Position numbers and translations under genes: made by a program. DNA of 64,000 nucleotides. It comes from Marinicella marina. GTDB taxonomy: Bacteria > Pseudomonadota > Gammaproteobacteria > Xanthomonadales > Marinicellaceae. The stretch is from NCBI RefSeq assembly GCF_030065545.1, contig NZ_JASJNC010000007.1, positions 124,001-188,000 of the forward strand, read 5' to 3'. The notes beneath the pieces are model-generated. The model saw only the letters and a list, made by a program, of their open reading frames with translations. It was not told the origin of the DNA and made no database searches. Of the stretch, positions 1 to 64,000 are shown in pieces. Each line of letters starts with the position of its first letter. Within the stretch, counting starts at the first letter, position 1.

Positions 1-132
1 GACATCATACATGCCTCTTAGCCTGGTGATTTTACTGCTCAAAATTCAGCCCTTGCAAAAGAGCGTATTTTATACGAGCAAGACCCAGAGTAACAGCACA
101 GATGATATGAATCTGCTTCCACCCAATGGCGT
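1..132. other. Non-coding left edge
   Basis: No convincing reading frame is visible here on either strand. On the minus strand it follows the rodZ stop codon and probably leads to the next operon gene, which in many gammaproteobacteria is ispG, but that gene is outside the window. A TATAAAAT-like stretch lies on the minus strand near 72-79, too weak to call as a promoter. Confidence 0.3.
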
Positions 133-1068
133 TCAAGAGTTAGGTGGTAAGGGCCACTCAAAATCAGCCACATCTTTGTTGGTATAAGGTACCAAGTCTA
201 TGGTCTGGTTATTGATGGATAAGCTTAATTTTTTGGCATTACCCAATCTGAATTTCAAAGGCTCATCGGCGTTGAATTCTCGCAGACCCGGATTCAACAA
301 ATCATGAACGACATTTTCACCTTGTTCGGTTTTGATCGAAACCCAAGCTTGTTCCTGTAAGTCCAAACTGATCTGAAAAACACTGCTATCAAGACTTTGA
401 TCAACGGCTGCTTGTTGCCCGTTATCACCACTGACTGGTTCTACCAAATCGACACCTTCACTTTCAATTTCATTTCCAACCCCTTCATTCGGCTCACTTA
501 CAACCTCAGCTTCAGATGCTACTGGCTCAACTTGCTCAGCGCTGTTTGTGGTGGTTTGCTTAGGGCCAGTTACTTGTGGAATCAACGAAGAATAAGTGAT
601 GGTCTCTTCATCAGCATTGCCATCCTGTGAAATGGTAATGTTTTCAATTTGTCTTGAATCTTGCGGTAACGACCATTTGTCCCAAACGAAATAAAAGCTT
701 AAGTAAAGCATGGCCAAAATCGCCGTACCAACGGCATATTTTCCAAAACTGTTCGACTGACGTTTGACTCTGGCCAGTGGGCTTGCCCCCATGGCATTTG
801 AAGACTTGAGTTGGTGGTGCTCAAGGTACTGACTGGGAATTTGAGCCAATATCAGTTCTGGATCAATCTTCAGTGCCTTGCTGTAATTGGTGATGTGTCC
901 ACGTAAGAAAGTAGGTGCACCTAATTTTTCAAATTGACCTGATTCAATGGCTGTCACAAAATCCTTACTGACCTTCATCATTCCAGCCACTGAATCGACT
1001 GTCAGTTTTTGTTCTTCTCTGGCTCCCTTCAGATTGTCTAATTGAGGTATTTGGGTTGAATTATTCAT
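133..1068 (-). CDS. RodZ-like cytoskeletal protein
   Basis: This is a 311-residue bitopic membrane protein of the RodZ family, which links MreB filaments to the cell-wall elongation machinery and helps keep rod shape. The N-terminal 12-75 region is a Cro/CI-type helix-turn-helix. A basic stretch near residues 100-110 precedes one transmembrane helix at about 110-128. An acidic, Glu/Ser-rich linker follows, and a periplasmic beta domain of the DUF4115 type begins near residue 230. It is the last visible gene of the minus-strand ndk-rlmN-pilF-rodZ run, and only 8 bases separate it from pilF. This neighbourhood is the usual one for rodZ in gammaproteobacteria and supports the call. Length is close to that of other RodZ proteins (E. 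coli 337). Confidence 0.9.
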   Translation of the reverse strand: MNNSTQIPQLDNLKGAREEQKLTVDSVAGMMKVSKDFVTAIESGQFEKLGAPTFLRGHITNYSKALKIDPELILAQIPSQYLEHHQLKSSNAMGASPLARVKRQSNSFGKYAVGTAILAMLYLSFYFVWDKWSLPQDSRQIENITISQDGNADEETITYSSLIPQVTGPKQTTTNSAEQVEPVASEAEVVSEPNEGVGNEIESEGVDLVEPVSGDNGQQAAVDQSLDSSVFQISLDLQEQAWVSIKTEQGENVVHDLLNPGLREFNADEPLKFRLGNAKKLSLSINNQTIDLVPYTNKDVADFEWPLPPNS

Positions 1069-1076
1069 TGTGTTTG

Positions 1077-1817
1077 TTATGATTTTTTCAAATTTCTTAG
1101 TTGCGCCAAGTATTGATTGGCAGCCTTGTCATTCCCCATTTTTTTTTCAACTTCATAGGCCACTTTCAAGAGTTTTTCATCCAACTCCGTCAGCCCTTCA
1201 AGCCTTTGTATAAAAGCCCTGGCTTTCATACTATCACCTTTACCCGCTGAGACTATAACCATGTTGTACAGGGAAATAGGCATATTAGGGTTAGATTCCA
1301 ACGCATTCCTGAAATGCTTTTCAGCGGCTTCAGCTTCTCCTGCTTTCATGAGGCACACACCTGCGTTTTCATGAACAGTTTCTGGCGTTTTGTAGAAAGG
1401 ATTAGCCAGTGTTTTTTTGTAATACTCCACTGCCTCAAGGTATTCACCTGTTTGGCACAAGTAAGTACCGTAATTATTCAAAATAACTGGATCATTTGGC
1501 GCATGTTTCACTGATAGTTTATAGTGCCTTTCAGCATCCACCTGTGCATTCATGGCTTTGTAGACAGTTGCTATGCCGGAATGAGCAATGGCTAATCTGG
1601 GGTTGTGTGACAACGCCCTTTTGAATTTCTCGATGGCCACATCATAATCCTGACGTTCAAAGTAAGCCACCCCCATTTTCACATTCAACATAGCTGGGCT
1701 GTTTTGCGGCTCCGCTTGTGAATCATTTTCTTGGTATTTCCTTGGGCCTGAACCAGTCTGGGCACACCCTAAAATGAATACCATTGATAAGTAGATAACC
1801 ATCAGTCTGATATTCAT
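1077..1817 (-). CDS. PilF/PilW type IV pilus pilotin lipoprotein
   Basis: This 246-residue TPR lipoprotein belongs to the PilF/PilW family, which pilots the PilQ secretin to the outer membrane and is required for type IV pilus biogenesis. The N-terminus has a hydrophobic signal and lipobox ending at Cys18 (ILGC). The rest is a chain of TPR helices: VAYFERQDYDVAIEKF is the first, with further repeats up to about residue 210. The start codon overlaps the end of rlmN by 4 bases, so translation is probably coupled. Its place between rlmN and rodZ is the standard one for this family. The sequence implies that the organism makes type IV pili, but no pilus assembly genes are in the window. Confidence 0.9.
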   Translation of the reverse strand: MNIRLMVIYLSMVFILGCAQTGSGPRKYQENDSQAEPQNSPAMLNVKMGVAYFERQDYDVAIEKFKRALSHNPRLAIAHSGIATVYKAMNAQVDAERHYKLSVKHAPNDPVILNNYGTYLCQTGEYLEAVEYYKKTLANPFYKTPETVHENAGVCLMKAGEAEAAEKHFRNALESNPNMPISLYNMVIVSAGKGDSMKARAFIQRLEGLTELDEKLLKVAYEVEKKMGNDKAANQYLAQLRNLKKS

Positions 1818-2914
1818 GCAACCACCCCCAGTGGTATTTTTTTGATTGTGGCAGAACGGCGTGTTCTGTCCATAAAATCACCTGCCAATTGACCGCATGC
1901 AGCGTCGATGTCATCGCCGCGGGTTTTTCTGACCGTGGTGATCAAGCCATGCTTCATACAAATCTCTTTGAACCGTTCAATGTTTTGTGGTTTAGATTGT
2001 TTGAATGCGGTTCCTGGAAACGGGTTGAATGGAATTAAGTTAATTTTAGTTGGCAATTGTTTCAACAGCTTACCTAAAGCGTGGGCGTGCTCGGGTAAAT
2101 CATTCATACCATCAATTAAAGTGTATTCAATGGTGATTCTTGCTTTGCGTTTATTCTGTACAAAGTTTTTACAAGAATCCAGTAATGTAGCGATGTTGTA
2201 TTTTTTATTCAATGGTACCAGTTGATTGCGCAATTCATCGTAAGGTGCATGCAATGAGATGGCCAATGAAACATCGGCATCTTGATTCAGTTGATTAATA
2301 TAAGGCACCAAACCTGCGGTACTGACTGTCACCCTTTTGTTAGCAAATCCAAAACCAAAGTCATCGCGCATGATATTCAGCGCTGGCAAAACATTTTTAT
2401 AATTGGCCAAAGGCTCACCCATGCCCATCATAACAATGTTGGTTATCTTTCGATCTTGTGCTGTGTGGCCAAGTTGCTTGGCTGCCACCCATACTTGGGC
2501 GATGATTTCAGCGGTCGTCAGATGACGATTGAAGCCTTGGGCGCCGGTGGCACAAAAAGTACAATTAAGCGTACACCCCACTTGCGATGACACACATAAG
2601 GTGCCGCGATTTTTTTCTGGAATGTAGACCGTCTCCACAGCATTGACGTCGTCAACTTTTAACAGCCATTTAACAGTGCCGTCTTTAGAAACTTTTTCGC
2701 TGATCATGTCGGGCACTTGAGCGATGTAATCATCAGCCAATTGAGCCCGCAATGTTTTACTGAAATTACTGAAAGCAGCAAAGTCCAATTGCTGCTCACT
2801 GTAAATCCATTTCATTGCTTGTGATGCACGAAAACGTTGCTCCCCCATTTCAAGGAACAACGCCTCCAGACCTTGACGGTCGTAATCTAATAAATTAATT
2901 GGTGCATCTTTCAA
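1814..2914 (-). CDS. RlmN dual-specificity RNA methyltransferase
   Basis: A 366-residue radical SAM enzyme that methylates C2 of adenine 2503 in 23S rRNA and adenine 37 of some tRNAs. The radical-SAM CxxxCxxC motif is seen at Cys114, Cys118 and Cys121 (GCTLNCTFC). The glycine-rich MMGMGEPLANY motif that binds SAM follows. The C-terminal Cys340 in DAACGQL matches the cysteine that becomes methylated and forms the protein-RNA adduct (Cys355 in E. coli). Residues 1-100 form the N-terminal RNA-binding extension. The gene sits 7 bases downstream of ndk and overlaps pilF, so the whole block is likely one transcript. Confidence 0.97.
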   Translation of the reverse strand: MKDAPINLLDYDRQGLEALFLEMGEQRFRASQAMKWIYSEQQLDFAAFSNFSKTLRAQLADDYIAQVPDMISEKVSKDGTVKWLLKVDDVNAVETVYIPEKNRGTLCVSSQVGCTLNCTFCATGAQGFNRHLTTAEIIAQVWVAAKQLGHTAQDRKITNIVMMGMGEPLANYKNVLPALNIMRDDFGFGFANKRVTVSTAGLVPYINQLNQDADVSLAISLHAPYDELRNQLVPLNKKYNIATLLDSCKNFVQNKRKARITIEYTLIDGMNDLPEHAHALGKLLKQLPTKINLIPFNPFPGTAFKQSKPQNIERFKEICMKHGLITTVRKTRGDDIDAACGQLAGDFMDRTRRSATIKKIPLGVVA

Positions 2915-2921
2915 AATATTT

Positions 2922-3341
2922 TTAACTCAGTTCAATTGATGAAAAAAAGTAAGCAATCTCAACCGCAGCAGTTTCTTCAGCATCAGAGCCATGAACCGCA
3001 TTGGCATCAATGCTCTCAGCAAAATCAGCGCGTATGGTACCAGCCGCAGCTTCTGCAGGATTGGTGGCGCCCATGATGTCACGATTTTTCTTGATGGCTT
3101 CATCGCCTTCTAAGACTTGAATCATCACCGGACCTGAAGTCATGAATTCAACCAAGTCCCCGAAAAATGGACGTTCTTTGTGGACCGCATAAAAACCCTC
3201 GGCTTCAGCCTGGCTTAACTGTTTCATTTTAGCCGCGACAATTTTCAAGCCTGCATCTTCAAATCTTTGGTAAATTTGGCCAATGACGTTTTTCGCAACT
3301 GCATCGGGCTTGATGATTGATAAAGTTCTTTGTTTAGACAT
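2922..3341 (-). CDS. Nucleoside diphosphate kinase
   Basis: A 139-residue cytoplasmic kinase that transfers the terminal phosphate of ATP to nucleoside diphosphates through a phospho-histidine. The catalytic His117 is seen in NAVHGSD, and the N-terminal [10 protein letters not shown] strand and RPFF-GDLV segment are typical. Length matches bacterial Ndk (E. coli 143). A clear GGAG ribosome-binding site lies 8 bases before the ATG. It is the first confident gene of the minus-strand operon with rlmN, pilF and rodZ. Confidence 0.98.
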
Positions 3342-3344
3342 TTT

Positions 3345-3575
3345 TTACTCCAATTGCGCGTATTTATCAAGTTTTTCTTTTAGAATCTGTAATTTACGCG
3401 CCAAATTAAAAAAATAATTTAACTTTAAGACAGTTGGTTTAATGCCCATTTTCAAAGCAGCCAACTTCTTACTCAAAAAAAACTTGCGCATTGTATCAAC
3501 AATAAGCCACATATTAAACCGCAAATGCCTATTAAATAAGGATTTCAACTGGTTTGACACTTTCCAATCCACCAC
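3345..3575 (-). CDS. Possible small basic protein (doubtful)
   Basis: A 76-codon open frame that ends inside the Shine-Dalgarno sequence of ndk. The predicted peptide is lysine- and leucine-rich and highly basic, with no recognised domain, signal peptide or membrane segment. Nothing overlaps it on the other strand, so it is not a shadow of another gene. However, its AT-rich codons look like translated intergenic DNA, and no good ribosome-binding site is seen before the ATG. The region could equally be the 5' leader and promoter of the ndk operon. The call is a weak candidate only. Confidence 0.2.
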   Translation of the reverse strand: MVDWKVSNQLKSLFNRHLRFNMWLIVDTMRKFFLSKKLAALKMGIKPTVLKLNYFFNLARKLQILKEKLDKYAQLE

Positions 3576-3681
3576 ATCAAATGCAATGCCTATTCAATCT
3601 TTATGATATGACAGTTTGACCAATGTCTTGTTGCCGTTTTGCGGGTTGTATCACAACTTTTGAAAATAAGTCACATGCGAT

Positions 3682-3697
3682 TTAAACGACCGTTTGA
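3682..3697. promoter_or_regulatory. Candidate PsrA operator
   Basis: The inverted repeat AAACG-AC-CGTTT (3684-3695) fits the PsrA consensus [G/C]AAAC-N2-4-GTTT[G/C] with N4; only the outer left base differs. It lies about 60 bases upstream of the psrA-like gene and next to a possible promoter (-35 TTGCTA at 3699, 17-base spacer, -10 TACAAT at 3722). This position suits autorepression of the regulator and the fad genes behind it. The consensus is recalled from Pseudomonas; binding here is inference. Confidence 0.55.
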
Positions 3698-3755
3698 ATT
3701 GCTATGAGATATGACATCCTTTACAATGCCATAACTGAAAAATTACAGCGGCATT

Positions 3756-4379
3756 ATGACTACCCTTTCAACCAAAGAAAGAATCTTAAACAGCACTGAG
3801 CGTCTGATTGCAGAGCATGGGTTTGCGGAACTCTCAATCCGTAAAATCAGCCTCAAAGCACACACCAATCTAGCAGCTATTAATTACCATTTCGGCAACA
3901 AAGAACAACTGATTAACCAAGTTTTGGAACGCCGGCTGAACAACCTGTTTGAAGTCAGAATGAAAATGCTGCACGATTTAAATCAAGGCGATGAGAAACT
4001 GGCATGTAATTTGGAACAAATCTTACATGCTTTTATTGCTCCCGCACTTTACATGATCAACGATGAGCACCAGGGTGGTAAAGTATTCATGAAAGTACTG
4101 GCCAGGGCTTATGCTGAACAAAGTGATTCTTTACACGAATTATTGGCCAAAAGGTACACCCCCATTATCAAAGAATTTGCTGAGGCCATTCATTTGGCGT
4201 GTCCGGAATTACCGCGCGCAACCATTTTTTGGCGTTTTCATTTCATCATTGGCGCATTGACGTATGCAATGGGTGATTTTGGCGCCTCGAGCATGGCTAA
4301 ACAAATGCCAGAGGCTGAATATTTTAATAAATCTGTTGAAGAGTTGATTCAATTTGCGGTGGCATCACTGACTTCTTAA
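3756..4379 (+). CDS. PsrA-like TetR-family fatty-acid regulator
   Basis: A 207-residue TetR-family repressor. The N-terminal helix-turn-helix (about 5-60) contains NLAAINYHFGNKEQL, nearly the same as the recognition-helix region of Pseudomonas PsrA, which senses long-chain acyl-CoA and represses beta-oxidation genes. The C-terminal half is the helical ligand-binding domain. It is the first gene of a plus-strand run with fadE, a FadN-like enzyme and thiolase, and only 8 bases separate it from fadE. A PsrA-type operator lies just upstream. The likely job is to release the operon when fatty acids are available. Identity as PsrA rests on motif and context rather than on an alignment. Confidence 0.8.
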   Translation: MTTLSTKERILNSTERLIAEHGFAELSIRKISLKAHTNLAAINYHFGNKEQLINQVLERRLNNLFEVRMKMLHDLNQGDEKLACNLEQILHAFIAPALYMINDEHQGGKVFMKVLARAYAEQSDSLHELLAKRYTPIIKEFAEAIHLACPELPRATIFWRFHFIIGALTYAMGDFGASSMAKQMPEAEYFNKSVEELIQFAVASLTS

Positions 4380-4387
4380 GCCATGTA

Positions 4388-6718
4388 ATGACCCTTTATT
4401 TTCTCACATTATTTCTGCAACTGCTTTTTATCGCTTTTTATCGGCTGCCTTTCTGGCTGTTGTCTGTATTCTGGTTCATCACTCCTTTTATTTGCTACAA
4501 ACTAAAACTCATAACCAATACCCAAGGCATCATTACCCTTTTTCTGCTGCTTAATATCATCATCATAGGTAACATCACTTACATCAGAAAACTGTTGTTC
4601 ACCCTGCCATTATTGAGAATTTTCAACAGCAAAGATCGCATCAACTGGCATCAGTTTGAACAAATAGACGATGGTTGGCTGGTCACTGATTTTGAGCAAT
4701 CCATATACAACGGTCAACCCAATTTTAAATTCAAGCAAGCCACTGATCAGGTCATATCAGCAAGGGCCCAATCATTTGCTGATGATTTGCTGCAGTCACA
4801 CAGCCATAACATGGTGCAGTTCAGACAACGAATCAAAGCCAGCGACTATGCCGGCATGGCCATCAATGCGCGTTACGGCGGACAGGATTTCAGTCGACAC
4901 GAATTGGCTCATATAATCAGCCAAATTTCACAACTTGATCCGCTGATGGGCGCCTTCATTGGAATCATTAATACCGAGTCAGTCATCAGCATCATCCAGA
5001 GTTATGGAACCAAGGATCAGAAAACCAACTATTTGCCTGACTTTGTAACTGGCAAGAAGCAACCATTCCTTAATACCACATTCTTATACGAATTACTCGA
5101 AAATGGCAAATCTTCCATAGAAGGTAGAATTGATATCGAAAGCCACAAAGACCAATCAACCCATGGGATTCGCTTAAGCTTTACAGACATCATCTTATTG
5201 GGTACCCCTGACTCGACGGTATTCTACTTGGCGGTTAATTTATCTGATTTTGCTAACGAACTCAGTGACAGAACCAAATTAGGTACGGCCCTGTGTATTT
5301 TCGATGCGGATATTGACCGCATTGAAATCAAACAAGGCAATGAAACATACAAAGGCTTGTTTCGTTATTACAGTTGTTCAGCCAATGACATTTTCATCCC
5401 ATTGAGTCAAATAGTGGGCGGCTTTGACAACGTCAACAAAGGCATCAAACAGATGTACCTCAAACAAGCCTCAGCAGCCAGCATCTGGCCGGCTGCGGTG
5501 TCATTACCCATACACAACAGCACCACATATATCTCATGGTATTTTGCACACATTAAAAAACAAAACTCACGTGCACTGCTGAACTATCGCTTGGTAAAAA
5601 AACAATTGAATCGCCAGTTCAGTCACCGCCAAAGGTTACAAAGTATTCAGCATATGGCCTTGATCAATGAAGACAATACATTAATGAGTTACTCCAACAT
5701 TTTGTTCAAAAATTCTGTCTTTGATATCACCATGCATCAACTTTCATGGCTCAGAACTGTGCTGGGCTCACATGCCCACCACATCAAAAGTGAAAATAAT
5801 TTAAACCAATATTTTCGGGTCAAACACCTCAGTATGGAATTGGATGGCAACAGCCATGAAATCAACCAACTGCCGTTGATGAAAAAAGTGGCACTGTCAG
5901 CACACCCTTGGTACAAAAAAGAAGTTGAAGCATTGAACCAGCCACATGTTGACAGCAGCCAATTAGATCATTACCTGTTTAAGCACTTGGGTTACATTGT
6001 CAATAACTTGGCTAAAGTATGGGTTCATGCAGTTCGAACTTCTTGGTTGGGACGTTTTATTTGGCGTAAATCAAAACACCAAAACTTGATAAAACGCATG
6101 AGCAGCAGTTATGCATTCATTGCTGATTTGGCGTTGATAAAATGGTCTTTAAAGGCTGAAAACAACACTGAATTCACTGGCTACTTGGCACAATGTAACC
6201 AACAACTTATCTTGCAAATGGCTGTGCTCAGACAATACCAAAACAACAACGATGATTCAACCAAGTACATTTTAAAACAGTCGATGCGCGACAGTTTTTA
6301 CTTGAGTCAACAACACATCAATAAATGTATTAACAGTGCCTTCAATCGGTTTGCTGCCTTGATACTTAAAATCATGATTTTCCCACTGGGAAAACCATTT
6401 CACCAAGCCAGTTTTGCTGCCCCTGAAAACCTGTCATTGATAGACCCAGATGTGATCAAGCAGTTATCCAAAAATAACCAAGTACTGTCACAAATCGCTG
6501 AAGCATCGGAACAGCTCAGCCAAGTACAAAACATCGAACATGCCGTGACCAACGCCACTGGCTTTGCTTTAACTACCAAGAATTACCAAGTTCTGATTGA
6601 TAGAACCCTCGCTGCTGGCATCATCAGCGTCGAACAATCTGAACAAATCAGAACTGCCTATGATGCCATCCATAATCTTGAACTACTCAACCATTTCGGA
6701 AATCAAAATGAAAACTAA
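4388..6718 (+). CDS. FadE-type acyl-CoA dehydrogenase
   Basis: A 776-residue membrane-associated acyl-CoA dehydrogenase of the FadE family, catalysing the first FAD-dependent oxidation of fatty acyl-CoA. Several hydrophobic segments occupy the first 75 residues. The acyl-CoA dehydrogenase core starts near residue 100 (NWHQFEQIDDGWL), followed by the N-terminal helical domain with GMAINARYGGQDFSRHE, and the large C-terminal region corresponds to DUF1974. E. coli FadE is 814 residues. This copy is more divergent than usual in the middle part: the usual substrate-loop glycine motifs are hard to see, and residues 225-300 are unusually rich in Ser/Asn. It overlaps the next gene by 11 bases, which suggests coupled translation. 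Confidence 0.82.
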   Translation: MTLYFLTLFLQLLFIAFYRLPFWLLSVFWFITPFICYKLKLITNTQGIITLFLLLNIIIIGNITYIRKLLFTLPLLRIFNSKDRINWHQFEQIDDGWLVTDFEQSIYNGQPNFKFKQATDQVISARAQSFADDLLQSHSHNMVQFRQRIKASDYAGMAINARYGGQDFSRHELAHIISQISQLDPLMGAFIGIINTESVISIIQSYGTKDQKTNYLPDFVTGKKQPFLNTTFLYELLENGKSSIEGRIDIESHKDQSTHGIRLSFTDIILLGTPDSTVFYLAVNLSDFANELSDRTKLGTALCIFDADIDRIEIKQGNETYKGLFRYYSCSANDIFIPLSQIVGGFDNVNKGIKQMYLKQASAASIWPAAVSLPIHNSTTYISWYFAHIKKQNSRALLNYRLVKKQLNRQFSHRQRLQSIQHMALINEDNTLMSYSNILFKNSVFDITMHQLSWLRTVLGSHAHHIKSENNLNQYFRVKHLSMELDGNSHEINQLPLMKKVALSAHPWYKKEVEALNQPHVDSSQLDHYLFKHLGYIVNNLAKVWVHAVRTSWLGRFIWRKSKHQNLIKRMSSSYAFIADLALIKWSLKAENNTEFTGYLAQCNQQLILQMAVLRQYQNNNDDSTKYILKQSMRDSFYLSQQHINKCINSAFNRFAALILKIMIFPLGKPFHQASFAAPENLSLIDPDVIKQLSKNNQVLSQIAEASEQLSQVQNIEHAVTNATGFALTTKNYQVLIDRTLAAGIISVEQSEQIRTAYDAIHNLELLNHFGNQNEN

Positions 6719-9074
6719 AAACATCAGGAAAGTAGCCATACTCGGCGCCGGTGTGATGGGCGCACAAATTGCCGCTCATTTTGCCAATGCCGGAACCCCG
6801 GCCATTCTATTTGATCTGGCCGCCAAAGATGGCGACAAGAACGGCATAGTCAACAATGCCCTAAAAACTTTGAAAAAATTGAAACCAGCACCACTTGGAA
6901 ATGGCTCGGTGTTGTCTTTGATTGAACCAGCGAACTACGAGGATGATCTGGCCAAGCTGAAACAGGCTGATCTGATCATTGAGGCTGTGGCTGAACGCAT
7001 GGATATCAAAAAGTCCGTCTATGACATGGTCGAAGACTACATCAATGAAGATGCCATTTTTGCCACCAATACATCAGGCTTGAGCATCAATGAATTGGCC
7101 ACGGTGCTACCTGCTTCATTGCAGTCTAAGTTTTGTGGCGTGCACTTTTTCAACCCGCCCAGATACATGCACTTGGTTGAAATCATCCCGATTGAGTCAA
7201 CCAGTGAACAAGTAGTCAATGATTTGGAGGCTGTGCTCACCACTGTAGTGGGTAAAGGCGTGATTATTGCCAAAGACACCCCCAACTTCATTGCCAATCG
7301 AATCGGTGTGTTTTCTATCGTCTCAACCATGTACCATGGCGCCCAGTTTGGTATCCCATTTGAAACCATAGATGCTTTGACTGGTGTGTTGATTGGCCGA
7401 CCAAAGTCAGCCACTTTCAGAACCGCCGACGTGGTTGGACTCGATACCTTGGCACACACCATCAACACCATGAAAAATGGTCTGCCAGATGACCCCTGGC
7501 ATGCCTACTTTGACCAACCTGATTGGATGAGCACACTGATTGAAAAAGGCGCTTTAGGACAAAAATCAGGTGCCGGCGTCTACATGAAAAAAGGCCGTGA
7601 CATATTAGTTCTTGACACTGAAAAAGGGGAATACCGAGCACAGGATGCAGCCATCGATCCAGCAGTTTTGGACATCATGAAGAAAGGCAAGCCACAAGAT
7701 CGCCTTAAGGACTTGCATGCACTGAAAGATTCACCACAAGCACAATTTCTTTGGTCAATTTTCCGTGACTTGTTCCATTATTGTGCCACCCAATTGGAAC
7801 ACATTGCTGATACCGCCCGTGACATTGATTTTGCCATTCGCTGGGGCTTTGGTTACGGTCAAGGACCATTCGAAACATGGCAAGCATCCGGTTGGAACCA
7901 CATCGTATCACTGATTGTTGATGACATTGATGCCGGTAAAACAATGGCTTCATCGCCACTGCCTGCTTGGGTTATGAAAGTCGAAGGCGCGCACGCTGCC
8001 GAAGGTTCTTATTCAGCTGCAGAAGCGACTTTTAAACCACGCTCATCGGCTGCTGTATATGAACGCCAATTGTTCCCAGAGCTGTTAATTTCTGAACAAG
8101 CCGACTACGGTGAAACCATTTTTGAGGATGACGACATCAGAATTTGGCACCAAGGCGACGAGATTGCCATTGCCAGTTTCAAAACCAAAAAACACATCAT
8201 TGCTGAAGGTGTACTTAAGGGCTTGAGGAAAGCCGTTAAAATTGCCGAGACAGACTACAAGGGCTTAATTGTTTGGCAGACCGAAGAACCTTTTTCTCTG
8301 GGAGCAAATTTGGCCCCCGCTGCGATGGCAATCGCAGATGGACAAGTTGACCAAGTTGAACAATCCGTAGACTTTTTCCAGCAAACATCACAAGCCCTGC
8401 GCTTCAGTGCAGTTCCAACAGTTATCGCCACTCGCGGCATGGCCTTGGGAGGTGGTTGTGAATTTTCAATGAGCGCCACTGCTGTGGTTGCAGCTTTTGA
8501 AACTTACATTGGTTTGGTTGAGGCAGGTGTTGGGTTATTGCCAGCTGGTGGTGGTTTGAAAGAAATTGCTCGCCGTACAGCTGCTGAAACATTCGGAAAT
8601 GACCTATACCCCATGTTAGAGCACTATTTCAAGAAAGTGGCCATGGCAGCGGTCGCCGGCAGTGCCGCTGAAGCCAAAGAGATTGGCTTTTTGAAAGCCA
8701 ATACAGAAGTGGTAATGAATGCCAAAGAAATTTTGTATGTGGCCAAAGCCAAAGTGAATTATTTACATGACAGAGGTTATGTGCCACCAGCCAATGAACA
8801 AGCCATCAAAGTCGCTGGTGAACCAGCCATCGCCAACATGGAAATGATTTTGGCTAACATGCTTGAAGGGCACATGATATCAGCCCATGATTATGAAATA
8901 GCCAAACGAATTGCAATCGTGATCGCAGGTGGTTATGTTGATGCAGGTTCATTGGTCACTGAACAGTACTTACTCGATCTAGAGCGTAAATACTTCATGG
9001 AATTGATTCAAATGCCGAAAACATTGGCCCGAATTGAACACACCCTAAAAACCGGCAAGCCATTACGTAACTGA
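6708..9074 (+). CDS. FadN-like 3-hydroxyacyl-CoA dehydrogenase/enoyl-CoA hydratase
   Basis: A 788-residue bifunctional beta-oxidation enzyme. The order is reversed relative to E. coli FadB. The NAD-binding Rossmann fold comes first (GAGVMG at 13-18, then HFFNPPRYMHLVEIIP and the C-terminal dehydrogenase domains), and an enoyl-CoA hydratase/isomerase-like domain comes last (ALGGGCEFSMSA and GLVEAGVGLLPAGGG, about 510-700). Bacillus FadN has the same order and size. The start at 6708 (MKTKNIRKVAIL) is preferred over an in-frame ATG at 6597, which lies deep inside fadE and adds 37 non-conserved residues. The 3-hydroxyacyl-CoA is oxidised here before the downstream thiolase cleaves it. Confidence 0.9.
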   Translation: MKTKNIRKVAILGAGVMGAQIAAHFANAGTPAILFDLAAKDGDKNGIVNNALKTLKKLKPAPLGNGSVLSLIEPANYEDDLAKLKQADLIIEAVAERMDIKKSVYDMVEDYINEDAIFATNTSGLSINELATVLPASLQSKFCGVHFFNPPRYMHLVEIIPIESTSEQVVNDLEAVLTTVVGKGVIIAKDTPNFIANRIGVFSIVSTMYHGAQFGIPFETIDALTGVLIGRPKSATFRTADVVGLDTLAHTINTMKNGLPDDPWHAYFDQPDWMSTLIEKGALGQKSGAGVYMKKGRDILVLDTEKGEYRAQDAAIDPAVLDIMKKGKPQDRLKDLHALKDSPQAQFLWSIFRDLFHYCATQLEHIADTARDIDFAIRWGFGYGQGPFETWQASGWNHIVSLIVDDIDAGKTMASSPLPAWVMKVEGAHAAEGSYSAAEATFKPRSSAAVYERQLFPELLISEQADYGETIFEDDDIRIWHQGDEIAIASFKTKKHIIAEGVLKGLRKAVKIAETDYKGLIVWQTEEPFSLGANLAPAAMAIADGQVDQVEQSVDFFQQTSQALRFSAVPTVIATRGMALGGGCEFSMSATAVVAAFETYIGLVEAGVGLLPAGGGLKEIARRTAAETFGNDLYPMLEHYFKKVAMAAVAGSAAEAKEIGFLKANTEVVMNAKEILYVAKAKVNYLHDRGYVPPANEQAIKVAGEPAIANMEMILANMLEGHMISAHDYEIAKRIAIVIAGGYVDAGSLVTEQYLLDLERKYFMELIQMPKTLARIEHTLKTGKPLRN

Positions 9075-9087
9075 TAGGAGAATTAGA

Positions 9088-10278
9088 ATGAAACCAGTAT
9101 ATATTGTAGAAGCTGTTAGAACGCCTATCGGAAAAGCACCCCGTGGCATGTTTAACAAAACCCGCCCAGATGACTTATTGGCAAGGTGTCTGACTGAAAT
9201 CATCGGTAGAAACCCAACTTTTGACCCACAATCCATTGGTGATGTGGTCATCGGCTGTGCCATGCCAGAAGCAGAACAAGGCATGAACGTGGCGCGTATC
9301 GCGGCACTACTGGCCGGCTTGCCTGAAAGCGTGCCTGCCATGACCATCAACCGCTTTTGTTCATCGGGCATCCAAGCGGTGGCGATTGCGGCACAACAAA
9401 TTGCCACCGGCCAAATGGATGCTGCCATTGCTGGCGGCACCGAAAGCATGAGCATGGTACCCATGATGGGACACAAAATTGCCATGAACCCAGCTGTGTT
9501 TGCTGAAGACTCAGATGACGTGGCCATTGCTTATGGCATGGGCATCACAGCAGAAAAAGTCGCTGAACAGTGGGAAGTCTCACGACAGGCTCAAGATGAG
9601 TTCGCAGTTGAAAGTCACAAGCGGGCAATCAATGCCATTAAAAATGGTTATTTTGATGACGAAATCGTGCCCATTGAAGTGACCAGCAAACAACCAGATT
9701 TGGCCAATGCAGGAAACACCGTGACCACTCGTGTGGTTGATACGGATGAAGGCCCAAGACCAGGTTCAACACCTGAGACCTTAGCCAAATTACGTCCTGT
9801 ATTCCGTATGGGCGGTTCAGTGACCGCTGCCAACTCATCACAGATGTCAGATGGCGCTGGTGCGCTGCTGTTGTGTAATGAGGAAGTCCTCAAACGTGAT
9901 AACCTCACCCCAATCGCCATGTTCCACGGTTTTTCTGTGGCAGGTGTGCCACCAGAAATCATGGGTATTGGTCCAATCAAGGCAATACCAAAAGTATTGA
10001 GCCTGACGGGTATCAAGCAAGATGATCTGGACTGGATTGAGCTGAATGAAGCTTTTGCAGCACAGTCATTGGCGGTGATTGGCGAATTGGGCTTGGATAC
10101 TGAAAAGGTCAACCCCAATGGCGGTGCCATAGCTTTGGGCCATCCCTTAGGCGCTACTGGTGCTTGTCGTGCGGCCACAGCCATTCATGGTTTGCGCCGA
10201 ACTGGTGGCAAATACGGCATGGTCACCATGTGTATTGGTACCGGCATGGGCGCTGCAGGTGTGATCGAAGCCTTGTAA
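9088..10278 (+). CDS. Acetyl-CoA C-acyltransferase (thiolase)
   Basis: A 396-residue degradative thiolase that cleaves 3-ketoacyl-CoA to acetyl-CoA and a shortened acyl-CoA. The nucleophilic Cys91 is seen in NRFCSSG, His352 in GHPLG and the acid/base Cys382 in CIGTGMG. It is the last gene of the fad operon, 13 bases after the FadN-like gene. A GGAG ribosome-binding site precedes the ATG. A strong terminator follows at 10301. The pairing with the upstream bifunctional enzyme suggests a FadA-type partner, possibly in a complex. Confidence 0.95.
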   Translation: MKPVYIVEAVRTPIGKAPRGMFNKTRPDDLLARCLTEIIGRNPTFDPQSIGDVVIGCAMPEAEQGMNVARIAALLAGLPESVPAMTINRFCSSGIQAVAIAAQQIATGQMDAAIAGGTESMSMVPMMGHKIAMNPAVFAEDSDDVAIAYGMGITAEKVAEQWEVSRQAQDEFAVESHKRAINAIKNGYFDDEIVPIEVTSKQPDLANAGNTVTTRVVDTDEGPRPGSTPETLAKLRPVFRMGGSVTAANSSQMSDGAGALLLCNEEVLKRDNLTPIAMFHGFSVAGVPPEIMGIGPIKAIPKVLSLTGIKQDDLDWIELNEAFAAQSLAVIGELGLDTEKVNPNGGAIALGHPLGATGACRAATAIHGLRRTGGKYGMVTMCIGTGMGAAGVIEAL

Positions 10279-10300
10279 TGCGCTCACCATAGCCAGCAAC

Positions 10301-10328
10301 AAAAAAGGCCGCAATCGCGGCCTTTTTT
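10301..10328 (+). terminator. Rho-independent terminator after the fad operon
   Basis: The stem GGCCGC/GCGGCC (10307-10312 with 10317-10322) has a 4-base AATC loop. Six A residues precede it and six T residues follow it, so it can end transcription on both strands. It ends the plus-strand thiolase gene; the minus-strand gene beyond it ends at 10349. Confidence 0.9.
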
Positions 10329-10348
10329 AATGATTTATCTACCTTTAA

Positions 10349-12502
10349 TCAATACTTACAGCTACTAGGCAAATAGGCATCTTTAAATGTGGCGTAACAA
10401 ATCCAATTAATATAGCCTGTCTCGAACAAAGGCTCTAAATACAATTCATCATCCTCACTGAAACTGTCATCTACCGCACCCATGTTAATTACTATCATGC
10501 CAGTTTCTTGGTCAATGTAATAATCTAATTCAGGTTGGTAAAACTCATCCTCAACACCAGCAAATGTTTCAGCATCAAACTCATCAACAACCATCATCCT
10601 TTCGGACAATATGACTTTAAGCCCAGATGCCAATGACAATTGCTCAATGACTTTGGCTCTGATGGTGTAATCCTTATAAGCTGGAATGGCTGTCGCCGCC
10701 AACACACCAATGACTGCTAACGTCGTTATTCCACCTTCTGCAGATACAAGAGGTTCCAACAATGAATACTCATACCCAAACTTAAAACTCACTTTCTCTG
10801 CGTCAGCTGATAACGATAAATTCAAACGACCATGCTCAGGTAAATTCAATTGATCAGCAGTGGGTAAGGCAAATAGGTCAACTTCAACCTGAGCCAAGTC
10901 ACCCATGGCTTGAATGATTTGTAAATAATAATGGTACATATCTTGCGGCAAATCTTTGACGTCTTTACCATAAGCAAACATCGCACCGTCCCAATCCCCT
11001 CCCTGATTGCTTTCTAGCCATTGCGATAGTTTGATTGGCTTGTTGTGATTTTTTTTCATGGCCAAAACTTGCGGCACCCGGCTCATGTAAGTCACATCAT
11101 TTTCCTCGAACCAGTACACATGATCCTTAAACACATTGAGAAATTTTTGAATTTCTTTGGCATCAGCCGGTAATTCAGTTTGTTGTTCAAACAGCTTTCG
11201 GTAAATTGAAAAGTGTGCCTGCATGATTTCAACACCCTCAAGATTTTGACTGGACGCATCTATTTTGAAATAGTCATAAAAACTTTCATCGATGCGATCT
11301 CTTAATGCTTTATTTTTGGTCTTCATGGCAATCCAAGATCCCGAATCATCTTTGACCATGAAAACCTGTTGATAATAAGCATCTAAAAGGTCATAAAAAT
11401 CAAAACCCAAGTCTTCACCCATTTTTTTCCAAACAGCCATTTGTTTGCGGTCTGAATCGGTGAGCTTTTCTTCAAGTTTTAAAGTTTCAATGATGTGCTT
11501 CACTTGCTCAGATGTGGGAAGGGTTAATTGAAAAACGGAACGTGGTTGGCCAGCAATGTTCACATCAAACCAATCTTGCGGTGTCGGCAGCATTTTTCGC
11601 CAACCCGTCTCTGGCATCATGGCATGCACTGCGAAGGCCGATTGGCCAAGATTTGATTCAAACCCTGCCCATATGTGAGTTAACTGATCCAAGCCCAATT
11701 CAGTAATCAATTGTTTTTGCTCAGGCGGCACAAATGCCCCACCCAATTGATACATCCGAGCCGGTGCCAACCACATCTTCATGTTTAAACCGCTGGGATC
11801 AGCCTGTTGGTTCAGTTTTAAAATCGCTGAGGATTGATTAGCATCGGCTCCATTCCACAAAGCAGCCAGTTTTTCTTGTTTGGCACCCATACCCCCATAA
11901 ACCAGTAATTGACCGGTCGTCTCATCAAACTGTATCAAGGCTGGAAATTGCCCTGTCTTAAATGACCAGATGTTTTTATTATCAATTTGTTCTAACAAAA
12001 AACTCGGATCAATCGCTGTCATCAAGGCTTTAATCTCCGCAATTAATTGATCTGCTTTGATGTTTTTTAAGCGAGTGCCTACGGCAACAGTGGGTAACAA
12101 TGCCGATGGCGAATAATTAATTACCGCCAACTCAATAGAAGTGGCTGTATTTTCCACCAACAGAGAACCTAAAGAATGGTACTGACTTGGTAAATATTCA
12201 AAATAACTGCTTTTGAACCCTTGTTTGATTTGCTCAACTTGTTGTTGGTGAGCGGGCAATTCTTGAACCTTATGCAAGGCATCCGCTTTGGCATCAAACA
12301 AATAATTCCAAGGTGTAGGCAGATTGAAATAAGCCACTGTTTCAGGTGGTAAATGCTGACTTAACCAGGCGGTTTTCAATGTTTCTAATTCATAAGATGG
12401 CGAGTCACGCAACACCGCTGTGTTTTGGTTTTCATTGTCACAACCGCTGATGAAAACAACGATCACCAATGCCAACATGAGGAGTCCTTTGGGTTTGCCC
12501 AT
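10349..12502 (-). CDS. Lipoprotein with C-terminal type IV pilin-like domain
   Basis: A 717-residue protein. The N-terminus is a lipoprotein signal (VVFISGC). About 560 residues follow with no family I can name. They are rich in Gln/Lys and look like a soluble periplasmic or surface domain, with some DUF3352-like flavour. The last 130 residues resemble a complete type IV pilin: a hydrophobic helix with GVLAATAIPAYKDYTIRAKV, then LASGLK, and a C-terminal Cys pair as in PilA (WICYATF and YLPSSCKY). No prepilin peptidase site (GF-T-x-x-E) precedes the helix, because the domain is internal. The chosen start (12502) has AAGGA 8 bases upstream; an in-frame ATG at 12520 has none. A perfect TATAAT lies at 12533-12538. 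Function is unknown. Confidence 0.75.
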   Translation of the reverse strand: MGKPKGLLMLALVIVVFISGCDNENQNTAVLRDSPSYELETLKTAWLSQHLPPETVAYFNLPTPWNYLFDAKADALHKVQELPAHQQQVEQIKQGFKSSYFEYLPSQYHSLGSLLVENTATSIELAVINYSPSALLPTVAVGTRLKNIKADQLIAEIKALMTAIDPSFLLEQIDNKNIWSFKTGQFPALIQFDETTGQLLVYGGMGAKQEKLAALWNGADANQSSAILKLNQQADPSGLNMKMWLAPARMYQLGGAFVPPEQKQLITELGLDQLTHIWAGFESNLGQSAFAVHAMMPETGWRKMLPTPQDWFDVNIAGQPRSVFQLTLPTSEQVKHIIETLKLEEKLTDSDRKQMAVWKKMGEDLGFDFYDLLDAYYQQVFMVKDDSGSWIAMKTKNKALRDRIDESFYDYFKIDASSQNLEGVEIMQAHFSIYRKLFEQQTELPADAKEIQKFLNVFKDHVYWFEENDVTYMSRVPQVLAMKKNHNKPIKLSQWLESNQGGDWDGAMFAYGKDVKDLPQDMYHYYLQIIQAMGDLAQVEVDLFALPTADQLNLPEHGRLNLSLSADAEKVSFKFGYEYSLLEPLVSAEGGITTLAVIGVLAATAIPAYKDYTIRAKVIEQLSLASGLKVILSERMMVVDEFDAETFAGVEDEFYQPELDYYIDQETGMIVINMGAVDDSFSEDDELYLEPLFETGYINWICYATFKDAYLPSSCKY

Positions 12503-12532
12503 ATTATTTATCCTTTTCATACAAAAGATTGG

Positions 12533-12538
12533 ATTATA
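12533..12538 (-). promoter_or_regulatory. -10 box for the pilin-fusion lipoprotein gene
   Basis: A perfect TATAAT on the minus strand, about 30 bases before the chosen start codon. The matching -35 (TTATTT-like, 12556-12561) is poor, so the promoter may be weak or need an activator. Confidence 0.4.
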
Positions 12539-12645
12539 CAGCCTATCTCAGCTTGAAATAAGCATGCTGTTGTATGTCTGCATTAATTGATAAATATTAA
12601 TATTAAAACTCGTGCCACATTCTTGTTAAAATCTGAACTTTAATC

Positions 12646-14613
12646 ATGCAATCGCCTACCATGTCAGACCCAATTATTTGGCAACCTACCACTGAACAGT
12701 TAGCCGGCACTCAGCTGACTCAATTTACCCAAATGCTAGAAAATCAGCACGGTTTAACATTCAATAATTATGCTGAATTACATAATTTTTCAGTGACCAA
12801 TCGAGCTGCTTTTTGGCGTGCGGTGATTGATTTCTGCGGCGTCATTTACCACCAAGAAGCCACCACAGACTTACTTGATGACGGGCATATGATTGATGCA
12901 GAGTGGTTCAAAGGCATGACTTTGAATTTCGCGGAAAATTTATTGCGTCATGTGGGTGATGATGAGGCCATCATCTTTGAGTCCGAATCAGGTGAAGTGC
13001 AGTCCTACAGCTTCAATCAAATACGCCGCCAAGTGGCACAAGTCCAACAACAACTCAAAAACTGTGGTGTTGGTGTTGGCGATCGGGTCGCTGGTTTCAT
13101 GCCTAACTTGCCAGAAACCATCATTTGTATGTTAGCAACCACCTCAATCGGTGCCGTCTGGTCATCCACTTCACCTGATTTTGGCATCAATGGCGTGGTC
13201 GATCGTTTTGGACAGATAGAACCCAAAATTTTATTCACCGCCAATGCTTATGAGTACAACGGCAAAACACATGACTGTCTGGCTAAAGTGGAGCAAATCA
13301 ACGCACAAATCAGCAGCATTGAACATACCGTGGTGATTGAATTCATCGAATCAGAGCAAAGTTTGCCACCTTCTTGTGTGTCTTTAAGCGAGTGGCTGGT
13401 GGACACTGATCCTGACAGGAATTTAATTTTTGAACCTGTGCCATTTGATCATCCTCTGTATATATTGTACTCGTCTGGCACCACTGGCAAACCAAAATGT
13501 ATCGTACACCGCAGCGGCGGCATTCTGCTTCAACACCTCAAGGAATTGATGCTACATGGCAATGTAGCAGAACACAAAAGGCTGTTCTATTTCACCACTT
13601 GTGGCTGGATGATGTGGAATTGGATGGCCTCGACCTTGGGCACGGGCGCCAGTTTGGTGCTGTTTGACGGCTCACCTTTTTACCCTGATGGCAACCGCTT
13701 ATTTGACCTGGTAGAAAAACACAAAATCACCCACTTTGGCACTTCAGCCAAGTGGATTTCAGCAGTTGAAAAAGCCGGCATTAAACCGAGCAATACACAT
13801 CAGCTTGATGATTTGGAGACAATCTTCTCAACAGGTTCACCGTTGCAGCCCGAGAGCTTTGAATACATTTACCGCGATGTGAAGCAAGATGTTTGTTTGT
13901 CCTCTATTTCTGGCGGAACAGATATTTGTTCGTGTTTTGCATTAGGCAATGCCAACTTGCCAGTCTATAGCGGTCAACTCCAATGTTTGGGTCTGGGTAT
14001 GTCAGTCAAGGTCCTTGATGATTCAAAACAAGCTGTTATTGGCACCCCAGGAGAACTGGCTTGTGATGCGGCATTTCCTTCCATGCCCATCTATTTTTGG
14101 CAAGATCCTGAGCATGAAAAATACAAAGCAGCCTATTTTGATAAATACGACAACATCTGGTGCCATTCAGACCGCGCCGAAATCACTGCTGAAGGCGGCA
14201 TGATTATTTATGGTCGCTCAGATACCACACTCAACCCGGGCGGTGTTCGCATCGGAACGGCTGAAATATACCGTCAGGTTGAGGCTTTGCCAGAAATCAC
14301 CGAATCAATTGTGGTTGGCCAAGAATGGGACGATGATACCCGGGTGATTTTGTTTGTGGTGTTACAGCAAGGTCATGAACTGGATGATGCCTTGGTACAA
14401 AAAATCAAAACCACCATTCGCCAAAATACCACGCCCAGACATGTACCGGCAAAAGTTTTGTCAGTGTCAGAAATCCCCAAGACCATCAGCGGTAAAATAG
14501 TTGAAGTCGCTGTTCGTGATGTGATTCACGGCAAGCGCATTGCTAATACGGATGCCCTGGCCAACCCTGAATCATTGAAACTTTACAAAGACCTGCCAGA
14601 ACTTAAACATTGA
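12646..14613 (+). CDS. Acetoacetyl-CoA synthetase
   Basis: A 655-residue ANL-superfamily ligase that activates acetoacetate with ATP and CoA and feeds ketone bodies, or products of leucine or butyrate breakdown, into central metabolism. The ATP-binding SSGTTGKPK motif is near residue 280, and the segment TTCGWMMWNWMASTLGTGASLVLFDGSP is characteristic of acetoacetyl-CoA rather than acetyl-CoA synthetases. The adenylate-binding GRSDTTLNPGGVRIG and the catalytic Lys in KTISGKIVEV follow. Neither the ATG at 12646 nor one at 12661 has a clear ribosome-binding site; the second gives a start (MSDPIIWQP) more like the family. A WYL regulator follows 9 bases after. Confidence 0.92.
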   Translation: MQSPTMSDPIIWQPTTEQLAGTQLTQFTQMLENQHGLTFNNYAELHNFSVTNRAAFWRAVIDFCGVIYHQEATTDLLDDGHMIDAEWFKGMTLNFAENLLRHVGDDEAIIFESESGEVQSYSFNQIRRQVAQVQQQLKNCGVGVGDRVAGFMPNLPETIICMLATTSIGAVWSSTSPDFGINGVVDRFGQIEPKILFTANAYEYNGKTHDCLAKVEQINAQISSIEHTVVIEFIESEQSLPPSCVSLSEWLVDTDPDRNLIFEPVPFDHPLYILYSSGTTGKPKCIVHRSGGILLQHLKELMLHGNVAEHKRLFYFTTCGWMMWNWMASTLGTGASLVLFDGSPFYPDGNRLFDLVEKHKITHFGTSAKWISAVEKAGIKPSNTHQLDDLETIFSTGSPLQPESFEYIYRDVKQDVCLSSISGGTDICSCFALGNANLPVYSGQLQCLGLGMSVKVLDDSKQAVIGTPGELACDAAFPSMPIYFWQDPEHEKYKAAYFDKYDNIWCHSDRAEITAEGGMIIYGRSDTTLNPGGVRIGTAEIYRQVEALPEITESIVVGQEWDDDTRVILFVVLQQGHELDDALVQKIKTTIRQNTTPRHVPAKVLSVSEIPKTISGKIVEVAVRDVIHGKRIANTDALANPESLKLYKDLPELKH

Positions 14614-14622
14614 ATCATCGCT

Positions 14623-15573
14623 ATGAAAAAGATTGAACGCATTTATTTACTCGACAGCATCTTGAAACAGCGCAGGTCACCGATTTCTGTAGATGCCTTG
14701 AAAGAACGCTTGGAATGCTCTCAAGCCACAGTCTATCGCATCATTGCCACCATGCGAGATGAATTCAATGCGCCGATTGAAACCAATGAACAAGGTGTTT
14801 TTTATCCTCGAGACGCGGCCTTTGATTTACCCGGCATCCGTTTAAGTGCCGAGGAAACGCAAGGCTTACTGATGGCAGCACATTTACTGGAGGATTTGCA
14901 GTCAGACTCTTTACAAAAACCGATGCAGCGGATTATTGAGAACATTGATAAAGTATTGTCACAGAAAGGCATCGCCAATCGGCGCCTGATCCAAATCATT
15001 CCAGCATTATCAAGACAACCCAAAGCCGCTGTGTTTCAAGCCATCATGTCAGCATTACAGGCCGATAAGAAGCTTAAAATCTCATACAAAACCAGAGGCA
15101 AAAACGAGATCACTGAACGCTTGGTTTCACCACAACGACTGACCAGCTACCGCAACGCCTGGTACCTGGATGCTTGGTGCCACCTGCGTGAGGACATCAG
15201 GTTATTTGCCTTGGAACAGATTCAGGCAATCAGCCCAGACATTGAACAGTCTAAAAAGCTCAGCCCGGAACAATTGCGCTCACATTACGCCGACAGTTAC
15301 GGCATTTTTTCCGGACAAATGAAGTCAACCGCAGTGATTAAAATTAACACCACACAAGCGCCTTGGACGGTTTTTGAACACTGGCACTCAAAACAACAAA
15401 TGAGCCGAATAGATGATGAGCATATGCTGTTAAAGATACCCTACAACGACCCCAGAGAGCTGATTGCTGATGTGATGCGTTTGGGTACCGCAGCACAAAT
15501 AACCGAGCCACCTCAACTACAACAATTAATTACCCAAGAATTAAAAAATGTCTTGGCGCAGTACCAAAACTAA
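14623..15573 (+). CDS. YafY-like HTH/WYL transcriptional regulator
   Basis: A 316-residue regulator with an N-terminal winged helix-turn-helix (about 5-55, SVDALKERLECSQATVYRII) and a WYL domain around 140-220 (AWYLDAWCHLREDIRLFALEQI). WYL domains bind ligands such as nucleic acid or cyclic nucleotides in other proteins. It starts 9 bases after acetoacetyl-CoA synthetase and probably shares its transcript. The target genes cannot be read from the sequence; the adjacent gene is the obvious candidate. Confidence 0.85.
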   Translation: MKKIERIYLLDSILKQRRSPISVDALKERLECSQATVYRIIATMRDEFNAPIETNEQGVFYPRDAAFDLPGIRLSAEETQGLLMAAHLLEDLQSDSLQKPMQRIIENIDKVLSQKGIANRRLIQIIPALSRQPKAAVFQAIMSALQADKKLKISYKTRGKNEITERLVSPQRLTSYRNAWYLDAWCHLREDIRLFALEQIQAISPDIEQSKKLSPEQLRSHYADSYGIFSGQMKSTAVIKINTTQAPWTVFEHWHSKQQMSRIDDEHMLLKIPYNDPRELIADVMRLGTAAQITEPPQLQQLITQELKNVLAQYQN

Positions 15574-15584
15574 GGCTGCCACAT

Positions 15585-17258
15585 TTGAAACAAACAACGC
15601 ATGTCATGAAATCCAGTTTTTATCAGCGTAAGAAGAAATGGCTGATGCTGTTGGTGATGCTGCTTTTGCTCTATGCACTGTTGGGCTATTTTTTATTGCC
15701 AAAACTCATCACCCAACAACTGAAAAAGCAACTCAATGCCACCTATTCAATGCAAATTGATGTGGCGCAAGTACGCTTTAATCCTTTCACTTTCAATACC
15801 GAATTGGTAGACATGAAGCTGACTGATTTGAATAGCCATGTCTGGTACCAAAGTGACTCTGCAAGCATTGATTTTGATCCCACTCAACTGATCACAGGTC
15901 AATGGCGTTTCTCAGCGCTGCAGCTGAATGGTATTGTGATTGATGTAGCTACTGATAGTACCGGCAAAGTAACCAGCCCTGCCCTGCCAGAAGCGATTGA
16001 ACCAGCAGCAACATCTGAGCTGGTCGATTTTGCAATCAGTAACATCGTCATTAAAAATGGTCGAATCAATGTACAAGCAGATCACATCAAACAAAATTAT
16101 GCGGTGACTTTGCAGGACATACAAATTGAATCAGAGCAGTTTGTAATGACTGACAAAGACAGCACATTTAAGCTCAGCATCAGCACTGAAAAAGGTGAGG
16201 AGATGATTTTTAATGGCAGCTTCAACTTCCTCAATCAACACATAATGAGTCAATTCACCCTCAACGATGTGTTGGCACAAAGTATCAATGACATACTACC
16301 AGACGAAGCGTTATTAGACATCCAGTCAGGCCTGATTGTTGCTCAAGGTTTTATCGATTGGCAGTTCGAATCAAAACCCAACATAAGGCTGGACTCAATC
16401 ACATTTAAAGACATTGCTGCTGCTTGGCAACCCGGCATAACCATAAATGGCTTTCAAGCCAACCTCGAGACTGTCTCTATCGACACCGAAAACAATCAAA
16501 TCGAAATTGAATCTATCACTTCAACGGCGGCTGATTGGCAAGTTTCACTGCCTTTGAATGATGCCTTTGATAACCAAAGCGCCACCGAAACAACTCCACG
16601 AGAACAAACATGGACGGTGAATGTAGGACAAATCAAAGCCAGTAACTGGCCCATTACATGGCAGATACAGTCACAGCCATTGAATAGCAAAATGTTGCAG
16701 TTTGAAGCCATCGGCTTCAACAACAGTGCTCCATTCAATTGGCAAGCCGATTTCAAACTCACCGCCGATGAGGCTCGTCTCAGACTTAACAGCCAATCAA
16801 ACCTCGTTCCATTGAATATCAAAACTGACCTTGAACTCAGCACATTGAATCTCAAAACCATGCAGCCCTGGATGCAGCCACTCAGTGATTGGCAGTTCAC
16901 TCAAGGCATTTTAAACACCCAACAACAGCTCTCATTCGATGGCAGTGAACTGATGATGCAAGGCAAACTCAACATCGAGCAAGGCATGATTTTCAACGAC
17001 ATAACGCAAGCGACTGCTCAATGGCAACTGCTAGAAATCGCTGCTGTAAGCGCATCCAGCCTTTCTCAGGCGATTATTTTTGACCAAATCAGCATAGACA
17101 GCGCCTCAGGTATGCTGCCCGATGTGCCAGCCAGTGACCAAATAGCAGACATGGAGTCCGTCTCAACTGTTGACCTTGACCCAGACAGATCAAAAACAAA
17201 CAGCGATGGCTGGAGCATCCAAATTGGTGACATTAACTACACCGACAAAAAGTACTGA
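15585..17258 (+). CDS. AsmA-like DUF748 protein, apparently short
   Basis: A 557-residue protein with one N-terminal transmembrane helix (about 19-40, KKWLMLLVMLLLLYALLGYF) and a long periplasmic beta-rich region of the DUF748/AsmA type. These proteins are thought to act in envelope lipid transport. Most DUF748 proteins are around 1000 residues. This one ends within a typical internal repeat (IQIGDINYTDKKY), 25 bases before a terminator, so it may have lost its C-terminal half. There is no evidence of a frameshift: the following bases give no continuing DUF748 frame. Start could also be Met8 (MKSSFYQRKK). Confidence 0.7.
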   Translation: MKQTTHVMKSSFYQRKKKWLMLLVMLLLLYALLGYFLLPKLITQQLKKQLNATYSMQIDVAQVRFNPFTFNTELVDMKLTDLNSHVWYQSDSASIDFDPTQLITGQWRFSALQLNGIVIDVATDSTGKVTSPALPEAIEPAATSELVDFAISNIVIKNGRINVQADHIKQNYAVTLQDIQIESEQFVMTDKDSTFKLSISTEKGEEMIFNGSFNFLNQHIMSQFTLNDVLAQSINDILPDEALLDIQSGLIVAQGFIDWQFESKPNIRLDSITFKDIAAAWQPGITINGFQANLETVSIDTENNQIEIESITSTAADWQVSLPLNDAFDNQSATETTPREQTWTVNVGQIKASNWPITWQIQSQPLNSKMLQFEAIGFNNSAPFNWQADFKLTADEARLRLNSQSNLVPLNIKTDLELSTLNLKTMQPWMQPLSDWQFTQGILNTQQQLSFDGSELMMQGKLNIEQGMIFNDITQATAQWQLLEIAAVSASSLSQAIIFDQISIDSASGMLPDVPASDQIADMESVSTVDLDPDRSKTNSDGWSIQIGDINYTDKKY

Positions 17259-17280
17259 AGTTTCTTTCTTGGGCATGAAA

Positions 17281-17308
17281 AAACCCGAGACACGCTCGGG
17301 TTTTTTTT
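17281..17308 (+). terminator. Bidirectional rho-independent terminator
   Basis: The stem CCCGAG/CTCGGG (17284-17289 with 17295-17300) has a 5-base loop, A-rich on the left and eight T on the right. It closes the DUF748 gene on the plus strand and, read from the other side, ppnN, whose stop is at 17326. Confidence 0.85.
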
Positions 17309-17325
17309 GGTTGTTTAGGGTGAGG

Positions 17326-18708
17326 TTACTTGACCACTTCAAATACCGGGGTGTAGACACTGCCTGGTAGCTTCATGCGTTTTTGCGCAATGAATGACTG
17401 CAGTAAGTCATCCAGCTTTTCCATCAGGGCATGGTCACCATTGATTTGGTAAACACCTTTCTCTTTGATCTGTTGTACCCCAAATTCCTTGACATTGCCG
17501 GCCACAATGCCTGAAAAAGCACGGCGCAACGATGCCGCCAATTCCTCAATCGGACGATCTGGGTGCAAAGCCAAGCCAGCCATATTTTCATGTGTTGGCA
17601 AGAAGGGAAACTGGAATGAGCTGTCAATGTGCAAACCCCAATTGAAGTAGTAGGAAATTTTATTCTTGGTTCGATACAGCTTCACTGCATCTAAACCTGC
17701 CATCATCTTGATTGCGACTTCCTCTGGATCATCAATAATAATCTCATACAAGTCAGCCACCTCATCTCCCAAAGCAAAACGAATGAACTCATCAATTTTA
17801 TGAAAATAATCTGCCGACTCTTTGGGGCCAGTCATGATGAATGGGAAGGGTACGTCTTTGTTCTTTTCGTTGGCTAAAATACCAATCAAATAAAGGATTT
17901 CCTCAGCCGTACCGACACCACCTGGAAAGACAATGATGCCGTGCCCCAAACGCACAAATGCCTCTAATCGCTTCTCAATGTCCGGCATGATCACCAAGTG
18001 ATTGACAATCGGGTTAGGCGCTTCAGCAGCAATGATTCCAGGTTCTGTTAAACCAATATATCGACCGTCTTTAATTCGTTGTTTGGAATGGCCGACAGTG
18101 GCGCCTTTCATGGGCCCCTTCATGGCGCCGGTACCACATCCGGTACAGATATGCGCACCACGTAATCCTAAGTGGTAGCCAATATCTTTGGTGTATTGAT
18201 ACTCTACGCGATTGATTGAATGACCGCCCCAACACACCACTAAATTGGGTTCTGCACCAAACTGGTGCACTTCACCACGGCGCAAAATTTCAAACACAAA
18301 ATTGGTGATATCAAATGATTGAGTTAAATCGTAATTACCTTCGCCTTTCTCAGTGCTTTGAAACACAATATCTCGCAAAACCGAAAAAATGGAGTCACGG
18401 ATACCTGATATCATTTTGCCATCTACAAAAGCTTGTGCTGGCGCATTTTCAAAACGCAGATGAATGCCACGTTCACGTGGAATCAAGGTCACTTCAAAAT
18501 CAGGATAACGTTCCAATACCGCCATGGCATCATCCTCTTTGGCATCACAATTCAATACCGCCAAACAGCATTTCCTGAACAATTCATGGACGCCGCCTTT
18601 ACCGACCTCCATCATTTTATTGACTTCCTCTTGAGACAGTAATGTCATGCCGCCAGTGGCAGCAATGGTTGTTTTGGGTATTACTTTTAAATTATTTATG
18701 TTGTTCAT
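17326..18708 (-). CDS. PpnN nucleotide 5'-monophosphate nucleosidase
   Basis: A 460-residue LOG-family enzyme that cleaves nucleoside monophosphates to base and ribose 5-phosphate. E. coli PpnN is 454 residues and is bound and activated by (p)ppGpp. The LOG signature FPGGVGTAEEI is seen near residues 260-270, preceded by the Rossmann fold with CGTGCGAGAM-like glycine segments (HICTGCGTGAMKGPMKGA). The N-terminal 1-140 region is the PpnN-specific extension. A ribosome-binding site AAGGA lies 7 bases before the ATG. It stands alone between two terminators. Confidence 0.93.
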   Translation of the reverse strand: MNNINNLKVIPKTTIAATGGMTLLSQEEVNKMMEVGKGGVHELFRKCCLAVLNCDAKEDDAMAVLERYPDFEVTLIPRERGIHLRFENAPAQAFVDGKMISGIRDSIFSVLRDIVFQSTEKGEGNYDLTQSFDITNFVFEILRRGEVHQFGAEPNLVVCWGGHSINRVEYQYTKDIGYHLGLRGAHICTGCGTGAMKGPMKGATVGHSKQRIKDGRYIGLTEPGIIAAEAPNPIVNHLVIMPDIEKRLEAFVRLGHGIIVFPGGVGTAEEILYLIGILANEKNKDVPFPFIMTGPKESADYFHKIDEFIRFALGDEVADLYEIIIDDPEEVAIKMMAGLDAVKLYRTKNKISYYFNWGLHIDSSFQFPFLPTHENMAGLALHPDRPIEELAASLRRAFSGIVAGNVKEFGVQQIKEKGVYQINGDHALMEKLDDLLQSFIAQKRMKLPGSVYTPVFEVVK

Positions 18709-19015
18709 TTACTTTCCTTTTTTATTATTATTAGTATATTTCTTCGTTTCAATCAGAGTCACTTAATCATGACGATTGTGCATCATCATTAATGGGTGAA
18801 TCGATTCAATTCTTATACGGAGGTTCCGTGGGTCGATGAAGCCACTACAGCCTCAACAACGATACGACCAAGCAGCATATAAAATGTCTGTGTCGTTTTG
18901 ACTAAAAAGCCAGCATGTATGCTGGCTTCTGTAGAATGACCCTATTATACCGCTAAGTCACTGTAAGTGCCAACGGCCTGAAAAAAGTCAAATTAATCCA
19001 TTTAATGGGTGGTGC
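18709..19015. other. Intergenic region between ppnN and ppiB
   Basis: This 307-base region holds the ppnN ribosome-binding site, presumably its promoter, and the ppiB terminator at 18908-18927. Between them, about 18820-18885, lies a piece with short inverted repeats (GGTCG/CGACC) and no convincing frame. A 21-codon plus-strand frame (18836-18901) has no proper ribosome-binding site and is not called. Confidence 0.4.
18902..18927 (-). terminator. Terminator downstream of ppiB
   Basis: The stem AGCCAGCAT/ATGCTGGCT (18908-18916 with 18919-18927) is followed on the minus strand by TTTTT. It lies about 90 bases past the ppiB stop. On the plus strand the T-run is poor, so it acts mainly for the minus strand. 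Confidence 0.75.
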
Positions 19016-19513
19016 TTAGATGTGCTCATTCCATGCTTTGACACGATCTGCCTGGGCTGTTAATAATGCCTCAACATCACCACTGACTTCAATGGTTTTG
19101 ATTTCATCGCCACCTACAATGGCATTGACAACGGCTTGGTCTTCTGCTGAAACCACTTCGCCAAATACTGAGTGCTTGCCATCCAACCAAGGGGTAGCCA
19201 CATGAGTCACGAAGAACTGGCTGCCATTGGTGCCTGGACCAGCATTGGCCATAGATAATATACCTGGCTTGTCATGCTTCAGTGATGCATCAAACTCATC
19301 CTCAAATTTATACCCTGGACCACCAGTACCCGTACCAATGGGACAGCCGCCTTGGACCATGAAATCAGGGATGACTCGGTGGAATGACAAATCATTGTAA
19401 AAACCCTGTTGTGCTAAATTGACGAAGTTAGCTACTGTAATGGGTGTTTTGTCATCAGTTAAGTTGATGTTGATGTCGCCTTTGTTGGTTTTAATCACTG
19501 CTTTTATGGCCAT
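19016..19513 (-). CDS. Peptidyl-prolyl cis-trans isomerase (cyclophilin B)
   Basis: A 165-residue cyclophilin that speeds up proline isomerisation in protein folding. The catalytic arginine is seen in [14 protein letters not shown], and [29 protein letters not shown] is the typical second half. No signal peptide is seen, so it is cytoplasmic like E. coli PpiB (164 residues). It is a single-gene unit ended by the terminator at 18902-18927. Confidence 0.96.
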
Positions 19514-19677
19514 AAGAATTTTTCTCTGAAATTAAAAACCTTTATATGGTAGTTAAATTGGCGTAATTCAAGCCAGTAATAGTGATGAAATCAACCACTT
19601 TAAAACGTATAATGATTGTTTGTTATTAACTTAGGGCCACCCGACCAGGATAATGTCCCGCTTTTTAGAGGATTGTA

Positions 19678-21804
19678 ATGATTAAAAAGATAAACCTTCT
19701 TGTTTTGGTGGCCTTGCTGGCAGCCTGTTCACAACAAGTTCAAAATACCCAGAATGATGCCCGACAAAACAATGTAGCAACCCATGCAGATGATCCTTTT
19801 CTGTGGCTGGAAGAAGTCGATGGTGAAAAAGCCATCGAATGGGTCAAAGCCCGCAATGAAACATCATTAGAAGTGCTTGAAAACCACCCAAAATTTGACA
19901 CTTTGTACGAAACCAATACAGCCATTTACAACTCAAACGAACGCATCCCTTATGTCAGTCAGATGAATGGCTATTTGTATAATTTTTGGCGTGATGCCAC
20001 CCATGTCAGGGGTTTGTACCGCAGAACCACACTGGCTGAGTACCAAAAAGATGAGCCCGAGTGGGAAACAGTCTTAGACGTTGACGCTTTGGCCACAGCA
20101 GATGATGAGAATTGGGTTTATAAAGGCATGTCATGTCGCTATCCAGTGTACGATCGTTGTTTGGTGAACTTATCTCGAGGCGGTGCAGATGCCACCGTGG
20201 TCAGAGAGTTTGACCTGGAAAGCAAATCCTTTGTTGAAGGTGGTTTCTATCTGCCAGAGGCCAAGAGCTCTGTGACTTGGGTTGATTTAAATACCTTGAT
20301 GGTTGGCAGCGACTTTGGCCCAGACAGCATGACTGACTCTGGCTACCCCAAAATCACCAAATTATGGCAGCGCGGCACCCCGTTAAGCAGCTCCCCGACT
20401 ATTTTTACAGGTGAGCAAAGTGACGTAGGCATCTGGCCAACAGTGTTGTATGATGGCGATGAAGGTTACCGTTTTGTCATCCAAGCTGACAGTTTTTACA
20501 CCCGAACGTGGCATGTTTTGGATGAAAACAACCAAAGCAAAGCCCTTGATGTGCCAAATGACATTGGGGTTTCAGGATTAATTGATGGTCAAGCCATATT
20601 TGAACTGAAGTCAGACTGGCAACCCGCTGATACAGCATTCAAACAAGGTGATTTAATCGCCATAGACTTCAGTGATTTGTTGGCAGGCAGTCGTGATTTT
20701 GTTGCCATCATGCAACCGGATGACAATACTTCTATCAGCTCCGTATCCACCAGTAAAAACTATGTACTGGTCAACACCCTAAAAGATGTCAGCAGCGTCA
20801 TTTATCAAATGAGCTACGAGCAAGGAACATGGCAAACCCAAACCATGGATTTGCCTCAGTTTGGGGCCATGTCAATTTCAGGAACCAGTGATAAGAATGA
20901 CGATGTATTTATTAATTACAGTAACTACCTGACACCCTCTACTTTGTATTACTACAATGCAGCGAAGCAAGAATCCAAAGCAATTAAATCGTTACCTGCC
21001 ATGTTCGATAAAACAGGCTTAACAGTTGAACAACACTTTATGGTAGCTGAGGATGGCGTGAAAGTACCGTACTACCTAATCCGCAAGGAAGACCTGGAAT
21101 ACAATGGCAAAAACCCAACGATTCTTTATGGCTATGGTGGCTTTGAAGTGTCGATGCGACCCAATTACTCCAGCACAGTAGGTACCAACTGGTTAGAAGA
21201 TGGCGGTGTTTATGTGGTCGCCAATATCCGTGGCGGCGGCGAATATGGCCCGGCTTGGCACCAAGCTGCTTTAAAAGAAAATCGCCATGTGGCATTCAAC
21301 GATTTCATCGGCGTGGCAGAGGATTTGATTGCCAGAAACATCACTTCACCAGAGCATTTGGGTATAGTGGGTGGCTCCAACGGTGGCCTGTTAGTTGGCG
21401 CTGTTTACACCATGCGTCCTGATTTATTCAATGCGGTGGTTTGTGCTGTGCCTTTATTGGATATGAAACGTTATAATAAATTATTAGCCGGTGCCAGTTG
21501 GATGGCTGAATACGGTAATCCTGATATACCTGAGGAGTGGGCCTACATCAAAACATATTCGCCATACCACAACTTAAAAGCCAATGAAGACTATCCAAAA
21601 GTGTTTTTTACCACCTCAACCAGAGATGATCGGGTGCACCCTGGCCATGCCAGAAAAATGGCTGCACTGATGGAATCAATGGGTCATGATTATTTTTACT
21701 ATGAAAACATAGAGGGTGGCCATGGCGGCGCCTCCAACAACAACCAGGCAGCTTACTTACAAGCCCTCAGGTACAGTTATTTTTGGCATCAATTGGCACC
21801 TTAA
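19678..21804 (+). CDS. S9 prolyl oligopeptidase-like lipoprotein
   Basis: A 708-residue serine peptidase of the S9A prolyl oligopeptidase family. It starts with a lipoprotein signal whose lipobox ends at Cys17 (LLAAC). An N-terminal beta-propeller follows, with the alpha/beta hydrolase domain near residues 480-700. The nucleophile Ser567 lies in GGSNGG, the catalytic Asp in TRDDRVHP and His682 in GGHGGA. The family cuts small peptides, often after proline, and as a lipoprotein it would act in the periplasm or at the outer membrane. AGAGG lies 7 bases before the ATG. It is the first of three secreted hydrolases in a row on this strand, which suggests peptide scavenging. Confidence 0.93.
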   Translation: MIKKINLLVLVALLAACSQQVQNTQNDARQNNVATHADDPFLWLEEVDGEKAIEWVKARNETSLEVLENHPKFDTLYETNTAIYNSNERIPYVSQMNGYLYNFWRDATHVRGLYRRTTLAEYQKDEPEWETVLDVDALATADDENWVYKGMSCRYPVYDRCLVNLSRGGADATVVREFDLESKSFVEGGFYLPEAKSSVTWVDLNTLMVGSDFGPDSMTDSGYPKITKLWQRGTPLSSSPTIFTGEQSDVGIWPTVLYDGDEGYRFVIQADSFYTRTWHVLDENNQSKALDVPNDIGVSGLIDGQAIFELKSDWQPADTAFKQGDLIAIDFSDLLAGSRDFVAIMQPDDNTSISSVSTSKNYVLVNTLKDVSSVIYQMSYEQGTWQTQTMDLPQFGAMSISGTSDKNDDVFINYSNYLTPSTLYYYNAAKQESKAIKSLPAMFDKTGLTVEQHFMVAEDGVKVPYYLIRKEDLEYNGKNPTILYGYGGFEVSMRPNYSSTVGTNWLEDGGVYVVANIRGGGEYGPAWHQAALKENRHVAFNDFIGVAEDLIARNITSPEHLGIVGGSNGGLLVGAVYTMRPDLFNAVVCAVPLLDMKRYNKLLAGASWMAEYGNPDIPEEWAYIKTYSPYHNLKANEDYPKVFFTTSTRDDRVHPGHARKMAALMESMGHDYFYYENIEGGHGGASNNNQAAYLQALRYSYFWHQLAP

Positions 21805-21828
21805 CCCCAACAAAAAGAGAGAACATAC

Positions 21829-23091
21829 ATGAAAAAATTATTATTTATTTTATTGGCTATCAGCCCAATGGGTGTGATGGCTGACATACAGCAGGACATC
21901 ATTGATATTGAAAGTAAAATGCTCGAGTGGCGTCGTCATTTACATCAAAACCCTGAATTAAGTAACCGTGAATTCAAAACAGCGGCCTACATCGAAAAAC
22001 ACTTGAAAGCATTGGGTCTAGAAGTAAAAACGGGTGTGGCGCATACCGGCTTGGTTGCCTTCCTCGAAGGTGGCAAACCAGGGCCTTTACTGGCACTGCG
22101 AGCTGATATGGACGCACTGCCGGTTACAGAGCAGGTTGATTTGTCTTTTGCCTCTAAAGTGACCACCGAATACCGCGGTGAGACCACTGGCGTGATGCAT
22201 GCCTGTGGACATGACACCCATGTGGCAATTCTGATGGCAGCAGCCGAAATATTCACCAAAAACAAAGCCGACTTGGCTGGTTCTTTGATGTTTATTTTCC
22301 AACCAGCCGAGGAAGGTGCTCCAGGTGATGAGGAAGGTGGAGCTGAGTTGATGCTGGCAGAGGGTTTATTCAATGACAGAAAACCTGAGGCCGTTTTTGG
22401 CTTGCATGTTACATCTAACATGAACAGCGGCATTGTTGGCTTCAGAAAGGGCCCATCAATGGCTGCAGTGGATGATTTTGAATTGAAGGTGATTGGTCGA
22501 CAAGCACATGGTTCAAGACCATGGAGCGGTATCGATCCGATTGTGACTTCAGCACAAATCATAAACTCAGTCCAAACCATCGTTTCACGCCGCACTGATG
22601 TCACCAAAGCGCCTGCAGTGGTTTCTTTCGGCGCCATCAAAGGTGGTATCAGAAACAACATCATTCCTGATGATGTGACCATGGTTGGTACCATCAGAAA
22701 CTTTGATATGGGTATCAGAGATGACATCCACCAACAACTGGGCAAAATTGTTAATCATGTCGGTCAGGCCAATGATGCCGACATAGAATTTAAAATCAAT
22801 GAAGGCTATCCGGTGACCGTCAACGACCCAGAATTGGGGGAAAAAATGCTGCCTTCTTTGCACCGCGTTTTTGGCGCGCAAAATGTAATTGACCCGGGCC
22901 TGATTACGGGTGCTGAAGATTTTTCTTATTTCGCGAATGAGGTGCCAGGCATGTTTTTCTTTATGGGTGTAACCCCTCAAGACCAAAACCCACTTGAAGC
23001 ACCAACCAACCATTCACCGCACTTTTATGTTGAGGAAACAGCTTTACTCAACGGCGTGAAGGCTTTTGTACAACTGGTCAACGATTACTGA
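21829..23091 (+). CDS. Exported M20 family amidohydrolase
   Basis: A 420-residue zinc peptidase of the M20D (carboxypeptidase/aminoacylase/hippurate hydrolase) group. The first 18 residues are a signal peptide (LFILLAISPMGVMA). Zinc ligands are seen in MHACGHDTH (about 123-131) and in EEGAPGDEEGG. The dimerisation domain runs roughly 195-310. It removes acyl or amino-acid groups from N-acyl amino acids or short peptides; the exact substrate cannot be read. It lies 24 bases after the S9 peptidase gene. Confidence 0.9.
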   Translation: MKKLLFILLAISPMGVMADIQQDIIDIESKMLEWRRHLHQNPELSNREFKTAAYIEKHLKALGLEVKTGVAHTGLVAFLEGGKPGPLLALRADMDALPVTEQVDLSFASKVTTEYRGETTGVMHACGHDTHVAILMAAAEIFTKNKADLAGSLMFIFQPAEEGAPGDEEGGAELMLAEGLFNDRKPEAVFGLHVTSNMNSGIVGFRKGPSMAAVDDFELKVIGRQAHGSRPWSGIDPIVTSAQIINSVQTIVSRRTDVTKAPAVVSFGAIKGGIRNNIIPDDVTMVGTIRNFDMGIRDDIHQQLGKIVNHVGQANDADIEFKINEGYPVTVNDPELGEKMLPSLHRVFGAQNVIDPGLITGAEDFSYFANEVPGMFFFMGVTPQDQNPLEAPTNHSPHFYVEETALLNGVKAFVQLVNDY

Positions 23092-23094
23092 TTG

Positions 23095-24441
23095 ATGAAA
23101 TTTTGGCCTGTCCTTTTGCTGGTCATCCTCACAGCATGCCAAGTCAACACCAAACCTGACTTGGCGTTGCTGTACCAACCGCAAAACAGTCAAAACCAAA
23201 CCCCGCTGATTTTAATTCATGGCTCTCTAGGGAGTAAATTAAGACTGATTGAAAGCGGCAAAGAAGTTTGGCCGGGTAAATTGAATGACCTGATATTTTC
23301 AAATTATAAAGTCCTTGCTAACCACATCAAGCCGGACACGCTGTCAGTGGATTATGAAAAAATTGAATCCTACGCGATATTTGATTCCTATTCAGGACTG
23401 AGTATTTATGACGACATCATCAAAACATTGACCACCTATGGAGGTTATCAATTAAATAAACCGCAGCAAGCCGTTGGCTCTCAGCGCCAACTCTACGTGT
23501 TTCATTACGACTGGCGCCAAGACAATGTTCATAATGCGCAAAAGCTCGCTGCTTTTATAGATCAGGTGTTAAAAAAGCACCCCAATCAACAACAAGTTGA
23601 TGTGGTGGCTCATTCAATGGGTGGCATCTTATTGCGCTATTACCAAAGGTTTGGCGCCAAAGATGTACTGCCTTTGCTGCAAGCAGATTCATCTGCTGCC
23701 ATCCAAACTGATTCTCAAGCCAATAAAATCAGACACGCTATTTTCTTAGGAACACCGCAATTGGGTTCAGTCAAACCAGTGTTGAGACTGATGTCGGGTT
23801 TTGATTTTAATCTGCGTAACATACCGGTTGAGGTTCAAATCACCATGCCCAGCGTTTACCAACTGTTACCACACCCACAAAGTCATTGGCTGGCAGACTA
23901 TGCAGGCAACTCAATTCAGTTTGACCTGTATGATCCCAATAATTGGAAACAACATGAATGGTCTATCTATAACACAGATGTGATAACAAGAATTCACAAG
24001 AATCACGACCCACAATCAGACGGTGAGACCGAACTACAAACCCTACAAGCTTTCTTCAATCATCAGCTCAGGCGGGCCAAAGCTTTGTGGTTGGCACTGT
24101 CACCCAAATATGAAGTGGATCACGAAGGGTTTATTATTATGGGCGGCTCCTGTAAACAAACCCTGAACCGCTTGATACTTGAACAAGACCATGATCACGT
24201 CGTTTTCCACGACAAAATCAATCACGCCGTGGGCGATAAAGACATTCAAAGAAACATCCTGTATGAACCAGGTGATGGTCAAGTGACTAAATCCTCACTG
24301 TTGGGACAAATTCGCATCTCAGACCAACAAACACTGGACACCATAAAGGTGAGGTACCCTGTTTTTGTCTGTGAAGACCACCTTAAACTGACTGAAAACA
24401 TAACCTTCCAAGATAATTTATTACATATCCTGTTAAATTGA
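23095..24441 (+). CDS. LCAT-like lipase/acyltransferase lipoprotein
   Basis: A 448-residue lipoprotein with an alpha/beta hydrolase fold of the lecithin:cholesterol acyltransferase-like type. The lipobox ends at TAC and the nucleophile Ser174 is in AHSMGG. The oxyanion segment is LIHGSLGSKL. It presumably hydrolyses or transfers acyl chains of lipids. The start at 23095 (ATG) is preferred over TTG at 23092. It starts 4 bases after the M20 gene, so it is in the same operon. The catalytic Asp and His cannot be pinned with confidence. Confidence 0.8.
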   Translation: MKFWPVLLLVILTACQVNTKPDLALLYQPQNSQNQTPLILIHGSLGSKLRLIESGKEVWPGKLNDLIFSNYKVLANHIKPDTLSVDYEKIESYAIFDSYSGLSIYDDIIKTLTTYGGYQLNKPQQAVGSQRQLYVFHYDWRQDNVHNAQKLAAFIDQVLKKHPNQQQVDVVAHSMGGILLRYYQRFGAKDVLPLLQADSSAAIQTDSQANKIRHAIFLGTPQLGSVKPVLRLMSGFDFNLRNIPVEVQITMPSVYQLLPHPQSHWLADYAGNSIQFDLYDPNNWKQHEWSIYNTDVITRIHKNHDPQSDGETELQTLQAFFNHQLRRAKALWLALSPKYEVDHEGFIIMGGSCKQTLNRLILEQDHDHVVFHDKINHAVGDKDIQRNILYEPGDGQVTKSSLLGQIRISDQQTLDTIKVRYPVFVCEDHLKLTENITFQDNLLHILLN

Positions 24442-24493
24442 ATCAGTTCCTATTCAATGTAATAATAATCATTGTATTTTATCGAGTTCAAAA

Positions 24494-25327
24494 ATGACTA
24501 GATTACAGATCACTTTAACAGCGCTGTTTTTTTCAACCACACTGTTGGCTTTCGATGAGGTCGAGGTCACACCGCTGTTTCCAAACGGCTGGGAAGCAGT
24601 CAATGTACGAGATGATGCCATGGTTATGCAAAGTAATAACCAGCCTTTGTTCGGAGATGGCTCTTTGCTATTTGCCACTGACACCGTGACCAATGGCCAA
24701 GACAAAGCCGATTTCCAGCTCCTCTGGCAACAATCAGCCTCAGTGATAGATTTCCCAGGGCGCACCTTGGGAAACATCAGTGATTTGAACTATGCTTGGT
24801 ACCGTGATGCGGCCAGTACCACCATTGCACATTTTACCCCAGTGTTTCGTCTGACATTCTACGATGACAACAACACCCCAACAGACCTTACTGATGATGT
24901 GAGCGGCGTGCTGGTTTGGGAAGGTGTTTACAATGGCTACAGCGATCCAGTTGAAGACAGCTGGGAGTTGGTAGATATGATGGCGGATAATTTTTGGGCT
25001 TTTGTTTCTTTCAATGGCCAAAACACCGGTACCGGCGTGATTCAAAATTACAATGTCTCGTTGGATGACTGGATCAACCAATCGCCTCAAGGACAACCAG
25101 GCGATCCGCAAATCAATTTATCGGCGGACACCCTAATCATTGGCGTCAACGTAGGAGTGGGTTCAGGTTGGGGCAATTCATTCCTGGGTTATGTGGATGC
25201 CGTGCGAGTGGGTTTTGGCGAGGAAGATGATACCTTGTTTAATTTCGAAGTTTGTCCTGTTTTCATTGCCAATGATAACCCTGATGTGATTTTCGATGAT
25301 TCATTTGAGTGTTTCAAAAGATTTTAA
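24494..25327 (+). CDS. Exported protein with C-terminal IFDDSFE-like tail
   Basis: A 277-residue secreted protein with a 19-residue signal peptide and no known domain that I recognise. It is rich in Asp and aromatic residues and has a calcium-binding look (DDNNTPTDLTDD). The C-terminus has VIFDDSFEC followed by KRF. A similar tail (VFQNSFE) ends the exported protein at 50066-51538. The gene stands between the hydrolase operon and tldD, with no terminator seen. Function is unknown. Confidence 0.6.
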   Translation: MTRLQITLTALFFSTTLLAFDEVEVTPLFPNGWEAVNVRDDAMVMQSNNQPLFGDGSLLFATDTVTNGQDKADFQLLWQQSASVIDFPGRTLGNISDLNYAWYRDAASTTIAHFTPVFRLTFYDDNNTPTDLTDDVSGVLVWEGVYNGYSDPVEDSWELVDMMADNFWAFVSFNGQNTGTGVIQNYNVSLDDWINQSPQGQPGDPQINLSADTLIIGVNVGVGSGWGNSFLGYVDAVRVGFGEEDDTLFNFEVCPVFIANDNPDVIFDDSFECFKRF

Positions 25328-25371
25328 AACACCCAATACGCCCGCAAAAAATTCATCTAATCAACGCTGAA

Positions 25372-26811
25372 TTAAACTTGGGTTCCGCCCACAGTCAATT
25401 GATCAATCTTTAAACTGGGTTGGCCTATTCCAACTGGAATGCTCTGGCCATCTTTACCACAAACACCCAAGCCTTGGTCGAAAGCCAGGTCATTGCCAAC
25501 CATACTGACTTTTTGCATGGCTGCTGGTCCATCGCCTATCAAAGTTGCCCCTTTGACTGGGTGAGTCACTTTGCCGTTTTCAATCATGTATGCTTCTGAT
25601 GCCGAAAACACAAATTTACCATTGGTTATATCTACCTGACCACCACTGAAATTAACCGCATACAAACCCTTATCAACTGAAGCAATGATTTCTTGAGGAT
25701 CATAGTCGCCACCTAACATGTAGGTATTGGTCATTCTGGGCATCGGTAAATGAGCAAACGATTCACGTCGACCATTACCTGTGGTCGGCACTCCCATTAA
25801 ACGTGCATTGAGTTTGTCTTGCATGTAACCTCGTAAAATGCCATTTTCAATCAACACGTTTTCTTGTGATGGCGTGCCTTCATCATCAATATTCAGCGAA
25901 CCGCGTCGATTAGGCATGATACCACTGTCAATAATGGTACAAGCCGACGAGGTGACTTGTTGACCCACCTTGCCGGCAAAAGCAGATGAACCCTTGCGAT
26001 TGAAATCACCTTCAAGGCCATGACCAACGGCTTCATGTAATAACACACCTGGCCAGCCACCGGCAAGTACCACAGGCATCTCGCCAGCCGGGGCTGGCTT
26101 GGCTTGTAAATTAATCAGTGCACCATGAATGGCTTGATCAACAAAGCTGTCGGCATAACCCGCCTGGAATACATCATTCAATAGGATGCGACCACCGCCG
26201 CCGGCATAGCCCATTTCCATGCGCCCTTTGTCATCAGCACAGATAACTTGAATACTCAACTTAACCATGGGCCTGATGTCCGCGCCAAAAGTACCATCGG
26301 TGGCAGCCACCATGATTTCCTCTTGTGATGAGACCAATGAACAAATGACTTTTTTCACCCGTGCATCTTTCTTTCTGGCCGCTACATCCATGTCGTTGAG
26401 AAGTTGGATGATGGCTTTATTATCTACCCCGTTGAGAACATCTTGTGGGGTGTATAATGTTTTTGCTTCAGCTGAGCGCAAATTGACTGCCGGGTGGTTC
26501 CTGTTATCACGTGCAATACTGCGTGCGGTTTGAACCGCTTGTTCAATGCTGTTTTTATTCAATGCATCGGTATAAGCAAACCCGGTTTTCTCACCTTGAT
26601 TGATGCGCACACCTACACCACGATCAATGCTGTGGCTGCCTGATTTAACTTGTTGGTTTTCCAACACCCATGACTCCAGCCGCGAGGACTGAAAGTATAA
26701 ATCCGCGAAATCTCCCCCAGTGGCCAAAGCACCACCCAAAAGATTTTCAAGGTCGTTGATGCTTAAGCCATTGGGTTCAAGGAAGGTTTGACTGGTTTGT
26801 TTGATAGACAT
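25372..26811 (-). CDS. TldD metalloprotease subunit
   Basis: A 479-residue subunit of the TldD/TldE protease, which in E. coli processes the peptide microcin B17 and degrades the CcdA antitoxin. The zinc motif HEAVGH (H259-H264) is present, so this is the catalytic TldD subunit rather than TldE/PmbA. E. coli TldD is 481 residues. It overlaps the upstream PqiA-like gene by one base and closes the rsfS-to-tldD gene run. No tldE/pmbA is in the window. Confidence 0.95.
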   Translation of the reverse strand: MSIKQTSQTFLEPNGLSINDLENLLGGALATGGDFADLYFQSSRLESWVLENQQVKSGSHSIDRGVGVRINQGEKTGFAYTDALNKNSIEQAVQTARSIARDNRNHPAVNLRSAEAKTLYTPQDVLNGVDNKAIIQLLNDMDVAARKKDARVKKVICSLVSSQEEIMVAATDGTFGADIRPMVKLSIQVICADDKGRMEMGYAGGGGRILLNDVFQAGYADSFVDQAIHGALINLQAKPAPAGEMPVVLAGGWPGVLLHEAVGHGLEGDFNRKGSSAFAGKVGQQVTSSACTIIDSGIMPNRRGSLNIDDEGTPSQENVLIENGILRGYMQDKLNARLMGVPTTGNGRRESFAHLPMPRMTNTYMLGGDYDPQEIIASVDKGLYAVNFSGGQVDITNGKFVFSASEAYMIENGKVTHPVKGATLIGDGPAAMQKVSMVGNDLAFDQGLGVCGKDGQSIPVGIGQPSLKIDQLTVGGTQV

Positions 26812-27638
26812 TATTTTATTTCTTCTTGTTTTATACTGATTAGGTATGTGAGTAACATCGATGAGATGACATAGGTGACAAAATAGTACACACCAATTTG
26901 TAAAGTTGCATCAGTGGCACCACCTGATTTGGTGGTAAAGTAAGTCACTAAAATTGCAATAACAAAAACATCTAACATCGACCACTTACCGATGCTCTTA
27001 AGTACCTTGATGCTTTTTTGTGAGAAGTGTAAATTTTGACTGAACAATATAATCAACATCATCAAAGATTTGAATATGGGGGTTAACAGTGTGAACACAA
27101 ATATGATCACTGCAATGGCTGTTTGACCTGAAAAATACAGTTTTTGTAGGGCTGAGACGATGCTTTTTGATTCAAACTGAAAGACACTTTGTCCGAGCAC
27201 AGGAATGTCTTGGTAAGCAATAATCGCCAAAATCGGTGCGAACCACCCAGTGACCAAAGCAATCACCGTCACTGAGAGCATGGCCAGCAGTGAAATTTTG
27301 GATTTGATGAAGCCGTGCAGCAAAAACATCAACACCAAAGTCGCAATGAATAATTTGGTATGCTTGTGTGCCAATTGATCGTGTTTTTCTGCCTTGTCTT
27401 GAATTGCTTTGAGCGCGTCCAGCTCTTCAGTATAGCCTGAGTACCAATTGAATGTGATGGCCTCCAACACTTTTTTGCTTTGTGACTTGAAGTTATCTGA
27501 CATCGACAAGCGCTCAGCAACTTCTTGAATGCGGTGTTCATATGCCAACGACTGACCCCAAGACTCATAGGCCAAATAGGAACAGAAACTAACCGTCACC
27601 AAGAAATAAAGTAGTTGTGCAAAAGTCGATTTATTCAT
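26811..27638 (-). CDS. PqiA-like membrane protein
   Basis: A 275-residue membrane protein with four to five transmembrane helices: one at the N-terminus (about 8-25) and the others after residue 95. The KSIGKWSMLDVFVIAILVTYF motif is diagnostic of the paraquat-inducible protein A (PqiA) family. PqiA works with the MCE protein PqiB in lipid transport between membranes, but no MCE gene is nearby. It lies between yhdP and tldD, 2 bases after yhdP, so it is co-transcribed with the large AsmA-like gene. The link to YhdP suggests envelope lipid work. Confidence 0.75.
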   Translation of the reverse strand: MNKSTFAQLLYFLVTVSFCSYLAYESWGQSLAYEHRIQEVAERLSMSDNFKSQSKKVLEAITFNWYSGYTEELDALKAIQDKAEKHDQLAHKHTKLFIATLVLMFLLHGFIKSKISLLAMLSVTVIALVTGWFAPILAIIAYQDIPVLGQSVFQFESKSIVSALQKLYFSGQTAIAVIIFVFTLLTPIFKSLMMLIILFSQNLHFSQKSIKVLKSIGKWSMLDVFVIAILVTYFTTKSGGATDATLQIGVYYFVTYVISSMLLTYLISIKQEEIK

Positions 27639-27640
27639 TA

Positions 27641-30600
27641 TTATTCATCATTATTTTCAATCAGTTCTATGATTGGATCATCCCAAGTACCGGTGACTGC
27701 ATAATTAATTTCATTGCCTTTTTTCAGTTGTTTATCAAATAAGCCTTGCACCAAAAAACCTGCTGCTGCACCAACTGGACCACCGGCGATGGCTCCTATT
27801 GTGGGGAAGGTCTTACCAATTTGTGGTCTGATGATAATCGTTTGATTGTAGGTTTGGTCAGCAAAATTCACGTCGCCATTGATGCGAATCTTAGCAGAAG
27901 ATGCAGTGATCAGGAAATCTTCCGTTTTGGCCACACCCGATTTAATTTGAAAATGGCCCTCCATACTGCTGAACAACAGACCATCTGCCAGTACATCACG
28001 AAAATCCAAAATCAACCGACGCGGTAAATTGGTTAAGTTGAATAAACCGAGTACACGACCAAAACCAGGTTTTTGGTCCAACACCTGGCCTTGGCCAATT
28101 TTTATTGATAAATCACCATCAATATCAGCCACATTGAATTGGCTGGGCACCCCTGGCCATTGTGCATTAAGTTCAATGATGGTCTGGGCATTGGTTATCG
28201 GTGCGGCGAAGCCAACTTGTTGTAAAAAGTCAGCGATTTTCTCTGAGATCATCACTATATCAAAATTTGATTGCCCTACACCGTCTGCTTCTTTTAGCCA
28301 AACTCCCGATGCGTTGATTTCAGCCTCTGGCGATTTCAAACTCAGTTGTTCAATTTTAATACCATCTGCTACGTTGCGCATTTCCATCCGTAAGGCACCT
28401 AAAGGAATACCTGCATACTCAAACGATTCTGACCACAAATGTATATCAGGCACTTTTGAACTGGCCGCATCCTCGATAATTTCATCCAAATCAAGGCTTG
28501 GATCAATCCAATTCAGGTATTTAAATTGTGCCACAATTCCTTTGTTGGCTAAGTCATCATCGACTATAACCAGACCATCCATGTCATCGCCAATCACATT
28601 GATGGCATAATGTTGTTGTGCTCTTTTGATGTTTAATGTGATGTTTTTAAATGCCCTAGACATAAAAATCATTTCACCAATGTCTAATTCAATTTCCTCA
28701 ATGGGCCAAGCATCGGCTTCATCGCTTGTCACCTCAGACTGATTGTATTGAGCTATCAAATCCAACCATTTGTCTAAATTAACCCGTGCAATTGTGCCAC
28801 CATACAATTGCTCTTGAGCTGCCAGTAAATCAGTATTGAGGAATTGCAACCTGGCCAAATGATAGCTCCCTGTTCGGCCATCCAATGTAGACCTGATTTC
28901 ATCGTTGTAATTGATTTCTACATTCGAGCTTTGACAGGGGATTTGGCATGAAACAGTCAACGTTTTTTCCATGCCAGCTGTTTTATCTAAAGGTGCTGGC
29001 AGTCCAATGGTTGTGCCCAACAAAGGCGACGAGGCAGTCATTTGTAATTCAGACTGCTTGTTTCTGATGTTAATCAGCCAATCAGATGCACCCTCAATGG
29101 GTAAATTTTGTTGAATAACGTCAAGTAAATAAGTGGCATTTAGTTCGCCACTCAAGTCAACATCAATCTGAAAACCAGTTTCGCTTTTGGTAATGATTTC
29201 ACCATTTAATTCAATCTCAGCCGCACCTAACTGTGCCGGTAAACCATCCATTTTCAAGGCATAACCATCCAAATTAACAGGACCATTAATACCTTCGATG
29301 CTAAAGTGTTCCGTAGCAAACACACCATCCTCAAACCTCACCTGACCCCACGGTCGGAAAGGCAGATTCACATCAGATTTGATGCCTACTTCAAAATTCA
29401 AATCAAATCGCTGCTGCCCATCAATCTTGATCGCTTCACTTAATTCAATGTTTTTAACCAAGGGTGAATCACGCAAATACTCCAGGATTTCATTGCCATT
29501 GCTGCTGGCCTTCAAATCCACATCAAGCACCCCAGCATCAAATGAGTCGATGGCAACATCCGCTTGATAAACAGCTATATCACCCGTTTCGGCATTGGAA
29601 ATTTCCACCTGAACGGAATCATGGTCAAAAACAGCCACACCATCTATGTTGTTTACCTGTGGCCATTCTGGATGAAAAATATTGGCCACTTTATCGGTAT
29701 AGGCCCTTGAGATAAATGTCGCAGCGCCGGTTTTGAAAGTTTTGGGAACCAAATCACCATTCATGAAAACATAACCTTTGCTTACCTGACCTGACAGCAG
29801 CCCCCTGTCCAACCATTCAATGGTTTTCGGTTTCCAAACGTTGTGTGGCCAATATTTATATAGCTGGTTCACTTCAACTTGAGACAAGACACTGGCCAGT
29901 AACATGTTACTGGGTTGACCGACTTGTAAATGACTCCATAGTTGTAAGTCAAAATCAACACAATCACACCACAGATTATTGATCGCCATAACAGCTGCAT
30001 CGCCTGACCAGTCAATGCTGTTCTGCACCGTCAAATCTTGCCAATTCAGCTGACCTCGATAGATTGCTGGTATGTTCAAATGACCCTGTTCTGAATCCAA
30101 CAGCAAATTGCCACCTAGTGAGTCGAATTCAAAAGTACCATTCAACCCAGTAAAATCAAATACTTCATGACCCAGTGCAAAATCAGAAAACTGCAAAGCC
30201 CCGCGCCATAAACCGGTGTCATTGGCCATTTCAAACTCAGCAACATCTATAATGCCCGCCACCGCATTGAAGGGTTTATCAGCCACAACATGGTACTCTG
30301 CATCCTCAGCCAATTGGCTAAAAAGTGCGAGGGGTATTTGGCTGCTTTGCAATTGGGTGGTGTCATTTTGACGTTGAATCCGCAGCAAAAAATCATCGTA
30401 TTTTTCTTCTGCAATAACCACATCAGTAAATTGCATGCTGGCAACCCAGTCCTTATCCTCACTGAACTGTTTAATTTTTATTTCAAAACCCAAGCCACTT
30501 TCGGGATTTCTCCAACTGATTTCACCAGACATTGAAGTGATTTGTCCTGCTTTTGCCGATAGCCACAACTGGCCATTGATGGCACCTGCTGGAAATTTAA

Positions 30601-31321
30601 TACCAGTCAACAATTCGTTCAATTGGCCCAATTCAAACTGATTGAATTCCATGTACCAATTGGCATCCTTGGTCAAGGTGTTGTTTCGTAGACCTTGGCT
30701 GATGATTTCAATGCTTTGATTGTCATTCTCAATCAGTAACTTCAAGGCCCTCTCATCGTCATCCTGTTGTAACAATAAATCAGCTTGCAAGCCAGCCAAC
30801 AGTACTTGGCCGTTTTCATCAGCCAAATTAAACATCATTTCATCAACCCGCAAAGATCCCGTGGTTAAAATGCGATCTAGCATGTCTGCAAAACGAGCCT
30901 CATCCTGCGTATCGTTAAGTGTGATGCTGGCCCCTTCAGCAGACTGAATCATATCCAACTCAGCTCGATTGATACTTAAATCAATGCCAGAACGCCCACC
31001 GGGTATGATTAATTGATAGATATTGATAGCCAAGTTGGCACTGGCCAGTTGGACACTCTGCTTGCCAGTGAGCTCCAAATCATAAAGTTGAAAATGAGGC
31101 CCATAGCCACGCCATGAACCGTTGATTTCTTTGACTTTGACGACCAGGTTCCATTGTTCTTCCAGGAACTTCTCTAGCCGATCTTGGTACAGCGATTCAA
31201 AAGGTAAAAACAGACTCAAAGCACCGACAGCAAGACCCGCCAAAATAACCAAGCCAGCCAGCACCAGACGAATTTTTATCCAGATGCGGTAGTACCAACG
31301 GTATTTTTTATGCTTAGCCAT
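27641..31321 (-). CDS. YhdP AsmA-like envelope lipid transport protein
   Basis: A 1226-residue AsmA-like protein of the YhdP family (DUF3971 followed by an AsmA-like C-terminal domain). In E. coli YhdP, with TamB and YdbH, carries phospholipid to the outer membrane. One N-terminal transmembrane helix (about residues 12-35, LVLAGLVILAGLAVGALSLFL) anchors a long periplasmic beta groove. Length is close to E. coli YhdP (1266). The C-terminal end has GQVLDQKPGFGRVLGLFNLTNLPRRL, which is conserved in the family. It lies 12 bases after rng and immediately before the PqiA-like gene. Confidence 0.93.
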   Translation of the reverse strand: MAKHKKYRWYYRIWIKIRLVLAGLVILAGLAVGALSLFLPFESLYQDRLEKFLEEQWNLVVKVKEINGSWRGYGPHFQLYDLELTGKQSVQLASANLAINIYQLIIPGGRSGIDLSINRAELDMIQSAEGASITLNDTQDEARFADMLDRILTTGSLRVDEMMFNLADENGQVLLAGLQADLLLQQDDDERALKLLIENDNQSIEIISQGLRNNTLTKDANWYMEFNQFELGQLNELLTGIKFPAGAINGQLWLSAKAGQITSMSGEISWRNPESGLGFEIKIKQFSEDKDWVASMQFTDVVIAEEKYDDFLLRIQRQNDTTQLQSSQIPLALFSQLAEDAEYHVVADKPFNAVAGIIDVAEFEMANDTGLWRGALQFSDFALGHEVFDFTGLNGTFEFDSLGGNLLLDSEQGHLNIPAIYRGQLNWQDLTVQNSIDWSGDAAVMAINNLWCDCVDFDLQLWSHLQVGQPSNMLLASVLSQVEVNQLYKYWPHNVWKPKTIEWLDRGLLSGQVSKGYVFMNGDLVPKTFKTGAATFISRAYTDKVANIFHPEWPQVNNIDGVAVFDHDSVQVEISNAETGDIAVYQADVAIDSFDAGVLDVDLKASSNGNEILEYLRDSPLVKNIELSEAIKIDGQQRFDLNFEVGIKSDVNLPFRPWGQVRFEDGVFATEHFSIEGINGPVNLDGYALKMDGLPAQLGAAEIELNGEIITKSETGFQIDVDLSGELNATYLLDVIQQNLPIEGASDWLINIRNKQSELQMTASSPLLGTTIGLPAPLDKTAGMEKTLTVSCQIPCQSSNVEINYNDEIRSTLDGRTGSYHLARLQFLNTDLLAAQEQLYGGTIARVNLDKWLDLIAQYNQSEVTSDEADAWPIEEIELDIGEMIFMSRAFKNITLNIKRAQQHYAINVIGDDMDGLVIVDDDLANKGIVAQFKYLNWIDPSLDLDEIIEDAASSKVPDIHLWSESFEYAGIPLGALRMEMRNVADGIKIEQLSLKSPEAEINASGVWLKEADGVGQSNFDIVMISEKIADFLQQVGFAAPITNAQTIIELNAQWPGVPSQFNVADIDGDLSIKIGQGQVLDQKPGFGRVLGLFNLTNLPRRLILDFRDVLADGLLFSSMEGHFQIKSGVAKTEDFLITASSAKIRINGDVNFADQTYNQTIIIRPQIGKTFPTIGAIAGGPVGAAAGFLVQGLFDKQLKKGNEINYAVTGTWDDPIIELIENNDE

Positions 31322-31333
31322 CAGTCAAAATCT

Positions 31334-32836
31334 TTATAACAGGACCACATCGTGTTGGTGACGCTCATAACTGTCTTCTGCTTGAAAACTGATGCGCTTG
31401 CCTAGACTTTCTTCCAGCTCTGCCAAAGTCTCTGAATGTTCATCGATGATGTATTGCACCAATCGCCTTGAGCCAATCACCATGACTTTGCTGGCCTTGA
31501 ATTGTTTAACAGAGCGGCTGATTTCTCGAAACAATTTAAAACTGATGGTTTCAATGGTTTCTATTGAGCCGTTGCCATGACATTTATCGCACGACTCACA
31601 CAACATGTCATGCAGGTTTTCGGTGGTTCTTTTGCGCGTCATCTCAACCAAACCCAAACCAGTGAAACCCAACACATTGGTTCTGGCGCTGTCATTTTCC
31701 AAATGTTCCACCAAGGTTTGTAACACTTTTTCCTTGTGAGATTGTTCAACCATATCAATGAAGTCAATGATGATGATGCCACCTATGTTGCGCAATCTTA
31801 ATTGACGTGCGATGGCTTGGGCCGATTCAAGGTTGGTTTTAAACGCGGTATCCTCCAAGGACTTATAACCGACAAATTGACCGGTGTTGATGTCTATGGT
31901 GGTCATGGCTTCATTTTGATCAAAAACCAAATTACCACCGGACTTTAATGCCACACGTTTGGTGATGGATCGATCAATTTCATCATCAATGTGAAACTGA
32001 TCAAATAAAGGTCTGGAAACATTGTGCTCAATCAATTCACCTGACCATTCGGCAGCAAAATCTTGCAAAAACTCAGACAGGTTTTGAAACAGTTGATTTG
32101 AATCAGTGGTGATTTTAGTCAAGTTTTCGGTTACTTGGTCACGTACCACACGCTTTGCCAGAGAAAATTCACTGTGAATTAAGCTCGGAGATTTCGATGC
32201 TTTTATGCGCTCATCAATGCGTAACCAGAGGCGCTGTAAAAACCTAAAATCATGATACAAAGCAGTCATACTGACTTGTTCTGCATTGGTTCGAGCGATT
32301 AAACCAAAATCTTGGTTATCGTGATTCATCTTTTTCAATGCTTCAACCAAACGCTCTCGTTCTACTTCATCGGTTATTCTGGCCGAGATGGCGGTCAATG
32401 CAGGGTTGTACGGCATCATCACCAAATAGCGACTGGGAATGCTCAACTGGGTTGTGATTCGAGCACCTTTGCTGCCAATTTGGTCTTTGTAAACTTGTAC
32501 CACGATTTTCTGGCCTTCATGCAGTATCTGAGAGATTGAATCATGGCTGCCATATTCAGTGGTGTATTTCTCATCCTCAACTTGGTTGTCTTGGCCATCG
32601 ATATCAGAGGCATGTATGAACGCCGCTTTGTTTTCACCAATATTGACGAAAGCAGCTTGTAAACCGGGTAATACTTTTTCAACCGTGCCTTGATAGATGT
32701 TACCAACCAATGAATGTTGTTGTGAACGCTCTAACCACACTTCCGCCAATTGGCCGTCCTCGACCAAAGCCACCCGGGTCTCAAAATCGTTGCTGTTGAT
32801 AAGAATTTCTTTACGCATAGATGCAGTCATCTCCAA
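31334..32836 (-). CDS. Ribonuclease G
   Basis: A 500-residue endoribonuclease of the RNase E/G family, which matures 16S rRNA 5' ends and takes part in mRNA decay. The S1 domain occupies the N-terminal 40-130 region. The catalytic aspartates lie in AMTTIDINTGQFVG. A zinc-link cysteine pair CESCDKC is near residue 410. E. coli RNase G is 489 residues. The frame begins MEMTASMRKEIL; Met7 gives a start more like the family, but the sequence does not decide it. It begins 3 bases after maf and precedes yhdP. Confidence 0.95.
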   Translation of the reverse strand: MEMTASMRKEILINSNDFETRVALVEDGQLAEVWLERSQQHSLVGNIYQGTVEKVLPGLQAAFVNIGENKAAFIHASDIDGQDNQVEDEKYTTEYGSHDSISQILHEGQKIVVQVYKDQIGSKGARITTQLSIPSRYLVMMPYNPALTAISARITDEVERERLVEALKKMNHDNQDFGLIARTNAEQVSMTALYHDFRFLQRLWLRIDERIKASKSPSLIHSEFSLAKRVVRDQVTENLTKITTDSNQLFQNLSEFLQDFAAEWSGELIEHNVSRPLFDQFHIDDEIDRSITKRVALKSGGNLVFDQNEAMTTIDINTGQFVGYKSLEDTAFKTNLESAQAIARQLRLRNIGGIIIIDFIDMVEQSHKEKVLQTLVEHLENDSARTNVLGFTGLGLVEMTRKRTTENLHDMLCESCDKCHGNGSIETIETISFKLFREISRSVKQFKASKVMVIGSRRLVQYIIDEHSETLAELEESLGKRISFQAEDSYERHQHDVVLL

Positions 32837-32839
32837 GCC

Positions 32840-33445
32840 TCACTGGCTCGCCTTTGAGTTGAGCAGTGGTAGTTTCACGTTTAATGCTTTTAAGATGGAG
32901 GTTGTTTCATACAATGGCAAGCCCATAATTGAAGAATAGCTGCCTTCAATGCGCTCTATCCAGATTGCAGCTTGGCCTTGGATGCCATAAGAGCCGGCTT
33001 TGTCCATCGGTTCACCGCTGGCAACATACGACTCAATACTTACCGAATCAATGGCTGCCATAGTGACTTGACTGACCGATAGTTTGGACATGCTTCGTTG
33101 ACCAAAACTGACGCACACGGCTGAATAAACTTGGTGGGTTTTGCCGGCCAATTTATGCAAAGTCAATTTGGCTTCATTTTCGTCCAGCGGTTTACCCAAA
33201 ATTGCTCCATCTAAAGCCACAATGGTGTCCGCAGTCACTGTCGGTAGTTCAGTTTCTATGGCATGATTCGCCGCCGCTGATTTTTCCACCGCCATTCTTA
33301 AACAGTAGGCATCAGCCTGCTCTTCGGATTGGGGTGTTTCATCGATGTGAATCGGTTTAACCAATGGATTCCAACCGACCTGGCGTAACAACTCAGCACG
33401 TCTTGGAGACGCAGATGCCAATACGATGTCATGTGATTTAACCAT
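32840..33445 (-). CDS. Maf-like nucleoside triphosphate pyrophosphatase
   Basis: A 201-residue Maf-family enzyme that hydrolyses non-canonical or dTTP/UTP nucleotides to the monophosphate. The N-terminal ASASPRRAELL motif, the DTIVALDGAILGKP segment and the KAGSYGIQGQAAIWIERIEGSYSSIMGLPLYE segment are the family signature. It lies between rlmH and rng, as is usual for the group. Confidence 0.95.
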   Translation of the reverse strand: MVKSHDIVLASASPRRAELLRQVGWNPLVKPIHIDETPQSEEQADAYCLRMAVEKSAAANHAIETELPTVTADTIVALDGAILGKPLDENEAKLTLHKLAGKTHQVYSAVCVSFGQRSMSKLSVSQVTMAAIDSVSIESYVASGEPMDKAGSYGIQGQAAIWIERIEGSYSSIMGLPLYETTSILKALNVKLPLLNSKASQ

Positions 33446-33448
33446 GTT

Positions 33449-33919
33449 TTATTCCCGGTGGTAGGGGTGGTTATTGAGCAAACTGTGAGCGCGATAAAGT
33501 TGTTCAGCTATAATCACCTTGACCAACTGATGTGGAAAAGTCAATGACGACAATGACCATGTTTGGTCAGACATTTTCAAAATTGAAGCGTCCAAGCCAT
33601 CGGCGCCACCAACGATGATGTTAATGTCTTGACCATTGAGTTGCCATTGGTCTAATTGTTTAGCCAGAAAGGCTGTGTTAATGGCTTTACCATGCTCATC
33701 TAAAGCGAAATTGACCTGACCTTTTTTGATTTGCTTTTGAATCAAAGTCGCTTCTTGGGCTTTGATTTGATTGACGCTCAAGCCCTTTTGTCTGGATACG
33801 GCGCTGATTTCGCGCATCTGAATTTTTAGATAAGGCGGTAAGCGGTTGTTGTAGTTATTGAAAGCGATGTTTACCCAATCAGGCATCTTGTGCCCAAGGG
33901 TCAACAAGCTGATTTTCAT
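33449..33919 (-). CDS. RlmH 23S rRNA pseudouridine methyltransferase
   Basis: A 156-residue SPOUT methyltransferase that N3-methylates pseudouridine 1915 in 23S rRNA of assembled 70S ribosomes. Its C-terminal knot is seen in GGADGLDASIL and the SLTFPHQLVKVIIAEQLYRAHSLLNNHPYHR end. E. coli RlmH is 155 residues. The gene overlaps rsfS by 4 bases. Confidence 0.97.
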   Translation of the reverse strand: MKISLLTLGHKMPDWVNIAFNNYNNRLPPYLKIQMREISAVSRQKGLSVNQIKAQEATLIQKQIKKGQVNFALDEHGKAINTAFLAKQLDQWQLNGQDINIIVGGADGLDASILKMSDQTWSLSSLTFPHQLVKVIIAEQLYRAHSLLNNHPYHRE

Positions 33920-34278
33920 GCTTCAGCTGTTTCGCTGATGTCCCACAAACCTTCCAAATGATAGAACTCACGCGCATCAGCACTCATCACATGCAGCACT
34001 GCGTCGCCACAGTCGACAATCATCCACTCATCAGAATCCAGTCCTTCAGTACTCAACACTTCTCTGCCCGATTGTTGCACTGCATCGATGGCTGATTCAG
34101 CCAGGTGTCGCATGTGCCGGTTTGAACTGCCTGTACAAATCACCATATAATCAGTGACCGAAGTGAGGTGACTGACCTTTAAAGTTGTCGTGTTTTGCGC
34201 TTTGGCGTCATCGAGGGCTTGCGTGATGACTTCGGAGATGGGGTTGGCTTGTTTTGGTGTTTTTTTGATTTCTTGCAC
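33916..34278 (-). CDS. Ribosomal silencing factor RsfS
   Basis: A 120-residue RsfS-family protein that binds L14 and keeps the 50S subunit from joining 30S in starvation. Typical motifs are SVTDYMVICTGSSNRHMRHLAE and EGLDSDEWMIVDCGDAVLHVMSADAREFYHLEGLW. It is the first gene of the minus-strand block with rlmH, maf, rng, yhdP, PqiA-like and tldD. Confidence 0.96.
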   Translation of the reverse strand: MQEIKKTPKQANPISEVITQALDDAKAQNTTTLKVSHLTSVTDYMVICTGSSNRHMRHLAESAIDAVQQSGREVLSTEGLDSDEWMIVDCGDAVLHVMSADAREFYHLEGLWDISETAEA

Positions 34279-34515
34279 AAATGTATTAGCTATTAAAACG
34301 TCCCCATTTTAGCATGCGCACAGTGATAAATTGAAAGGCTTTCGTTAAAACTCACATTTTTTAGCAGATTTCACGTCAATCAGAGCGGTGATGGATAAAA
34401 ATTACCATCAGTTTAATTGATCCTACCACTGAATCGTATTGTCTTTTACTTCATATTTAGCATGGCAATGGAGCAACAAGATTGATACAATCATCACAAC
34501 AACAAAAATCATTAT

Positions 34516-36672
34516 ATGTCGATTCTAAAAAAACCTAACCCACACACATCGATGCAACTTGCCGTGAGCAAAACACCCCTCATCAATCAGGGGAATGCAT
34601 CAGAAAAACGCGCTGAGATCAAACAACACTTCATCAGCACCTACGAAACATACGAATCACTGTTCAAATGTCTGAAGAGTGAATCTGCCTTTTATTTAAA
34701 GCCAGAACCCTTAAGACATCCGCTGATTTTCTACTATGCACACACAGCGGTGTTTTTTGTCAACAAACTCAGGGTAGCTAAAATCATCAGCAACAACATC
34801 AACGAGGACATCGAATCCATGATGGCCATAGGTGTTGATGAAATGTCCTGGGATGACCTCAATGATGCCAACTATGATTGGCCCTCGGTACAAGAAGTAC
34901 AAACTTACCGCGATCAAGTTAAATCCATGGTCTTGGCGTTAATTGATGAATTGGATTTATCCTTGCCAATCAACTGGGAGGACCCGTTTTGGATCATTTT
35001 GATGGGCATTGAACACGAACGCATTCACCTTGAAACATCCAGTGTATTGATCAGACAAATGGATATCCAACACGTGGTTTCTCACAGTGATTGGCCACAC
35101 AGCAATGTTGATCATGACGTGGTGACCAATTCATTACAATCGATTCCTGGTGGCACCGTAATCCAAGGCAGAAGCCTTCCCAGCGAAACTTATGGTTGGG
35201 ACAATGAATACGGCCAGCAAAGTACCGAAGTTAAAGATTTCAAAACCAGTCAATACCTGGTTTCAAACCATGAATTCAAAGCTTTTGTTGATGATGGCGG
35301 TTATTTGGATGAACAATGGTGGACCGATGAGGGTTGGCAATGGTGCCAGTTCAAACCGGCCAAACAGCCAACATTTTGGGTCAATCGAGATGGTAATTGG
35401 CTGTATCGGTGCATGACAACAGAGATTGAAATGCCATGGAGTTGGCCAGTTGATGTGAATTATTTAGAGGCCAAAGCCTTTTGTAATTGGCTTTCTGCGC
35501 GCAACGGCAAATCCATCAGGCTACCAACCGAAGCCGAATGGTATCGCATTCATGAACACACCATGAGTGACCAAACACCCTATCCTCAATGGCAACAAAC
35601 ACCAGCTAATATTGACCTGAGTGTCGCCGCCTCATCTGTACCAGTTGATAAGTTCACCTTTGGTCAACAAAAGCTCGGGGATGTTATCGGTAATGTGTGG
35701 CAATGGACTGAAACTGCCATTGATGGTTTTAAAGGCTTCAAGGTGCATCCAGCCTATGATGATTTTTCTGTGCCCACTTTTGATGGCCAACACAATCTGA
35801 TCAAAGGCGGCAGTTGGGCCAGCACCGGCAATGAAGTACATACAGACTCAAGATACGCCTTTCGCAGGCACTTTTTTCAACACGCAGGATTTAGATACGT
35901 CGAATCGGAGCAACAAGTGGACCAAACATTTAATACTTACGAAACAGATGAGCTGATTGCTCAATACTTAGAATTTCACTACGGCGCGGCATATTTTGGC
36001 GTACCCAACTTCCCCAAAGCCTGCATCGATGCTTTGATTCCGCATGTTGATTTAAGCCACAATCAACGGGCTTTAGATTTAGGCTGTGCTGTAGGCCGCA
36101 GCACCTTCGAATTGGCCAGATATTATGACCATGTTGATGGTTTGGATTTTTCTACTCGATTCATCCGCAATGCCATCAATCTGGTTGAGCATGGTGAAGT
36201 GAAGTACATGATTCCTACTGAAGGTGAATTAACCGAGTTGAAGTCTTTTTCATTGGCTGATTTGGCTTTGGGAGACAAGGCCAACAACACCGAGTTTGCT
36301 CAGGGCGATGCCTGTAATTTGAAACCCAAATACAGCAACTATGACTTGATTTTCGCCGGTAATTTGATAGATCGCTTGTATCAACCAAAACAATTTCTCG
36401 AAAGCATCACGGAGCGACTGAACAGCAAAGGCTACTTGGTGATCACATCACCCTACACCTGGCTTGAAGAATTCACCCAAAAAGAAAATTGGTTGGGTGG
36501 GGTTAAAGTCAATGGTGAAAATTACACCACATTGGATGCACTGCGTGATGCTTTGCGTGACGACTTTGAAATGATTGCAGTGCCACAAGATGTGCCCTTT
36601 GTCATCAGAGAAACAGCCAGAAAGCACCAACATACCGTTGCCCAATTAACCATTTGGCGCAAAAAAGCTTAA
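34516..36672 (+). CDS. OvoA 5-histidylcysteine sulfoxide synthase/methyltransferase
   Basis: A 718-residue fused enzyme that makes ovothiol. The N-terminal DinB-like domain (about 35-190) has the iron ligand motif EHERIHLE. The sulfatase-modifying-factor (FGE-like) domain follows (about 205-460, GWDNEYGQQS, RLPTEAEWYR, GNVWQWTE, RYAFRRHFFQHAGFRYV). A SAM methyltransferase domain lies at about 500-718 (ALDLGCAVGRSTFELARYY). OvoA joins the sulfur of cysteine to histidine C5 and the last domain methylates the imidazole N. An adjacent PLP enzyme starts 8 bases downstream, as expected for ovothiol genes. No clear ribosome-binding site is seen before the ATG. Confidence 0.94.
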   Translation: MSILKKPNPHTSMQLAVSKTPLINQGNASEKRAEIKQHFISTYETYESLFKCLKSESAFYLKPEPLRHPLIFYYAHTAVFFVNKLRVAKIISNNINEDIESMMAIGVDEMSWDDLNDANYDWPSVQEVQTYRDQVKSMVLALIDELDLSLPINWEDPFWIILMGIEHERIHLETSSVLIRQMDIQHVVSHSDWPHSNVDHDVVTNSLQSIPGGTVIQGRSLPSETYGWDNEYGQQSTEVKDFKTSQYLVSNHEFKAFVDDGGYLDEQWWTDEGWQWCQFKPAKQPTFWVNRDGNWLYRCMTTEIEMPWSWPVDVNYLEAKAFCNWLSARNGKSIRLPTEAEWYRIHEHTMSDQTPYPQWQQTPANIDLSVAASSVPVDKFTFGQQKLGDVIGNVWQWTETAIDGFKGFKVHPAYDDFSVPTFDGQHNLIKGGSWASTGNEVHTDSRYAFRRHFFQHAGFRYVESEQQVDQTFNTYETDELIAQYLEFHYGAAYFGVPNFPKACIDALIPHVDLSHNQRALDLGCAVGRSTFELARYYDHVDGLDFSTRFIRNAINLVEHGEVKYMIPTEGELTELKSFSLADLALGDKANNTEFAQGDACNLKPKYSNYDLIFAGNLIDRLYQPKQFLESITERLNSKGYLVITSPYTWLEEFTQKENWLGGVKVNGENYTTLDALRDALRDDFEMIAVPQDVPFVIRETARKHQHTVAQLTIWRKKA

Positions 36673-36679
36673 TCATACT

Positions 36680-37795
36680 GTGCGCTTTCCCGCCTTCAAA
36701 ATGGCCGCCTACAGCAAATTGGCGGCAACTCACCATGCGCACAACTTACACAGCAGCAACCCACAACCCCTGAATTGTCAGGGGTTGAGCGAACTGATAG
36801 GCGTGGACCTCACAGCAGCGATCAGCCAAATGCCGTTTGGCTATGAAAGCACCCAAGGCCGCGAATCGCTGCGATCATTACTGGCTACCGAATTGTTCAA
36901 GTCCACGACCGCTGATGAAATCTCTTTAACCTGTGGTGCACAAGAAGGCATTTTTGTGGTGATGCAAACTTTGCTCAGTGCAGGCGATGAAGTCATCGCA
37001 TTCACACCGAGTTTTGAACCACTGATCACAGAAGCTCAGATGACAGGTGCAACGGTGAAAACCATCCCATTGATTCAAGACCAAGGTTGGCACATCGATT
37101 GGCAATTGCTAGAAAAATCTTTTTCTGCCCGTACCAAAATGCTCATCATCAATTTTCCACACAACCCCACCGGCACGCATATCAACGCTGAAGAACTCAA
37201 CCGCTTGATTGATTTATGCCGTTCAAACAACAGTTGGCTGGTCTCAGATGAGGTTTTCAGGGGGCTTGAACACGATGAGTCACAGCGCCTGATGGCCGCA
37301 AGCGATTTATATCAACGCGCCATTTCAATGGGCGTGATGTCAAAATCATACGCAATGCCTGGTATCCGACTGGGATGGATTGCGTGTAGAAATCCCGAAG
37401 TGATACAACAGATCAACACCATCAAAGCCCATTTGTCGATTTGTCAGAGTGCCGCCGATGCGCAGTTGGCTGAAGCGATTTTGCCCCACACCCAAATCAT
37501 TTGGAAATACCACGTTAAGATCATAAACGAGAACAAACACTGGTTGCATGGCAAACTGCAGCAACACCCTGAATTAAGCTGGCACCTGCCAAAAGCTGCT
37601 GCCACAGGCTTTGTTCAGTTCAAACGTTTAAATGCCGATACAACCATCAAGCAGTGGGCAGAAGAATTACAGCTGATGGTCATGCCGAACGCGGCTTTTT
37701 GTACTGAAACTCAGGGCTTTCGAATCACTTTAGGACAAAAAAACTCTCAAGCCAGCATCAGCCAACTGCTGAACTGGCAACCTCAAGCTTCTTAA
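36680..37795 (+). CDS. PLP-dependent aminotransferase fold enzyme, likely OvoB role
   Basis: A 371-residue class I/II aminotransferase-fold enzyme with PLP lysine Lys222 in SKSYAMPGIRLGW, and the typical NFPHNPTG and SDEVFRG segments. It begins with GTG 8 bases after ovoA; the resulting MRFPAFKMAAYSK start matches the family pattern. In ovothiol synthesis the sulfoxide made by OvoA is cleaved by a PLP lyase, OvoB, of this fold. The tight linkage makes that role likely here. Alternatively it could be a plain aminotransferase. Its 3' end overlaps the convergent GGDEF gene by 38 bases. Confidence 0.8.
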   Translation: MRFPAFKMAAYSKLAATHHAHNLHSSNPQPLNCQGLSELIGVDLTAAISQMPFGYESTQGRESLRSLLATELFKSTTADEISLTCGAQEGIFVVMQTLLSAGDEVIAFTPSFEPLITEAQMTGATVKTIPLIQDQGWHIDWQLLEKSFSARTKMLIINFPHNPTGTHINAEELNRLIDLCRSNNSWLVSDEVFRGLEHDESQRLMAASDLYQRAISMGVMSKSYAMPGIRLGWIACRNPEVIQQINTIKAHLSICQSAADAQLAEAILPHTQIIWKYHVKIINENKHWLHGKLQQHPELSWHLPKAAATGFVQFKRLNADTTIKQWAEELQLMVMPNAAFCTETQGFRITLGQKNSQASISQLLNWQPQAS

Positions 37796-39575
37796 GCTGG
37801 CTGTATACCACGATTTGATTCCGCCCCCTGTTCTTGGCTTCAAATAGGGCCAAATCAGCATGCGTAAGCAGCACCGGTAAATGGTAGCCTGAACTCAAGG
37901 CACTGCTGAGGCCAAAGCTGGCGGTGATATTGAATTCAGCACCTGATCCAGAACAGTCCATTTGCGCTATGGCTGCACGCATTTTTTCCAACAAAGCGAC
38001 CATCTCAAGCTCGGATATGCCTGGTGAGACCAGACCAAACTCCTCACCACCCAAGCGCGCCAATAAAATATCTTGATCAATCACTTCTTCACAACACAGA
38101 ATCACTTGTCTGAGCACCCAATCACCGACCAAATGCCCATACTGATCGTTGACATTTTTAAACAAATCCAAATCCATGATGGCCACATTCAATGGTTTTT
38201 GCTTGCTTTCACAGGCTTTGAGCATTTCGGCTGTTTTCTCTTCAAACGCTTTGCGGGTGAACACCTGAGTCAAGTGATCAATTTCTGAAACGTGTTTGAA
38301 GTAATCGTGGCGCTTTTTGATTTTGAATGTCCATACGATCAACAACATCAACAAGCTGAAAATAAGTAGCAGCATCAATTGTTGTTTTTTCGCCGTTTCT
38401 GCCGTCAGTTGATTTTCTAGTGACAAGACTTGGTTGCTTTGGTTGAGCTGTTCTATTTCTAGTTGTTTGGCCAGATTATTGTGTTTGATTGACATGTATG
38501 CCATTTGTTTGGCTTTGGAATCGGTGTATATTTCATTCTCCACTTGGCTTTTTTGACTCATGTACTCATAGGCCAATTTGAAGTCATTGCTTTTCAGCGC
38601 AAGCTGATTTAAGACGTGCAATGACTCCACTACCTGCAGGGTATTGCCCGTTTTGTTGCTGCCCTCGATGGCTAACAGGGCATGGCCTTGAGCCAAAGTA
38701 TCATCACCCAAGGCAAAATGAATCCGCGCGAGTAACATTTCTTTCAGACCAATCAGGTTTTTCGATTCGGTGGCATTGATCAGACGTTCTTGATCTTGCA
38801 GCAGTTTTTTTAGGACATTGATGTTGGCAGTATCATTTCGTTCAATCGACTGCTCAAACTCACTTTGGATCCAATTCAAAGTCAATAACATGGCATAGCC
38901 TGTCTGATTGCTGTTTTTACACAACTCAATGGTTTGATGCAGCCTTTCCTGTTCGACAGCTTGTTGGTCTTTGAATGCTGCAGCCAGGTATATCGCGGAG
39001 GCTTTACATAAGTAAATGTCATTCAGCTCGTCATGGATCACCAGCTGCGCGTACTTCTGACTCATTTCATAGATATCCAACAAATAATAGACATTGGCAG
39101 TGACAAAGTTAATTTTTGAGCGGATGACTTTATCGGGGTGATCTTCTACTTGACTGATGATGTAGTCCAAGTGAATCAAAGCTTGATTGTATTCACGGCT
39201 GATGGCGGACATGTTGGCCAAGGTGGCTTTGGTTCTGATTTTAACTTCAGTATCACTCAGTTCTTCGAAGAACCTTTCGTATTCGTTTTGAGCCGTGTTG
39301 TAATCACCAGCGACAATCCACTGGTAAAGTTCAAAGTATTCAATGAATTCCTTTTGCGCTGGAGTGGCTTGTGGACTAAGGATTTTGAGTTTATCTAAGT
39401 GCTCTTGAAAAGCTTCAGGATCGGATATTTTCAAATCATCCGCTGCCAACAGCGTGTTTTGAATTTCCAGTTGGGTGGGGCTGAGTGGTGCGTTAGATTG
39501 AGCAGCACTGAGGGCAGCATAAAAAATGATGCACGTGGTAAATAGAATGAATTTAATTGGTTGTTTATTTGACAT
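37758..39575 (-). CDS. Exported TPR-transmembrane-GGDEF diguanylate cyclase 2
   Basis: A 605-residue protein. The signal peptide (about 1-25) leads to a periplasmic helical TPR-like sensor region to about residue 360, one transmembrane helix (about 396-416, MLLLIFSLLMLLIVWTF), and a cytoplasmic GGDEF domain. The active-site motif is GGEEF near residue 506, so it should make c-di-GMP, and no RxxD inhibition site is clear. It is a paralogue of the protein at 40907-42673. It lies 157 bases after a borosin-like precursor gene. Periplasmic ligand is unknown. Its stop lies inside the convergent aminotransferase gene. Confidence 0.9.
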   Translation of the reverse strand: MSNKQPIKFILFTTCIIFYAALSAAQSNAPLSPTQLEIQNTLLAADDLKISDPEAFQEHLDKLKILSPQATPAQKEFIEYFELYQWIVAGDYNTAQNEYERFFEELSDTEVKIRTKATLANMSAISREYNQALIHLDYIISQVEDHPDKVIRSKINFVTANVYYLLDIYEMSQKYAQLVIHDELNDIYLCKASAIYLAAAFKDQQAVEQERLHQTIELCKNSNQTGYAMLLTLNWIQSEFEQSIERNDTANINVLKKLLQDQERLINATESKNLIGLKEMLLARIHFALGDDTLAQGHALLAIEGSNKTGNTLQVVESLHVLNQLALKSNDFKLAYEYMSQKSQVENEIYTDSKAKQMAYMSIKHNNLAKQLEIEQLNQSNQVLSLENQLTAETAKKQQLMLLLIFSLLMLLIVWTFKIKKRHDYFKHVSEIDHLTQVFTRKAFEEKTAEMLKACESKQKPLNVAIMDLDLFKNVNDQYGHLVGDWVLRQVILCCEEVIDQDILLARLGGEEFGLVSPGISELEMVALLEKMRAAIAQMDCSGSGAEFNITASFGLSSALSSGYHLPVLLTHADLALFEAKNRGRNQIVVYSQLKKLEVASSAVG

Positions 39576-39658
39576 CTATCTCATGAGTACTTGGCCACTG
39601 TTCTCTGGTGACTTTAACCAACAAATTCACAAGGCATGTCTCTACCAATAACAACTAA

Positions 39659-39710
39659 CACCCTGTGAAAGCCTGTCTTTCTCATCCGAAACACATTGCC
39701 CCACAGGGTG
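39659..39710 (-). repeat. 9-bp inverted repeat between precursor B and cyclase 2
   Basis: CACCCTGTG (39659-39667) and its exact complement CACAGGGTG (39702-39710) flank a 34-base loop. It is in the leader between the precursor B stop and the cyclase 2 start. No T-run follows it, so it is not a simple terminator. It could be a structured leader or a processing site. Confidence 0.45.
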
Positions 39711-39732
39711 CTGATGAATTGACTGAAGTGGT

Positions 39733-39909
39733 TTAGTCTTGGTCGTCTTCTGGCTCAACCAAACAATACAACTCAACGCTGTGGCTGAAAGTTTCTTCAA
39801 TCAGGTCTGAATTCAAATGGTTGGCTTCTAACATCGCTGCTGCCGATTGGTGCTGTTTCAATGACGTGCTTTGACCGATTTGTTCCAAGGTTTTAACTAG
39901 TTTTTTCAT
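39733..39909 (-). CDS. Borosin-like precursor peptide B
   Basis: A 58-codon gene read directly from the sequence. It starts MKKLVKTLEQIGQ and ends VELYCLVEPEDDQD. GAGGA lies 6-7 bases before the ATG. It aligns without gaps to precursor A (42721-42903): 20 of 58 residues match, including Gly12, Gln13, Met26, Cys49, Leu50 and Pro53. The N-terminal part is helical with a GQ motif, as in the borosin-binding domain of SonA. The C-terminal LYCLVEP is the likely core that the methyltransferase at 40046 would N-methylate, followed by an acidic tail. Function is inference; the coding status is well supported by the paralogue and position. Confidence 0.75.
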   Translation of the reverse strand: MKKLVKTLEQIGQSTSLKQHQSAAAMLEANHLNSDLIEETFSHSVELYCLVEPEDDQD

Positions 39910-39932
39910 TTATGTTCCTCACATGTTGTTGT

Positions 39933-39975
39933 TATTATCACAAGATAATATCACGAGACCAACGTGATTTGCCAA
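39933..39975 (-). promoter_or_regulatory. Candidate promoter and operators of precursor B
   Basis: On the minus strand, TTGGCA (39970-39975) and TATTAT (39945-39950) are spaced 19 bases apart. An inverted repeat ATCACG-N7-CGTGAT (39950-39968) sits in the spacer and another, TATTATC-N4-GATAATA (39933-39950), overlaps the -10. The spacer is long and the repeats are short, so this is a suggestion only. It would give precursor B its own regulated transcript. Confidence 0.3.
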
Positions 39976-40045
39976 CACTAATTACCACCACCCATTCGAG
40001 CCCTTTCTGGGAGACAATTAAATCCTTAAATAAATCTCAAACTGA

Positions 40046-40846
40046 TTAATCAGTTATGTGATCATTTGCCTGACTTAAACTGTTGGCCATATCTATCATG
40101 GCTTGATTGGTTTGCTTCGCAATGGCCGGTGGCACCACCAAAGTCGATTTCAATGACACTTCTTGGTGGGCCAGATCTTGCAATGATACGGTTTTAATCA
40201 TGGCCTGCTCTATCGGTAACACTGGACACTCGTATAAGGTCACCTGATGGTTTTTGGGGTACGTTTTAAGCAACAAATCCACCAATAACTGCCTTTGCTC
40301 TGGCGTGGTCTCAAAGGTTTTCATCGCTTTATCACCGGCCATCGCTATTTGCCACAGAATCAAGTAAGCACTGGGATCAAAAGGTCGGTGATTGAACAAA
40401 AACTGACTGGCTTCAAAATGGGCACAGCCATGCTGACCCGGATCGATACCTAAATCGGCATACAAACAAGCCTCTGCTGAAACACCCGGTTCCATGTGAG
40501 CCTGATAGCCCTCATCACGACACATTCTGATGGTTTCATGCGGCGGCCAAGCGAACACTCCTGGGTGACCATAATAAGCACCACACACCGATTTACCGGC
40601 CCTCACCTGCGCCATGATGGCAGCCACCATGTTGCGGTAAGTCACCATCCGTGATTGTCCTTCTTGGTAGTATGGCTGCAGACTGATGACATGATCATTC
40701 ATGGTTTTGACCCATTCTTCCACCAATTGGTTCGAAGCCGAGACAAACACCACATCAGCCTGTTCAATAAAGTTTCGAGAAATGGGCGTGATGTGCGCAC
40801 CCAAAGTCATGCCCAGTCCAACGTTGACCAGTTTACCTTTTTTCAT
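40046..40846 (-). CDS. Borosin-type peptide backbone alpha-N-methyltransferase
   Basis: A 266-residue SAM-dependent tetrapyrrole-methylase-fold protein. It matches the methyltransferase domain of OphMA and the split enzyme SonM rather than cobalamin or rRNA (RsmI) methylases. YYQEGQSRMVTY (59-70) matches the OphMA segment with the catalytic Tyr66, Arg72 and Tyr76 (here Tyr60, Arg66, Tyr70); the equivalent of OphMA Tyr63 is Gln57. YYGHPGVF (91-98), GVSAEACLYADLGIDPG (121-137) and FEASQFL-RPFDPSAYLILWQ follow. OphMA and SonM N-methylate the peptide backbone of a substrate; here two small genes nearby provide likely substrates. The protein has no fused C-terminal substrate, so it is a split-type enzyme. 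It sits 60 bases after cyclase 1 and 136 bases before precursor B. Confidence 0.85.
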   Translation of the reverse strand: MKKGKLVNVGLGMTLGAHITPISRNFIEQADVVFVSASNQLVEEWVKTMNDHVISLQPYYQEGQSRMVTYRNMVAAIMAQVRAGKSVCGAYYGHPGVFAWPPHETIRMCRDEGYQAHMEPGVSAEACLYADLGIDPGQHGCAHFEASQFLFNHRPFDPSAYLILWQIAMAGDKAMKTFETTPEQRQLLVDLLLKTYPKNHQVTLYECPVLPIEQAMIKTVSLQDLAHQEVSLKSTLVVPPAIAKQTNQAMIDMANSLSQANDHITD

Positions 40847-40906
40847 TGTTTAAAATCCTCAATCAAGACCTTGATCGGTCTCAGTGGTATTAATTGAATG
40901 TTAATT

Positions 40907-42673
40907 TCAGTGCTCGTTATGTGCCAGCACAATTTGATTTCGACCTTGCTTCTTAGCCTCAAACAAAGCCACATCGGCATGCGTTAACAACAAGGGCAGC
41001 GCATAACCTGAAATGTCGCTGGAAGTGTAACCAAAGCTGGCCGTTACTGCCAAATCAGCCGCCGAGTCTGAACAATCTAATTGCTCAATGGATTGTCGCA
41101 TATGTTCTAATTTGGCGTGCATGTCTTCTTGTGTGATATCCGTCATCACCACACAAAACTCCTCGCCACCCAAGCGCGCAATGATCATATTTTCTTCAAT
41201 CAGCTCTTTCACCGCGTAGACCACATTTTTCAGCACCCAATCACCCACCAAATGACCATGGGTGTCGTTCACGACTTTAAAATGATCCAAATCCATGATG
41301 GCCAATTGAACCGTTTTCTTTTGCTCACGTGACTCATCCAAAATAACTGACATCTGCTCTTCAAAGGCCTTACGGGTCAGCACTTTAGTCAAATGATCTA
41401 TCTCAGAAACTGCGCGGAAATAATCATGCTTCTTCTTGATCCTCATAAGCAACAGAATCACAAAAGACAAAATGATCAATATCAACAGAATAATCAAGCG
41501 CTGGTTATTCGCTTCCTGTTTGGCCAATTGTTTTTCCAGCTCCAATACTTCTTTTTGCTGATTCAACTGCTCGATTTCAAAAACTTTAGATAAATTAGAA
41601 TGTTTAATGGTCATGAACGCCATTTGTTTGGCCTGGGCTTGATCGTACATACCCAATTCAGCCTCGTTTCTGCGTTCCAAATAATGATATGAATTGACAA
41701 AATCCCCCATCTCTCTATGAACTGTTTCTAAGACTTTTAATGCCATGACCAAATACTCTGTTTGATCGGCATCACGATTCATATCTAAAGTCTTTTCAGC
41801 CATAACTTTTGCTTTATTCTGGTCGCCTTGCAATAAGGCGAATTTAGCCTCGATTGCATTAAACGCAGTTTTGTTATTGATATAGATTGAATTTTGAACC
41901 AGGGGTTTTAATTGTTCTATCAAAGCACTAACAACAGTCAACTCTTGTACATCTATTCCTGCCTGACTCAAGGAACGCTTTAAAGTATCTAATAAGATTG
42001 ACTCAGCAATTAGATTGTGACCATTTTTTGAACACTCATCAGCAATATCCTTGATTTCAACCATTGAGGTTTTTGAAGAGTCACTGTCAAGATGATGAAG
42101 GTTCTTGCTGTAATGTAGCCGACATAAATTTTCATCGGTTGGAGATAAGGAATAGAGTAGCTTACTGTATTCAATACTCAACTCCTTCTGATCCAATAAA
42201 TTATAAACCATAGAAGCAGCGGTATATGCTATGACTTTCGAGGCAATATCTGCTGTTTGTTCAACCTTATTGATCACCGCATCAATAAAGAAGGAAGCAT
42301 TTTCATAATCACCGACTAATGCACTCAAATTGGCAACCAACGCTTCAATTCTAATTCTGGCACGCAAATCATCACATGAGGGAATGATTTCCTTCATCTG
42401 ATTTATAGCCTCTTGAGTTAAACCTTCGAAAGCAACTTTGTACGCCTTTAAAAAACGGAAATGACAATACTGATAGGATGACATGCTACCTTGCGTTTGC
42501 TCAAGTTCAGACAATCCATCCAAAAACAGTTCATAATCACTCAGACGTTTGGATTCCAGTTCCAATAACTTATCAGTGATGAACACTGGCTCAGCCAGAT
42601 CAGATGTGATTTGTGCATTTGCCACCCATACTGTCAAAAGCAGTATGAATGGCACTTTATTAAGCAATTTCAA
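40907..42673 (-). CDS. Exported TPR-transmembrane-GGDEF diguanylate cyclase 1
   Basis: A 588-residue paralogue of cyclase 2. A signal peptide (about 1-20), a helical TPR-like periplasmic region, a transmembrane helix near 390-410 and a GGDEF domain with GGEEF at about 500. The start is TTG (42673): an in-frame stop (TAG) lies 2 codons before it, so no upstream ATG is possible, and another TTG two codons in is better spaced from AGG. It lies 47 bases after precursor A, so the two are likely co-transcribed, and 60 bases before the methyltransferase. Confidence 0.88.
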   Translation of the reverse strand: MKLLNKVPFILLLTVWVANAQITSDLAEPVFITDKLLELESKRLSDYELFLDGLSELEQTQGSMSSYQYCHFRFLKAYKVAFEGLTQEAINQMKEIIPSCDDLRARIRIEALVANLSALVGDYENASFFIDAVINKVEQTADIASKVIAYTAASMVYNLLDQKELSIEYSKLLYSLSPTDENLCRLHYSKNLHHLDSDSSKTSMVEIKDIADECSKNGHNLIAESILLDTLKRSLSQAGIDVQELTVVSALIEQLKPLVQNSIYINNKTAFNAIEAKFALLQGDQNKAKVMAEKTLDMNRDADQTEYLVMALKVLETVHREMGDFVNSYHYLERRNEAELGMYDQAQAKQMAFMTIKHSNLSKVFEIEQLNQQKEVLELEKQLAKQEANNQRLIILLILIILSFVILLLMRIKKKHDYFRAVSEIDHLTKVLTRKAFEEQMSVILDESREQKKTVQLAIMDLDHFKVVNDTHGHLVGDWVLKNVVYAVKELIEENMIIARLGGEEFCVVMTDITQEDMHAKLEHMRQSIEQLDCSDSAADLAVTASFGYTSSDISGYALPLLLTHADVALFEAKKQGRNQIVLAHNEH

Positions 42674-42720
42674 AACCTACCATGATAATTAAACATATTT
42701 TTCAACAAGGCTTTAAATCA

Positions 42721-42903
42721 TTACTCATCGTCATCATCATCGTCCGGTAATATCAAACAAATTAAATCTTGGCTCTGTGACTTGATCTTTTGAAAAACCG
42801 TGTCTTTCATGCCTAATGAATTAACCATGTGCTCAGTCGAATCATACTGACGTATAGATTGTGTTTGTCCTAACTTTTCTAGGATACGAACGTCTAACTT
42901 CAT
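42721..42903 (-). CDS. Borosin-like precursor peptide A
   Basis: A 60-codon gene starting MKLDVRILEKLGQ and ending DLICLILP followed by an acidic DDDDDDE tail. AGGAG lies 5 bases before this ATG; an in-frame GTG at 42909 overlaps the ribosome-binding site and is not used. Cys49, Leu50 and Pro53 occupy the same positions as in precursor B. The N-terminal LGQ-containing helix resembles SonA and the C-terminal hydrophobic stretch is the probable core. It leads the transcript with cyclase 1 and the methyltransferase. Confidence 0.8.
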   Translation of the reverse strand: MKLDVRILEKLGQTQSIRQYDSTEHMVNSLGMKDTVFQKIKSQSQDLICLILPDDDDDDE

Positions 42904-42935
42904 ACTCACTCCTCTTTGATGATATTATTTTTAAA

Positions 42936-42967
42936 GGTGTAAACTACTTACACCGCATAAAATCATA
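42936..42967 (-). promoter_or_regulatory. Candidate promoter/operator of precursor A
   Basis: The inverted repeat GGTGTAA-N5-TTACACC (42936-42954) lies about 33 bases before the precursor A start. TATGAT (42962-42967, minus strand) upstream of it could be a -10 box. If so, the repeat covers the start of transcription, as an operator often does. A matching -35 box is not clear. Confidence 0.4.
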
Positions 42968-43087
42968 GCATGTTTTATTATCAGCTTTGAATGTTTTTAA
43001 TAATCAATTAGATACAGCCATTTGAGTAATGAAAAACTGTATTTATTTCATTGACTACATTCGTTGATAATAATCAGTAAACCTTCA

Positions 43088-43606
43088 TTATTTCAATTCC
43101 CAATACCTGAAGCAATTATCTCGGCCTGCCTTTGATGTCAATGAAGCTTTGAAGCCTAAATTTTCATAGCAATTATTTGCTGTTACGTTTTTAACAGCAG
43201 TAATTGCTGTAAATTTTTTGACTGGAAATTCGGTTCGGGCATCTGCCATCAATGCGTGATGAGCTTTTTTAAAAATACCTTTACCCTGGAACTCGGGTAA
43301 AACCATGATACCTAATTTAACAATCTGCGTAGATGCATTCCAATGTAGACTGAAAATCCCCAGATCATTCAATTTCTTGTTAGCATCACACCAACCACTA
43401 CCTGATAAATAACCTTTTAAAACGAAGTATTTGGCAAAACCTCGAGACACTTCCTTTAACATAGTAATAATTAGCTGATGAACCTCTTGATCATTTTTAA
43501 CGTTGCCTATGTGTTTCATGACAGTTGCATCTTGGTATAAACGTTTAATTAAATTGATGTCAGTTGCCAATAATTGCCTATATCTCAGTTCTGTATCAAA
43601 AATCAT
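43088..43606 (-). CDS. GNAT acetyltransferase
   Basis: A 172-residue GNAT of the RimJ/RimL type. The acetyl-CoA loop is seen in VLPEFQGKGIFKKAHHAL, and ENLGFKASL is near the end. The DNA is more AT-rich than its neighbours. It lies 185 bases upstream of precursor A on the same strand, so it may or may not belong to the borosin-like locus. Substrate unknown: protein N-terminus, aminoglycoside and small amines are all possible. Confidence 0.8.
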   Translation of the reverse strand: MIFDTELRYRQLLATDINLIKRLYQDATVMKHIGNVKNDQEVHQLIITMLKEVSRGFAKYFVLKGYLSGSGWCDANKKLNDLGIFSLHWNASTQIVKLGIMVLPEFQGKGIFKKAHHALMADARTEFPVKKFTAITAVKNVTANNCYENLGFKASLTSKAGRDNCFRYWELK

Positions 43607-43696
43607 GACTCAATAAATATTAACTAATACTAAAAAAACTTCATACACAATACACATCATATTTCATATCATAATACATTTTTAGACCTAAGCACG

Positions 43697-44503
43697 ATGA
43701 TCAATTTCATAACAGTTTTAACGCTAGTTGCACTATTTTTTCTTATCATGTTTTATTGGATCAGAAATAGAAGACTCAAAAAGCGTCAAAAAATATACAA
43801 GTTACCCACACCTGGACCTTGGGTTGATTACATCAAAAACAACGTAGCCATCTATCATTTCCTACCCCAACCTTTACAACAAGAGTTGCTGGGACATGTG
43901 AATGTTTTTCTGGCAGAAAAATATTTTTCAGGCCACGCCGGGCTTGAAGTCACTGATGAGATGCGCGTGACCATAGCGGCACAAGCTTGTTTGTTGTTGC
44001 TTAATCGCAAAACCAATTACTACCCACACCTGAAAACCATCATGATCTACCCAGCTGGTTTTAAAAACCCCAATCACCACGACAAACCAGGTCACCACCT
44101 GGGTGAATCATGGGTGCGGGGACCAGTTATATTGTCTTGGAATGATTCAATCCATGGTGCCAGGAATGCCAAAGACGGCACCAATGTGGTGATTCACGAA
44201 TTTGCACACCAACTCGATCAGGCAGATGGTGCTGGCGATGGCAGGCCTTGGTTTGACAGTGCCCACATCAAAACCTGGGGCAAAGTCATGAGCAAAGAGT
44301 TCAAAAGCCTGATCATCAAAGCCAAACTTAATAAGCGCTCTTTTTTGGATCATTACGGTGCCACCAATCCGGCTGAATTCTTCGCCGTTTCATCCGAACA
44401 CTTTTTTGAACAGCCGAAAACTTTCAAACGCAAACACCCTGAACTGTATCAAATACTTTCCGGCTATTACCGCCTGGACCCATCAAGCTGGTTGATAAAA
44501 TAA
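43697..44503 (+). CDS. MtfA-like zinc peptidase (M90)
   Basis: A 268-residue M90-family protein. One transmembrane helix near the N-terminus (about 4-22) precedes the peptidase core with VIHEFAHQLDQADGA (zinc-binding HEFAH). E. coli MtfA is 265 residues; it binds the Mlc (DgsA) repressor and has aminopeptidase activity. No Mlc gene is in the window, so the regulatory role is uncertain. It is divergent from the GNAT gene. Confidence 0.9.
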   Translation: MINFITVLTLVALFFLIMFYWIRNRRLKKRQKIYKLPTPGPWVDYIKNNVAIYHFLPQPLQQELLGHVNVFLAEKYFSGHAGLEVTDEMRVTIAAQACLLLLNRKTNYYPHLKTIMIYPAGFKNPNHHDKPGHHLGESWVRGPVILSWNDSIHGARNAKDGTNVVIHEFAHQLDQADGAGDGRPWFDSAHIKTWGKVMSKEFKSLIIKAKLNKRSFLDHYGATNPAEFFAVSSEHFFEQPKTFKRKHPELYQILSGYYRLDPSSWLIK

Positions 44504-44579
44504 TTAATTTAAATGTGAACAAATGTAACTTTATTCAGTCTGATGCGTTAATAGGATTAAATAAACTTGTAGAAATATC

Positions 44580-45131
44580 ATGGCTTCACAAAACAACATA
44601 TCAGCAATATTCAAGGTGGTTTTACTGACCACAGCCTTATTTGGTGGCTTGGTAGCCCAAAGCTACGCCACCAATTTAATCACTGAAACATTTCTGAAAA
44701 TGAATGTAGAAGTCAGCACCGGCGACACCACCAAAGAACTGGCCAGTGTGCGGGTTAAAGACCAAGATTCCTCCAGCTTTGAGTTTGGCAATCACCAGAT
44801 TGATGTCAAAACCACTTTTGTTAACTTTTCTGAAGACAATGCAGCATTGGAAAAGCAAATTCTGGCAGAAATTAAAGTGCTTGAACTGGATGAAGCCGGT
44901 GAGTTTGAATTGAAATACTCGCCTTCCATGTTGATCCTTCAAAACAAATGGGCCGAGTTGGAAATTGGCTCAGGTGAAGACGACGAGAATCAATTCAAAC
45001 TAAAACTCAAATACGAAGACCTGATCAAAGAAGTTCAAGACAAAGCCGCTTACCTGCAATCCTTACACCACAAAACATTGTGGTTAAAAGGCTCTGATGT
45101 AGCGAATGATTCAACCTTCAAAGCCTGTTAA
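44580..45131 (+). CDS. Exported protein of unknown function
   Basis: A 183-residue protein with an N-terminal hydrophobic signal (about 10-30, FKVVLLTTALFGGLVAQSYA). The mature part is beta-like and acidic with no domain I recognise. It ends in a Cys after DSTFKA. No operon partner is obvious. Function unknown. Confidence 0.55.
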   Translation: MASQNNISAIFKVVLLTTALFGGLVAQSYATNLITETFLKMNVEVSTGDTTKELASVRVKDQDSSSFEFGNHQIDVKTTFVNFSEDNAALEKQILAEIKVLELDEAGEFELKYSPSMLILQNKWAELEIGSGEDDENQFKLKLKYEDLIKEVQDKAAYLQSLHHKTLWLKGSDVANDSTFKAC

Positions 45132-45148
45132 TCAATCTTATTAGACCA

Positions 45149-46528
45149 TCAATCAACCACTTTACCGCGATTCATTACATTATTGGGGTCAAATACTTGT
45201 TTGACTTGTTGCATCAGCCTGATCTCTTCGGCCGATTTTGAGTAAGGTAAGAACGGTTTTTTGATCAAGCCCACACCATGTTCGGCTGAGATGCTGCCAG
45301 CAAATGAATCAATCAAACCATACACGTGCTGATTAACTGATTCACACTGGGTTTTAAAGGCTGCGGTGTCCATGCTTTCAGGTTTGAGTATATTCAGGTG
45401 CAAATTACCATCACCAATGTGTCCAAACCAAATGGTCTCAAAATCAGGGTATTCTGCCGCCAGCACATCCTCCAACTGCTGCATGAACTGCGGCACTTGT
45501 GAAATTTTCACCGAAATATCGTTCTTATAAGGGGTGTAATGGGCGATGGACTCAGAAATGCCTTCGCGGTATTGCCACAGCTGTTGTGCTTGATCAATGC
45601 TTTGCGCGATGATGCCATCATTGACCCATGCTGATTCCATGCCAGACTCGAATACGTGCATGGCCTGATCCTCATCCTCATCAAACTCTAACAGCACGTA
45701 AAAAGGATGCAAATCCTCAAATGGATTATCAAAGCCCCGGTGAGACATCACATGTTTTAAAGCGCGATCTGAAAAGAACTCAAACGAGGACAGTTGCAGT
45801 GTGCCTCGAGCCAAAGCAAACACCGACATCACCGCATCCAATGAAGACAAAGCCAGCAACATCACCGCTTGATTGGGCGGCGGTGAAACCAGTTTGATTT
45901 CCGCCTCAATCACAAAGCCCAGGATGCCTTCAGAACCAATGAACAAATGACGAAAGTCCAGGCCACTGGCATTTTTCACCAAGCCCTTATTTAAATGTAA
46001 GATTTCCCCTGCACCGGTAACCACCGTTAAGCCCAATACATAGTCTCTGGTTAAGCCATACCGCAGCACCCTGATTCCACCGGCGTTGGTGGCGATGTTT
46101 CCAGCCATGTGAGACGAACCCGCCGAAGCGAAATCAACCGGATAGAATAAACCATGCTCTTCAGCAAAATGCTGCAGCTGCTCAGTGATGACCCCTGCAC
46201 CGACTTTAACGGTTTGATCAATGGCATTGAAATCACTGATTTGGTTGAACCTGACCATGGAAACAACCCATTCACCGGCTGTGGCCACTGCGCCTGCGCT
46301 GTAACCAGTACGCCCCCCTGAGGGAATCACCACTTGTTGGTGGCGGTTGGCCACTTGAATGATTTTTTGTACTTCTTTGATGTCGTTGGGAAAAAACACC
46401 ACAGCCGCTTGGGGATCATGGAAGCGAGTCCAATCTTGACCAAACTTTTCTAAATCACTGGGCTGCATGGACCAAGCCATACCGGGCAACTCCGTTTCTA
46501 ATAAAGAAGACAATTTATCTGGGTGCAT
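45149..46528 (-). CDS. FAD-linked D-2-hydroxyacid dehydrogenase
   Basis: A 459-residue flavoprotein of the GlcD/D2HGDH type: FAD_binding_4 domain (about 35-180; VIPSGGRTGYSAGAV, AGNIATNAGGIRVLRYG) and the FAD-oxidase C-terminal domain (GHIGDGNLHLNILKP, SAEHGVGLIKKPFL). It oxidises D-lactate, D-2-hydroxyglutarate or similar acids. It is divergent from serA with 54 bases between. SerA also reduces 2-oxoglutarate to D-2-hydroxyglutarate, and in Pseudomonas a D-2-hydroxyglutarate dehydrogenase recycles it. That role fits here but is inference. Confidence 0.85.
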   Translation of the reverse strand: MHPDKLSSLLETELPGMAWSMQPSDLEKFGQDWTRFHDPQAAVVFFPNDIKEVQKIIQVANRHQQVVIPSGGRTGYSAGAVATAGEWVVSMVRFNQISDFNAIDQTVKVGAGVITEQLQHFAEEHGLFYPVDFASAGSSHMAGNIATNAGGIRVLRYGLTRDYVLGLTVVTGAGEILHLNKGLVKNASGLDFRHLFIGSEGILGFVIEAEIKLVSPPPNQAVMLLALSSLDAVMSVFALARGTLQLSSFEFFSDRALKHVMSHRGFDNPFEDLHPFYVLLEFDEDEDQAMHVFESGMESAWVNDGIIAQSIDQAQQLWQYREGISESIAHYTPYKNDISVKISQVPQFMQQLEDVLAAEYPDFETIWFGHIGDGNLHLNILKPESMDTAAFKTQCESVNQHVYGLIDSFAGSISAEHGVGLIKKPFLPYSKSAEEIRLMQQVKQVFDPNNVMNRGKVVD

Positions 46529-46582
46529 ATCTGTTAAAATCCTGTTTTCTCAACTGATTCAAGTAACAAAAACGCAAAGAAT

Positions 46583-47815
46583 ATGGCTAAATTATCGCTA
46601 AGTAAAGAAAAAATCAAAGTTGTTTTGTTAGAAGGCGTTCACCCAGATGCCGAAAAGTTGTTCAAGGCCGATGGTTATGACAACATCCACGTTTACAACA
46701 GCACCCCTGAAGACGACGAACTACAGGAAATTCTCAAGGACACCCACATTTTAGGCATCCGTTCCAGAACCCAGCTAAAAGGCCAGAACTTGGCGACTTG
46801 TGATAAATTGATGGCAGTGGGCACATTTTGCATTGGTACCAACCAAGTGGACTTGGATCAATGCAAAATACAAGGCATACCGGTATTCAATGCACCTTTT
46901 TCAAACACCCGCAGTGTGGCGGAGTTGGTGATGGGTGAAATCATCTTGTTGTTGCGTGGCATCCCTGAGAAAAATGCCAAAGCTCACCGCGGCGAATGGT
47001 TTAAATCAGCCATTAATTCCAATGAGACACGAGGCAAAACCCTCGGTATCGTTGGCTTTGGCCACATTGGATCACAGTTGTGCGTGTTAGCTGAGGCCAT
47101 GGGTATGAAGGTCAAGTATTACGACATTGAGAACAAATTACCCTTAGGAAACAGCGAAGCCATGCCATCACTTGAGGCATTATTACCAGCTGTTGATGTG
47201 TTGTCCCTGCACGTTCCTGATACGGAATTAACCCGGCAGATGATAGGCGCCAAAGAATTGGCTTTACTGCCGCAAGGGGCTTTTTTGATCAATGCCGCAC
47301 GTGGTCACATCGTGGTGATTGATGATTTGGTTGACGCTTTGGAAAGTCAACACCTCAACGGCGCTGCCTTGGATGTATATCCTGAGGAACCTGCCAGTAA
47401 CCAACACCCATTTGAAACGCCTTTATTGAACTTTGATAATGTGATTCTGACCCCACACATCGGTGGCAGCACCCAAGAGGCGCAGTTCAATATTGCCAAC
47501 GAGGTGGCAGACAAACTCATTAAATATTCCAACAATGGCTCAACTTCATCGGCGGTAAACTTTCCTGAAGTGTCCTTGCCGGCCTTGCACGATGATTTGA
47601 CTCGGGTGATGCACATCCATCAGAACAAACCCGGTATGTTGGAACGCATCAACCACGCGTTCTCAAGTCAAGACATCAACATCGCAGCGATGTACCTGCA
47701 AACCTCTGGTGATGTCGGTTATGTCATCATGGATGTTAACTGCGAATCATCAGACCCCATCGTCGCACAACTCAAAGACATCGATGGCACCATCCGCGTC
47801 AGGGTATTACATTGA
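46583..47815 (+). CDS. SerA D-3-phosphoglycerate dehydrogenase
   Basis: A 410-residue enzyme, first of the serine pathway, oxidising 3-phosphoglycerate with NAD. The NAD motif is GFGHIGSQ, the catalytic His is in TPHIGGSTQEAQ, and the C-terminal ACT domain (MHIHQNKPGMLERIN) mediates serine inhibition. Length is identical to E. coli SerA. It is followed by a DUF885 peptidase gene whose start is only 20 bases beyond the stop. Confidence 0.97.
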   Translation: MAKLSLSKEKIKVVLLEGVHPDAEKLFKADGYDNIHVYNSTPEDDELQEILKDTHILGIRSRTQLKGQNLATCDKLMAVGTFCIGTNQVDLDQCKIQGIPVFNAPFSNTRSVAELVMGEIILLLRGIPEKNAKAHRGEWFKSAINSNETRGKTLGIVGFGHIGSQLCVLAEAMGMKVKYYDIENKLPLGNSEAMPSLEALLPAVDVLSLHVPDTELTRQMIGAKELALLPQGAFLINAARGHIVVIDDLVDALESQHLNGAALDVYPEEPASNQHPFETPLLNFDNVILTPHIGGSTQEAQFNIANEVADKLIKYSNNGSTSSAVNFPEVSLPALHDDLTRVMHIHQNKPGMLERINHAFSSQDINIAAMYLQTSGDVGYVIMDVNCESSDPIVAQLKDIDGTIRVRVLH

Positions 47816-47835
47816 ATCAAACCACAGGTAATGAC

Positions 47836-49584
47836 ATGAAAAAAATCAGTTTAATTATAATTTTATTGGGCATCAGCCTGTACGCAGAAGCCAACAGAGA
47901 AAGTAAAAAGCTGCATAAAATCCTTGATGAAGTCATCGCTGTGCAAACTGAGCTCAACCCACAACTGGCTTTTTGGCAAGGAGACCAAAGTAAAGCCGGG
48001 GAACTGAATGATGTTTCTGCTGAATTTTATACAAAACAAAACGATCGGCTAAAACCGCTGCTGGATAAACTGAATAAAATCAAAAGCAAAAAACTGGACT
48101 TTCAAGACCAGGTTTCACTGCAGATGCAACAAGCCTTTTTGCAAGAAACAATCGCTGATAACAACTTCAAAGAATACCAAATGCCCATCACAGCAGAGGG
48201 TTCTTTCCATGTCAACTTGGCTACCATGCACCGTTATGCCAGCTTCAACACACTTGATGATTATAAAAATCACCTCAACAGGATGCAACAAGTCCCTCGG
48301 GTGATGCAACAACACATAGAGAACATGCAAGCAGGTTTGGCACGCGGCTTCACCCAGCCACAAGTCATCATCCAACATTATCCAAAATTCATTGATACCT
48401 ACATCAAAGCAGAGCCAACCGAATCTGACTTTTACCAACCGTTCTTAAAAAAACCTAAATACGTCAATGAAACTGATTTCAGCAAACTACAACAACAAGC
48501 AAAAACCATCATTACAGACAGCATCAACCCCAGTTACCAGGCGTTCAAGTCCTTCATGGTCAAGCAATACATACCCGGCGCCCGAACCACCATTGGCGCC
48601 CACAGCTTCCCGGCCGGCGAGGCTTATTACCAACAACAAATCAAAGAATACACCACGCTGGATTTGAGTGCGGAAGAAATCCATCAGATTGGCTGGAATG
48701 AGGTCAAACGCATCCGAGCTGAAATGGAACAAATCATCAGTGAACTTGAGTTTGCCGGCAGTTTTGCTGAGTTTTTGCATTTTCTCAGAACTGACCCACA
48801 GTTTTATGCCACCACTGCTGATGAGCTGTTGAAAGAAGCCCGTGACATTTCCAAGCGCATGGATGGAAAATTACCACAACTGTTCACCAAGCTGCCAAGA
48901 CAACCGTATGCTGTTAATCCTGTACCAGCTGGTATCGCACCGAATTACACCACCGGCCGCTATGTCCCTGCCCCTTTAGACTCTACCCGACCAGGCCAAT
49001 ACTGGGTCAACACCCATGCCCTAGAAAAGAGACCGCTGTATAACTTGGAAGCGCTGACCTTCCATGAAGCCGTTCCAGGGCATCACCTGCAGTCAGCATT
49101 GACCAAAGAGTTATCTGATTTACCCAAATTCAGACAGAATGCCTACATCTCAGCCTTTGGTGAAGGCTGGGGCTTGTATGTAGAAAAACTAGGAAAGGAA
49201 GTGGGTTTTTACCAAGACCCCTACTCTGATTTTGGTCGTTTGACTTATGAAATGTGGCGCGCCATGCGCTTGGTGGTAGACACCGGTATACACGCCATGG
49301 GAATGAGCCGCGATGAGGCAATCAAACTGATGGAAGAAAATACCGCACTTTCCAAACACAATGTGCGCACCGAAATTGATCGTTACATTGCTTGGCCAGC
49401 ACAGGCCTTGTCGTATAAATTGGGTGAAATAAAAATATGGCAACTCAGGCGCCAAGCCGAAAAAGAATTGGGCGAGGCCTTTGATATCAGAACATTTCAT
49501 GATGCGGTCTTAAGCAGTGGCTCGGTGCCTTTGAATGTGCTGGAACAAATTGTTGAACAATACATCGAGGACAACAAGCCATGA
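47836..49584 (+). CDS. DUF885 zinc peptidase-like protein
   Basis: A 582-residue secreted DUF885-family protein. A signal peptide occupies residues 1-18 (ISLIIILLGISLYAEA). The zinc-binding LTFHEAVPGHHLQ motif (HExxxHH type) is near residue 405. The family is thought to be a carboxypeptidase-like metallopeptidase. The start at 47836 (MKKISLII) gives the signal peptide; TTG at 47812 is upstream but less likely. It overlaps the next gene by 4 bases. Confidence 0.85.
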   Translation: MKKISLIIILLGISLYAEANRESKKLHKILDEVIAVQTELNPQLAFWQGDQSKAGELNDVSAEFYTKQNDRLKPLLDKLNKIKSKKLDFQDQVSLQMQQAFLQETIADNNFKEYQMPITAEGSFHVNLATMHRYASFNTLDDYKNHLNRMQQVPRVMQQHIENMQAGLARGFTQPQVIIQHYPKFIDTYIKAEPTESDFYQPFLKKPKYVNETDFSKLQQQAKTIITDSINPSYQAFKSFMVKQYIPGARTTIGAHSFPAGEAYYQQQIKEYTTLDLSAEEIHQIGWNEVKRIRAEMEQIISELEFAGSFAEFLHFLRTDPQFYATTADELLKEARDISKRMDGKLPQLFTKLPRQPYAVNPVPAGIAPNYTTGRYVPAPLDSTRPGQYWVNTHALEKRPLYNLEALTFHEAVPGHHLQSALTKELSDLPKFRQNAYISAFGEGWGLYVEKLGKEVGFYQDPYSDFGRLTYEMWRAMRLVVDTGIHAMGMSRDEAIKLMEENTALSKHNVRTEIDRYIAWPAQALSYKLGEIKIWQLRRQAEKELGEAFDIRTFHDAVLSSGSVPLNVLEQIVEQYIEDNKP

Positions 49585-50057
49585 ATGAAACCCGCAACAA
49601 AACCCATGCGCTGCTGAAAAGCTTTGAGAAAAAGCCTTTGGGTTTGTGGCTGTTCTCCAAAGCCATTTGTTTCAAAGCACCTTATTTCGGCTCCATCAAA
49701 CCTGTTTTTAAGGAAATAAGGCCTGGCTTTGCACGAGCCACCATCAAGAAAAAACGTCGCGTACACAACCACATCAAAACCGTCCATGCCATCGCCATGG
49801 CCAATCTGTGTGAGTTTGTTGGTGGCACCCTGATGGAAGTATCGATAGCCAAAGACATGCGCTGGATTCCTAAAGGCATGGACATCCGTTATTTAGCCAA
49901 AGCACAAACCGATGTCACTGCCACTTGTGAAATCGACGACATCAACTGGCAGGGCACTCAAGACGTGATACTTGAAGTTGAAGTACACGACAACAACAAG
50001 CAACTGGTGGCAAAAGCCACTATTCCAATGTACGTATCACCCAAGCCACGGCAATAA
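49581..50057 (+). CDS. DUF4442 hotdog-fold protein, thioesterase-like
   Basis: A 158-residue hotdog-fold protein of the DUF4442 family, which resembles acyl-CoA thioesterases (HAIAMANLCEFVGGTLMEVS segment). It overlaps the upstream DUF885 gene by 4 bases (ATGA-type junction). The substrate is unknown. A convergent gene ends 8 bases beyond. Confidence 0.8.
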   Translation: MNETRNKTHALLKSFEKKPLGLWLFSKAICFKAPYFGSIKPVFKEIRPGFARATIKKKRRVHNHIKTVHAIAMANLCEFVGGTLMEVSIAKDMRWIPKGMDIRYLAKAQTDVTATCEIDDINWQGTQDVILEVEVHDNNKQLVAKATIPMYVSPKPRQ

Positions 50058-50065
50058 TTCAACTT

Positions 50066-51538
50066 TTATTCAAAACTGTTTTGAAATACAGCGTCGGGTA
50101 AACTGGTTAAGGTACCAATGCCAACAACAGTGCTTTCATTGCCATTTTTCGCTGTGCTTGCTTTCTCCGGCTGTTCAATCAGGGTGATTTCTCCACCTTG
50201 AATCAGACCTGTTTGCACGTCCAAGGAGGCCAATTCAATTTCTATTTCTGCGCCCACAGTCACCCGTGCAAAAAAATCATCAACACCAATCATTTCACCC
50301 TGCTGATCAAAAAATACTGCGTTTGTGGTGTCGATGCTGACGCCGAAAATAGCCAATTCAGGTTGTTGTACCAAAGTCACTAAGCCATTGGCGCTGACTT
50401 CATCGAAATTGACATTGCCAACCGCGTTTACTTGCGTCAGATACAACTGACCACTTTGGTCATAACCGCTTAATTTCAATTGTGTGGTCTCATCTAAACC
50501 ACCATCAAATAGCCCTTCTGGATCTGTAAACTGTGGTGGTATGAGCATACTTACACCTGCCACATTGACTTGGTTATTGATTACATTTTCAGGCATCACT
50601 GGAATGACCAGATTAAATCTCGGCTCAATGAATCTGACTTTTTCTGCCAATAAAGTACTGCCATTTTCAGCCAATGCACCCTCAATCTCAACTTTGATGT
50701 TCACCTGTAGGTCAGTGAAGCGGCCTCTGATATAGCGGGTATTGTTGAGTAAGTTAACTGCTTGACCCGATAACAACAACTCATCATCACCATTGAATGC
50801 ATCAATCATGCCTTCAATGATCACAGTTGACTCAGTATTGGCTATCATTTCATCAATACAGTTTATGCTGATAACTTGATCGAGCTGACTGTTGATATCA
50901 AATGCATTTTGCGCGATGGTTTGAACCTCTACCAATTCCCCTTCATCCAAAGCGACTCCACAGCCGCTGAGTTGATTGGGTAGGTAATTAATGACCTGCT
51001 CATTGATTTTAAATTGGTTGTTACTGATGGCTGTGGCATAACCAGATAGTTTCCACTCACTGAGCGGTGCCACCTTTTCAATTCTGGTAATGACAGACCT
51101 GGAAGCAGCATCGAAGAAGCCACTGACCTTAACCTCATCACCCAACGATATTTGGGGTATTGAATCAAATCCTACCAAATAAGTGTCATTGGTGGTCAAT
51201 GCCTCAATATTAAAAACTTTTACGGGCGATGTCGAAACCACTGGCCCCATATAGATATTAACCAACTCAACTTCATCTAATATACCACTGGTCACATTAG
51301 GATTAACTTCACTGGCTTTATAACGAATTTTATAACCGGTGCCACCTTGAGCCCGGGTGCCGGTGATGGTTTGTCCGTCTTCCTTAAATACAGTATCATC
51401 GTTGCTTTCAAAAGTTCTGATGTCATTGATTTTAAAGCCCGTGCCACCTTGAGCTTTGACTTCGTTATTAATTGCGGCGCTCTGTAAGGTCATACTGATC
51501 ATAACCAGAACCCAGCATAATGCGATTTTGTTATTCAT
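50066..51538 (-). CDS. Exported DUF5666-like protein with VFQNSFE tail
   Basis: A 490-residue secreted protein. The mature part is beta-rich, with repeats of the DUF5666 type (SGYATAISNNQFKINEQVINY). The N-terminus has two copies of AQGGTG[F/Y]K[I/R], about 40 residues apart. The C-terminus ends DAVFQNSFE, related to IFDDSFE of the protein at 24494. The preferred start (51538, MNNKIALCWVLVM) lies inside the preceding DUF6502 gene, whose stop is at 51531; the alternative start is 51547. DUF6502 genes often precede DUF5666 genes, so the pair is a unit. Confidence 0.75.
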   Translation of the reverse strand: MNNKIALCWVLVMISMTLQSAAINNEVKAQGGTGFKINDIRTFESNDDTVFKEDGQTITGTRAQGGTGYKIRYKASEVNPNVTSGILDEVELVNIYMGPVVSTSPVKVFNIEALTTNDTYLVGFDSIPQISLGDEVKVSGFFDAASRSVITRIEKVAPLSEWKLSGYATAISNNQFKINEQVINYLPNQLSGCGVALDEGELVEVQTIAQNAFDINSQLDQVISINCIDEMIANTESTVIIEGMIDAFNGDDELLLSGQAVNLLNNTRYIRGRFTDLQVNIKVEIEGALAENGSTLLAEKVRFIEPRFNLVIPVMPENVINNQVNVAGVSMLIPPQFTDPEGLFDGGLDETTQLKLSGYDQSGQLYLTQVNAVGNVNFDEVSANGLVTLVQQPELAIFGVSIDTTNAVFFDQQGEMIGVDDFFARVTVGAEIEIELASLDVQTGLIQGGEITLIEQPEKASTAKNGNESTVVGIGTLTSLPDAVFQNSFE

Positions 51539-52445
51539 GTATTTCATTGTGATTTTCATCGGCTTTGTAAAAATAAATACCCACACCTATATACGGTAAT
51601 AAATCTTGTTCTTCTTCTAAATCTGAATGTTGTATCAAATGTTCAATGTATTCATCGACGTCATTGGCTAATTCCTGACTCTTTTTTCGGGCATACGATT
51701 CGGCGATATTGGCCAAAGATTTAGGTAATTTGTCATGCAGAATGATTCTTTGAAAACGTGGTCCTTTGCGCTCGGGATCGATATTGTGGTCAATAGTCTC
51801 AAGCAGGTATTGGGTTGATAAACCCAAAAAATCAATGTTTTGTATGTCATCCGGATCATTTTCCGTGAGGTAATAAGGTTTGATTAATTCAACAAATCCC
51901 TCGGGATCGAAACTCACCGACTCAGAGCGCAAAAGTTCATCCAGGATAGATCGTATGGTTGCTCCACCAGAATACTTTTCAACCAGGTATTTAAAATCAG
52001 GCTCATCAGATGACTCCAATGGAATGATTTTAATCTGTTGTCCACGGTGATTTCTGTATGCCTCATCCTCAACCCATCCGGTCAGCACCCTGCCAGCACG
52101 ATGCCACTTCCTGTGGCTTTGGTCGGCATTGAATAAGTCAACTTTTAATTGGGCATCGACCTGCGCTCTGGATAAGCCAGTGATGACAGCGATGCGTGAT
52201 TTGGTAGGCGGCTTGCCATTCAAGCCAAAATATTTGCTGGAAACATCCACATAGGTCCACTTCAAAATTTCACTGACTTCATGAAATGGCACATTGAACC
52301 GCAACAAAACCCTGACCAAAGGCCTAAAGATTTGAATCAGCATCTGCCGCACAACTTCTACTAGTTTTTGACTCATATGATGTTTTAAATTTTCCCGCTT
52401 TTTATTATTTTGCTGCATCAGATGTTTTGACTGAGCTGCAGTCAA
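51531..52445 (-). CDS. DUF6502 family protein
   Basis: A 304-residue cytoplasmic protein of the DUF6502 family. The N-terminal region has FRPLVRVLLRFNVPFHEVSEILKWTYVDVS and a helix-turn-helix-like segment SRIAVITGLSRAQVDAQLK, so a DNA-binding or regulatory role is possible. It overlaps the DUF5666-like gene by 8 bases. Function is not known. Confidence 0.8.
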   Translation of the reverse strand: MTAAQSKHLMQQNNKKRENLKHHMSQKLVEVVRQMLIQIFRPLVRVLLRFNVPFHEVSEILKWTYVDVSSKYFGLNGKPPTKSRIAVITGLSRAQVDAQLKVDLFNADQSHRKWHRAGRVLTGWVEDEAYRNHRGQQIKIIPLESSDEPDFKYLVEKYSGGATIRSILDELLRSESVSFDPEGFVELIKPYYLTENDPDDIQNIDFLGLSTQYLLETIDHNIDPERKGPRFQRIILHDKLPKSLANIAESYARKKSQELANDVDEYIEHLIQHSDLEEEQDLLPYIGVGIYFYKADENHNEIHE

Positions 52446-52520
52446 ATAGATCTAATTGCAATTAATTCAGCAAATCATACATGAAACATGCGCTGATTGT
52501 AACGATTTATTCTAAAACTA

Positions 52521-52546
52521 AAAAACCCTGCCGAAGCAGGGTTTTT
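52521..52546 (-). terminator. Terminator after the subtilase gene
   Basis: The stem AACCCTGC/GCAGGGTT with a CGAA loop is flanked by A and T runs on both sides. It lies 26 bases after the minus-strand subtilase stop at 52572 and can also act as the plus-strand terminator. Confidence 0.85.
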
Positions 52547-52571
52547 AAATACCAATTCAATGAATTTAGTT

Positions 52572-54380
52572 TTACAAATTAATCTCATTGGTACATGTTG
52601 ACGTAGAACCTGCCTCACACACTTGGAAACTGTAAGAGGAGTTTTTGTTCACAGTGAATGACGCAGAACCATCGTTGTTGGTAGTACTATTAAAACTACC
52701 ATTGATGTACACATCAACATTTGAGGTTGAACCACCTGTCCAAGTCAAATCAGCTTGGCGATTTCCTCTGCTGCGACTACCAGACAATGTCATGTCTGCA
52801 CCAGTAGGTGGTTCAGGATCGGTTCCCCCACCGTCACACCCATTGGCTGCTAAGTAATCGCTGGCATCTTTGGCTTTGACAATGCCATAACCAAAGTCGA
52901 CATCACGTCCAGCTGGACCGATGTCTTGCGCCGACGCTTTCATCGCCGCGCGTATTTCTTCACCCGTACAATTAGGATGATTGGACCAAATCAATGCCGC
53001 TGCACCAGCCACAGTTGGTGTGGCCATTGAGGTACCAGAGAACACCGCATAATCACCGACAGTACTGTCTACAGTGACAGTTGAAGCGCCCACCAATGTA
53101 GCGCGATCTTCCAGTGCTGTACCTACGGTTGGAATCGAAGTGGTAGCGCCCGCTATGTCCATATAAACAACGCCTTCTCCCGCCACATTGTTAATGACCA
53201 CAGCACCGACACCACCAGATAAACCACAATTGTTGACCTTATCAGCGAATGAAATATTGCCTCGATCAATGATACAAACCTTACCAGCAGCACCAGCATC
53301 CACAGCTTCTGCAGTACCCATAAAGTATCCTGCGGCCGTTACCGTACCATTGTTATCAGTGGCAGCAGCAGCTACACCGGTACCATCTGCTGTCACTGCA
53401 GCGACGGCGCCAGTTCCAGATGGAACCGTTGATAACACATCTTGGCCACCTGCAGATAACTCTACACCGTAGCCATCATTATCTTCAGTTCTTAGTCTCT
53501 TACCACGACCGGTGGTAACAGTGTGAGATGGAAATTGTGAGGCTGCGTATTTTTCATCGTCTTTATTCACACCACCAATCATGGTGACTGACTTATAACC
53601 TGCTGGGTATGATCGAACACTGTTACCATCATTACCAGCTGCAGCGACTATTAACCCACCATTTGCGACAAAATTATCCATGGCATTTTCTTCTACGGAA
53701 TTTGATCCGCCACCACCCAAAGACATGTTCACAATATTAGCACCTGCGGCACCACAAAGCTCAACGGCTTGAGCCAAATCAGATGAATAACCCCAACCTG
53801 CATCGTTAAACACTTTGATGATGTGCATGGGCACACCAGGCGCCACACCAATGATACCAAAAGCATTATCCGCAGCACCGATGGTTCCAGCTACATGTGT
53901 ACCATGTGCGCCACCATCGCGAAACCAATCACCTGTCCCTGAATCACTGTTACCCGTGATTTTAGAGAAATCAAAGTCAAGGTTTGCACCACCTGTTTCA
54001 CCTACATTCCTTGCGATACCTGAGTCAATCACACACACTTTCTGACCAGGTTGTAGGGTTAATTGATCGCCTTCCACTTGATAATAATTATAGGGATAGA
54101 CTTGGGTGCTGTTTGGGTTACCTGCACTGTCAGAAAAACCCATTGGATAACGCTTCAGATCGACTTCCATGTTTCTAAAACCATTTCTTCCGCGCATGTT
54201 TGACTTACCATTCTCGTCCAGTTCAACAGCAAACCAGCCACTGCCGTTGGCCAGAACTTGATGGCCAAGTTTCAATCCATTACCGTTGCCCTCATGGGTA
54301 ACAATCATACGCTCAGCTTGAGCAAAAGTTCCCAGTGCCAACATCGTTGCCACACAGGTTTTTCTCATATTTAATTTCAT
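52572..54380 (-). CDS. Secreted S8 subtilisin-like peptidase with PA insertion
   Basis: A 602-residue exported serine peptidase. The signal peptide is about 1-22. The catalytic Asp (about 118, CVIDSGIA), His (about 160, HGTHVAGTIG) and Ser (about 446, SGTSMATPTVAG) are present. A protease-associated (PA) domain (about 330-420, KVCIIDRGNISFADKV) is inserted between His and Ser. The last 80 residues form a beta domain similar to fibronectin type III (GNRQADLTWTGGSTSNVDVYING). It should degrade extracellular protein. AGAGGA lies 7 bases before the ATG. Confidence 0.93.
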   Translation of the reverse strand: MKLNMRKTCVATMLALGTFAQAERMIVTHEGNGNGLKLGHQVLANGSGWFAVELDENGKSNMRGRNGFRNMEVDLKRYPMGFSDSAGNPNSTQVYPYNYYQVEGDQLTLQPGQKVCVIDSGIARNVGETGGANLDFDFSKITGNSDSGTGDWFRDGGAHGTHVAGTIGAADNAFGIIGVAPGVPMHIIKVFNDAGWGYSSDLAQAVELCGAAGANIVNMSLGGGGSNSVEENAMDNFVANGGLIVAAAGNDGNSVRSYPAGYKSVTMIGGVNKDDEKYAASQFPSHTVTTGRGKRLRTEDNDGYGVELSAGGQDVLSTVPSGTGAVAAVTADGTGVAAAATDNNGTVTAAGYFMGTAEAVDAGAAGKVCIIDRGNISFADKVNNCGLSGGVGAVVINNVAGEGVVYMDIAGATTSIPTVGTALEDRATLVGASTVTVDSTVGDYAVFSGTSMATPTVAGAAALIWSNHPNCTGEEIRAAMKASAQDIGPAGRDVDFGYGIVKAKDASDYLAANGCDGGGTDPEPPTGADMTLSGSRSRGNRQADLTWTGGSTSNVDVYINGSFNSTTNNDGSASFTVNKNSSYSFQVCEAGSTSTCTNEINL

Positions 54381-54696
54381 TTAGTATTCCTCTCTTTTTT
54401 GTATTGAAATCGTCTGAAATCATTTATTTTTTTTATTAATTCCAAAGGATTATTTGAATGCCAGTTAAGGCTGATAGTGATTAAAGCAATATTTTTTCAA
54501 AAAAACAACACTATTTAGTTAATTTTGTAATATTTATTTCATTATTTGTCTATTTGAAATTTATTTAGCATGTTTCAATCAATTTTATCTATTTACACTG
54601 AAGCCATTGAGAAAGATATATGGGCAAACCGCGCTTTCTATCTTTCATTATCAGCAGCACTCTCATACAATACCTTTTTACTATTCAAATCATTGC
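54381..54696. other. Divergent intergenic region (subtilase/rnt)
   Basis: A 316-base AT-rich region between the start codons of the subtilase and RNase T. It must hold two promoters, but no good -10/-35 pair stands out. In-frame ATGs at 54570 and 54607 precede rnt, but these give poorly conserved extensions and are not called. Confidence 0.4.
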
Positions 54697-55317
54697 ATGC
54701 CCACAATCAAAGACAGATTCCGAGGATTTCTACCCGTTGTGGTGGATGTTGAAACCGGCGGATTCAATAACCAAACCGACGCGCTGCTAGAAATCGCCGC
54801 GGTTATCATTGAAATGGAAGAGGACGGTACCTTAAAGAAAGGTGAAACCATCAACGCTTATGTAACACCTTTTGAGGGATCGAACATTGACCCGAAGGCA
54901 CTGGAAATCACAGGCATTGATTTGAATCATCCACTGCGCCAATCGCTGGATGAAAATGCCGCATTAGGTAAAATCTTCACCCCAATACGCAAAGCCATCA
55001 AAGCCACCAACTGTACCCGAGCCATTTTGGTTGGGCACAACGCACACTTTGATTTGGGCTTTGTGCATGCCGCGGCTGACCGGGCGGGTATCAAGCGCAA
55101 TCCGTTTCACCCATTCAGTTGTTTTGATACTGCCACCTTATCGGCTTTGGCTTATGGCCAAACGGTGTTGGCCAGGGGCATAGATGCTGCTGGCATCGAA
55201 TGGGCTTCAGACCAAGCCCACTCTGCTTTGTATGACACTGAGAAAACGGCGGAATTATTCTGTAAGATATTTAACCAAGCCAAAGACACTGGCATGTACA
55301 CACCAAAAATCAAGTGA
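54697..55317 (+). CDS. Ribonuclease T
   Basis: A 206-residue DEDD-family exoribonuclease that trims the 3' ends of tRNA and other small RNAs. The first exonuclease motif is VVDVETGGF, the second [16 protein letters not shown] and the third [12 protein letters not shown]. coli RNase T is 215 residues. The start at 54697 ([22 protein letters not shown]) matches the family, whereas frames starting at 54607 add 30 non-conserved residues. Confidence 0.92.
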
Positions 55318-55376
55318 CCCCAAATGCCTTCAACAAAATGGCATGTTTGAGGCCCAGGCAAGTTTAAAAATACCAA

Positions 55377-56714
55377 TCAAGAAATACCCTGAAACAGCAT
55401 GGCATCAGCCACTTTGATAAAGCCAGCTAAATTAGCACCTTTGATGTAATTGATGCCCTCTTCTTCCTCACCGAATTCAATACAAGCTTGGTGGATGTCT
55501 TGCATGATTTTTTTCAGCTCTTTATCTACTTTGTCAGATGACCATGATTGCATCAAAGCATTTTGCGTTCTTTCTAAGCCAGAAACTGCCACACCACCGG
55601 CGTTGACAGCTTTTGAAGGTGCCACCACCACTTTATTTTCAACCATGTATGCCGTCGCCGCTGAGGTTAATGGCATGTTGGCAGCCTCTACCACATAGAC
55701 CACCTTATTTTCATGCAATGCCTTGGCATCTTCTTCATTCAGTTCATTTTGTGTGGCGCTTGGTATTGCCACATCACAATTAAATTGCCATGGTTTGGTA
55801 TCGGCTTTGAATTCGAAGTCCTTGGAACTATCAGCCAAATCCTTCAAGCGGCCCCGCTCAACTTGTTTGTTGGTTTTAATCGCCTCCAGGTGTTCTGAGG
55901 TAAAACCACTTTGACACAACAAGGTGCCATCTGAATCTGAGACAGTGATCACTTTGGCTTCTTTTTGTAATAACTTTTCTACCGTATAAAGGGCGACGTT
56001 GCCCGCTCCGGAGACCGCACAAGTCAGGCCCTTTAATTCTTTGTCTTGGTGGGCCAACATGGCCTCAAGAAAATAAACGGTGCCATAACCAGTGGCTTCT
56101 TTGCGAATCAAGCTGCCGCCCGAACCAGGCGCCTTACCAGTGAGAACACCATTGAATACTCCAGAAATTTGTTTGTAGGCACCAAATAAATAACCGATTT
56201 CACGTGAGCCCACACCGATGTCACCCGCCGGCACATCCTGTTTTGGGCCGATATAATTACTTAACTTAAGCATAAATGCCTGACAAAAACGCAATATGTC
56301 AGCATCTGATTTGCCTTTGGGGTCAAAGTCAGAACCACCTTTGCCGCCGCCCATCGGCAATCCGGTTAGGGCATTCTTGAAAGTTTGTTCAAAGGCCAAA
56401 AATTTGAAAGTATCTAAGTCGACAGATGGATGGAAACGCAAACCACCTTTGTATGCACCCAGCGCGTTGTTGTGTTGAACCCGCCAACCGCGATTGACTT
56501 GCATGTTATCTTCACTGTCTTGCCAAGTCACCCTGAATTCAATGATCCGATCAGGTACCAACAGTTGTTCCAACAAAGCATGGTTTTGGTATTTTTCTTG
56601 TTCATTGATGTAGGGAACCACCGAATGAAAAACATCTTCCACGGCTTGATGAAATTGGGGTTGGTTGGGAGCCAACTGCTCAGCTCGTTCCATGATTTCT
56701 GATAATTTATACAC
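55377..56714 (-). CDS. NADP-specific glutamate dehydrogenase
   Basis: A 445-residue hexameric GDH catalysing 2-oxoglutarate amination (E. coli GdhA 447 residues). Typical motifs are GGLRFHPSVDLDTFKFLAFEQTFKNALTGLPMGGGKGGSDFDP and GSGNVALYTVEKL-like NAD(P)-binding (SGAGNVALYTVEKL). It follows mmsB by 92 bases on the same strand and ends the branched-chain block. Confidence 0.95.
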   Translation of the reverse strand: MYKLSEIMERAEQLAPNQPQFHQAVEDVFHSVVPYINEQEKYQNHALLEQLLVPDRIIEFRVTWQDSEDNMQVNRGWRVQHNNALGAYKGGLRFHPSVDLDTFKFLAFEQTFKNALTGLPMGGGKGGSDFDPKGKSDADILRFCQAFMLKLSNYIGPKQDVPAGDIGVGSREIGYLFGAYKQISGVFNGVLTGKAPGSGGSLIRKEATGYGTVYFLEAMLAHQDKELKGLTCAVSGAGNVALYTVEKLLQKEAKVITVSDSDGTLLCQSGFTSEHLEAIKTNKQVERGRLKDLADSSKDFEFKADTKPWQFNCDVAIPSATQNELNEEDAKALHENKVVYVVEAANMPLTSAATAYMVENKVVVAPSKAVNAGGVAVSGLERTQNALMQSWSSDKVDKELKKIMQDIHQACIEFGEEEEGINYIKGANLAGFIKVADAMLFQGIS

Positions 56715-56806
56715 GTATATACCTGATAATTTAATTTGGCGTTAATTTAGCAGGTTGACAGTAAACACCGCGTCGATGAATTCGCGCGGTGTTTAATGGG
56801 GTGGTT

Positions 56807-57700
56807 TTATTTTTTGTTTTGTAACAGCTTCAGGATACTGGAAAAATCCAAACCGCCGGCACCACCAGCTTGGTGAATCTGGTACAGTTGGGTGGCCATC
56901 GCGCCCAATGGTGTGGCACTTTTTGATTTGGCCGCCAACTCCTGTGACAAACCCAAATCTTTACTCATCAAATCGACCATGAAGCCACCCTGATAGTCTT
57001 TACTCGAGGGCACATTCGGCATCACGTCTGGGTACGGGTTGTATACTTGCAAAGACCAATTATTACCTGAACTGGCTTTCATGATATCTGACATCACTGC
57101 TGGGTCTAAACCCTGCTGAGCACCCATGTTCAAAGCCTCAGCCGTACCTATCATATGTATGGCCAACAGCATGTTGTTACATATCTTAGCGACTTGACCA
57201 GCACCTGAGGCGCCGGCATGAAAAATGTGGCGGCCCATGGCACTTAAAATACTTTTTGCTGCTTCAAAATCGGCTTTTTCACCACCGCAGATAAAGGTCA
57301 ATGTGCCGGCTTCAGCTGCTGCTGTGCCACCGGAAACTGGTGCATCAATCATCGCAATGCCTTTTTGTTCGCAGGCCTTGGCCACAGCGCGTGCATCATC
57401 AGCCGCAATGGTTGATGAATCAATAATCAAAACCTCGTCTTTGACTTCATTGATCAAGCCATTAGGACCGGTGTACAAAGACTTGACTATGGCACCATTA
57501 GGCAACATTGAAATAATGACGTCGGCATTGGCTACTGCTGATTTGGCGTTGTTTGCGGTGTCGGCACCTGCCGCTTTTAACTCAGCTACGGCAGTCGCGT
57601 TCAGGTCATAAACCGTGACGTTAAAATCATTTTTAATGAGATTTTTGGCCATGGGCCCACCCATGTTACCTAAACCGATGAATGCGATATTTTGTGTCAT
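56807..57700 (-). CDS. 3-hydroxyisobutyrate dehydrogenase (MmsB)
   Basis: A 297-residue beta-hydroxyacid dehydrogenase that oxidises 3-hydroxyisobutyrate to methylmalonate semialdehyde in valine breakdown. The NAD motif IGLGNMGGPMAKNL is at the start, the conserved Lys is in GAGQVAKICNNMLL, and SGGTAAAEAGTLT follows. It is 12 bases after the hydrolase gene, in the valine operon. Confidence 0.93.
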   Translation of the reverse strand: MTQNIAFIGLGNMGGPMAKNLIKNDFNVTVYDLNATAVAELKAAGADTANNAKSAVANADVIISMLPNGAIVKSLYTGPNGLINEVKDEVLIIDSSTIAADDARAVAKACEQKGIAMIDAPVSGGTAAAEAGTLTFICGGEKADFEAAKSILSAMGRHIFHAGASGAGQVAKICNNMLLAIHMIGTAEALNMGAQQGLDPAVMSDIMKASSGNNWSLQVYNPYPDVMPNVPSSKDYQGGFMVDLMSKDLGLSQELAAKSKSATPLGAMATQLYQIHQAGGAGGLDFSSILKLLQNKK

Positions 57701-57712
57701 TTTAATACCCCT

Positions 57713-58816
57713 TTAGTTACCTAGATTTGGTTGTTGGAAAAATACTTGAACTTGTTCTGTGCTGATTTCATCCACTGATGTGGCGCTCCATTGGGGTTGA
57801 CCGTCTTTATCAATCAACAAGGCACGTATGCCCTCTGCCAAATCCGGGTGCATCACACAGTGTGTTGACATGATCAGTTCCATAGCAAATACTTCCTTGA
57901 GGCTCATGTGTTTGGCACGCGTGATTTGTTCACGAACGAGGTGTAAAGTCATGGGACAGCCTCCAATCAATGCTTTGGCCGCGAAACCCAACCATTTGTC
58001 TTCGGTCTCCAGATCTTTGAACTGCTGTACCACATCGACTAAATCAGTGGGCGCCATCAGTTCGTTGATCAGTTCGTAGTTAACCCACAGTTGTGATTCG
58101 TGGACTCGCTGCTCCATTTGTGACGCTTGAATCGCCTGGGTGATGCCATCATGCGAACCATCTGACTCAAGTATGGCCAATTGCATGTCAGCCAAATCAT
58201 CTGTTGCTACTGCAAAATCGGCCAGTTTTGTGAACAGCGCATCAGCGGCGTTCATGCGAGCTCCGGTCATACCTAAAAATTCAGCGCACTTACCTGGCAT
58301 GCGGTTAAAAAACCACGAAGCACCGACATCAGGATACAAACCGATGGTCACTTCAGGCATGGCAATCATCGAACGTTCTGTAACGATGCGGTGAGAGCCA
58401 CCAACAGCCACACCCAAGCCACCGCCCATAACGATGCCATCTGCATACACAATCACTGGTTTGGGGTATTCATGAATGGTTTGGTCTAAATGGTATTCCT
58501 TGGTAAAAAACTCATGTGCTTTTTGAGGGATTTTACCTGCAGCAGTCTCTTTCATGGAATGGTACAACATCACCACATCACCGCCGGCACAAAACGCCTT
58601 GTCACCAGCACCTTCAATCCAAACCACTTTGACTGCATCATTTTCTGCCCACTTGTCCAGTGTGGCTTGCATGGCTTCAATCATATCGGTAGACAAAGCA
58701 TTCAAGGCTTTGGGTTTGTCCATCACAATTTTACCCAATAAACCAAAGTCAGCTTCTACCAATTTGGTTTTGATGTGCTCGCTCAATGCATGTGTTTGTT
58801 CCATCGAATCGGTCAT
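57713..58816 (-). CDS. 3-hydroxyisobutyryl-CoA hydrolase
   Basis: A 367-residue crotonase-fold hydrolase releasing free 3-hydroxyisobutyrate from the CoA ester, step between isobutyryl-CoA and MmsB in valine catabolism. The oxyanion hole is in AFCAGGDVVML and the catalytic Glu is in MPEVTIGLYPDVGASWFF. It overlaps the upstream dehydrogenase gene by one base (TAATG). Confidence 0.9.
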   Translation of the reverse strand: MTDSMEQTHALSEHIKTKLVEADFGLLGKIVMDKPKALNALSTDMIEAMQATLDKWAENDAVKVVWIEGAGDKAFCAGGDVVMLYHSMKETAAGKIPQKAHEFFTKEYHLDQTIHEYPKPVIVYADGIVMGGGLGVAVGGSHRIVTERSMIAMPEVTIGLYPDVGASWFFNRMPGKCAEFLGMTGARMNAADALFTKLADFAVATDDLADMQLAILESDGSHDGITQAIQASQMEQRVHESQLWVNYELINELMAPTDLVDVVQQFKDLETEDKWLGFAAKALIGGCPMTLHLVREQITRAKHMSLKEVFAMELIMSTHCVMHPDLAEGIRALLIDKDGQPQWSATSVDEISTEQVQVFFQQPNLGN

Positions 58817-59979
58817 TACACAATCACCTCAGTGGCGCCTTCTTGCAGAATTTTACGAGAAATAATCAATCGCATGATTTCATTGGTACCTTCTAAAATT
58901 CGGTGCACACGGGTATCTCGAACATGGCGCTCCAATGGGTATTCTTTGATGTAACCGTAACCGCCATGAAGTTGCAGTGCCTCATCACAAATTTGAAAAC
59001 ACACGTCGGTGGCAAAACGTTTGGCCATAGCACAATAGGCAGTGGCTTGTTGGTCTTTGTTATCCAGTTTAACTGCGGCCAACCTAACCATCTGACGTGC
59101 CGCTATCAATTCTGTCAGCATGTCAGCCAATTTAAACTGCAAGGCTTGGAATGAAGCCAATGTTTTACCAAATTGTTTACGCTCCAACATGTAAGCTTGG
59201 GCTTCATTCAATGCCGCTTGTGCGGTGCCCAAAGAACACGATGCGATGTTGATACGACCACCATCTAAGCCTTTCATGGCAAATTTAAAACCTTCACCTT
59301 CCTCACCAATCAAGTAATCAGCCGGTATTTCAACGTCTTCAAAAGTAATCAGGCGTGTGGGCTGTGAGTTCCAACCCATTTTGTCTTCTTTTTTACCATA
59401 TGAAATGCCTGCTGAATCAGCTGGCACCATAAAACAAGAAACGCCCCGTGGACCAGCCTCACCAGTTCTGGCCATCACTATCAGTAGTTCGGTTGAACCT
59501 GCACCTGAGATAAAAGTTTTGCTGCCATTTAAGACGTAGCCTGAGTCTGTTTTAGTCGCTGTGGTTTTTAAATTACCAGCATCTGAACCATGACCGGGTT
59601 CAGTCAGGCAGTAGGATGCCAGCAATTCACCTGAGGTGAGTTTTGTACCCCATTCATTGGCCAGTTGTTCACTACCAAACGAAGTCAGCATCCAGGCGCA
59701 CATATTATGAATGGTTAGGTAGGCAGTGGTTGAAGTACAGTGTTTGGACATTTCCTCAAAAATCAAAGCAGCATCCAAACGACTTAAGCCCAACCCACCA
59801 TAAGCCTCAGGCGAATAGATACCTAGGAAACCCAATTCACCGGTGTTTTTAATGACATCAACAGGAAAAAAACTTTCTTCATCCCATTTGGCAGCGTGCG
59901 GCGCCATTTCGCTGGCCGCAAATTCTTTGGCAGCATCCACAAATGCTTGTTGGTCTTCGTTTAATTCAAAATTCATCAA
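58816..59979 (-). CDS. Isobutyryl-CoA dehydrogenase-like acyl-CoA dehydrogenase
   Basis: A 387-residue FAD enzyme of the acyl-CoA dehydrogenase family. YCLTEPGHGSDAGNLKT and GGYGYIKEYPLERHVRDTRVHRILEGTNEIMRL are characteristic; the catalytic Glu is in EGTNEI. Position between mmsA and the 3-hydroxyisobutyryl-CoA hydrolase gives isobutyryl-CoA as the likely substrate. Other short-branched acyl-CoA are possible. Confidence 0.9.
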   Translation of the reverse strand: MMNFELNEDQQAFVDAAKEFAASEMAPHAAKWDEESFFPVDVIKNTGELGFLGIYSPEAYGGLGLSRLDAALIFEEMSKHCTSTTAYLTIHNMCAWMLTSFGSEQLANEWGTKLTSGELLASYCLTEPGHGSDAGNLKTTATKTDSGYVLNGSKTFISGAGSTELLIVMARTGEAGPRGVSCFMVPADSAGISYGKKEDKMGWNSQPTRLITFEDVEIPADYLIGEEGEGFKFAMKGLDGGRINIASCSLGTAQAALNEAQAYMLERKQFGKTLASFQALQFKLADMLTELIAARQMVRLAAVKLDNKDQQATAYCAMAKRFATDVCFQICDEALQLHGGYGYIKEYPLERHVRDTRVHRILEGTNEIMRLIISRKILQEGATEVIV

Positions 59980-60013
59980 TCAATCCTATTTGTTTTATCT
60001 GTCGTATTCTGTC

Positions 60014-61510
60014 TTACAAATTAATAGTTGCATTAGGCGCAGCATCATCTGGAATGTCAGATTCAAACCAGCGCGATGTCACGGTCTTAGTCTCGGTGTA
60101 AAAACGCACCGCTTGTTTACCATAGGCGTGCTGATCACCATAGAACGACTTGCGCCAACCGGTGAATGAGAAAAATGGCAGCGGCACAGGAATCGGAATA
60201 TTGATGCCGACTTGACCGACTTTGATGTCATGTTGGAATTTACGTGCCGCAGCACCTGAGGAAGTGAACAGGGATGTGCCATTGCCGTATGGGTTGTTGT
60301 TAATCAACTCAATTGCCTCTTCCAAAGTGTCTGCCGTCATCACACACAGCACCGGACCGAAGATTTCTTCGTTGTATATGCGCATGTCAGTGGTGACGTT
60401 ACTGAATAAGCTGGGGCCTAACCAATTACCATTGGGGTAACCTTCAACCGCATAGCCACGTCCATCCAACAATAAATCAGCCCCTTCATCCACACCTGAC
60501 TGAATCAGTCCTTCTACCTTGGCTTTGGCTTGGGGCGAAATCAGTGGACCGTAGAAAGACTCTGGGTTTTTCCAGTAACCTGGACGCATCTCTTGCATTT
60601 TACCTTTTATGTCATCCAGCCATTCTTTGCTTTCACCAACCAGTACCGCCACTGAGATGGCCATACAGCGCTGACCAGCAGCACCACAAGATGAGCCGGC
60701 AATGTTGTTAATCACTTGGTTTTTGTTGGCATCAGGCATCACTACCATGTGGTTTTTGGCACCAGCAAAAGCCTGTACACGCTTCAAATTATCGGTGCCA
60801 GTTTTATAAATGTGCTCACCCACCGGTACCGAGCCCACAAATGAAATCGCTTGGATGTCGTCGTGATTCAAAATGTGATCAACTTGGTCTTTACCACCGT
60901 GCACCACCTGCAGGGTGTCTTTCGGAAAACCGGCTTCATAAAACAACTCTGCCAAGCGCATGGGGGTGTTAGGGTCTTGTTCTGAAGGCTTCAGCACAAA
61001 GGTGTTACCACAGACCACAGCCATCGGGAACATCCACAGTGGAATCATCGCTGGGAAATTAAAAGGTGTGATGCCGGCACAGACACCCAAAGGTTGGATC
61101 AAAGAATAAGTATCCACTTTAGAGGCGACATTTTCTACTGTTTCACCCATCATCATGGAAGGAATGTTAGCCGCGTGCTCTGCCACTTCAATACCACGCC
61201 AAACATCACCTTTGGCGTCCTCAAAATTCTTACCTGTCTCCTCGGCCAATATTTCTGCCAACTCATCGTGATGCTCCTTAAGCAAGTGCTGATAATTCAA
61301 CATCATGCGTGCCCGTTTGGTTACCGGTACATCTTTCCAAGTTTCAAAAGCATTTTTAGCCGATGCTATGGCTTGCTCCATCTCGGCTTCAGTGGCCATG
61401 GGTGCTTGGCAAATAACTTCTTGGGTGGCAGGATCAGTGACATCAATCCAATCATTGCTTTCACTGATAACTGATTGACCATCAATAAACATGGGTACTT
61501 TACGTGTCAT
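60014..61510 (-). CDS. Methylmalonate-semialdehyde dehydrogenase (MmsA)
   Basis: A 498-residue CoA-acylating aldehyde dehydrogenase that makes propionyl-CoA (or acetyl-CoA) from methylmalonate semialdehyde. The catalytic Cys282 is in GQRCMAISV, and [19 protein letters not shown] and GPSLFSNVT are typical. It is the first gene of the valine operon followed by the dehydrogenase, hydrolase and mmsB. Confidence 0.95.
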
Positions 61511-61835
61511 AGGTTTACCTTATTCTGTGTGTTAGGTGGGCCTCGCCCAAAGCCTGTGAATAATCAAGGCATCACCAAGCTCTCGCTCAAAGATGCCAAG
61601 AGTTTTAAGATTCGAGGTGCTCAAACAGGATGTCCCCCTGGGGATGATGTGTGTTCCATACACCCCTTAATTGAGCGCGGGTATTGTAACATTATTGCGG
61701 GTTAATTTCATGTCAACTCAGCAGCTAAAGCAGTGAAATCACCATTGAATAAATTTATCCATGTGCAGTTTTTAACAATTTTTTACAGCAACTCAGATTA
61801 AACTTTAAATTAACACAATAAGAAGGAGATAAAAC
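61511..61835. other. mmsA leader and intergenic region
   Basis: A 325-base gap without a gene. On the minus strand it holds the mmsA leader of about 170 bases, with short repeats such as TGGGCGAGGCCCA, but no recognised riboswitch. On the plus strand it ends with an AAGGAG ribosome-binding site, 8 bases before the ATG at 61836. Confidence 0.5.
61689..61716 (-). promoter_or_regulatory. Candidate sigma-70 promoter of the valine operon
   Basis: A perfect -35 TTGACA (61711-61716 minus strand) precedes a TAATGT -10 candidate with a 16-base spacer. It would give a leader of about 170 bases for mmsA. TACAAT further downstream is a better -10 but is 22 bases away from the -35. Confidence 0.35.
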
Positions 61836-62069
61836 ATGAAAAGCAAAGCTTCTCTGGCTACCTTGATTTTTTTATTTATACTCACCTCCTGCGCCTCCAA
61901 TCAAATTGACCCTTTGGACCCTTCAAAGGGCGATCAGTCGGCTTATCAACCACAATGCCCGATTGGTTATAAACCCGTTTACAGTACCAATATCGTGATT
62001 AAATCAACGGATGAAGACAAAAAAGCAGGTGACACCACCCAAGAATTCACCTGCGAACCTGAAAGGTGA
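61836..62069 (+). CDS. Small lipoprotein
   Basis: A 77-residue lipoprotein with lipobox TSCA (Cys19 region) and a short acidic, Thr/Lys-rich mature part with two further Cys (PQCPIGYKPVY and FTCEPER). AAGGAG precedes the ATG by 8 bases. No domain recognised. Confidence 0.65.
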   Translation: MKSKASLATLIFLFILTSCASNQIDPLDPSKGDQSAYQPQCPIGYKPVYSTNIVIKSTDEDKKAGDTTQEFTCEPER

Positions 62070-62105
62070 TAAACTCATAATTCATCGATATCTAATTGGC
62101 AGTCA

Positions 62106-64000
62106 ATGAAAAGTAAATGGCTGGTTTTGATGCTGTTTTTGACAGCAAATGCCGTATCAGCTTCAGCAAAAAACAGCACAGATTTAACTGCAGCATTCAG
62201 TGCGGCATTTGAGCGCCAGAAAACATTCGAATCAAAACTGCACCCCAACACCCAGCTGACCCAAGCCAAACAAATCAATCAAGATTTAATCATCACTTTT
62301 AAATTCCCACCTGGTTACCTCGATAACGATTTCAACGAAGCCACCTTAGAGTTATTGAGCCGAATCATTGACCACGAAATGGACCATTTGGCACCTGCTG
62401 CCAGACACATCCACTTTAACACCGCAGAAAACGGCCAATTCAAAGCTTTATCAAACTACCTCAAAATCACTCCTGTGCCGGAAAAAAATGATGACAAAGG
62501 GCAAAAAACTTCACATAAATCAGGAATAACCACAGACTTGAGTGATAAGACCTTGTTCATCTCCCAGGCCCACGGTTGGATTGATTATGATGATTTTCGT
62601 GAATGGTCCACCCAACGTGGTATCACCAATGACATTGTTGAAGACTTAGTCAATGCCGAGGGCATCAATCAATACTTATTGAAATACCTAGAAAATGCCG
62701 GTGCTGAGGTGTTCACATTGCGCGAGCGAGACCTCAATCAAAACATGATCATTGTGGACAACGAGGATGCTAACTATCAGGAAGTGGGTAATGCAACATT
62801 GTTCAACGACAGCAATGCCAATGGTTTTGCCAATAATCAAGCCCCTTACGGCTTCCTTACCGATCCTTTTCGTGACAATGGCGGCAGCGACCGCATCATC
62901 AGCACCAGCGAGACAGCCACTGCCCAAGCCATTTGGACCCCAGATGTCACTGTCTCAGATTACTATGATGTTTATGTCTCCTACTCGGGTGTTGGTGATC
63001 GTCCCAGCGATGCCCATTACACCATCCGGCACGGTGGTATCGATACCGTCATGGTGGTTGATCAAACCAAACACCGCTATGTGTGGAATTATCTGGGCCA
63101 ATTTTATTTTGTAGCCGGTGGTAATCATGCCATCATCCTCAGTAATCAATCTTCAGAAAGCAACACCACAGTATCCGCTGATGCCATTCGCTTGGGTGGT
63201 GGCATGGGCGACATCATCGGCCAGAACAACGGCACCTTAAGCGGCAAACCGCGCTGGGAAGAAGGCGCTCGCACATGGGTTCAATACCAGGGAGCAACGG
63301 AATCGGTCTACCAATTTGGAGATGTCACCGCACGTTCACGATTTGCTGATTGGGAGCACTATGCCAGCGAAGATTCGTTGTACATATCCTGGCACTCCAA
63401 TGCAGCCAACGGCACTGCTCGCGGCACCAGCTCTTACATCTACTCAGCCAACCCACCAGATGGTACCTATGACATCACCCAAGCCCACCCAGGCTCAGCC
63501 GAGCTGCAAGACGCCATTCATGATGAATTGATCAATGACATCCGTGCTGGCTGGGATGCCAACTGGACCGACCGCGGCAAGCGCTCTGCTTATTTCGGTG
63601 AAATCAACCCCACCCACAATAATGAAATGCCGTCGTTATTACTGGAAATGGCCTTTCATGACAATCCAGCCGACGCCGATGCCTTGCGTCACCCCCAATT
63701 CCGCAAACTTGCCGCCCGTGCCATCTACCAAGGCATTGTTAAATACATTGCTGATCGAGACGGTGTCAGTTATACCCTGATACCAGAACCACCGACACAT
63801 CTACAGGTTACCTCAACTGTTGCTGGCACATTAGACATCCAGTGGCAGCCACCGCAGACAGATGCGGATGACTTAGCTGGTGATGCCGCTGCTGACTATG
63901 TGGTTTACTTGTCAGATGATGGTAAAAATTTTGACAATGGCACGCTCGTCAGCGGCTTGTCATTCTCCTTAAATGATGTGCCAGCTGGCAGCATCAAATA
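62106..64000 (+). CDS. Exported N-acetylmuramoyl-L-alanine amidase-like protein (partial)
   Basis: A protein of at least 631 residues, cut by the right edge. A signal peptide starts it (SKWLVLMLFLTANAVSASA). The amidase_3-like core is split: a first part is near residue 150 (LFISQAHGWIDYDD) and the later part includes the YISWHSNAANGTARG segment and LLLEMAFHDNPADADALR. Between them lies a golvesin/xanthan-lyase-like CBD domain (YYDVYVSYSGVGDRPSDAHYTIRHGG). After about residue 560 a fibronectin type III region begins. Its job is probably cell-wall or surface peptidoglycan hydrolysis. The start is the first ATG and gives a signal peptide. Confidence 0.8.
   Translation, partial: MKSKWLVLMLFLTANAVSASAKNSTDLTAAFSAAFERQKTFESKLHPNTQLTQAKQINQDLIITFKFPPGYLDNDFNEATLELLSRIIDHEMDHLAPAARHIHFNTAENGQFKALSNYLKITPVPEKNDDKGQKTSHKSGITTDLSDKTLFISQAHGWIDYDDFREWSTQRGITNDIVEDLVNAEGINQYLLKYLENAGAEVFTLRERDLNQNMIIVDNEDANYQEVGNATLFNDSNANGFANNQAPYGFLTDPFRDNGGSDRIISTSETATAQAIWTPDVTVSDYYDVYVSYSGVGDRPSDAHYTIRHGGIDTVMVVDQTKHRYVWNYLGQFYFVAGGNHAIILSNQSSESNTTVSADAIRLGGGMGDIIGQNNGTLSGKPRWEEGARTWVQYQGATESVYQFGDVTARSRFADWEHYASEDSLYISWHSNAANGTARGTSSYIYSANPPDGTYDITQAHPGSAELQDAIHDELINDIRAGWDANWTDRGKRSAYFGEINPTHNNEMPSLLLEMAFHDNPADADALRHPQFRKLAARAIYQGIVKYIADRDGVSYTLIPEPPTHLQVTSTVAGTLDIQWQPPQTDADDLAGDAAADYVVYLSDDGKNFDNGTLVSGLSFSLNDVPAGSIK

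Follow-up and report, generated by a model that had tools for sequence, protein, structure and literature searches.

A candidate split-borosin operon pairing precursor peptides with TPR-sensor diguanylate cyclases in Marinicella marina

We read a gene run of Marinicella marina as a split-borosin operon built of peptide/receptor cassettes, in which cognate methylated peptides may tune c-di-GMP through TPR sensors; we hold this reading tentatively, with somewhat less than even confidence. In the literature searched we found no statement of the biological role that split borosins have in bacteria, and the pairing of a precursor with a receptor-like cyclase in about 90 loci makes such a role directly testable.

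Results

A six-gene run encodes two precursors, two cyclases and one methyltransferase

The window, i.e., the whole stretch of 64,000 nucleotides that was analysed, carries on its minus strand a six-gene run with the order GNAT acetyltransferase, precursor A, diguanylate cyclase 1 (DGC1), methyltransferase (MT), precursor B and DGC2. Its features are:

43088..43606, minus strand: GNAT acetyltransferase, RimJ/RimL-like, first gene of the run (PF13302, 2.9e-14)
42721..42903, minus strand: precursor A, 60 aa, with a helical leader of ~41 residues (a shortened borosin binding domain) and the C-terminal core LICLILPDDDDDDE (four-helix leader model, pLDDT 74)
42724..42765, minus strand: putative core and acidic tail of precursor A, residues 47-60 (Cys-x(1-4)-Pro, then the acidic tail)
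40907..42673, minus strand: DGC1, with signal peptide, predicted periplasmic TPR superhelix, coiled coil, transmembrane helix 394-412 and GGEEF cyclase domain (PF00990, 3.6e-34)
40046..40846, minus strand: MT, split-borosin alpha-N-methyltransferase of the SonM type, 266 aa (SonM 6.8e-65, OphMA 7.8e-43)
39733..39909, minus strand: precursor B, 58 aa, with a helical leader and the core VELYCLVEPEDDQD (alignment with precursor A)
39736..39777, minus strand: putative core and acidic tail of precursor B, residues 45-58 (motif as in precursor A)
37758..39575, minus strand: DGC2, paralogue of DGC1, with signal peptide 7-25, predicted periplasmic TPR superhelix, transmembrane helix 401-419 and GGEEF cyclase domain (PF00990, 2.6e-33)

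The five genes from precursor A to DGC2, already given in this order by the initial annotation, are all present on this strand, and the small ones recur in about 90 loci. The GNAT gene, which adjoins precursor A directly upstream, was absent from that gene list and is likely a fourth component of the module. Precursor A starts at an ATG with an AGAGGAG Shine-Dalgarno sequence; an alternative GTG start at 42909 is possible.

The methyltransferase belongs to the borosin family

By sequence comparison, MT is a member of the borosin alpha-N-methyltransferase family. The protein carries the TP_methylase domain (PF00590, 4.5e-17) and, when compared with solved chains, matched SonM and OphMA at the E values listed above, borosin methyltransferases scoring 144-222 bits. 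The sole non-borosin solved chain with an E value up to 1 was a uroporphyrinogen methylase, at 17.5 bits. In a pairwise alignment MT residues Y60, R66, Y70, Y92, F98 and W165 correspond to SonM Y58, R67, Y71, Y93, F99 and W166, which form the active site and gate (PMC8429565), and all six are invariant across a 13-row alignment (A1). A grouping with RsmI or cobalamin methylases, named beforehand as the result that would speak against a borosin enzyme, was not seen, and such an identity is rejected on the match scores and the residues. Cyclase-linked MTs sit on more than one arm of the MT tree, a tree without a usable root.

The precursors form a family related to SonA

Precursors A and B had been described as aligning without gaps, which proved true over the helical part, at 34% identity. 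In the model of precursor A helices span residues 3-40 and residues 41-60 are extended, the core following the leader. The sequences and this model indicate that the precursors begin with the helical leader, and no signal peptide was found in them. A hydrophobic/Cys-Pro core is conserved in the family: 78/105 members have Cys-x(1-4)-Pro with an acidic tail after it, and the Cys motif is absent from 27/105, most Dyella precursors among them. As many Dyella precursors are devoid of the Cys/hydrophobic core, the products there may differ.

A profile made from 17 precursors, with both window precursors included and SonA-like members left out, had the SonA binding domain as its top match among 177,635 PDB sequences (4.7e-5). 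As single queries the window precursors gave no match in the PDB, and a structure search with the precursor A model (pTM 0.41) matched no known fold; the borosin binding domain of the window precursors is thus supported at the level of the family and not from single sequences. SonA-like precursors (1.3e-9) precede the same kind of cyclase in loci L065, L067 and L069. The precursor genes are under purifying selection (pN/pS mostly 0.1-0.5), which together with their recurrence in about 90 loci excludes chance open reading frames. Taken together, the SonM/OphMA match, the kept catalytic residues and a precursor family with a binding domain of the SonA type support the split-borosin identity first proposed for the locus, and the cores of A and B would be the sites of backbone methylation.

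The cyclases carry a predicted periplasmic sensor with a Rap-like fold

Both cyclases contain a GGDEF domain (PF00990, ~1e-33), immediately preceded by a transmembrane helix. Its GGEEF motif is intact, as in 105/105 cyclases of the family. From the N-terminal hydrophobic signal and the transmembrane helix, the TPRs are predicted to be periplasmic and the GGEEF domain to lie inside the cell. The PF00990 match, the GGEEF motif, the transmembrane helix and the TPR model all agree with the earlier description of two paralogous exported TPR-TM-GGDEF proteins. Their sensor domains are 29% identical, and among the 30 GGDEF loci of this genome only DGC1 and DGC2 have this sensor domain.

The TPR sensor of DGC1 was modelled with a pLDDT of 92.9, and its best structural matches were RapF-PhrF (Z 22.4) and NprR-NprX (Z 21.6). 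The eight top matches are all peptide-pheromone receptors (Z 21.4-22.4, over 303-315 residues); the TPRs of APC/C and LGN came below them (Z 19-20.5), as did AimR (18.1). Because TPR superhelices resemble one another, this Rap likeness is evidence of fold and not of ligand. The window sensors have net charges of -18 and -19, so that they would be expected to repel a peptide with its acidic tail still attached, except where the groove itself is basic. Alignment A2 shows two cysteines kept without exception across its 47 sensors. A role of the peptide Cys as a metal chelator or disulphide partner of these cysteines was considered and rejected, given the 27/105 precursors devoid of the Cys motif; a structural disulphide is likelier, since the cysteines are invariant in 47/47 sensors while so many precursors have no such motif.

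Precursor-cyclase pairs recur near methyltransferase genes

In other Gammaproteobacteria, 105 precursor-DGC pairs were found in 90 loci near MT genes, in taxa that include Rheinheimera, Rhodanobacter, Dyella, Alkalimonas, Paraglaciecola and Marinicella. The DGC family is present in 89/105 MT loci, and 107/107 copies lie on the MT strand; simple arithmetic (30 GGDEF in 3.46 Mb) gives an expectation of ~5% for a same-strand GGDEF within ~5 kb of a random gene. The GNAT family is found near MT in 52/105 loci (55 copies, all on the MT strand). Across the 105 loci no gene family other than precursor, DGC and GNAT recurs broadly near MT, and no recurring exporter or protease was found. Among 61 relatives, MT and sensor occur together in 38, MT only in 0, sensor only in 3 and neither in 20.

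The arrangement varies. In locus L068 a single native protein of 859 aa joins TPR, TM, GGDEF and MT, with MT at the cytoplasmic end of the cyclase. In L191, L194, L195, L196, L197, L198, L201 and L202 a precursor immediately precedes a cyclase that lies far from MT, and sensors are found without a precursor in L190, L199 and L200. Precursors outnumber cyclases in some loci (five versus two in L118), and the distant loci L154, L155 and L157-L159 hold split borosins with no cyclase nearby. The duplicated cassette is shared by several Marinicella genomes, most of which have both cassettes downstream of MT, and one genome has three. Judged from these sequences, the duplication is old and the window arrangement is a rearranged version. 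The initial annotation had the precursor-cyclase pair duplicated around one MT: the cassette stands, whereas the duplication predates the arrangement seen in the window.

Precursor and sensor are inherited together

In loci with several cassettes, precursors match in the same way as the clearly matchable sensors in 32/32 comparisons, even where gene order has changed; only comparisons with a sensor difference of at least 0.1 were counted. Across all loci the concordance is only 50/73, because distant comparisons carry no signal. The partial Mantel correlation between precursor and sensor, given MT and GGDEF, is 0.43, a value reached in 0/999 permutations; between precursor and GGDEF domain the correlation is lower (0.24). 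Two cyclases within one locus can be 0.93 alike in GGDEF, with only 0.32 for their sensors and 0.29 for the precursors. These comparisons of sequences indicate that the precursor moves together with the periplasmic domain, the two forming one cassette. Linkage alone predicts co-inheritance of adjacent genes.

Discussion

In the mechanism we propose, a single SonM-type MT would grip the helical leader and methylate the backbone of the C-terminal core of the precursors, possibly assisted by the GNAT acetyltransferase. Each precursor is encoded directly upstream of what would be its own receptor. This protein is predicted to sit in the inner membrane, with a Rap/NprR-like TPR superhelix on the periplasmic side and a GGEEF cyclase in the cytoplasm. 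The leader would then be removed and the mature peptide would pass to the periplasm or the medium, processing and export probably being ensured by housekeeping factors. There the groove formed by the TPRs of the cognate cyclase would bind the peptide, and c-di-GMP synthesis would change, upward or downward; the two cassettes would constitute two parallel peptide channels with a single output. Sensing of the peptide in the periplasm, suggested at the outset, is plausible and is strengthened by the fold match and the cassette behaviour. The pairing of peptide and sensor in about 90 related loci suggests that the peptides are signals read out as a change of lifestyle. A broader proposal, which we regard as rather doubtful, is a Gram-negative pheromone system with borosins as autoinducers: every peptide would have a dedicated Rap-like TPR domain in the periplasm that converts its presence into c-di-GMP, and a single MT would serve several cassettes, each duplicating, diverging and moving as a whole. 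Should the peptides prove to be ligands, they would represent a ribosomal, backbone-methylated pheromone class in Gram-negatives, offer natural diverging peptide/receptor sets for studies of specificity, and provide ligands for an orphan class of TPR diguanylate cyclases.

Alternatively, regulation could run from the cyclase to the peptide as its product: a different signal would be sensed by the TPR domain, and c-di-GMP would control production or release of a borosin that serves another purpose, such as metal binding through its Cys and acidic tail, or antagonism. The shared operon, the Cys-x(1-4)-Pro motif with acidic tail of the 78 precursors and the split borosins with no cyclase close by are in line with this explanation. 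However, a diffusible messenger needs no separate diverged cyclase for nearly each precursor, the pair is kept in cassettes with no MT nearby, and the Cys motif is absent from 27 precursors; we consider it unlikely, if still deserving of attention.

A further explanation places the peptide inside the cell, with no export: the methylated precursor or core would bind the cytoplasmic side of the cyclase, or a membrane complex of MT and cyclase, and so tune c-di-GMP, the TPR domain reading another cue or a protein partner. It would account for the absence of a detected exporter or protease in the MT loci and of a signal peptide in the precursors, as well as for the MT fused to the cytoplasmic end of the cyclase in L068, and it has a parallel in RcbB of Vibrio vulnificus, whose TPR domain represses its own cyclase until a TPR protein partner relieves it (PMC12282931). 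Yet some loci hold near-identical GGDEF domains beside differing sensors and precursors, and the precursor tracks the sensor more closely than the GGDEF domain, as expected if specificity resides in the variable periplasmic part; this explanation appears quite improbable. A purely accidental neighbourhood of borosin and cyclase genes, left by the history of the operon and with no functional link, is hardly credible: TPR-domain diguanylate cyclases do exist without borosins (RcbB and the cyclases cited in PMC12282931), but the single strand of all copies in the 89 loci, the 38/0/3/20 presence profile, the MT-distant cassettes and the gene fusion argue against it.

Comparison with known systems

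One of the nearest known counterparts is SonM/SonA from Shewanella oneidensis, a split borosin of type IV (PMC8429565; PDB 7LTC). The locus shares with it a discrete alpha-N-methyltransferase with equal active-site and gate residues, and a short precursor, encoded separately, in which a helical binding domain lies ahead of the C-terminal core. In contrast to SonA, the precursors are of 58-60 aa, the leader is ~13 columns shorter where longer members have an extra helix, and the core is Cys-hydrophobic-Pro with an acidic tail. Here, moreover, there are two precursors per MT, each before a TPR-TM-GGDEF cyclase, plus GNAT; the main text of the SonM/SonA paper mentions neither GGDEF, cyclase nor operon (PMC8429565). 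The initial annotation knew of no described borosin locus with diguanylate cyclases. A 2024 paper does include GGDEF in the Figure 1 key of its borosin architectures, with types after Imani 2022 and Cho 2022 (PMC11395268), and the borosin-GGDEF link is therefore not wholly unpublished; the accessible part of its text describes no per-precursor pairing, cassettes or sensor fold, and our literature search found no paper joining borosins with diguanylate cyclases or c-di-GMP.

DGC1 and DGC2 belong, by TPR fold, transmembrane helix and GGEEF motif, to the class of TPR-TM-GGDEF proteins, and share TPR input and GGDEF output with RcbB and with the V. parahaemolyticus periplasmic-TPR cyclases cited in PMC12282931. 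For RcbB no peptide precursor is described, and a methyltransferase is unmentioned in the main text (PMC12282931).

With the RRNPP systems Rap-Phr, NprR-NprX and AimR, the locus shares the TPR superhelix fold and a receptor gene beside a short peptide gene. RRNPP receptors are cytoplasmic, have a DNA- or protein-binding output, and occur in Gram-positives and their phages; their peptides are exported via signal peptides and are unmethylated. The sensor described here may function in the manner of an RRNPP receptor without belonging to that group, because its TPRs are predicted to be periplasmic and its GGEEF domain to lie inside the cell: the TPR domain is carried by a diguanylate cyclase, and the peptide, devoid of a secretion signal, is a putative borosin.

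The locus is a split borosin in which the precursor is paired with a receptor-like diguanylate cyclase. Marinicella strains are the closest named relatives, and the window is accordingly assigned to that genus or its near surroundings. The five genes stand in the order claimed in the initial annotation, all on the minus strand:

Features of the borosin locus (window positions)
43606-43088, minus strand: GNAT acetyltransferase gene, 5' of precursor A
42903-42721, minus strand: precursor A, ATG start preceded by a Shine-Dalgarno-like sequence
42673-40907, minus strand: DGC1, GGEEF cyclase with one TM helix
40846-40046, minus strand: methyltransferase (MT), PF00590, SonM match
39909-39733, minus strand: precursor B, ATG start preceded by a Shine-Dalgarno-like sequence
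39575-37758, minus strand: DGC2, GGEEF cyclase with one TM helix

Positions 34516-37795 on the plus strand hold a full-length ovothiol synthase gene, OvoA, with both TIGR04344 and TIGR04345 halves, and 3' of it a gene for a PLP enzyme of the aminotransferase family that could be the OvoB lyase. In eight of the loci compared, OvoA converges on the borosin operon.

The methyltransferase and its precursors

The MT matched PF00590 at 4.5e-17 in a domain search. Against solved structures, its top match was SonM of Shewanella oneidensis (6.8e-65), followed by fungal enzymes of the fused type (dbOphMA, OphMA and MroMA; 1e-40 to 1e-46); the sole non-borosin chain matched was a uroporphyrinogen methylase, at 17.5 bits. 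Pairwise alignment identified MT Y60, R66, Y70, Y92, F98 and W165 as the counterparts of Y58, R67, Y71, Y93, F99 and W166, residues studied in SonM (PMC8429565), and all are invariant in a 13-row MT alignment.

As single queries, precursors A and B gave no match in domain and PDB sequence searches. With a profile of 17 relatives, which included both window precursors and left out the SonA-like ones, the SonA binding domain ranked first among PDB sequences (4.7e-5). A second arm of the family contains SonA-like precursors, which match SonA directly at 1.3e-9 and likewise stand 5' of TPR-TM-GGDEF genes. A model of precursor A, of modest confidence (pLDDT 74), predicts four helices (3-40) and then an extended tail; the Marinicella leader is ~13 columns shorter than that of longer members, at the point where an additional helix would be expected. 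Acidic residues follow a Cys-x(1-4)-Pro core in 78 of the 105 family members, and comparison of close pairs indicated purifying selection.

Extra precursors occur in Rhodanobacter-type loci (L094, L096, L107, L110, L118, L129), some with a doubled core (L094: VCCMMLPATVCCMMLPG); L118 has five precursors versus two cyclases. Dyella-type precursors (L054, L113, L115, L117, L123, L128, L132, L147, L148, L151, L152 and similar loci) no longer have the Cys/hydrophobic core and may therefore yield a different product; these loci still keep leader, cyclase and MT.

The cyclases carry a receptor-like periplasmic domain

DGC1 and DGC2 share an N-terminal hydrophobic signal (above the hydropathy threshold only in DGC2, a shorter stretch being visible in DGC1), a long helical domain, a single TM helix (394-412 and 401-419, respectively) and a GGEEF cyclase. 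For the periplasmic domain of DGC1, a confident alignment-based model (pLDDT 92.9) predicts a TPR superhelix passing into a coiled coil, and Foldseek matched it to LGN-peptide, Rap-pheromone and NprR structures. In a second structural comparison the eight top places (Z 21.4-22.4) were all peptide-pheromone receptors (RapF-PhrF, phage phi3T Rap with pheromone, Rap with competence and sporulation factor, NprR-NprX), with AimR at Z 18 and unrelated TPR proteins at Z ≤20.5. This predicted Rap/NprR-like fold does not prove a common ligand. DGC1 C184 and C214 are invariant in 47/47 aligned periplasmic TPR domains and probably form a disulphide.

Precursor and sensor form one cassette

The MT/precursor/cyclase pattern was found in the neighbourhoods of relatives from Marinicella, Rheinheimera, Alkalimonas, Rhodanobacter, Dyella, Frateuria, Arenimonas, Steroidobacter, Pleionea, Paraglaciecola and Aliiglaciecola, with 105 precursor-cyclase pairs in 90 loci after duplicate removal. 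A recurrent-neighbour search returned only cyclases (107 copies in 89 loci, 107/107 on the MT strand), MT, GNAT (55 copies in 52 loci, 55/55 on the MT strand) and precursors, and no transporter or peptidase broadly recurrent around the MT. Based on 30 GGDEF domains in 3.46 Mb, a same-strand GGDEF would be equally close at an estimated ~5% of random loci. Because it recurs near the MT in other loci, GNAT is counted as a module member; its substrate may be the precursor. GNAT is fast-evolving (~30% identity between species) and lies in the operon of 52 loci, 5' or 3' of the MT. In one related locus, L068, a single 859-residue open frame on the MT strand, which runs from ~1.8 kb upstream to 0.77 kb downstream of the start of the MT match, joins TPR-TM-GGDEF to a borosin MT; as the only example, it could be an assembly error.

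Among 61 relatives, the sensor was present in 38/38 with MT and in 3 without, and neither was present in 20. In the window genome, 2 of 30 GGDEF loci have the sensor, both here. Several genomes have two or three pairs around one MT in variable order, and wherever sensors matched clearly between loci, the precursors paired likewise (32/32 comparisons). In eight loci, sensors that are not near the MT, being on another contig or at a distant chromosomal site, still have a precursor directly 5'; those without one are in L190, L199, L200, single genes in L197 and L198, and contig ends. L190 lies in a same-genus genome, G011, that has no MT match and retains one such cyclase, with no precursor 5', possibly a relic or a repurposed receptor. 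Within one locus, GGDEF identity between paired cyclases reached 0.93 while that of the sensors was 0.32 and that of the precursors 0.29. These comparisons show precursor and sensor as one unit whose parts diversify together; we do not read this as binding, because linkage alone would make neighbours co-vary.

A possible peptide-to-c-di-GMP pathway

The analysis shows the parts of the module, their conservation, their pairing and their predicted folds. The simplest account is that the MT would make a peptide signal by methylation, perhaps with acetylation too, that the TPR domain would read it, and that this reading would be converted into c-di-GMP. Methylation, leader removal, inner-membrane crossing, binding and output are steps that we infer. 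This account is weakest in lacking an exporter and a protease; export via general systems, or passive crossing by the methylated peptide, are guesses. The window sensors are acidic and so is the precursor core tail, which suggests that this tail either is cleaved off or is not the binding element.

No paper joining borosins with diguanylate cyclases or c-di-GMP was found in the literature searched. In PMC11395268, 'GGDEF' is among the labels explained in the key to Figure 1, on borosin architectures; going by that figure key, a GGDEF link of some kind was already known in 2024, and the pairing described here is therefore rated as a variant within the known split borosins.

Follow-up and report, generated by a model that had tools for sequence, protein, structure and literature searches.

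We analysed a 64,000-nucleotide stretch (the window) of the 3.46 Mb Marinicella marina genome around a 58-codon gene, precursor B, that very probably encodes a split-borosin precursor, as judged from sequence comparisons. Directly downstream lies the gene for receptor 2, a predicted membrane protein that joins a TPR sensor to a GGEEF cyclase domain. We favor the explanation, at a probability of roughly 0.55 for the whole, that the two form a borosin peptide-receptor signalling cassette. The gene order on the minus strand is GNAT, precursor A, receptor 1, methyltransferase, precursor B, receptor 2 (Table 1), and the one enzyme would serve two cassettes, A with receptor 1 and B with receptor 2. 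The reality of the gene, its homology, its linkage, the predicted fold of the sensor and the conservation of these parts are direct results of the analysis. The linkage provides a concrete, testable peptide receptor and would join RiPP biosynthesis to c-di-GMP signalling, with a gene short enough to be dropped by length filters as a key component. Judged by the methyltransferase, found in 145 of the 299 sampled genomes of the order, the system recurs in about half of them.

Table 1. Features of the precursor locus, in window coordinates
Feature	Position	Strand	Remarks
Precursor B, 58 aa	39733..39909	-	ATG...TAA frame
Shine-Dalgarno-like GAGGA of B	39916..39920	-	6 bases 5′ of ATG
Split-borosin α-N-methyltransferase, SonM-like, 266 aa	40046..40846	-	Y60, R66, Y70 = SonM Y58, R67, Y71
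Precursor A, 60 aa	42721..42903	-	from ATG at 42903
Shine-Dalgarno-like GAGGAG of precursor A	42909..42914	-	5′ of A
Receptor 2, partner of B	37758..39575	-	signal peptide, Rap-like TPR sensor, TM, GGEEF cyclase
Receptor 1, partner of A, 588 aa	40907..42673	-	architecture as in receptor 2
GNAT acetyltransferase	43088..43606	-	

Marinicella meishanensis, the closest named relative found, carries a related locus (L005). In both species an M90 (MtfA-like) metallopeptidase gene (window 43697-44503, plus strand) adjoins the cluster. The loci of the family mostly have a GNAT gene 5′ of the methyltransferase, and it recurs 5′ of either the methyltransferase or orphan precursor-receptor cassettes (the window, Table 1; L005, 8759-9382; L078, 6204-6782; L080, 66-605); this recurrent GNAT might be a modifier of the peptide. 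Also in the window are ovoA, which encodes 5-histidylcysteine sulfoxide synthase, and after it a PLP aminotransferase gene (34516-37795).

Between precursor B and receptor 2 lies an unusually long gap of 157 bases (folding z of the intergenic stretch, -2.55) containing a strong stem-loop, CACCCTGTG...CACAGGGTG (39659-39711, minus strand), which may determine how much B is expressed relative to the receptor. An Rfam search of 37500-43800 gave no matches, a promoter scan of the locus gave no signal above background, and a terminator scan of the locus rose only slightly above it.

Precursor B, its family and its methyltransferase

The frame of precursor B reads from ATG (39909) to TAA and is predicted to encode a helical leader, spanning about the first 45 residues, and then the C-terminal segment ELYCLVEPEDDQD. 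In the predicted model (pLDDT 81) the leader is short and helical and the tail extended, and its three helices compare with five in the binding domain of type IV split borosins; no signal peptide was predicted for B. An earlier sequence-only reading had noted a GAGGA before the ATG of this short frame and an ungapped match to precursor A, and both were confirmed. Precursors A and B are identical at 20 of 58 positions, and their alignment reproduces the shared G12, Q13, M26, C49, L50 and P53 as well as the acidic tail that ends both. None of 200,000 shuffles of B against A reached 20 identities (mean 5.0, maximum 15), nor did any when the leader and tail were shuffled separately (mean 6.0, maximum 17). 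The most likely start of precursor A is the ATG at 42903 (AGAGGAG upstream, 60 codons) and not a GTG at 42909; taken from this ATG, A and B start in register. That reading had also placed a tiny frame before each cyclase, and A and B indeed each lie directly 5′ of a GGDEF protein.

With an iterated profile, 44 distinct precursor frames were recovered from the family, the order beyond it and one MAG. A 39-row precursor alignment shows no variation at Met1 and Cys49 and at least 90% conservation of L8, E9, G12 and P53; the precursor tail is variable, and the Cys is lost in many members of the order. The comparison of related genomes that the sequence-only reading had proposed gave dN/dS values of 0.18, 0.08, 0.51, 0.03 and 0.14 for five close species pairs, indicating purifying selection on the precursor; these are pairs of relatives and exclude B, between which and its nearest relatives synonymous sites are saturated. 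B is identical to five relatives and to A at more residues than in simulations of neutral evolution, of which at most 11 in 2000 reached as many. Relatives that keep the methylase beside a broken frame, named earlier as a refutation, were sought within the genus, where one or more intact precursors accompany the methyltransferase in each of the 14 genomes that encode it. With its ribosome-binding site, the conservation of its family, selection in close pairs and the synteny described below, B is, as first proposed, a real gene with near certainty.

In a genus genome without the methyltransferase (G011), the receptor persists beside the same ovoA and aminotransferase neighbors, which adjoin the receptor gene in a further genome (G015) as well. 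Ahead of the orphan receptor of G011 lies a frame of 56 codons whose ribosome-binding site is good (L226, 3743-3961, minus strand). This frame keeps an IGQ-x-x-SL stretch and has no Cys-Pro-acidic end, and its match to the precursors is not significant (E 0.37); it fits a relaxed constraint on the core after loss of the enzyme.

The methyltransferase belongs to the Pfam family TP_methylase and has SonM as its best solved relative (E 6.8e-65), which scores above the fungal OphMA group (E about 1e-43 for OphMA). It carries equivalents of the catalytic Tyr, Arg and Tyr of SonM (Y58, R67 and Y71; PMC8429565) and is the only SonM-like methyltransferase gene in the genome. Searched directly against Pfam, NCBIfam and the PDB, B gave no matches, and its direct comparison with SonA was not significant. 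The fold search of the PDB with the B model returned one chance match and none that was meaningful, a result that does not count against kinship with SonA. The homology of B to SonA runs through intermediates. The B family aligns over its whole length with the order-wide precursor profile (hhalign, 98.6%, E 1.3e-15), and a profile of 38 order-wide precursors matches SonA (E 1.9e-6), with profile residues 1-60 facing the SonA leader/binding domain. The adjacent SonM-like enzyme and these order-wide homologues support the earlier view of B as a borosin precursor, and the sequence shows a separate methyltransferase, its catalytic residues and a small separate precursor, as in a type IV split borosin.

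Pairing of precursors with TPR-TM-GGDEF proteins

A TPR-TM-GGDEF protein is encoded directly 3′ of the precursor, on the same strand, in 42 of 42 evaluable cases (two other precursors, at contig edges, were left out), and this pairing is a more informative feature than the position before each cyclase. Methyltransferase loci of the order number 102, of which 99 are evaluable (three lie at contig edges), and 94 of the 99 are linked to such a protein. The receptor is downstream in 88 of these, in an overlapping frame in one (L169, missed by the distance rule and counted here), upstream in four and part of a fusion in one (L113); the other five evaluable loci have no such receptor nearby. Although the host genome contains 27 GGDEF frames, the sensor is common only to the two that adjoin precursors.

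Some loci are arranged differently. At L109, L110, L112 and L114 the TPR-GGDEF gene lies directly 5′ rather than 3′ of the methyltransferase, with no recognised precursor. The fusion at L113 (4276-6864) is an 863-aa protein with TPR, GGDEF and borosin-type methyltransferase parts. Tandem TPR-GGDEF receptors without a precursor of their own occur at L067 (9604-11373), L081 (3882-5681) and L082 (8935-10767).

The sensor is also found with another output. In two genomes from other orders it is joined to a hybrid histidine kinase in one protein and adjoins a borosin precursor. At L218 a TPR hybrid histidine kinase comes after a precursor, and L219 encodes a SonA-like precursor, a TPR hybrid kinase, a methyltransferase and a TPR-GGDEF protein in series.

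In the receptor tree, five cassettes with a Cys-x-x-x-Pro-Gly-Asp core form one clade (95/91), which indicates joint inheritance of peptide and receptor. Distances among sensors correlate with those among leaders (r 0.69) more strongly than with those among cores (r 0.35). With GGDEF divergence removed, the partial r is 0.54 for leader and sensor and 0.13 for core and sensor (44 of 1000 permutations as high). We dropped the core-sensor mirror test as a proof of specificity in view of this weak correlation, and the stronger correlation of the leader leaves room for an intracellular role.

The sensor and the proposed role of the peptide

Receptor 2 comprises a signal peptide, a sensor (residues about 33-360), a TM segment (about 399-421) and a GGEEF cyclase domain (430-595), and its predicted model is of high confidence (pLDDT 93.7). 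The GGEEF motif and substrate residues are intact in 60 of 60 rows, and the domain matches diguanylate cyclase structures. TPR solenoids generally resemble one another. Residues 32-360 of the model align with RapF-PhrF (4i9c; Z 23.0, rmsd 4.3, 312 residues) and the sensor with phage Phi3T Rap plus pheromone (8rsv; Z 22.5), scores that are inflated by the TPR repeats. An unrelated degron-binding TPR protein (8jal) scores similarly (Z 23.7), and the matches thus point to a TPR superhelix of the peptide-binding type rather than showing descent; the resemblance of the modelled sensor to Rap is suggestive only.

Co-varying cysteine pairs are typical of an oxidising compartment. Cys190 and Cys219 of the sensor are present in 60 of 60, and Cys76 and Cys106 occur together in 25, are both absent from 35 and never occur singly, having been gained or lost jointly in at least three changes on the tree. 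This agrees with the pattern expected of disulfides. The signal peptide, the TM segment that follows the sensor and the co-varying pairs together suggest that the sensor is probably periplasmic, or at least outside the cytoplasm. A thiol link between Cys49 of the peptide and Cys190/219 of the receptor was considered and dropped, as these receptor cysteines persist even opposite a precursor tail that has no Cys (L100).

In the mechanism we propose, the helical leader of B would be bound by the shared SonM-like enzyme, which, by analogy with SonM/SonA, would methylate backbone nitrogens of the hydrophobic C-terminal segment around Y48-C49-L50-V51. The tail would exit the cell or reach the periplasm, and the mature peptide would bind the TPR sensor encoded directly downstream. 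From outside the cytoplasmic membrane, the sensor would alter the activity of its own cytoplasmic GGEEF domain and so change c-di-GMP, the direction of which we could only infer. The mechanism draws support from the 42/42 pairing, the 94/99 linkage and the reuse of the sensor with a histidine kinase output. Counted against it are the lack of an exporter or leader peptidase directly beside the locus genes, of a C39-peptidase exporter in the host genome and of a signal peptide in B; the tandem receptors without a precursor and the five loci without a receptor; and the closer tracking of the sensor by the leader than by the core, where a ligand made of the core alone predicts otherwise. We give about even odds that the peptide from B is the ligand of its paired receptor.

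An effector role for the peptide, as a metal binder or antimicrobial, is unlikely but is the strongest competitor: B would still be a borosin precursor, and the TPR-GGDEF protein would sense another signal and time the production or release of the peptide. The acidic, Cys-containing tail could bind metal, and two observations agree with this role: the host genome has no C39-peptidase exporter, and at L216 (3236-9076), in a relative, a C39-peptidase ABC exporter gene comes after the GNAT and SonM-like methyltransferase genes, the 9.7 kb of this locus containing no TPR-GGDEF. Yet the tail varies and often lacks the Cys, and the provision of one receptor per precursor, the arrays of cassettes on one enzyme and the use of the same sensor with different outputs favor recognition of the peptide. 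The exporter at L216 is itself a possible route of borosin export in another lineage.

It is improbable that the precursor always stays in the cell and acts there in folded form, with or without methylation, by direct binding to the receptor or cyclase. The absence of a signal peptide and exporter for B, the leader-sensor covariation beyond GGDEF divergence and the fusion of the methyltransferase to the cytoplasmic end of TPR-GGDEF in L113 agree with such a role, but the sensor lies after a signal peptide and before the TM segment and has cysteine pairs of the kind expected in an oxidising compartment. A chance open frame or pseudogene is an extremely improbable reading of B. Its shortness and the lack of a Pfam or NCBIfam model for its family speak for this reading; against it stand its conservation across species, selection in close pairs, ribosome-binding site and 42/42 synteny.

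Relation to known systems

Split borosins are already known; to them B adds a member whose leader is short and whose tail is acidic and contains a Cys. When split borosins were described, no pathway was tied to a final product (PMC8429565). The legend of Figure 1 in PMC11395268 names a GGDEF domain among borosin architectures, a likeness to the present loci on account of which the bare association of borosins with GGDEF may not be new. A search of a limited set of papers, which lacks three central borosin studies, found none linking borosins to a diguanylate cyclase in the role of receptor.

The locus resembles the type IV split borosin SonM/SonA of Shewanella oneidensis (PMC8429565) in its separate SonM-family methyltransferase, with Tyr/Arg/Tyr equivalents, and in its small separate precursor, whose order-wide homologues match the SonA binding domain. 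It differs in that B has 58 rather than 71 residues, with an apparently reduced leader and a Cys and acidic tail, and is by itself too diverged to match SonA; the Marinicella locus also contains two precursor-receptor pairs.

Like the Rap-Phr systems of the RRNPP family (PMC10075063), the locus places a propeptide gene beside a TPR receptor gene, and RapF-PhrF and phage Rap are structural matches of its predicted sensor. RRNPP receptors come from Firmicutes and work inside the cell, on peptides thought to be short and unmodified (PMC10075063, PMC12998947). In the Marinicella locus, in contrast, the sensor is predicted to be periplasmic and to drive a membrane diguanylate cyclase, in a gammaproteobacterium and with a peptide methyltransferase in the locus. 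We rejected filing the system as RRNPP, as the predicted topology (signal peptide, TM segment, Cys pairs) is not that of an intracellular receptor. More tentatively, and with somewhat less than even odds, split borosins of this lineage may be backbone-methylated pheromones read by cognate periplasmic Rap-like TPR receptors with an exchangeable output (diguanylate cyclase or histidine kinase), a Gram-negative RRNPP-like language in which one methyltransferase serves several pairs.

Follow-up and report, generated by a model that had tools for sequence, protein, structure and literature searches.

Gene Content of the Locus and Its Precursor Peptides

The locus raises the question of what two small peptides, each with a hydrophobic, cysteine-containing stretch followed by an acidic C-terminus, are made for. 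The window, i.e., the whole 64,000-nucleotide stretch of DNA that was analysed, is part of a 3.46 Mb genome; among its close relatives, the named ones are Marinicella species. On the minus strand, the genes are arranged in the order GNAT-family acetyltransferase, precursor A, TPR-GGDEF sensor, SonM-type methyltransferase, precursor B, and a second TPR-GGDEF sensor (Table 1).

Table 1. Features of the precursor locus (coordinates within the window)
Feature	Position	Strand	Details and evidence
GNAT-family acetyltransferase (PF13302)	43088..43606	minus	Pfam E 2.9e-14; conserved partner of the Cys/acidic-tail class
Shine-Dalgarno-like AGAGGAG	42910..42916	minus	Upstream of precursor A; direct sequence reading
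Precursor A	42721..42903	minus	60 aa, ATG at 42903; ORF, phmmer and profile family
Precursor A leader, residues 1-46	42766..42903	minus	Shortened, borosin-binding-domain-like region, predicted helical; profile family, AlphaFold2 (low confidence)
Precursor A putative core, L47-I-C-L-I-L-P53	42745..42765	minus	Alignments
Precursor A acidic tail, D54-E60	42724..42744	minus	Sequence; tail in all g1/g3 relatives
TPR-transmembrane-GGDEF sensor paired with A	40907..42673	minus	Signal-peptide-like N-terminus, TM about 393-409, GGEEF at 502, invariant C184 and C214
SonM-type alpha-N-methyltransferase (TP_methylase)	40046..40846	minus	PF00590 E 4.5e-17; phmmer to SonM 7ltc E 6.8e-65
Precursor B	39733..39909	minus	58 aa, start 39909; ORF, profile family
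Precursor B putative core, L47-Y-C-L-V-E-P53	39751..39771	minus	Alignment with A
Precursor B acidic tail, E54-D58	39736..39750	minus	Sequence
Second TPR-TM-GGDEF sensor, downstream of B	37758..39575	minus	GGEEF at 509; Pfam GGDEF E 2.6e-33

Precursor A ends in S-Q-D-L-I-C-L-I-L-P-D-D-D-D-D-D-E, with seven acidic residues, and precursor B in V-E-L-Y-C-L-V-E-P-E-D-D-Q-D. The two peptides are homologous (E 1e-6 to 3e-8) and share Cys49 and Pro53. The pattern L-x-C-L-[I/V]-x-P with an acidic tail, which an earlier note on this DNA had read in both C-termini, was confirmed together with Cys49, Pro53, and the tail residues. It is not a product of chance, since the Cys and the acidic C-terminus were kept in all 28 aligned precursors of the Marinicellaceae genera g1 and g3; the same was found for 8 of 8 more precursors at second loci. 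Close precursor pairs showed dN/dS values of about 0.1-0.5 (only pairs with computable dS). Among 84 precursors of the wider family, 64 have a Cys in one alignment column and 69 match C-x(1,6)-P-x(0,3)-[DE]. Judging from these alignments, precursors of the wider family follow a general plan of a Pro-terminated hydrophobic stretch, in most cases with a Cys, before an acidic tail, and L-x-C-L-[I/V]-x-P is merely its local form. A scan of 84,980 species genomes revealed at least 569 relatives of the methyltransferase. The best 80 loci of these, covering Marinicella, Rheinheimera, Alkalimonas, Rhodanobacter, Dyella, Lysobacter, and others, encode precursors with a longer leader, a hydrophobic stretch usually containing Cys, a Pro, and a long acidic tail.

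The AlphaFold2 model of precursor A has helices at residues 4-13, 23-29, and 34-43, with low confidence (pLDDT 70). A sequence search of the PDB gave no match to precursor A, nor did Foldseek with this low-confidence model. One further precursor candidate in the genome (C21:379175, E 0.35) was discarded as spurious, having no acidic tail, core Cys, or corresponding neighbours.

Methyltransferase and Affiliation with Split Borosins

The methyltransferase is closer to SonM (E 6.8e-65) than to the fungal OphMA (E about 1e-42). Three SonM residues discussed in PMC8429565 (Y58, R67, and Y71) have their counterparts in Y60, R66, and Y70 of the window enzyme, which did not vary among 18 aligned enzymes. 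By homology, the locus is a split borosin (type IV-like), because the adjacent SonM homologue carries every tested active-site residue. The gene organization is that of a split borosin as well: short precursors are encoded separately, one to either side of the methyltransferase, and separate precursor genes next to this enzyme are conserved in relatives. In the 33 genomes of the same family that were searched, the methyltransferase was detected in 25 and precursors in 26, with at least one precursor in every methyltransferase-positive genome; the extra genome (G016) is a fragmented assembly.

Backbone N-methylation of the hydrophobic cores, as the earlier note proposed, stands as the best guess for the modification of A and B, since SonM homology and the matching invariant active-site residues make it the expected chemistry. 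The methylation of Leu63 and Ile65 in SonA, which that note had cited, was stated correctly (PMC8429565); the core register of A and B differs from that of SonA. As in the SonM/SonA type IV split borosin of Shewanella oneidensis (PMC8429565), a separate homologous methyltransferase with the same active-site residues is combined with a leader predicted to be helical and a short hydrophobic C-terminal core, and L208, a very close relative, likewise has a TPR-GGDEF gene after sonA. In contrast to SonA, the window precursors are 58-60 aa long, with a leader shorter by about 11 residues and a long acidic tail; their core, as usual in this class, contains a Cys and ends in Pro, and its methylation is predicted from homology. 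In addition, a GNAT and often a pepsin homologue accompany the Cys/acidic precursors. The two precursor classes appear to be linked stepwise via long members: the SonA-type profile matches long members of the Cys/acidic class (L220, E 2e-7), which A and B fall short of in length. This link rests on a SonA-only profile, as profile A2 includes SonA and its match to SonA is circular. The more distant methyltransferases L170-L174 and L225 lack a neighbouring TPR sensor and are probably enzymes of other borosin types.

Enzyme and precursor together form a variant of an already known kind, and the link between borosins and GGDEF is partly published, a GGDEF-containing domain being named among borosin architectures in a figure legend of PMC11395268. 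That legend was the one record retrieved for borosin and GGDEF, and nothing was found for borosin and diguanylate cyclase. No report of a 1:1 precursor-sensor pairing, or of an association with GNAT or pepsin, was found in the literature searched.

Pairing of Precursors with TPR Sensors

The strongest feature of the locus is the 1:1 pairing of precursors and TPR-GGDEF sensors. Across the family, the module has the order GNAT, methyltransferase, precursor, TPR-GGDEF. Across about 100 loci of Marinicella, Rheinheimera, Shewanella (with the sonMA locus), Rhodanobacter, and others, almost all precursors immediately precede a TPR-transmembrane sensor whose output domain is GGDEF or a histidine kinase. 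The loci were drawn from 80 genome-contig hits, the genomes of the window's family, and the order to which Shewanella belongs. A profile-detected sensor was within reach in 93 of the 96 methyltransferase loci having a profile-detected precursor. The three exceptions comprise a contig end (L032), a divergent TPR-kinase missed by the profile (L177), and a locus with two precursors and no sensor nearby (L213). Most loci initially scored as precursor-less had a precursor by eye where inspected; L119 and L147 had none. Precursors and sensors have been duplicated as pairs: loci with two or three precursors usually contain an equal number of sensors and one methyltransferase (L036, L039, L042, and L040), and further pairs occur at second loci lacking a methyltransferase (L139 and L141).

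The pairing extends to the SonA class. In L208, which encodes a SonM 93% identical to that of S. oneidensis, the order is sonM, sonA, and a 596-aa TPR-GGDEF gene starting one base after sonA. SonA-like precursors of 67-71 aa from other families adjoin TPR-transmembrane hybrid histidine kinases (L138, L169, L175, L176, and L177), and each of the two precursors in L176 is followed by its own kinase. With GGDEF in some loci and a histidine kinase in others, the TPR sensor is the shared element and the output domain is swapped. On the evidence of these sequences, the constant feature of the module is the gene partner, i.e., the sensor, in contrast to the variable core Cys.

In 84 precursor-sensor pairs, precursor distance correlated with the distance between sensor TPR parts (r 0.85; partial r 0.67 controlling for methyltransferase distance), the partial r for the GGDEF part being 0.28. 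After the same control, the leader tracked the sensor with a partial r of 0.68 and the core alone with 0.09. The co-variation indicates that a precursor and its sensor are passed on together; binding does not follow from it, as adjacent genes co-inherit. It also leaves room for the leader, rather than the core, to be the part that matters.

Several unusual arrangements were noted. Locus L147 contains a solo TPR-GGDEF gene (1953-3761, minus strand) in a genome of the genus Marinicella, with no precursor or methyltransferase found there. In L217 (7189-9369, plus strand), a SonA-like precursor is followed by two TPR-only proteins of 354 and 368 aa, each with a signal peptide, in the place of the TPR-GGDEF of other loci. 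In L144 (4573-4821, plus strand), a methyltransferase fragment, apparently a remnant, precedes a precursor-sensor pair.

Sensor Architecture

The two window sensors are 37% identical, and the genome encodes no further near full-length homologue of them; four other matches cover the GGDEF end. The GGEEF motif of the diguanylate cyclase active site is intact in both of them and in 79 of 84 relatives; the GGDEF domain is predicted to make c-di-GMP. A hydrophobic N-terminal segment was found in 65 of 84 sensors. TPRs were identified by Pfam in sensor homologues and by the structural model in the window sensor. An alignment of 53 sensors shows two cysteines, C184 and C214, without exception, and most SonA-class sensors have them too; the pair is consistent with a structural disulfide in the periplasm, where the TPR domain would be placed by its sequence features.

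The structural model of the sensor is confident (mean pLDDT 92), and many diguanylate cyclases match its GGDEF end. The stretch of residues 25-353 aligns with RapF carrying a bound inhibitory peptide (4i9c_A; Z 22.9, rmsd 4.0, 315 residues), although the TPR fold is common and the match list was filled by GGDEF chains. The RapF match may serve as a lead and could reflect the shared TPR fold alone. The module resembles RRNPP systems such as RapF-PhrF (PMC10075063) in that a short propeptide gene adjoins a TPR receptor gene in a 1:1 manner, and, going by the alignment of the TPR to RapF, it may resemble them in a receptor fold of the Rap/PlcR type. It differs in being gammaproteobacterial, in its predicted inner-membrane receptor with a periplasmic TPR and a GGDEF or kinase output, and in a precursor that has a backbone methyltransferase and no signal peptide. 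Assignment to RRNPP was rejected, as the receptors of that group are intracellular and a membrane helix precedes GGDEF in 79 of 84 sensors.

Acetyltransferase and Pepsin-like Protease

Of 61 Cys/acidic loci, 54 have a GNAT gene close to the methyltransferase, versus 3 of 25 SonA-like loci (Fisher 1.5e-11, the loci not being independent). The acidic tail, which may be a removable follower as the earlier note suggested, co-occurs with GNAT and often with a pepsin-like protease, both of which are mostly absent with the tail-less SonA-class precursors. In L210 (genus Shewanella), L219, L221, L119, and L111, genes for pepsin, GNAT, and methyltransferase follow one another in this order on one strand and in many cases overlap; L068 has the order pepsin, methyltransferase, GNAT, and in L043 and L044 the pepsin gene is adjacent and convergent. 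Among 345 genomes of one order, all 32 protease-bearing genomes have a SonM-type methyltransferase, compared with 82 of the 345 overall (Fisher 4e-23, genomes not being independent), and 18 of 34 protease genes are located within 2 kb of one. In the window's family, the protease was found in 12 of 33 genomes, and the copy of the window's genome is on another contig. That copy (G000:C18:250091-251305), a pepsin-like aspartic protease, is 36% identical to the operon form. An M17 aminopeptidase takes the place of pepsin at some loci (L215 and L216).

Shewasin D is an active pepsin homologue located in the cytosol (PMC4814920); for shewasins, no function is known. Its relatives stand here in an operon in the genus Shewanella and others, and most of them retain the two catalytic D[ST]G motifs; their tie to borosin loci is genomic alone. 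From this genomic context, the shewasin-type pepsin is a candidate maturation protease. An apparent remnant, a pepsin fragment upstream of GNAT, was observed in L213 (5058-5372, plus strand).

Proposed Function and Alternative Explanations

The best explanation, to which we assign a probability of roughly 0.6, is that the methylated, probably acetylated and cut peptide is a ligand or regulator of its own sensor and thereby sets c-di-GMP. From the gene content we infer the following route. The SonM-type enzyme would bind the helical leader of A or B and N-methylate backbone amides of the hydrophobic core before the Pro; GNAT would probably acetylate the same substrate, and a protease, in many relatives the pepsin homologue, would probably cut the precursor. 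The peptide would then reach the periplasm, and its mature form would bind or regulate the sensor encoded directly downstream, with its predicted periplasmic TPR, one membrane helix, and cytoplasmic GGDEF making c-di-GMP. A role as internal or cell-to-cell signals, not antibiotics, is suggested by the fact that each precursor is followed by its own predicted c-di-GMP-making membrane sensor. Several findings count against this explanation. The module encodes neither an exporter nor a universal protease, and a signal peptide is absent from the precursor; a cytoplasmic peptide of this kind facing a periplasmic sensor weakens the reading as a periplasmic ligand. With the methyltransferase controlled for, the leader tracks the sensor and the core alone barely does (partial r values given above). 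The sensor-less locus L213 and the solo sensors, namely L147, a second precursor-less GGDEF in L033, and extras in L143 and L144, also do not fit.

The main rival is that the whole, uncut precursor acts: its leader would contact the sensor or another cytoplasmic component, core methylation would be a switch, and no small peptide would be released. We consider this rather unlikely, even though the tracking of the sensor TPR by the leader and not the core, the lack of a universal protease or exporter, and the existence of a fusion between a SonA-like borosin leader and a response-regulator receiver domain (180 aa; L177, 5640-6182, minus strand) favour it. The signal-peptide-like N-terminus of many sensors, the positive-inside bias after the TM, and the invariant Cys pair point to a periplasmic TPR, beyond the reach of a cytoplasmic precursor, and the correlation may merely reflect adjacent-gene duplication and a core of few residues.

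A classical secreted natural product, e.g., an antimicrobial, whose production the GGDEF sensors merely regulate or report, would agree with the bioactive peptides known among fungal borosins and with the stability and permeability conferred by N-methylation (PMC8429565). It appears improbable given that no exporter, immunity, or resistance gene was found in the module, that there is one sensor per precursor and not one regulator per cluster, and that precursors in close pairs are under purifying selection. Similarly improbable is a product whose purpose is metal binding or a crosslink or disulfide by the conserved Cys and acidic tail, with the sensor reading metal or redox state. The invariance of the Cys in g1/g3, its single column in the wider family, and the acidic tail in the same class would suit such a product, but the Cys position is occupied by Ala in genus g4 (core TVVAFLVPSREDD; L050/L028), by V/A in L216 (core NTNVAVILAPAEDD), and by F in Lysobacter (core TMFFGVLAPEEQP), and some cores in Dyella, Rhodanobacter, and Lysobacter have no Cys. 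The same gene partners persist with these residues, the module has no crosslinking enzyme, and the sensor Cys pair occurs with or without the core Cys, SonA-class sensors included. The special crosslink or metal role that the earlier note had considered for the core Cys was, for these reasons, rejected as an essential feature.

Extended to SonM-type split borosins as a whole, the preferred explanation would make them a form of Gram-negative peptide signalling, in which a methylated peptide is read by its own periplasmic TPR receptor and passed to c-di-GMP or a phosphorelay, the Cys/acidic class being also acetylated and cut by the shewasin-type pepsin; this generalization is put forward tentatively, as a possibility with the odds against it. 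When the 2021 SonM/SonA paper (PMC8429565) appeared, the final product of every split borosin pathway was still to be assigned. The conserved module of precursor, cognate c-di-GMP sensor, acetyltransferase, and aspartic protease makes both the split-borosin product and the function of bacterial pepsins directly testable in culturable hosts such as Shewanella, Rheinheimera, and Marinicella. Should the peptide prove to be the sensor ligand, a modified-peptide signal would be added to Gram-negative biology, and the absence of exporters and immunity genes in the clusters would be explained. If the signalling reading holds, both split borosins and bacterial pepsins would gain a function.

Other Neighbouring Genes

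An M90 metallopeptidase gene (PF06167, E 8e-81; window 43697-44503, plus strand) is located beside GNAT and is kept in several Marinicella loci. On the other side, the window encodes the ovothiol synthase OvoA, both domains of which scored above the NCBIfam cut-offs, followed directly by a PLP-dependent aminotransferase-like gene (34516-37795, plus strand). Several Marinicella genomes keep this pair next to the borosin locus.
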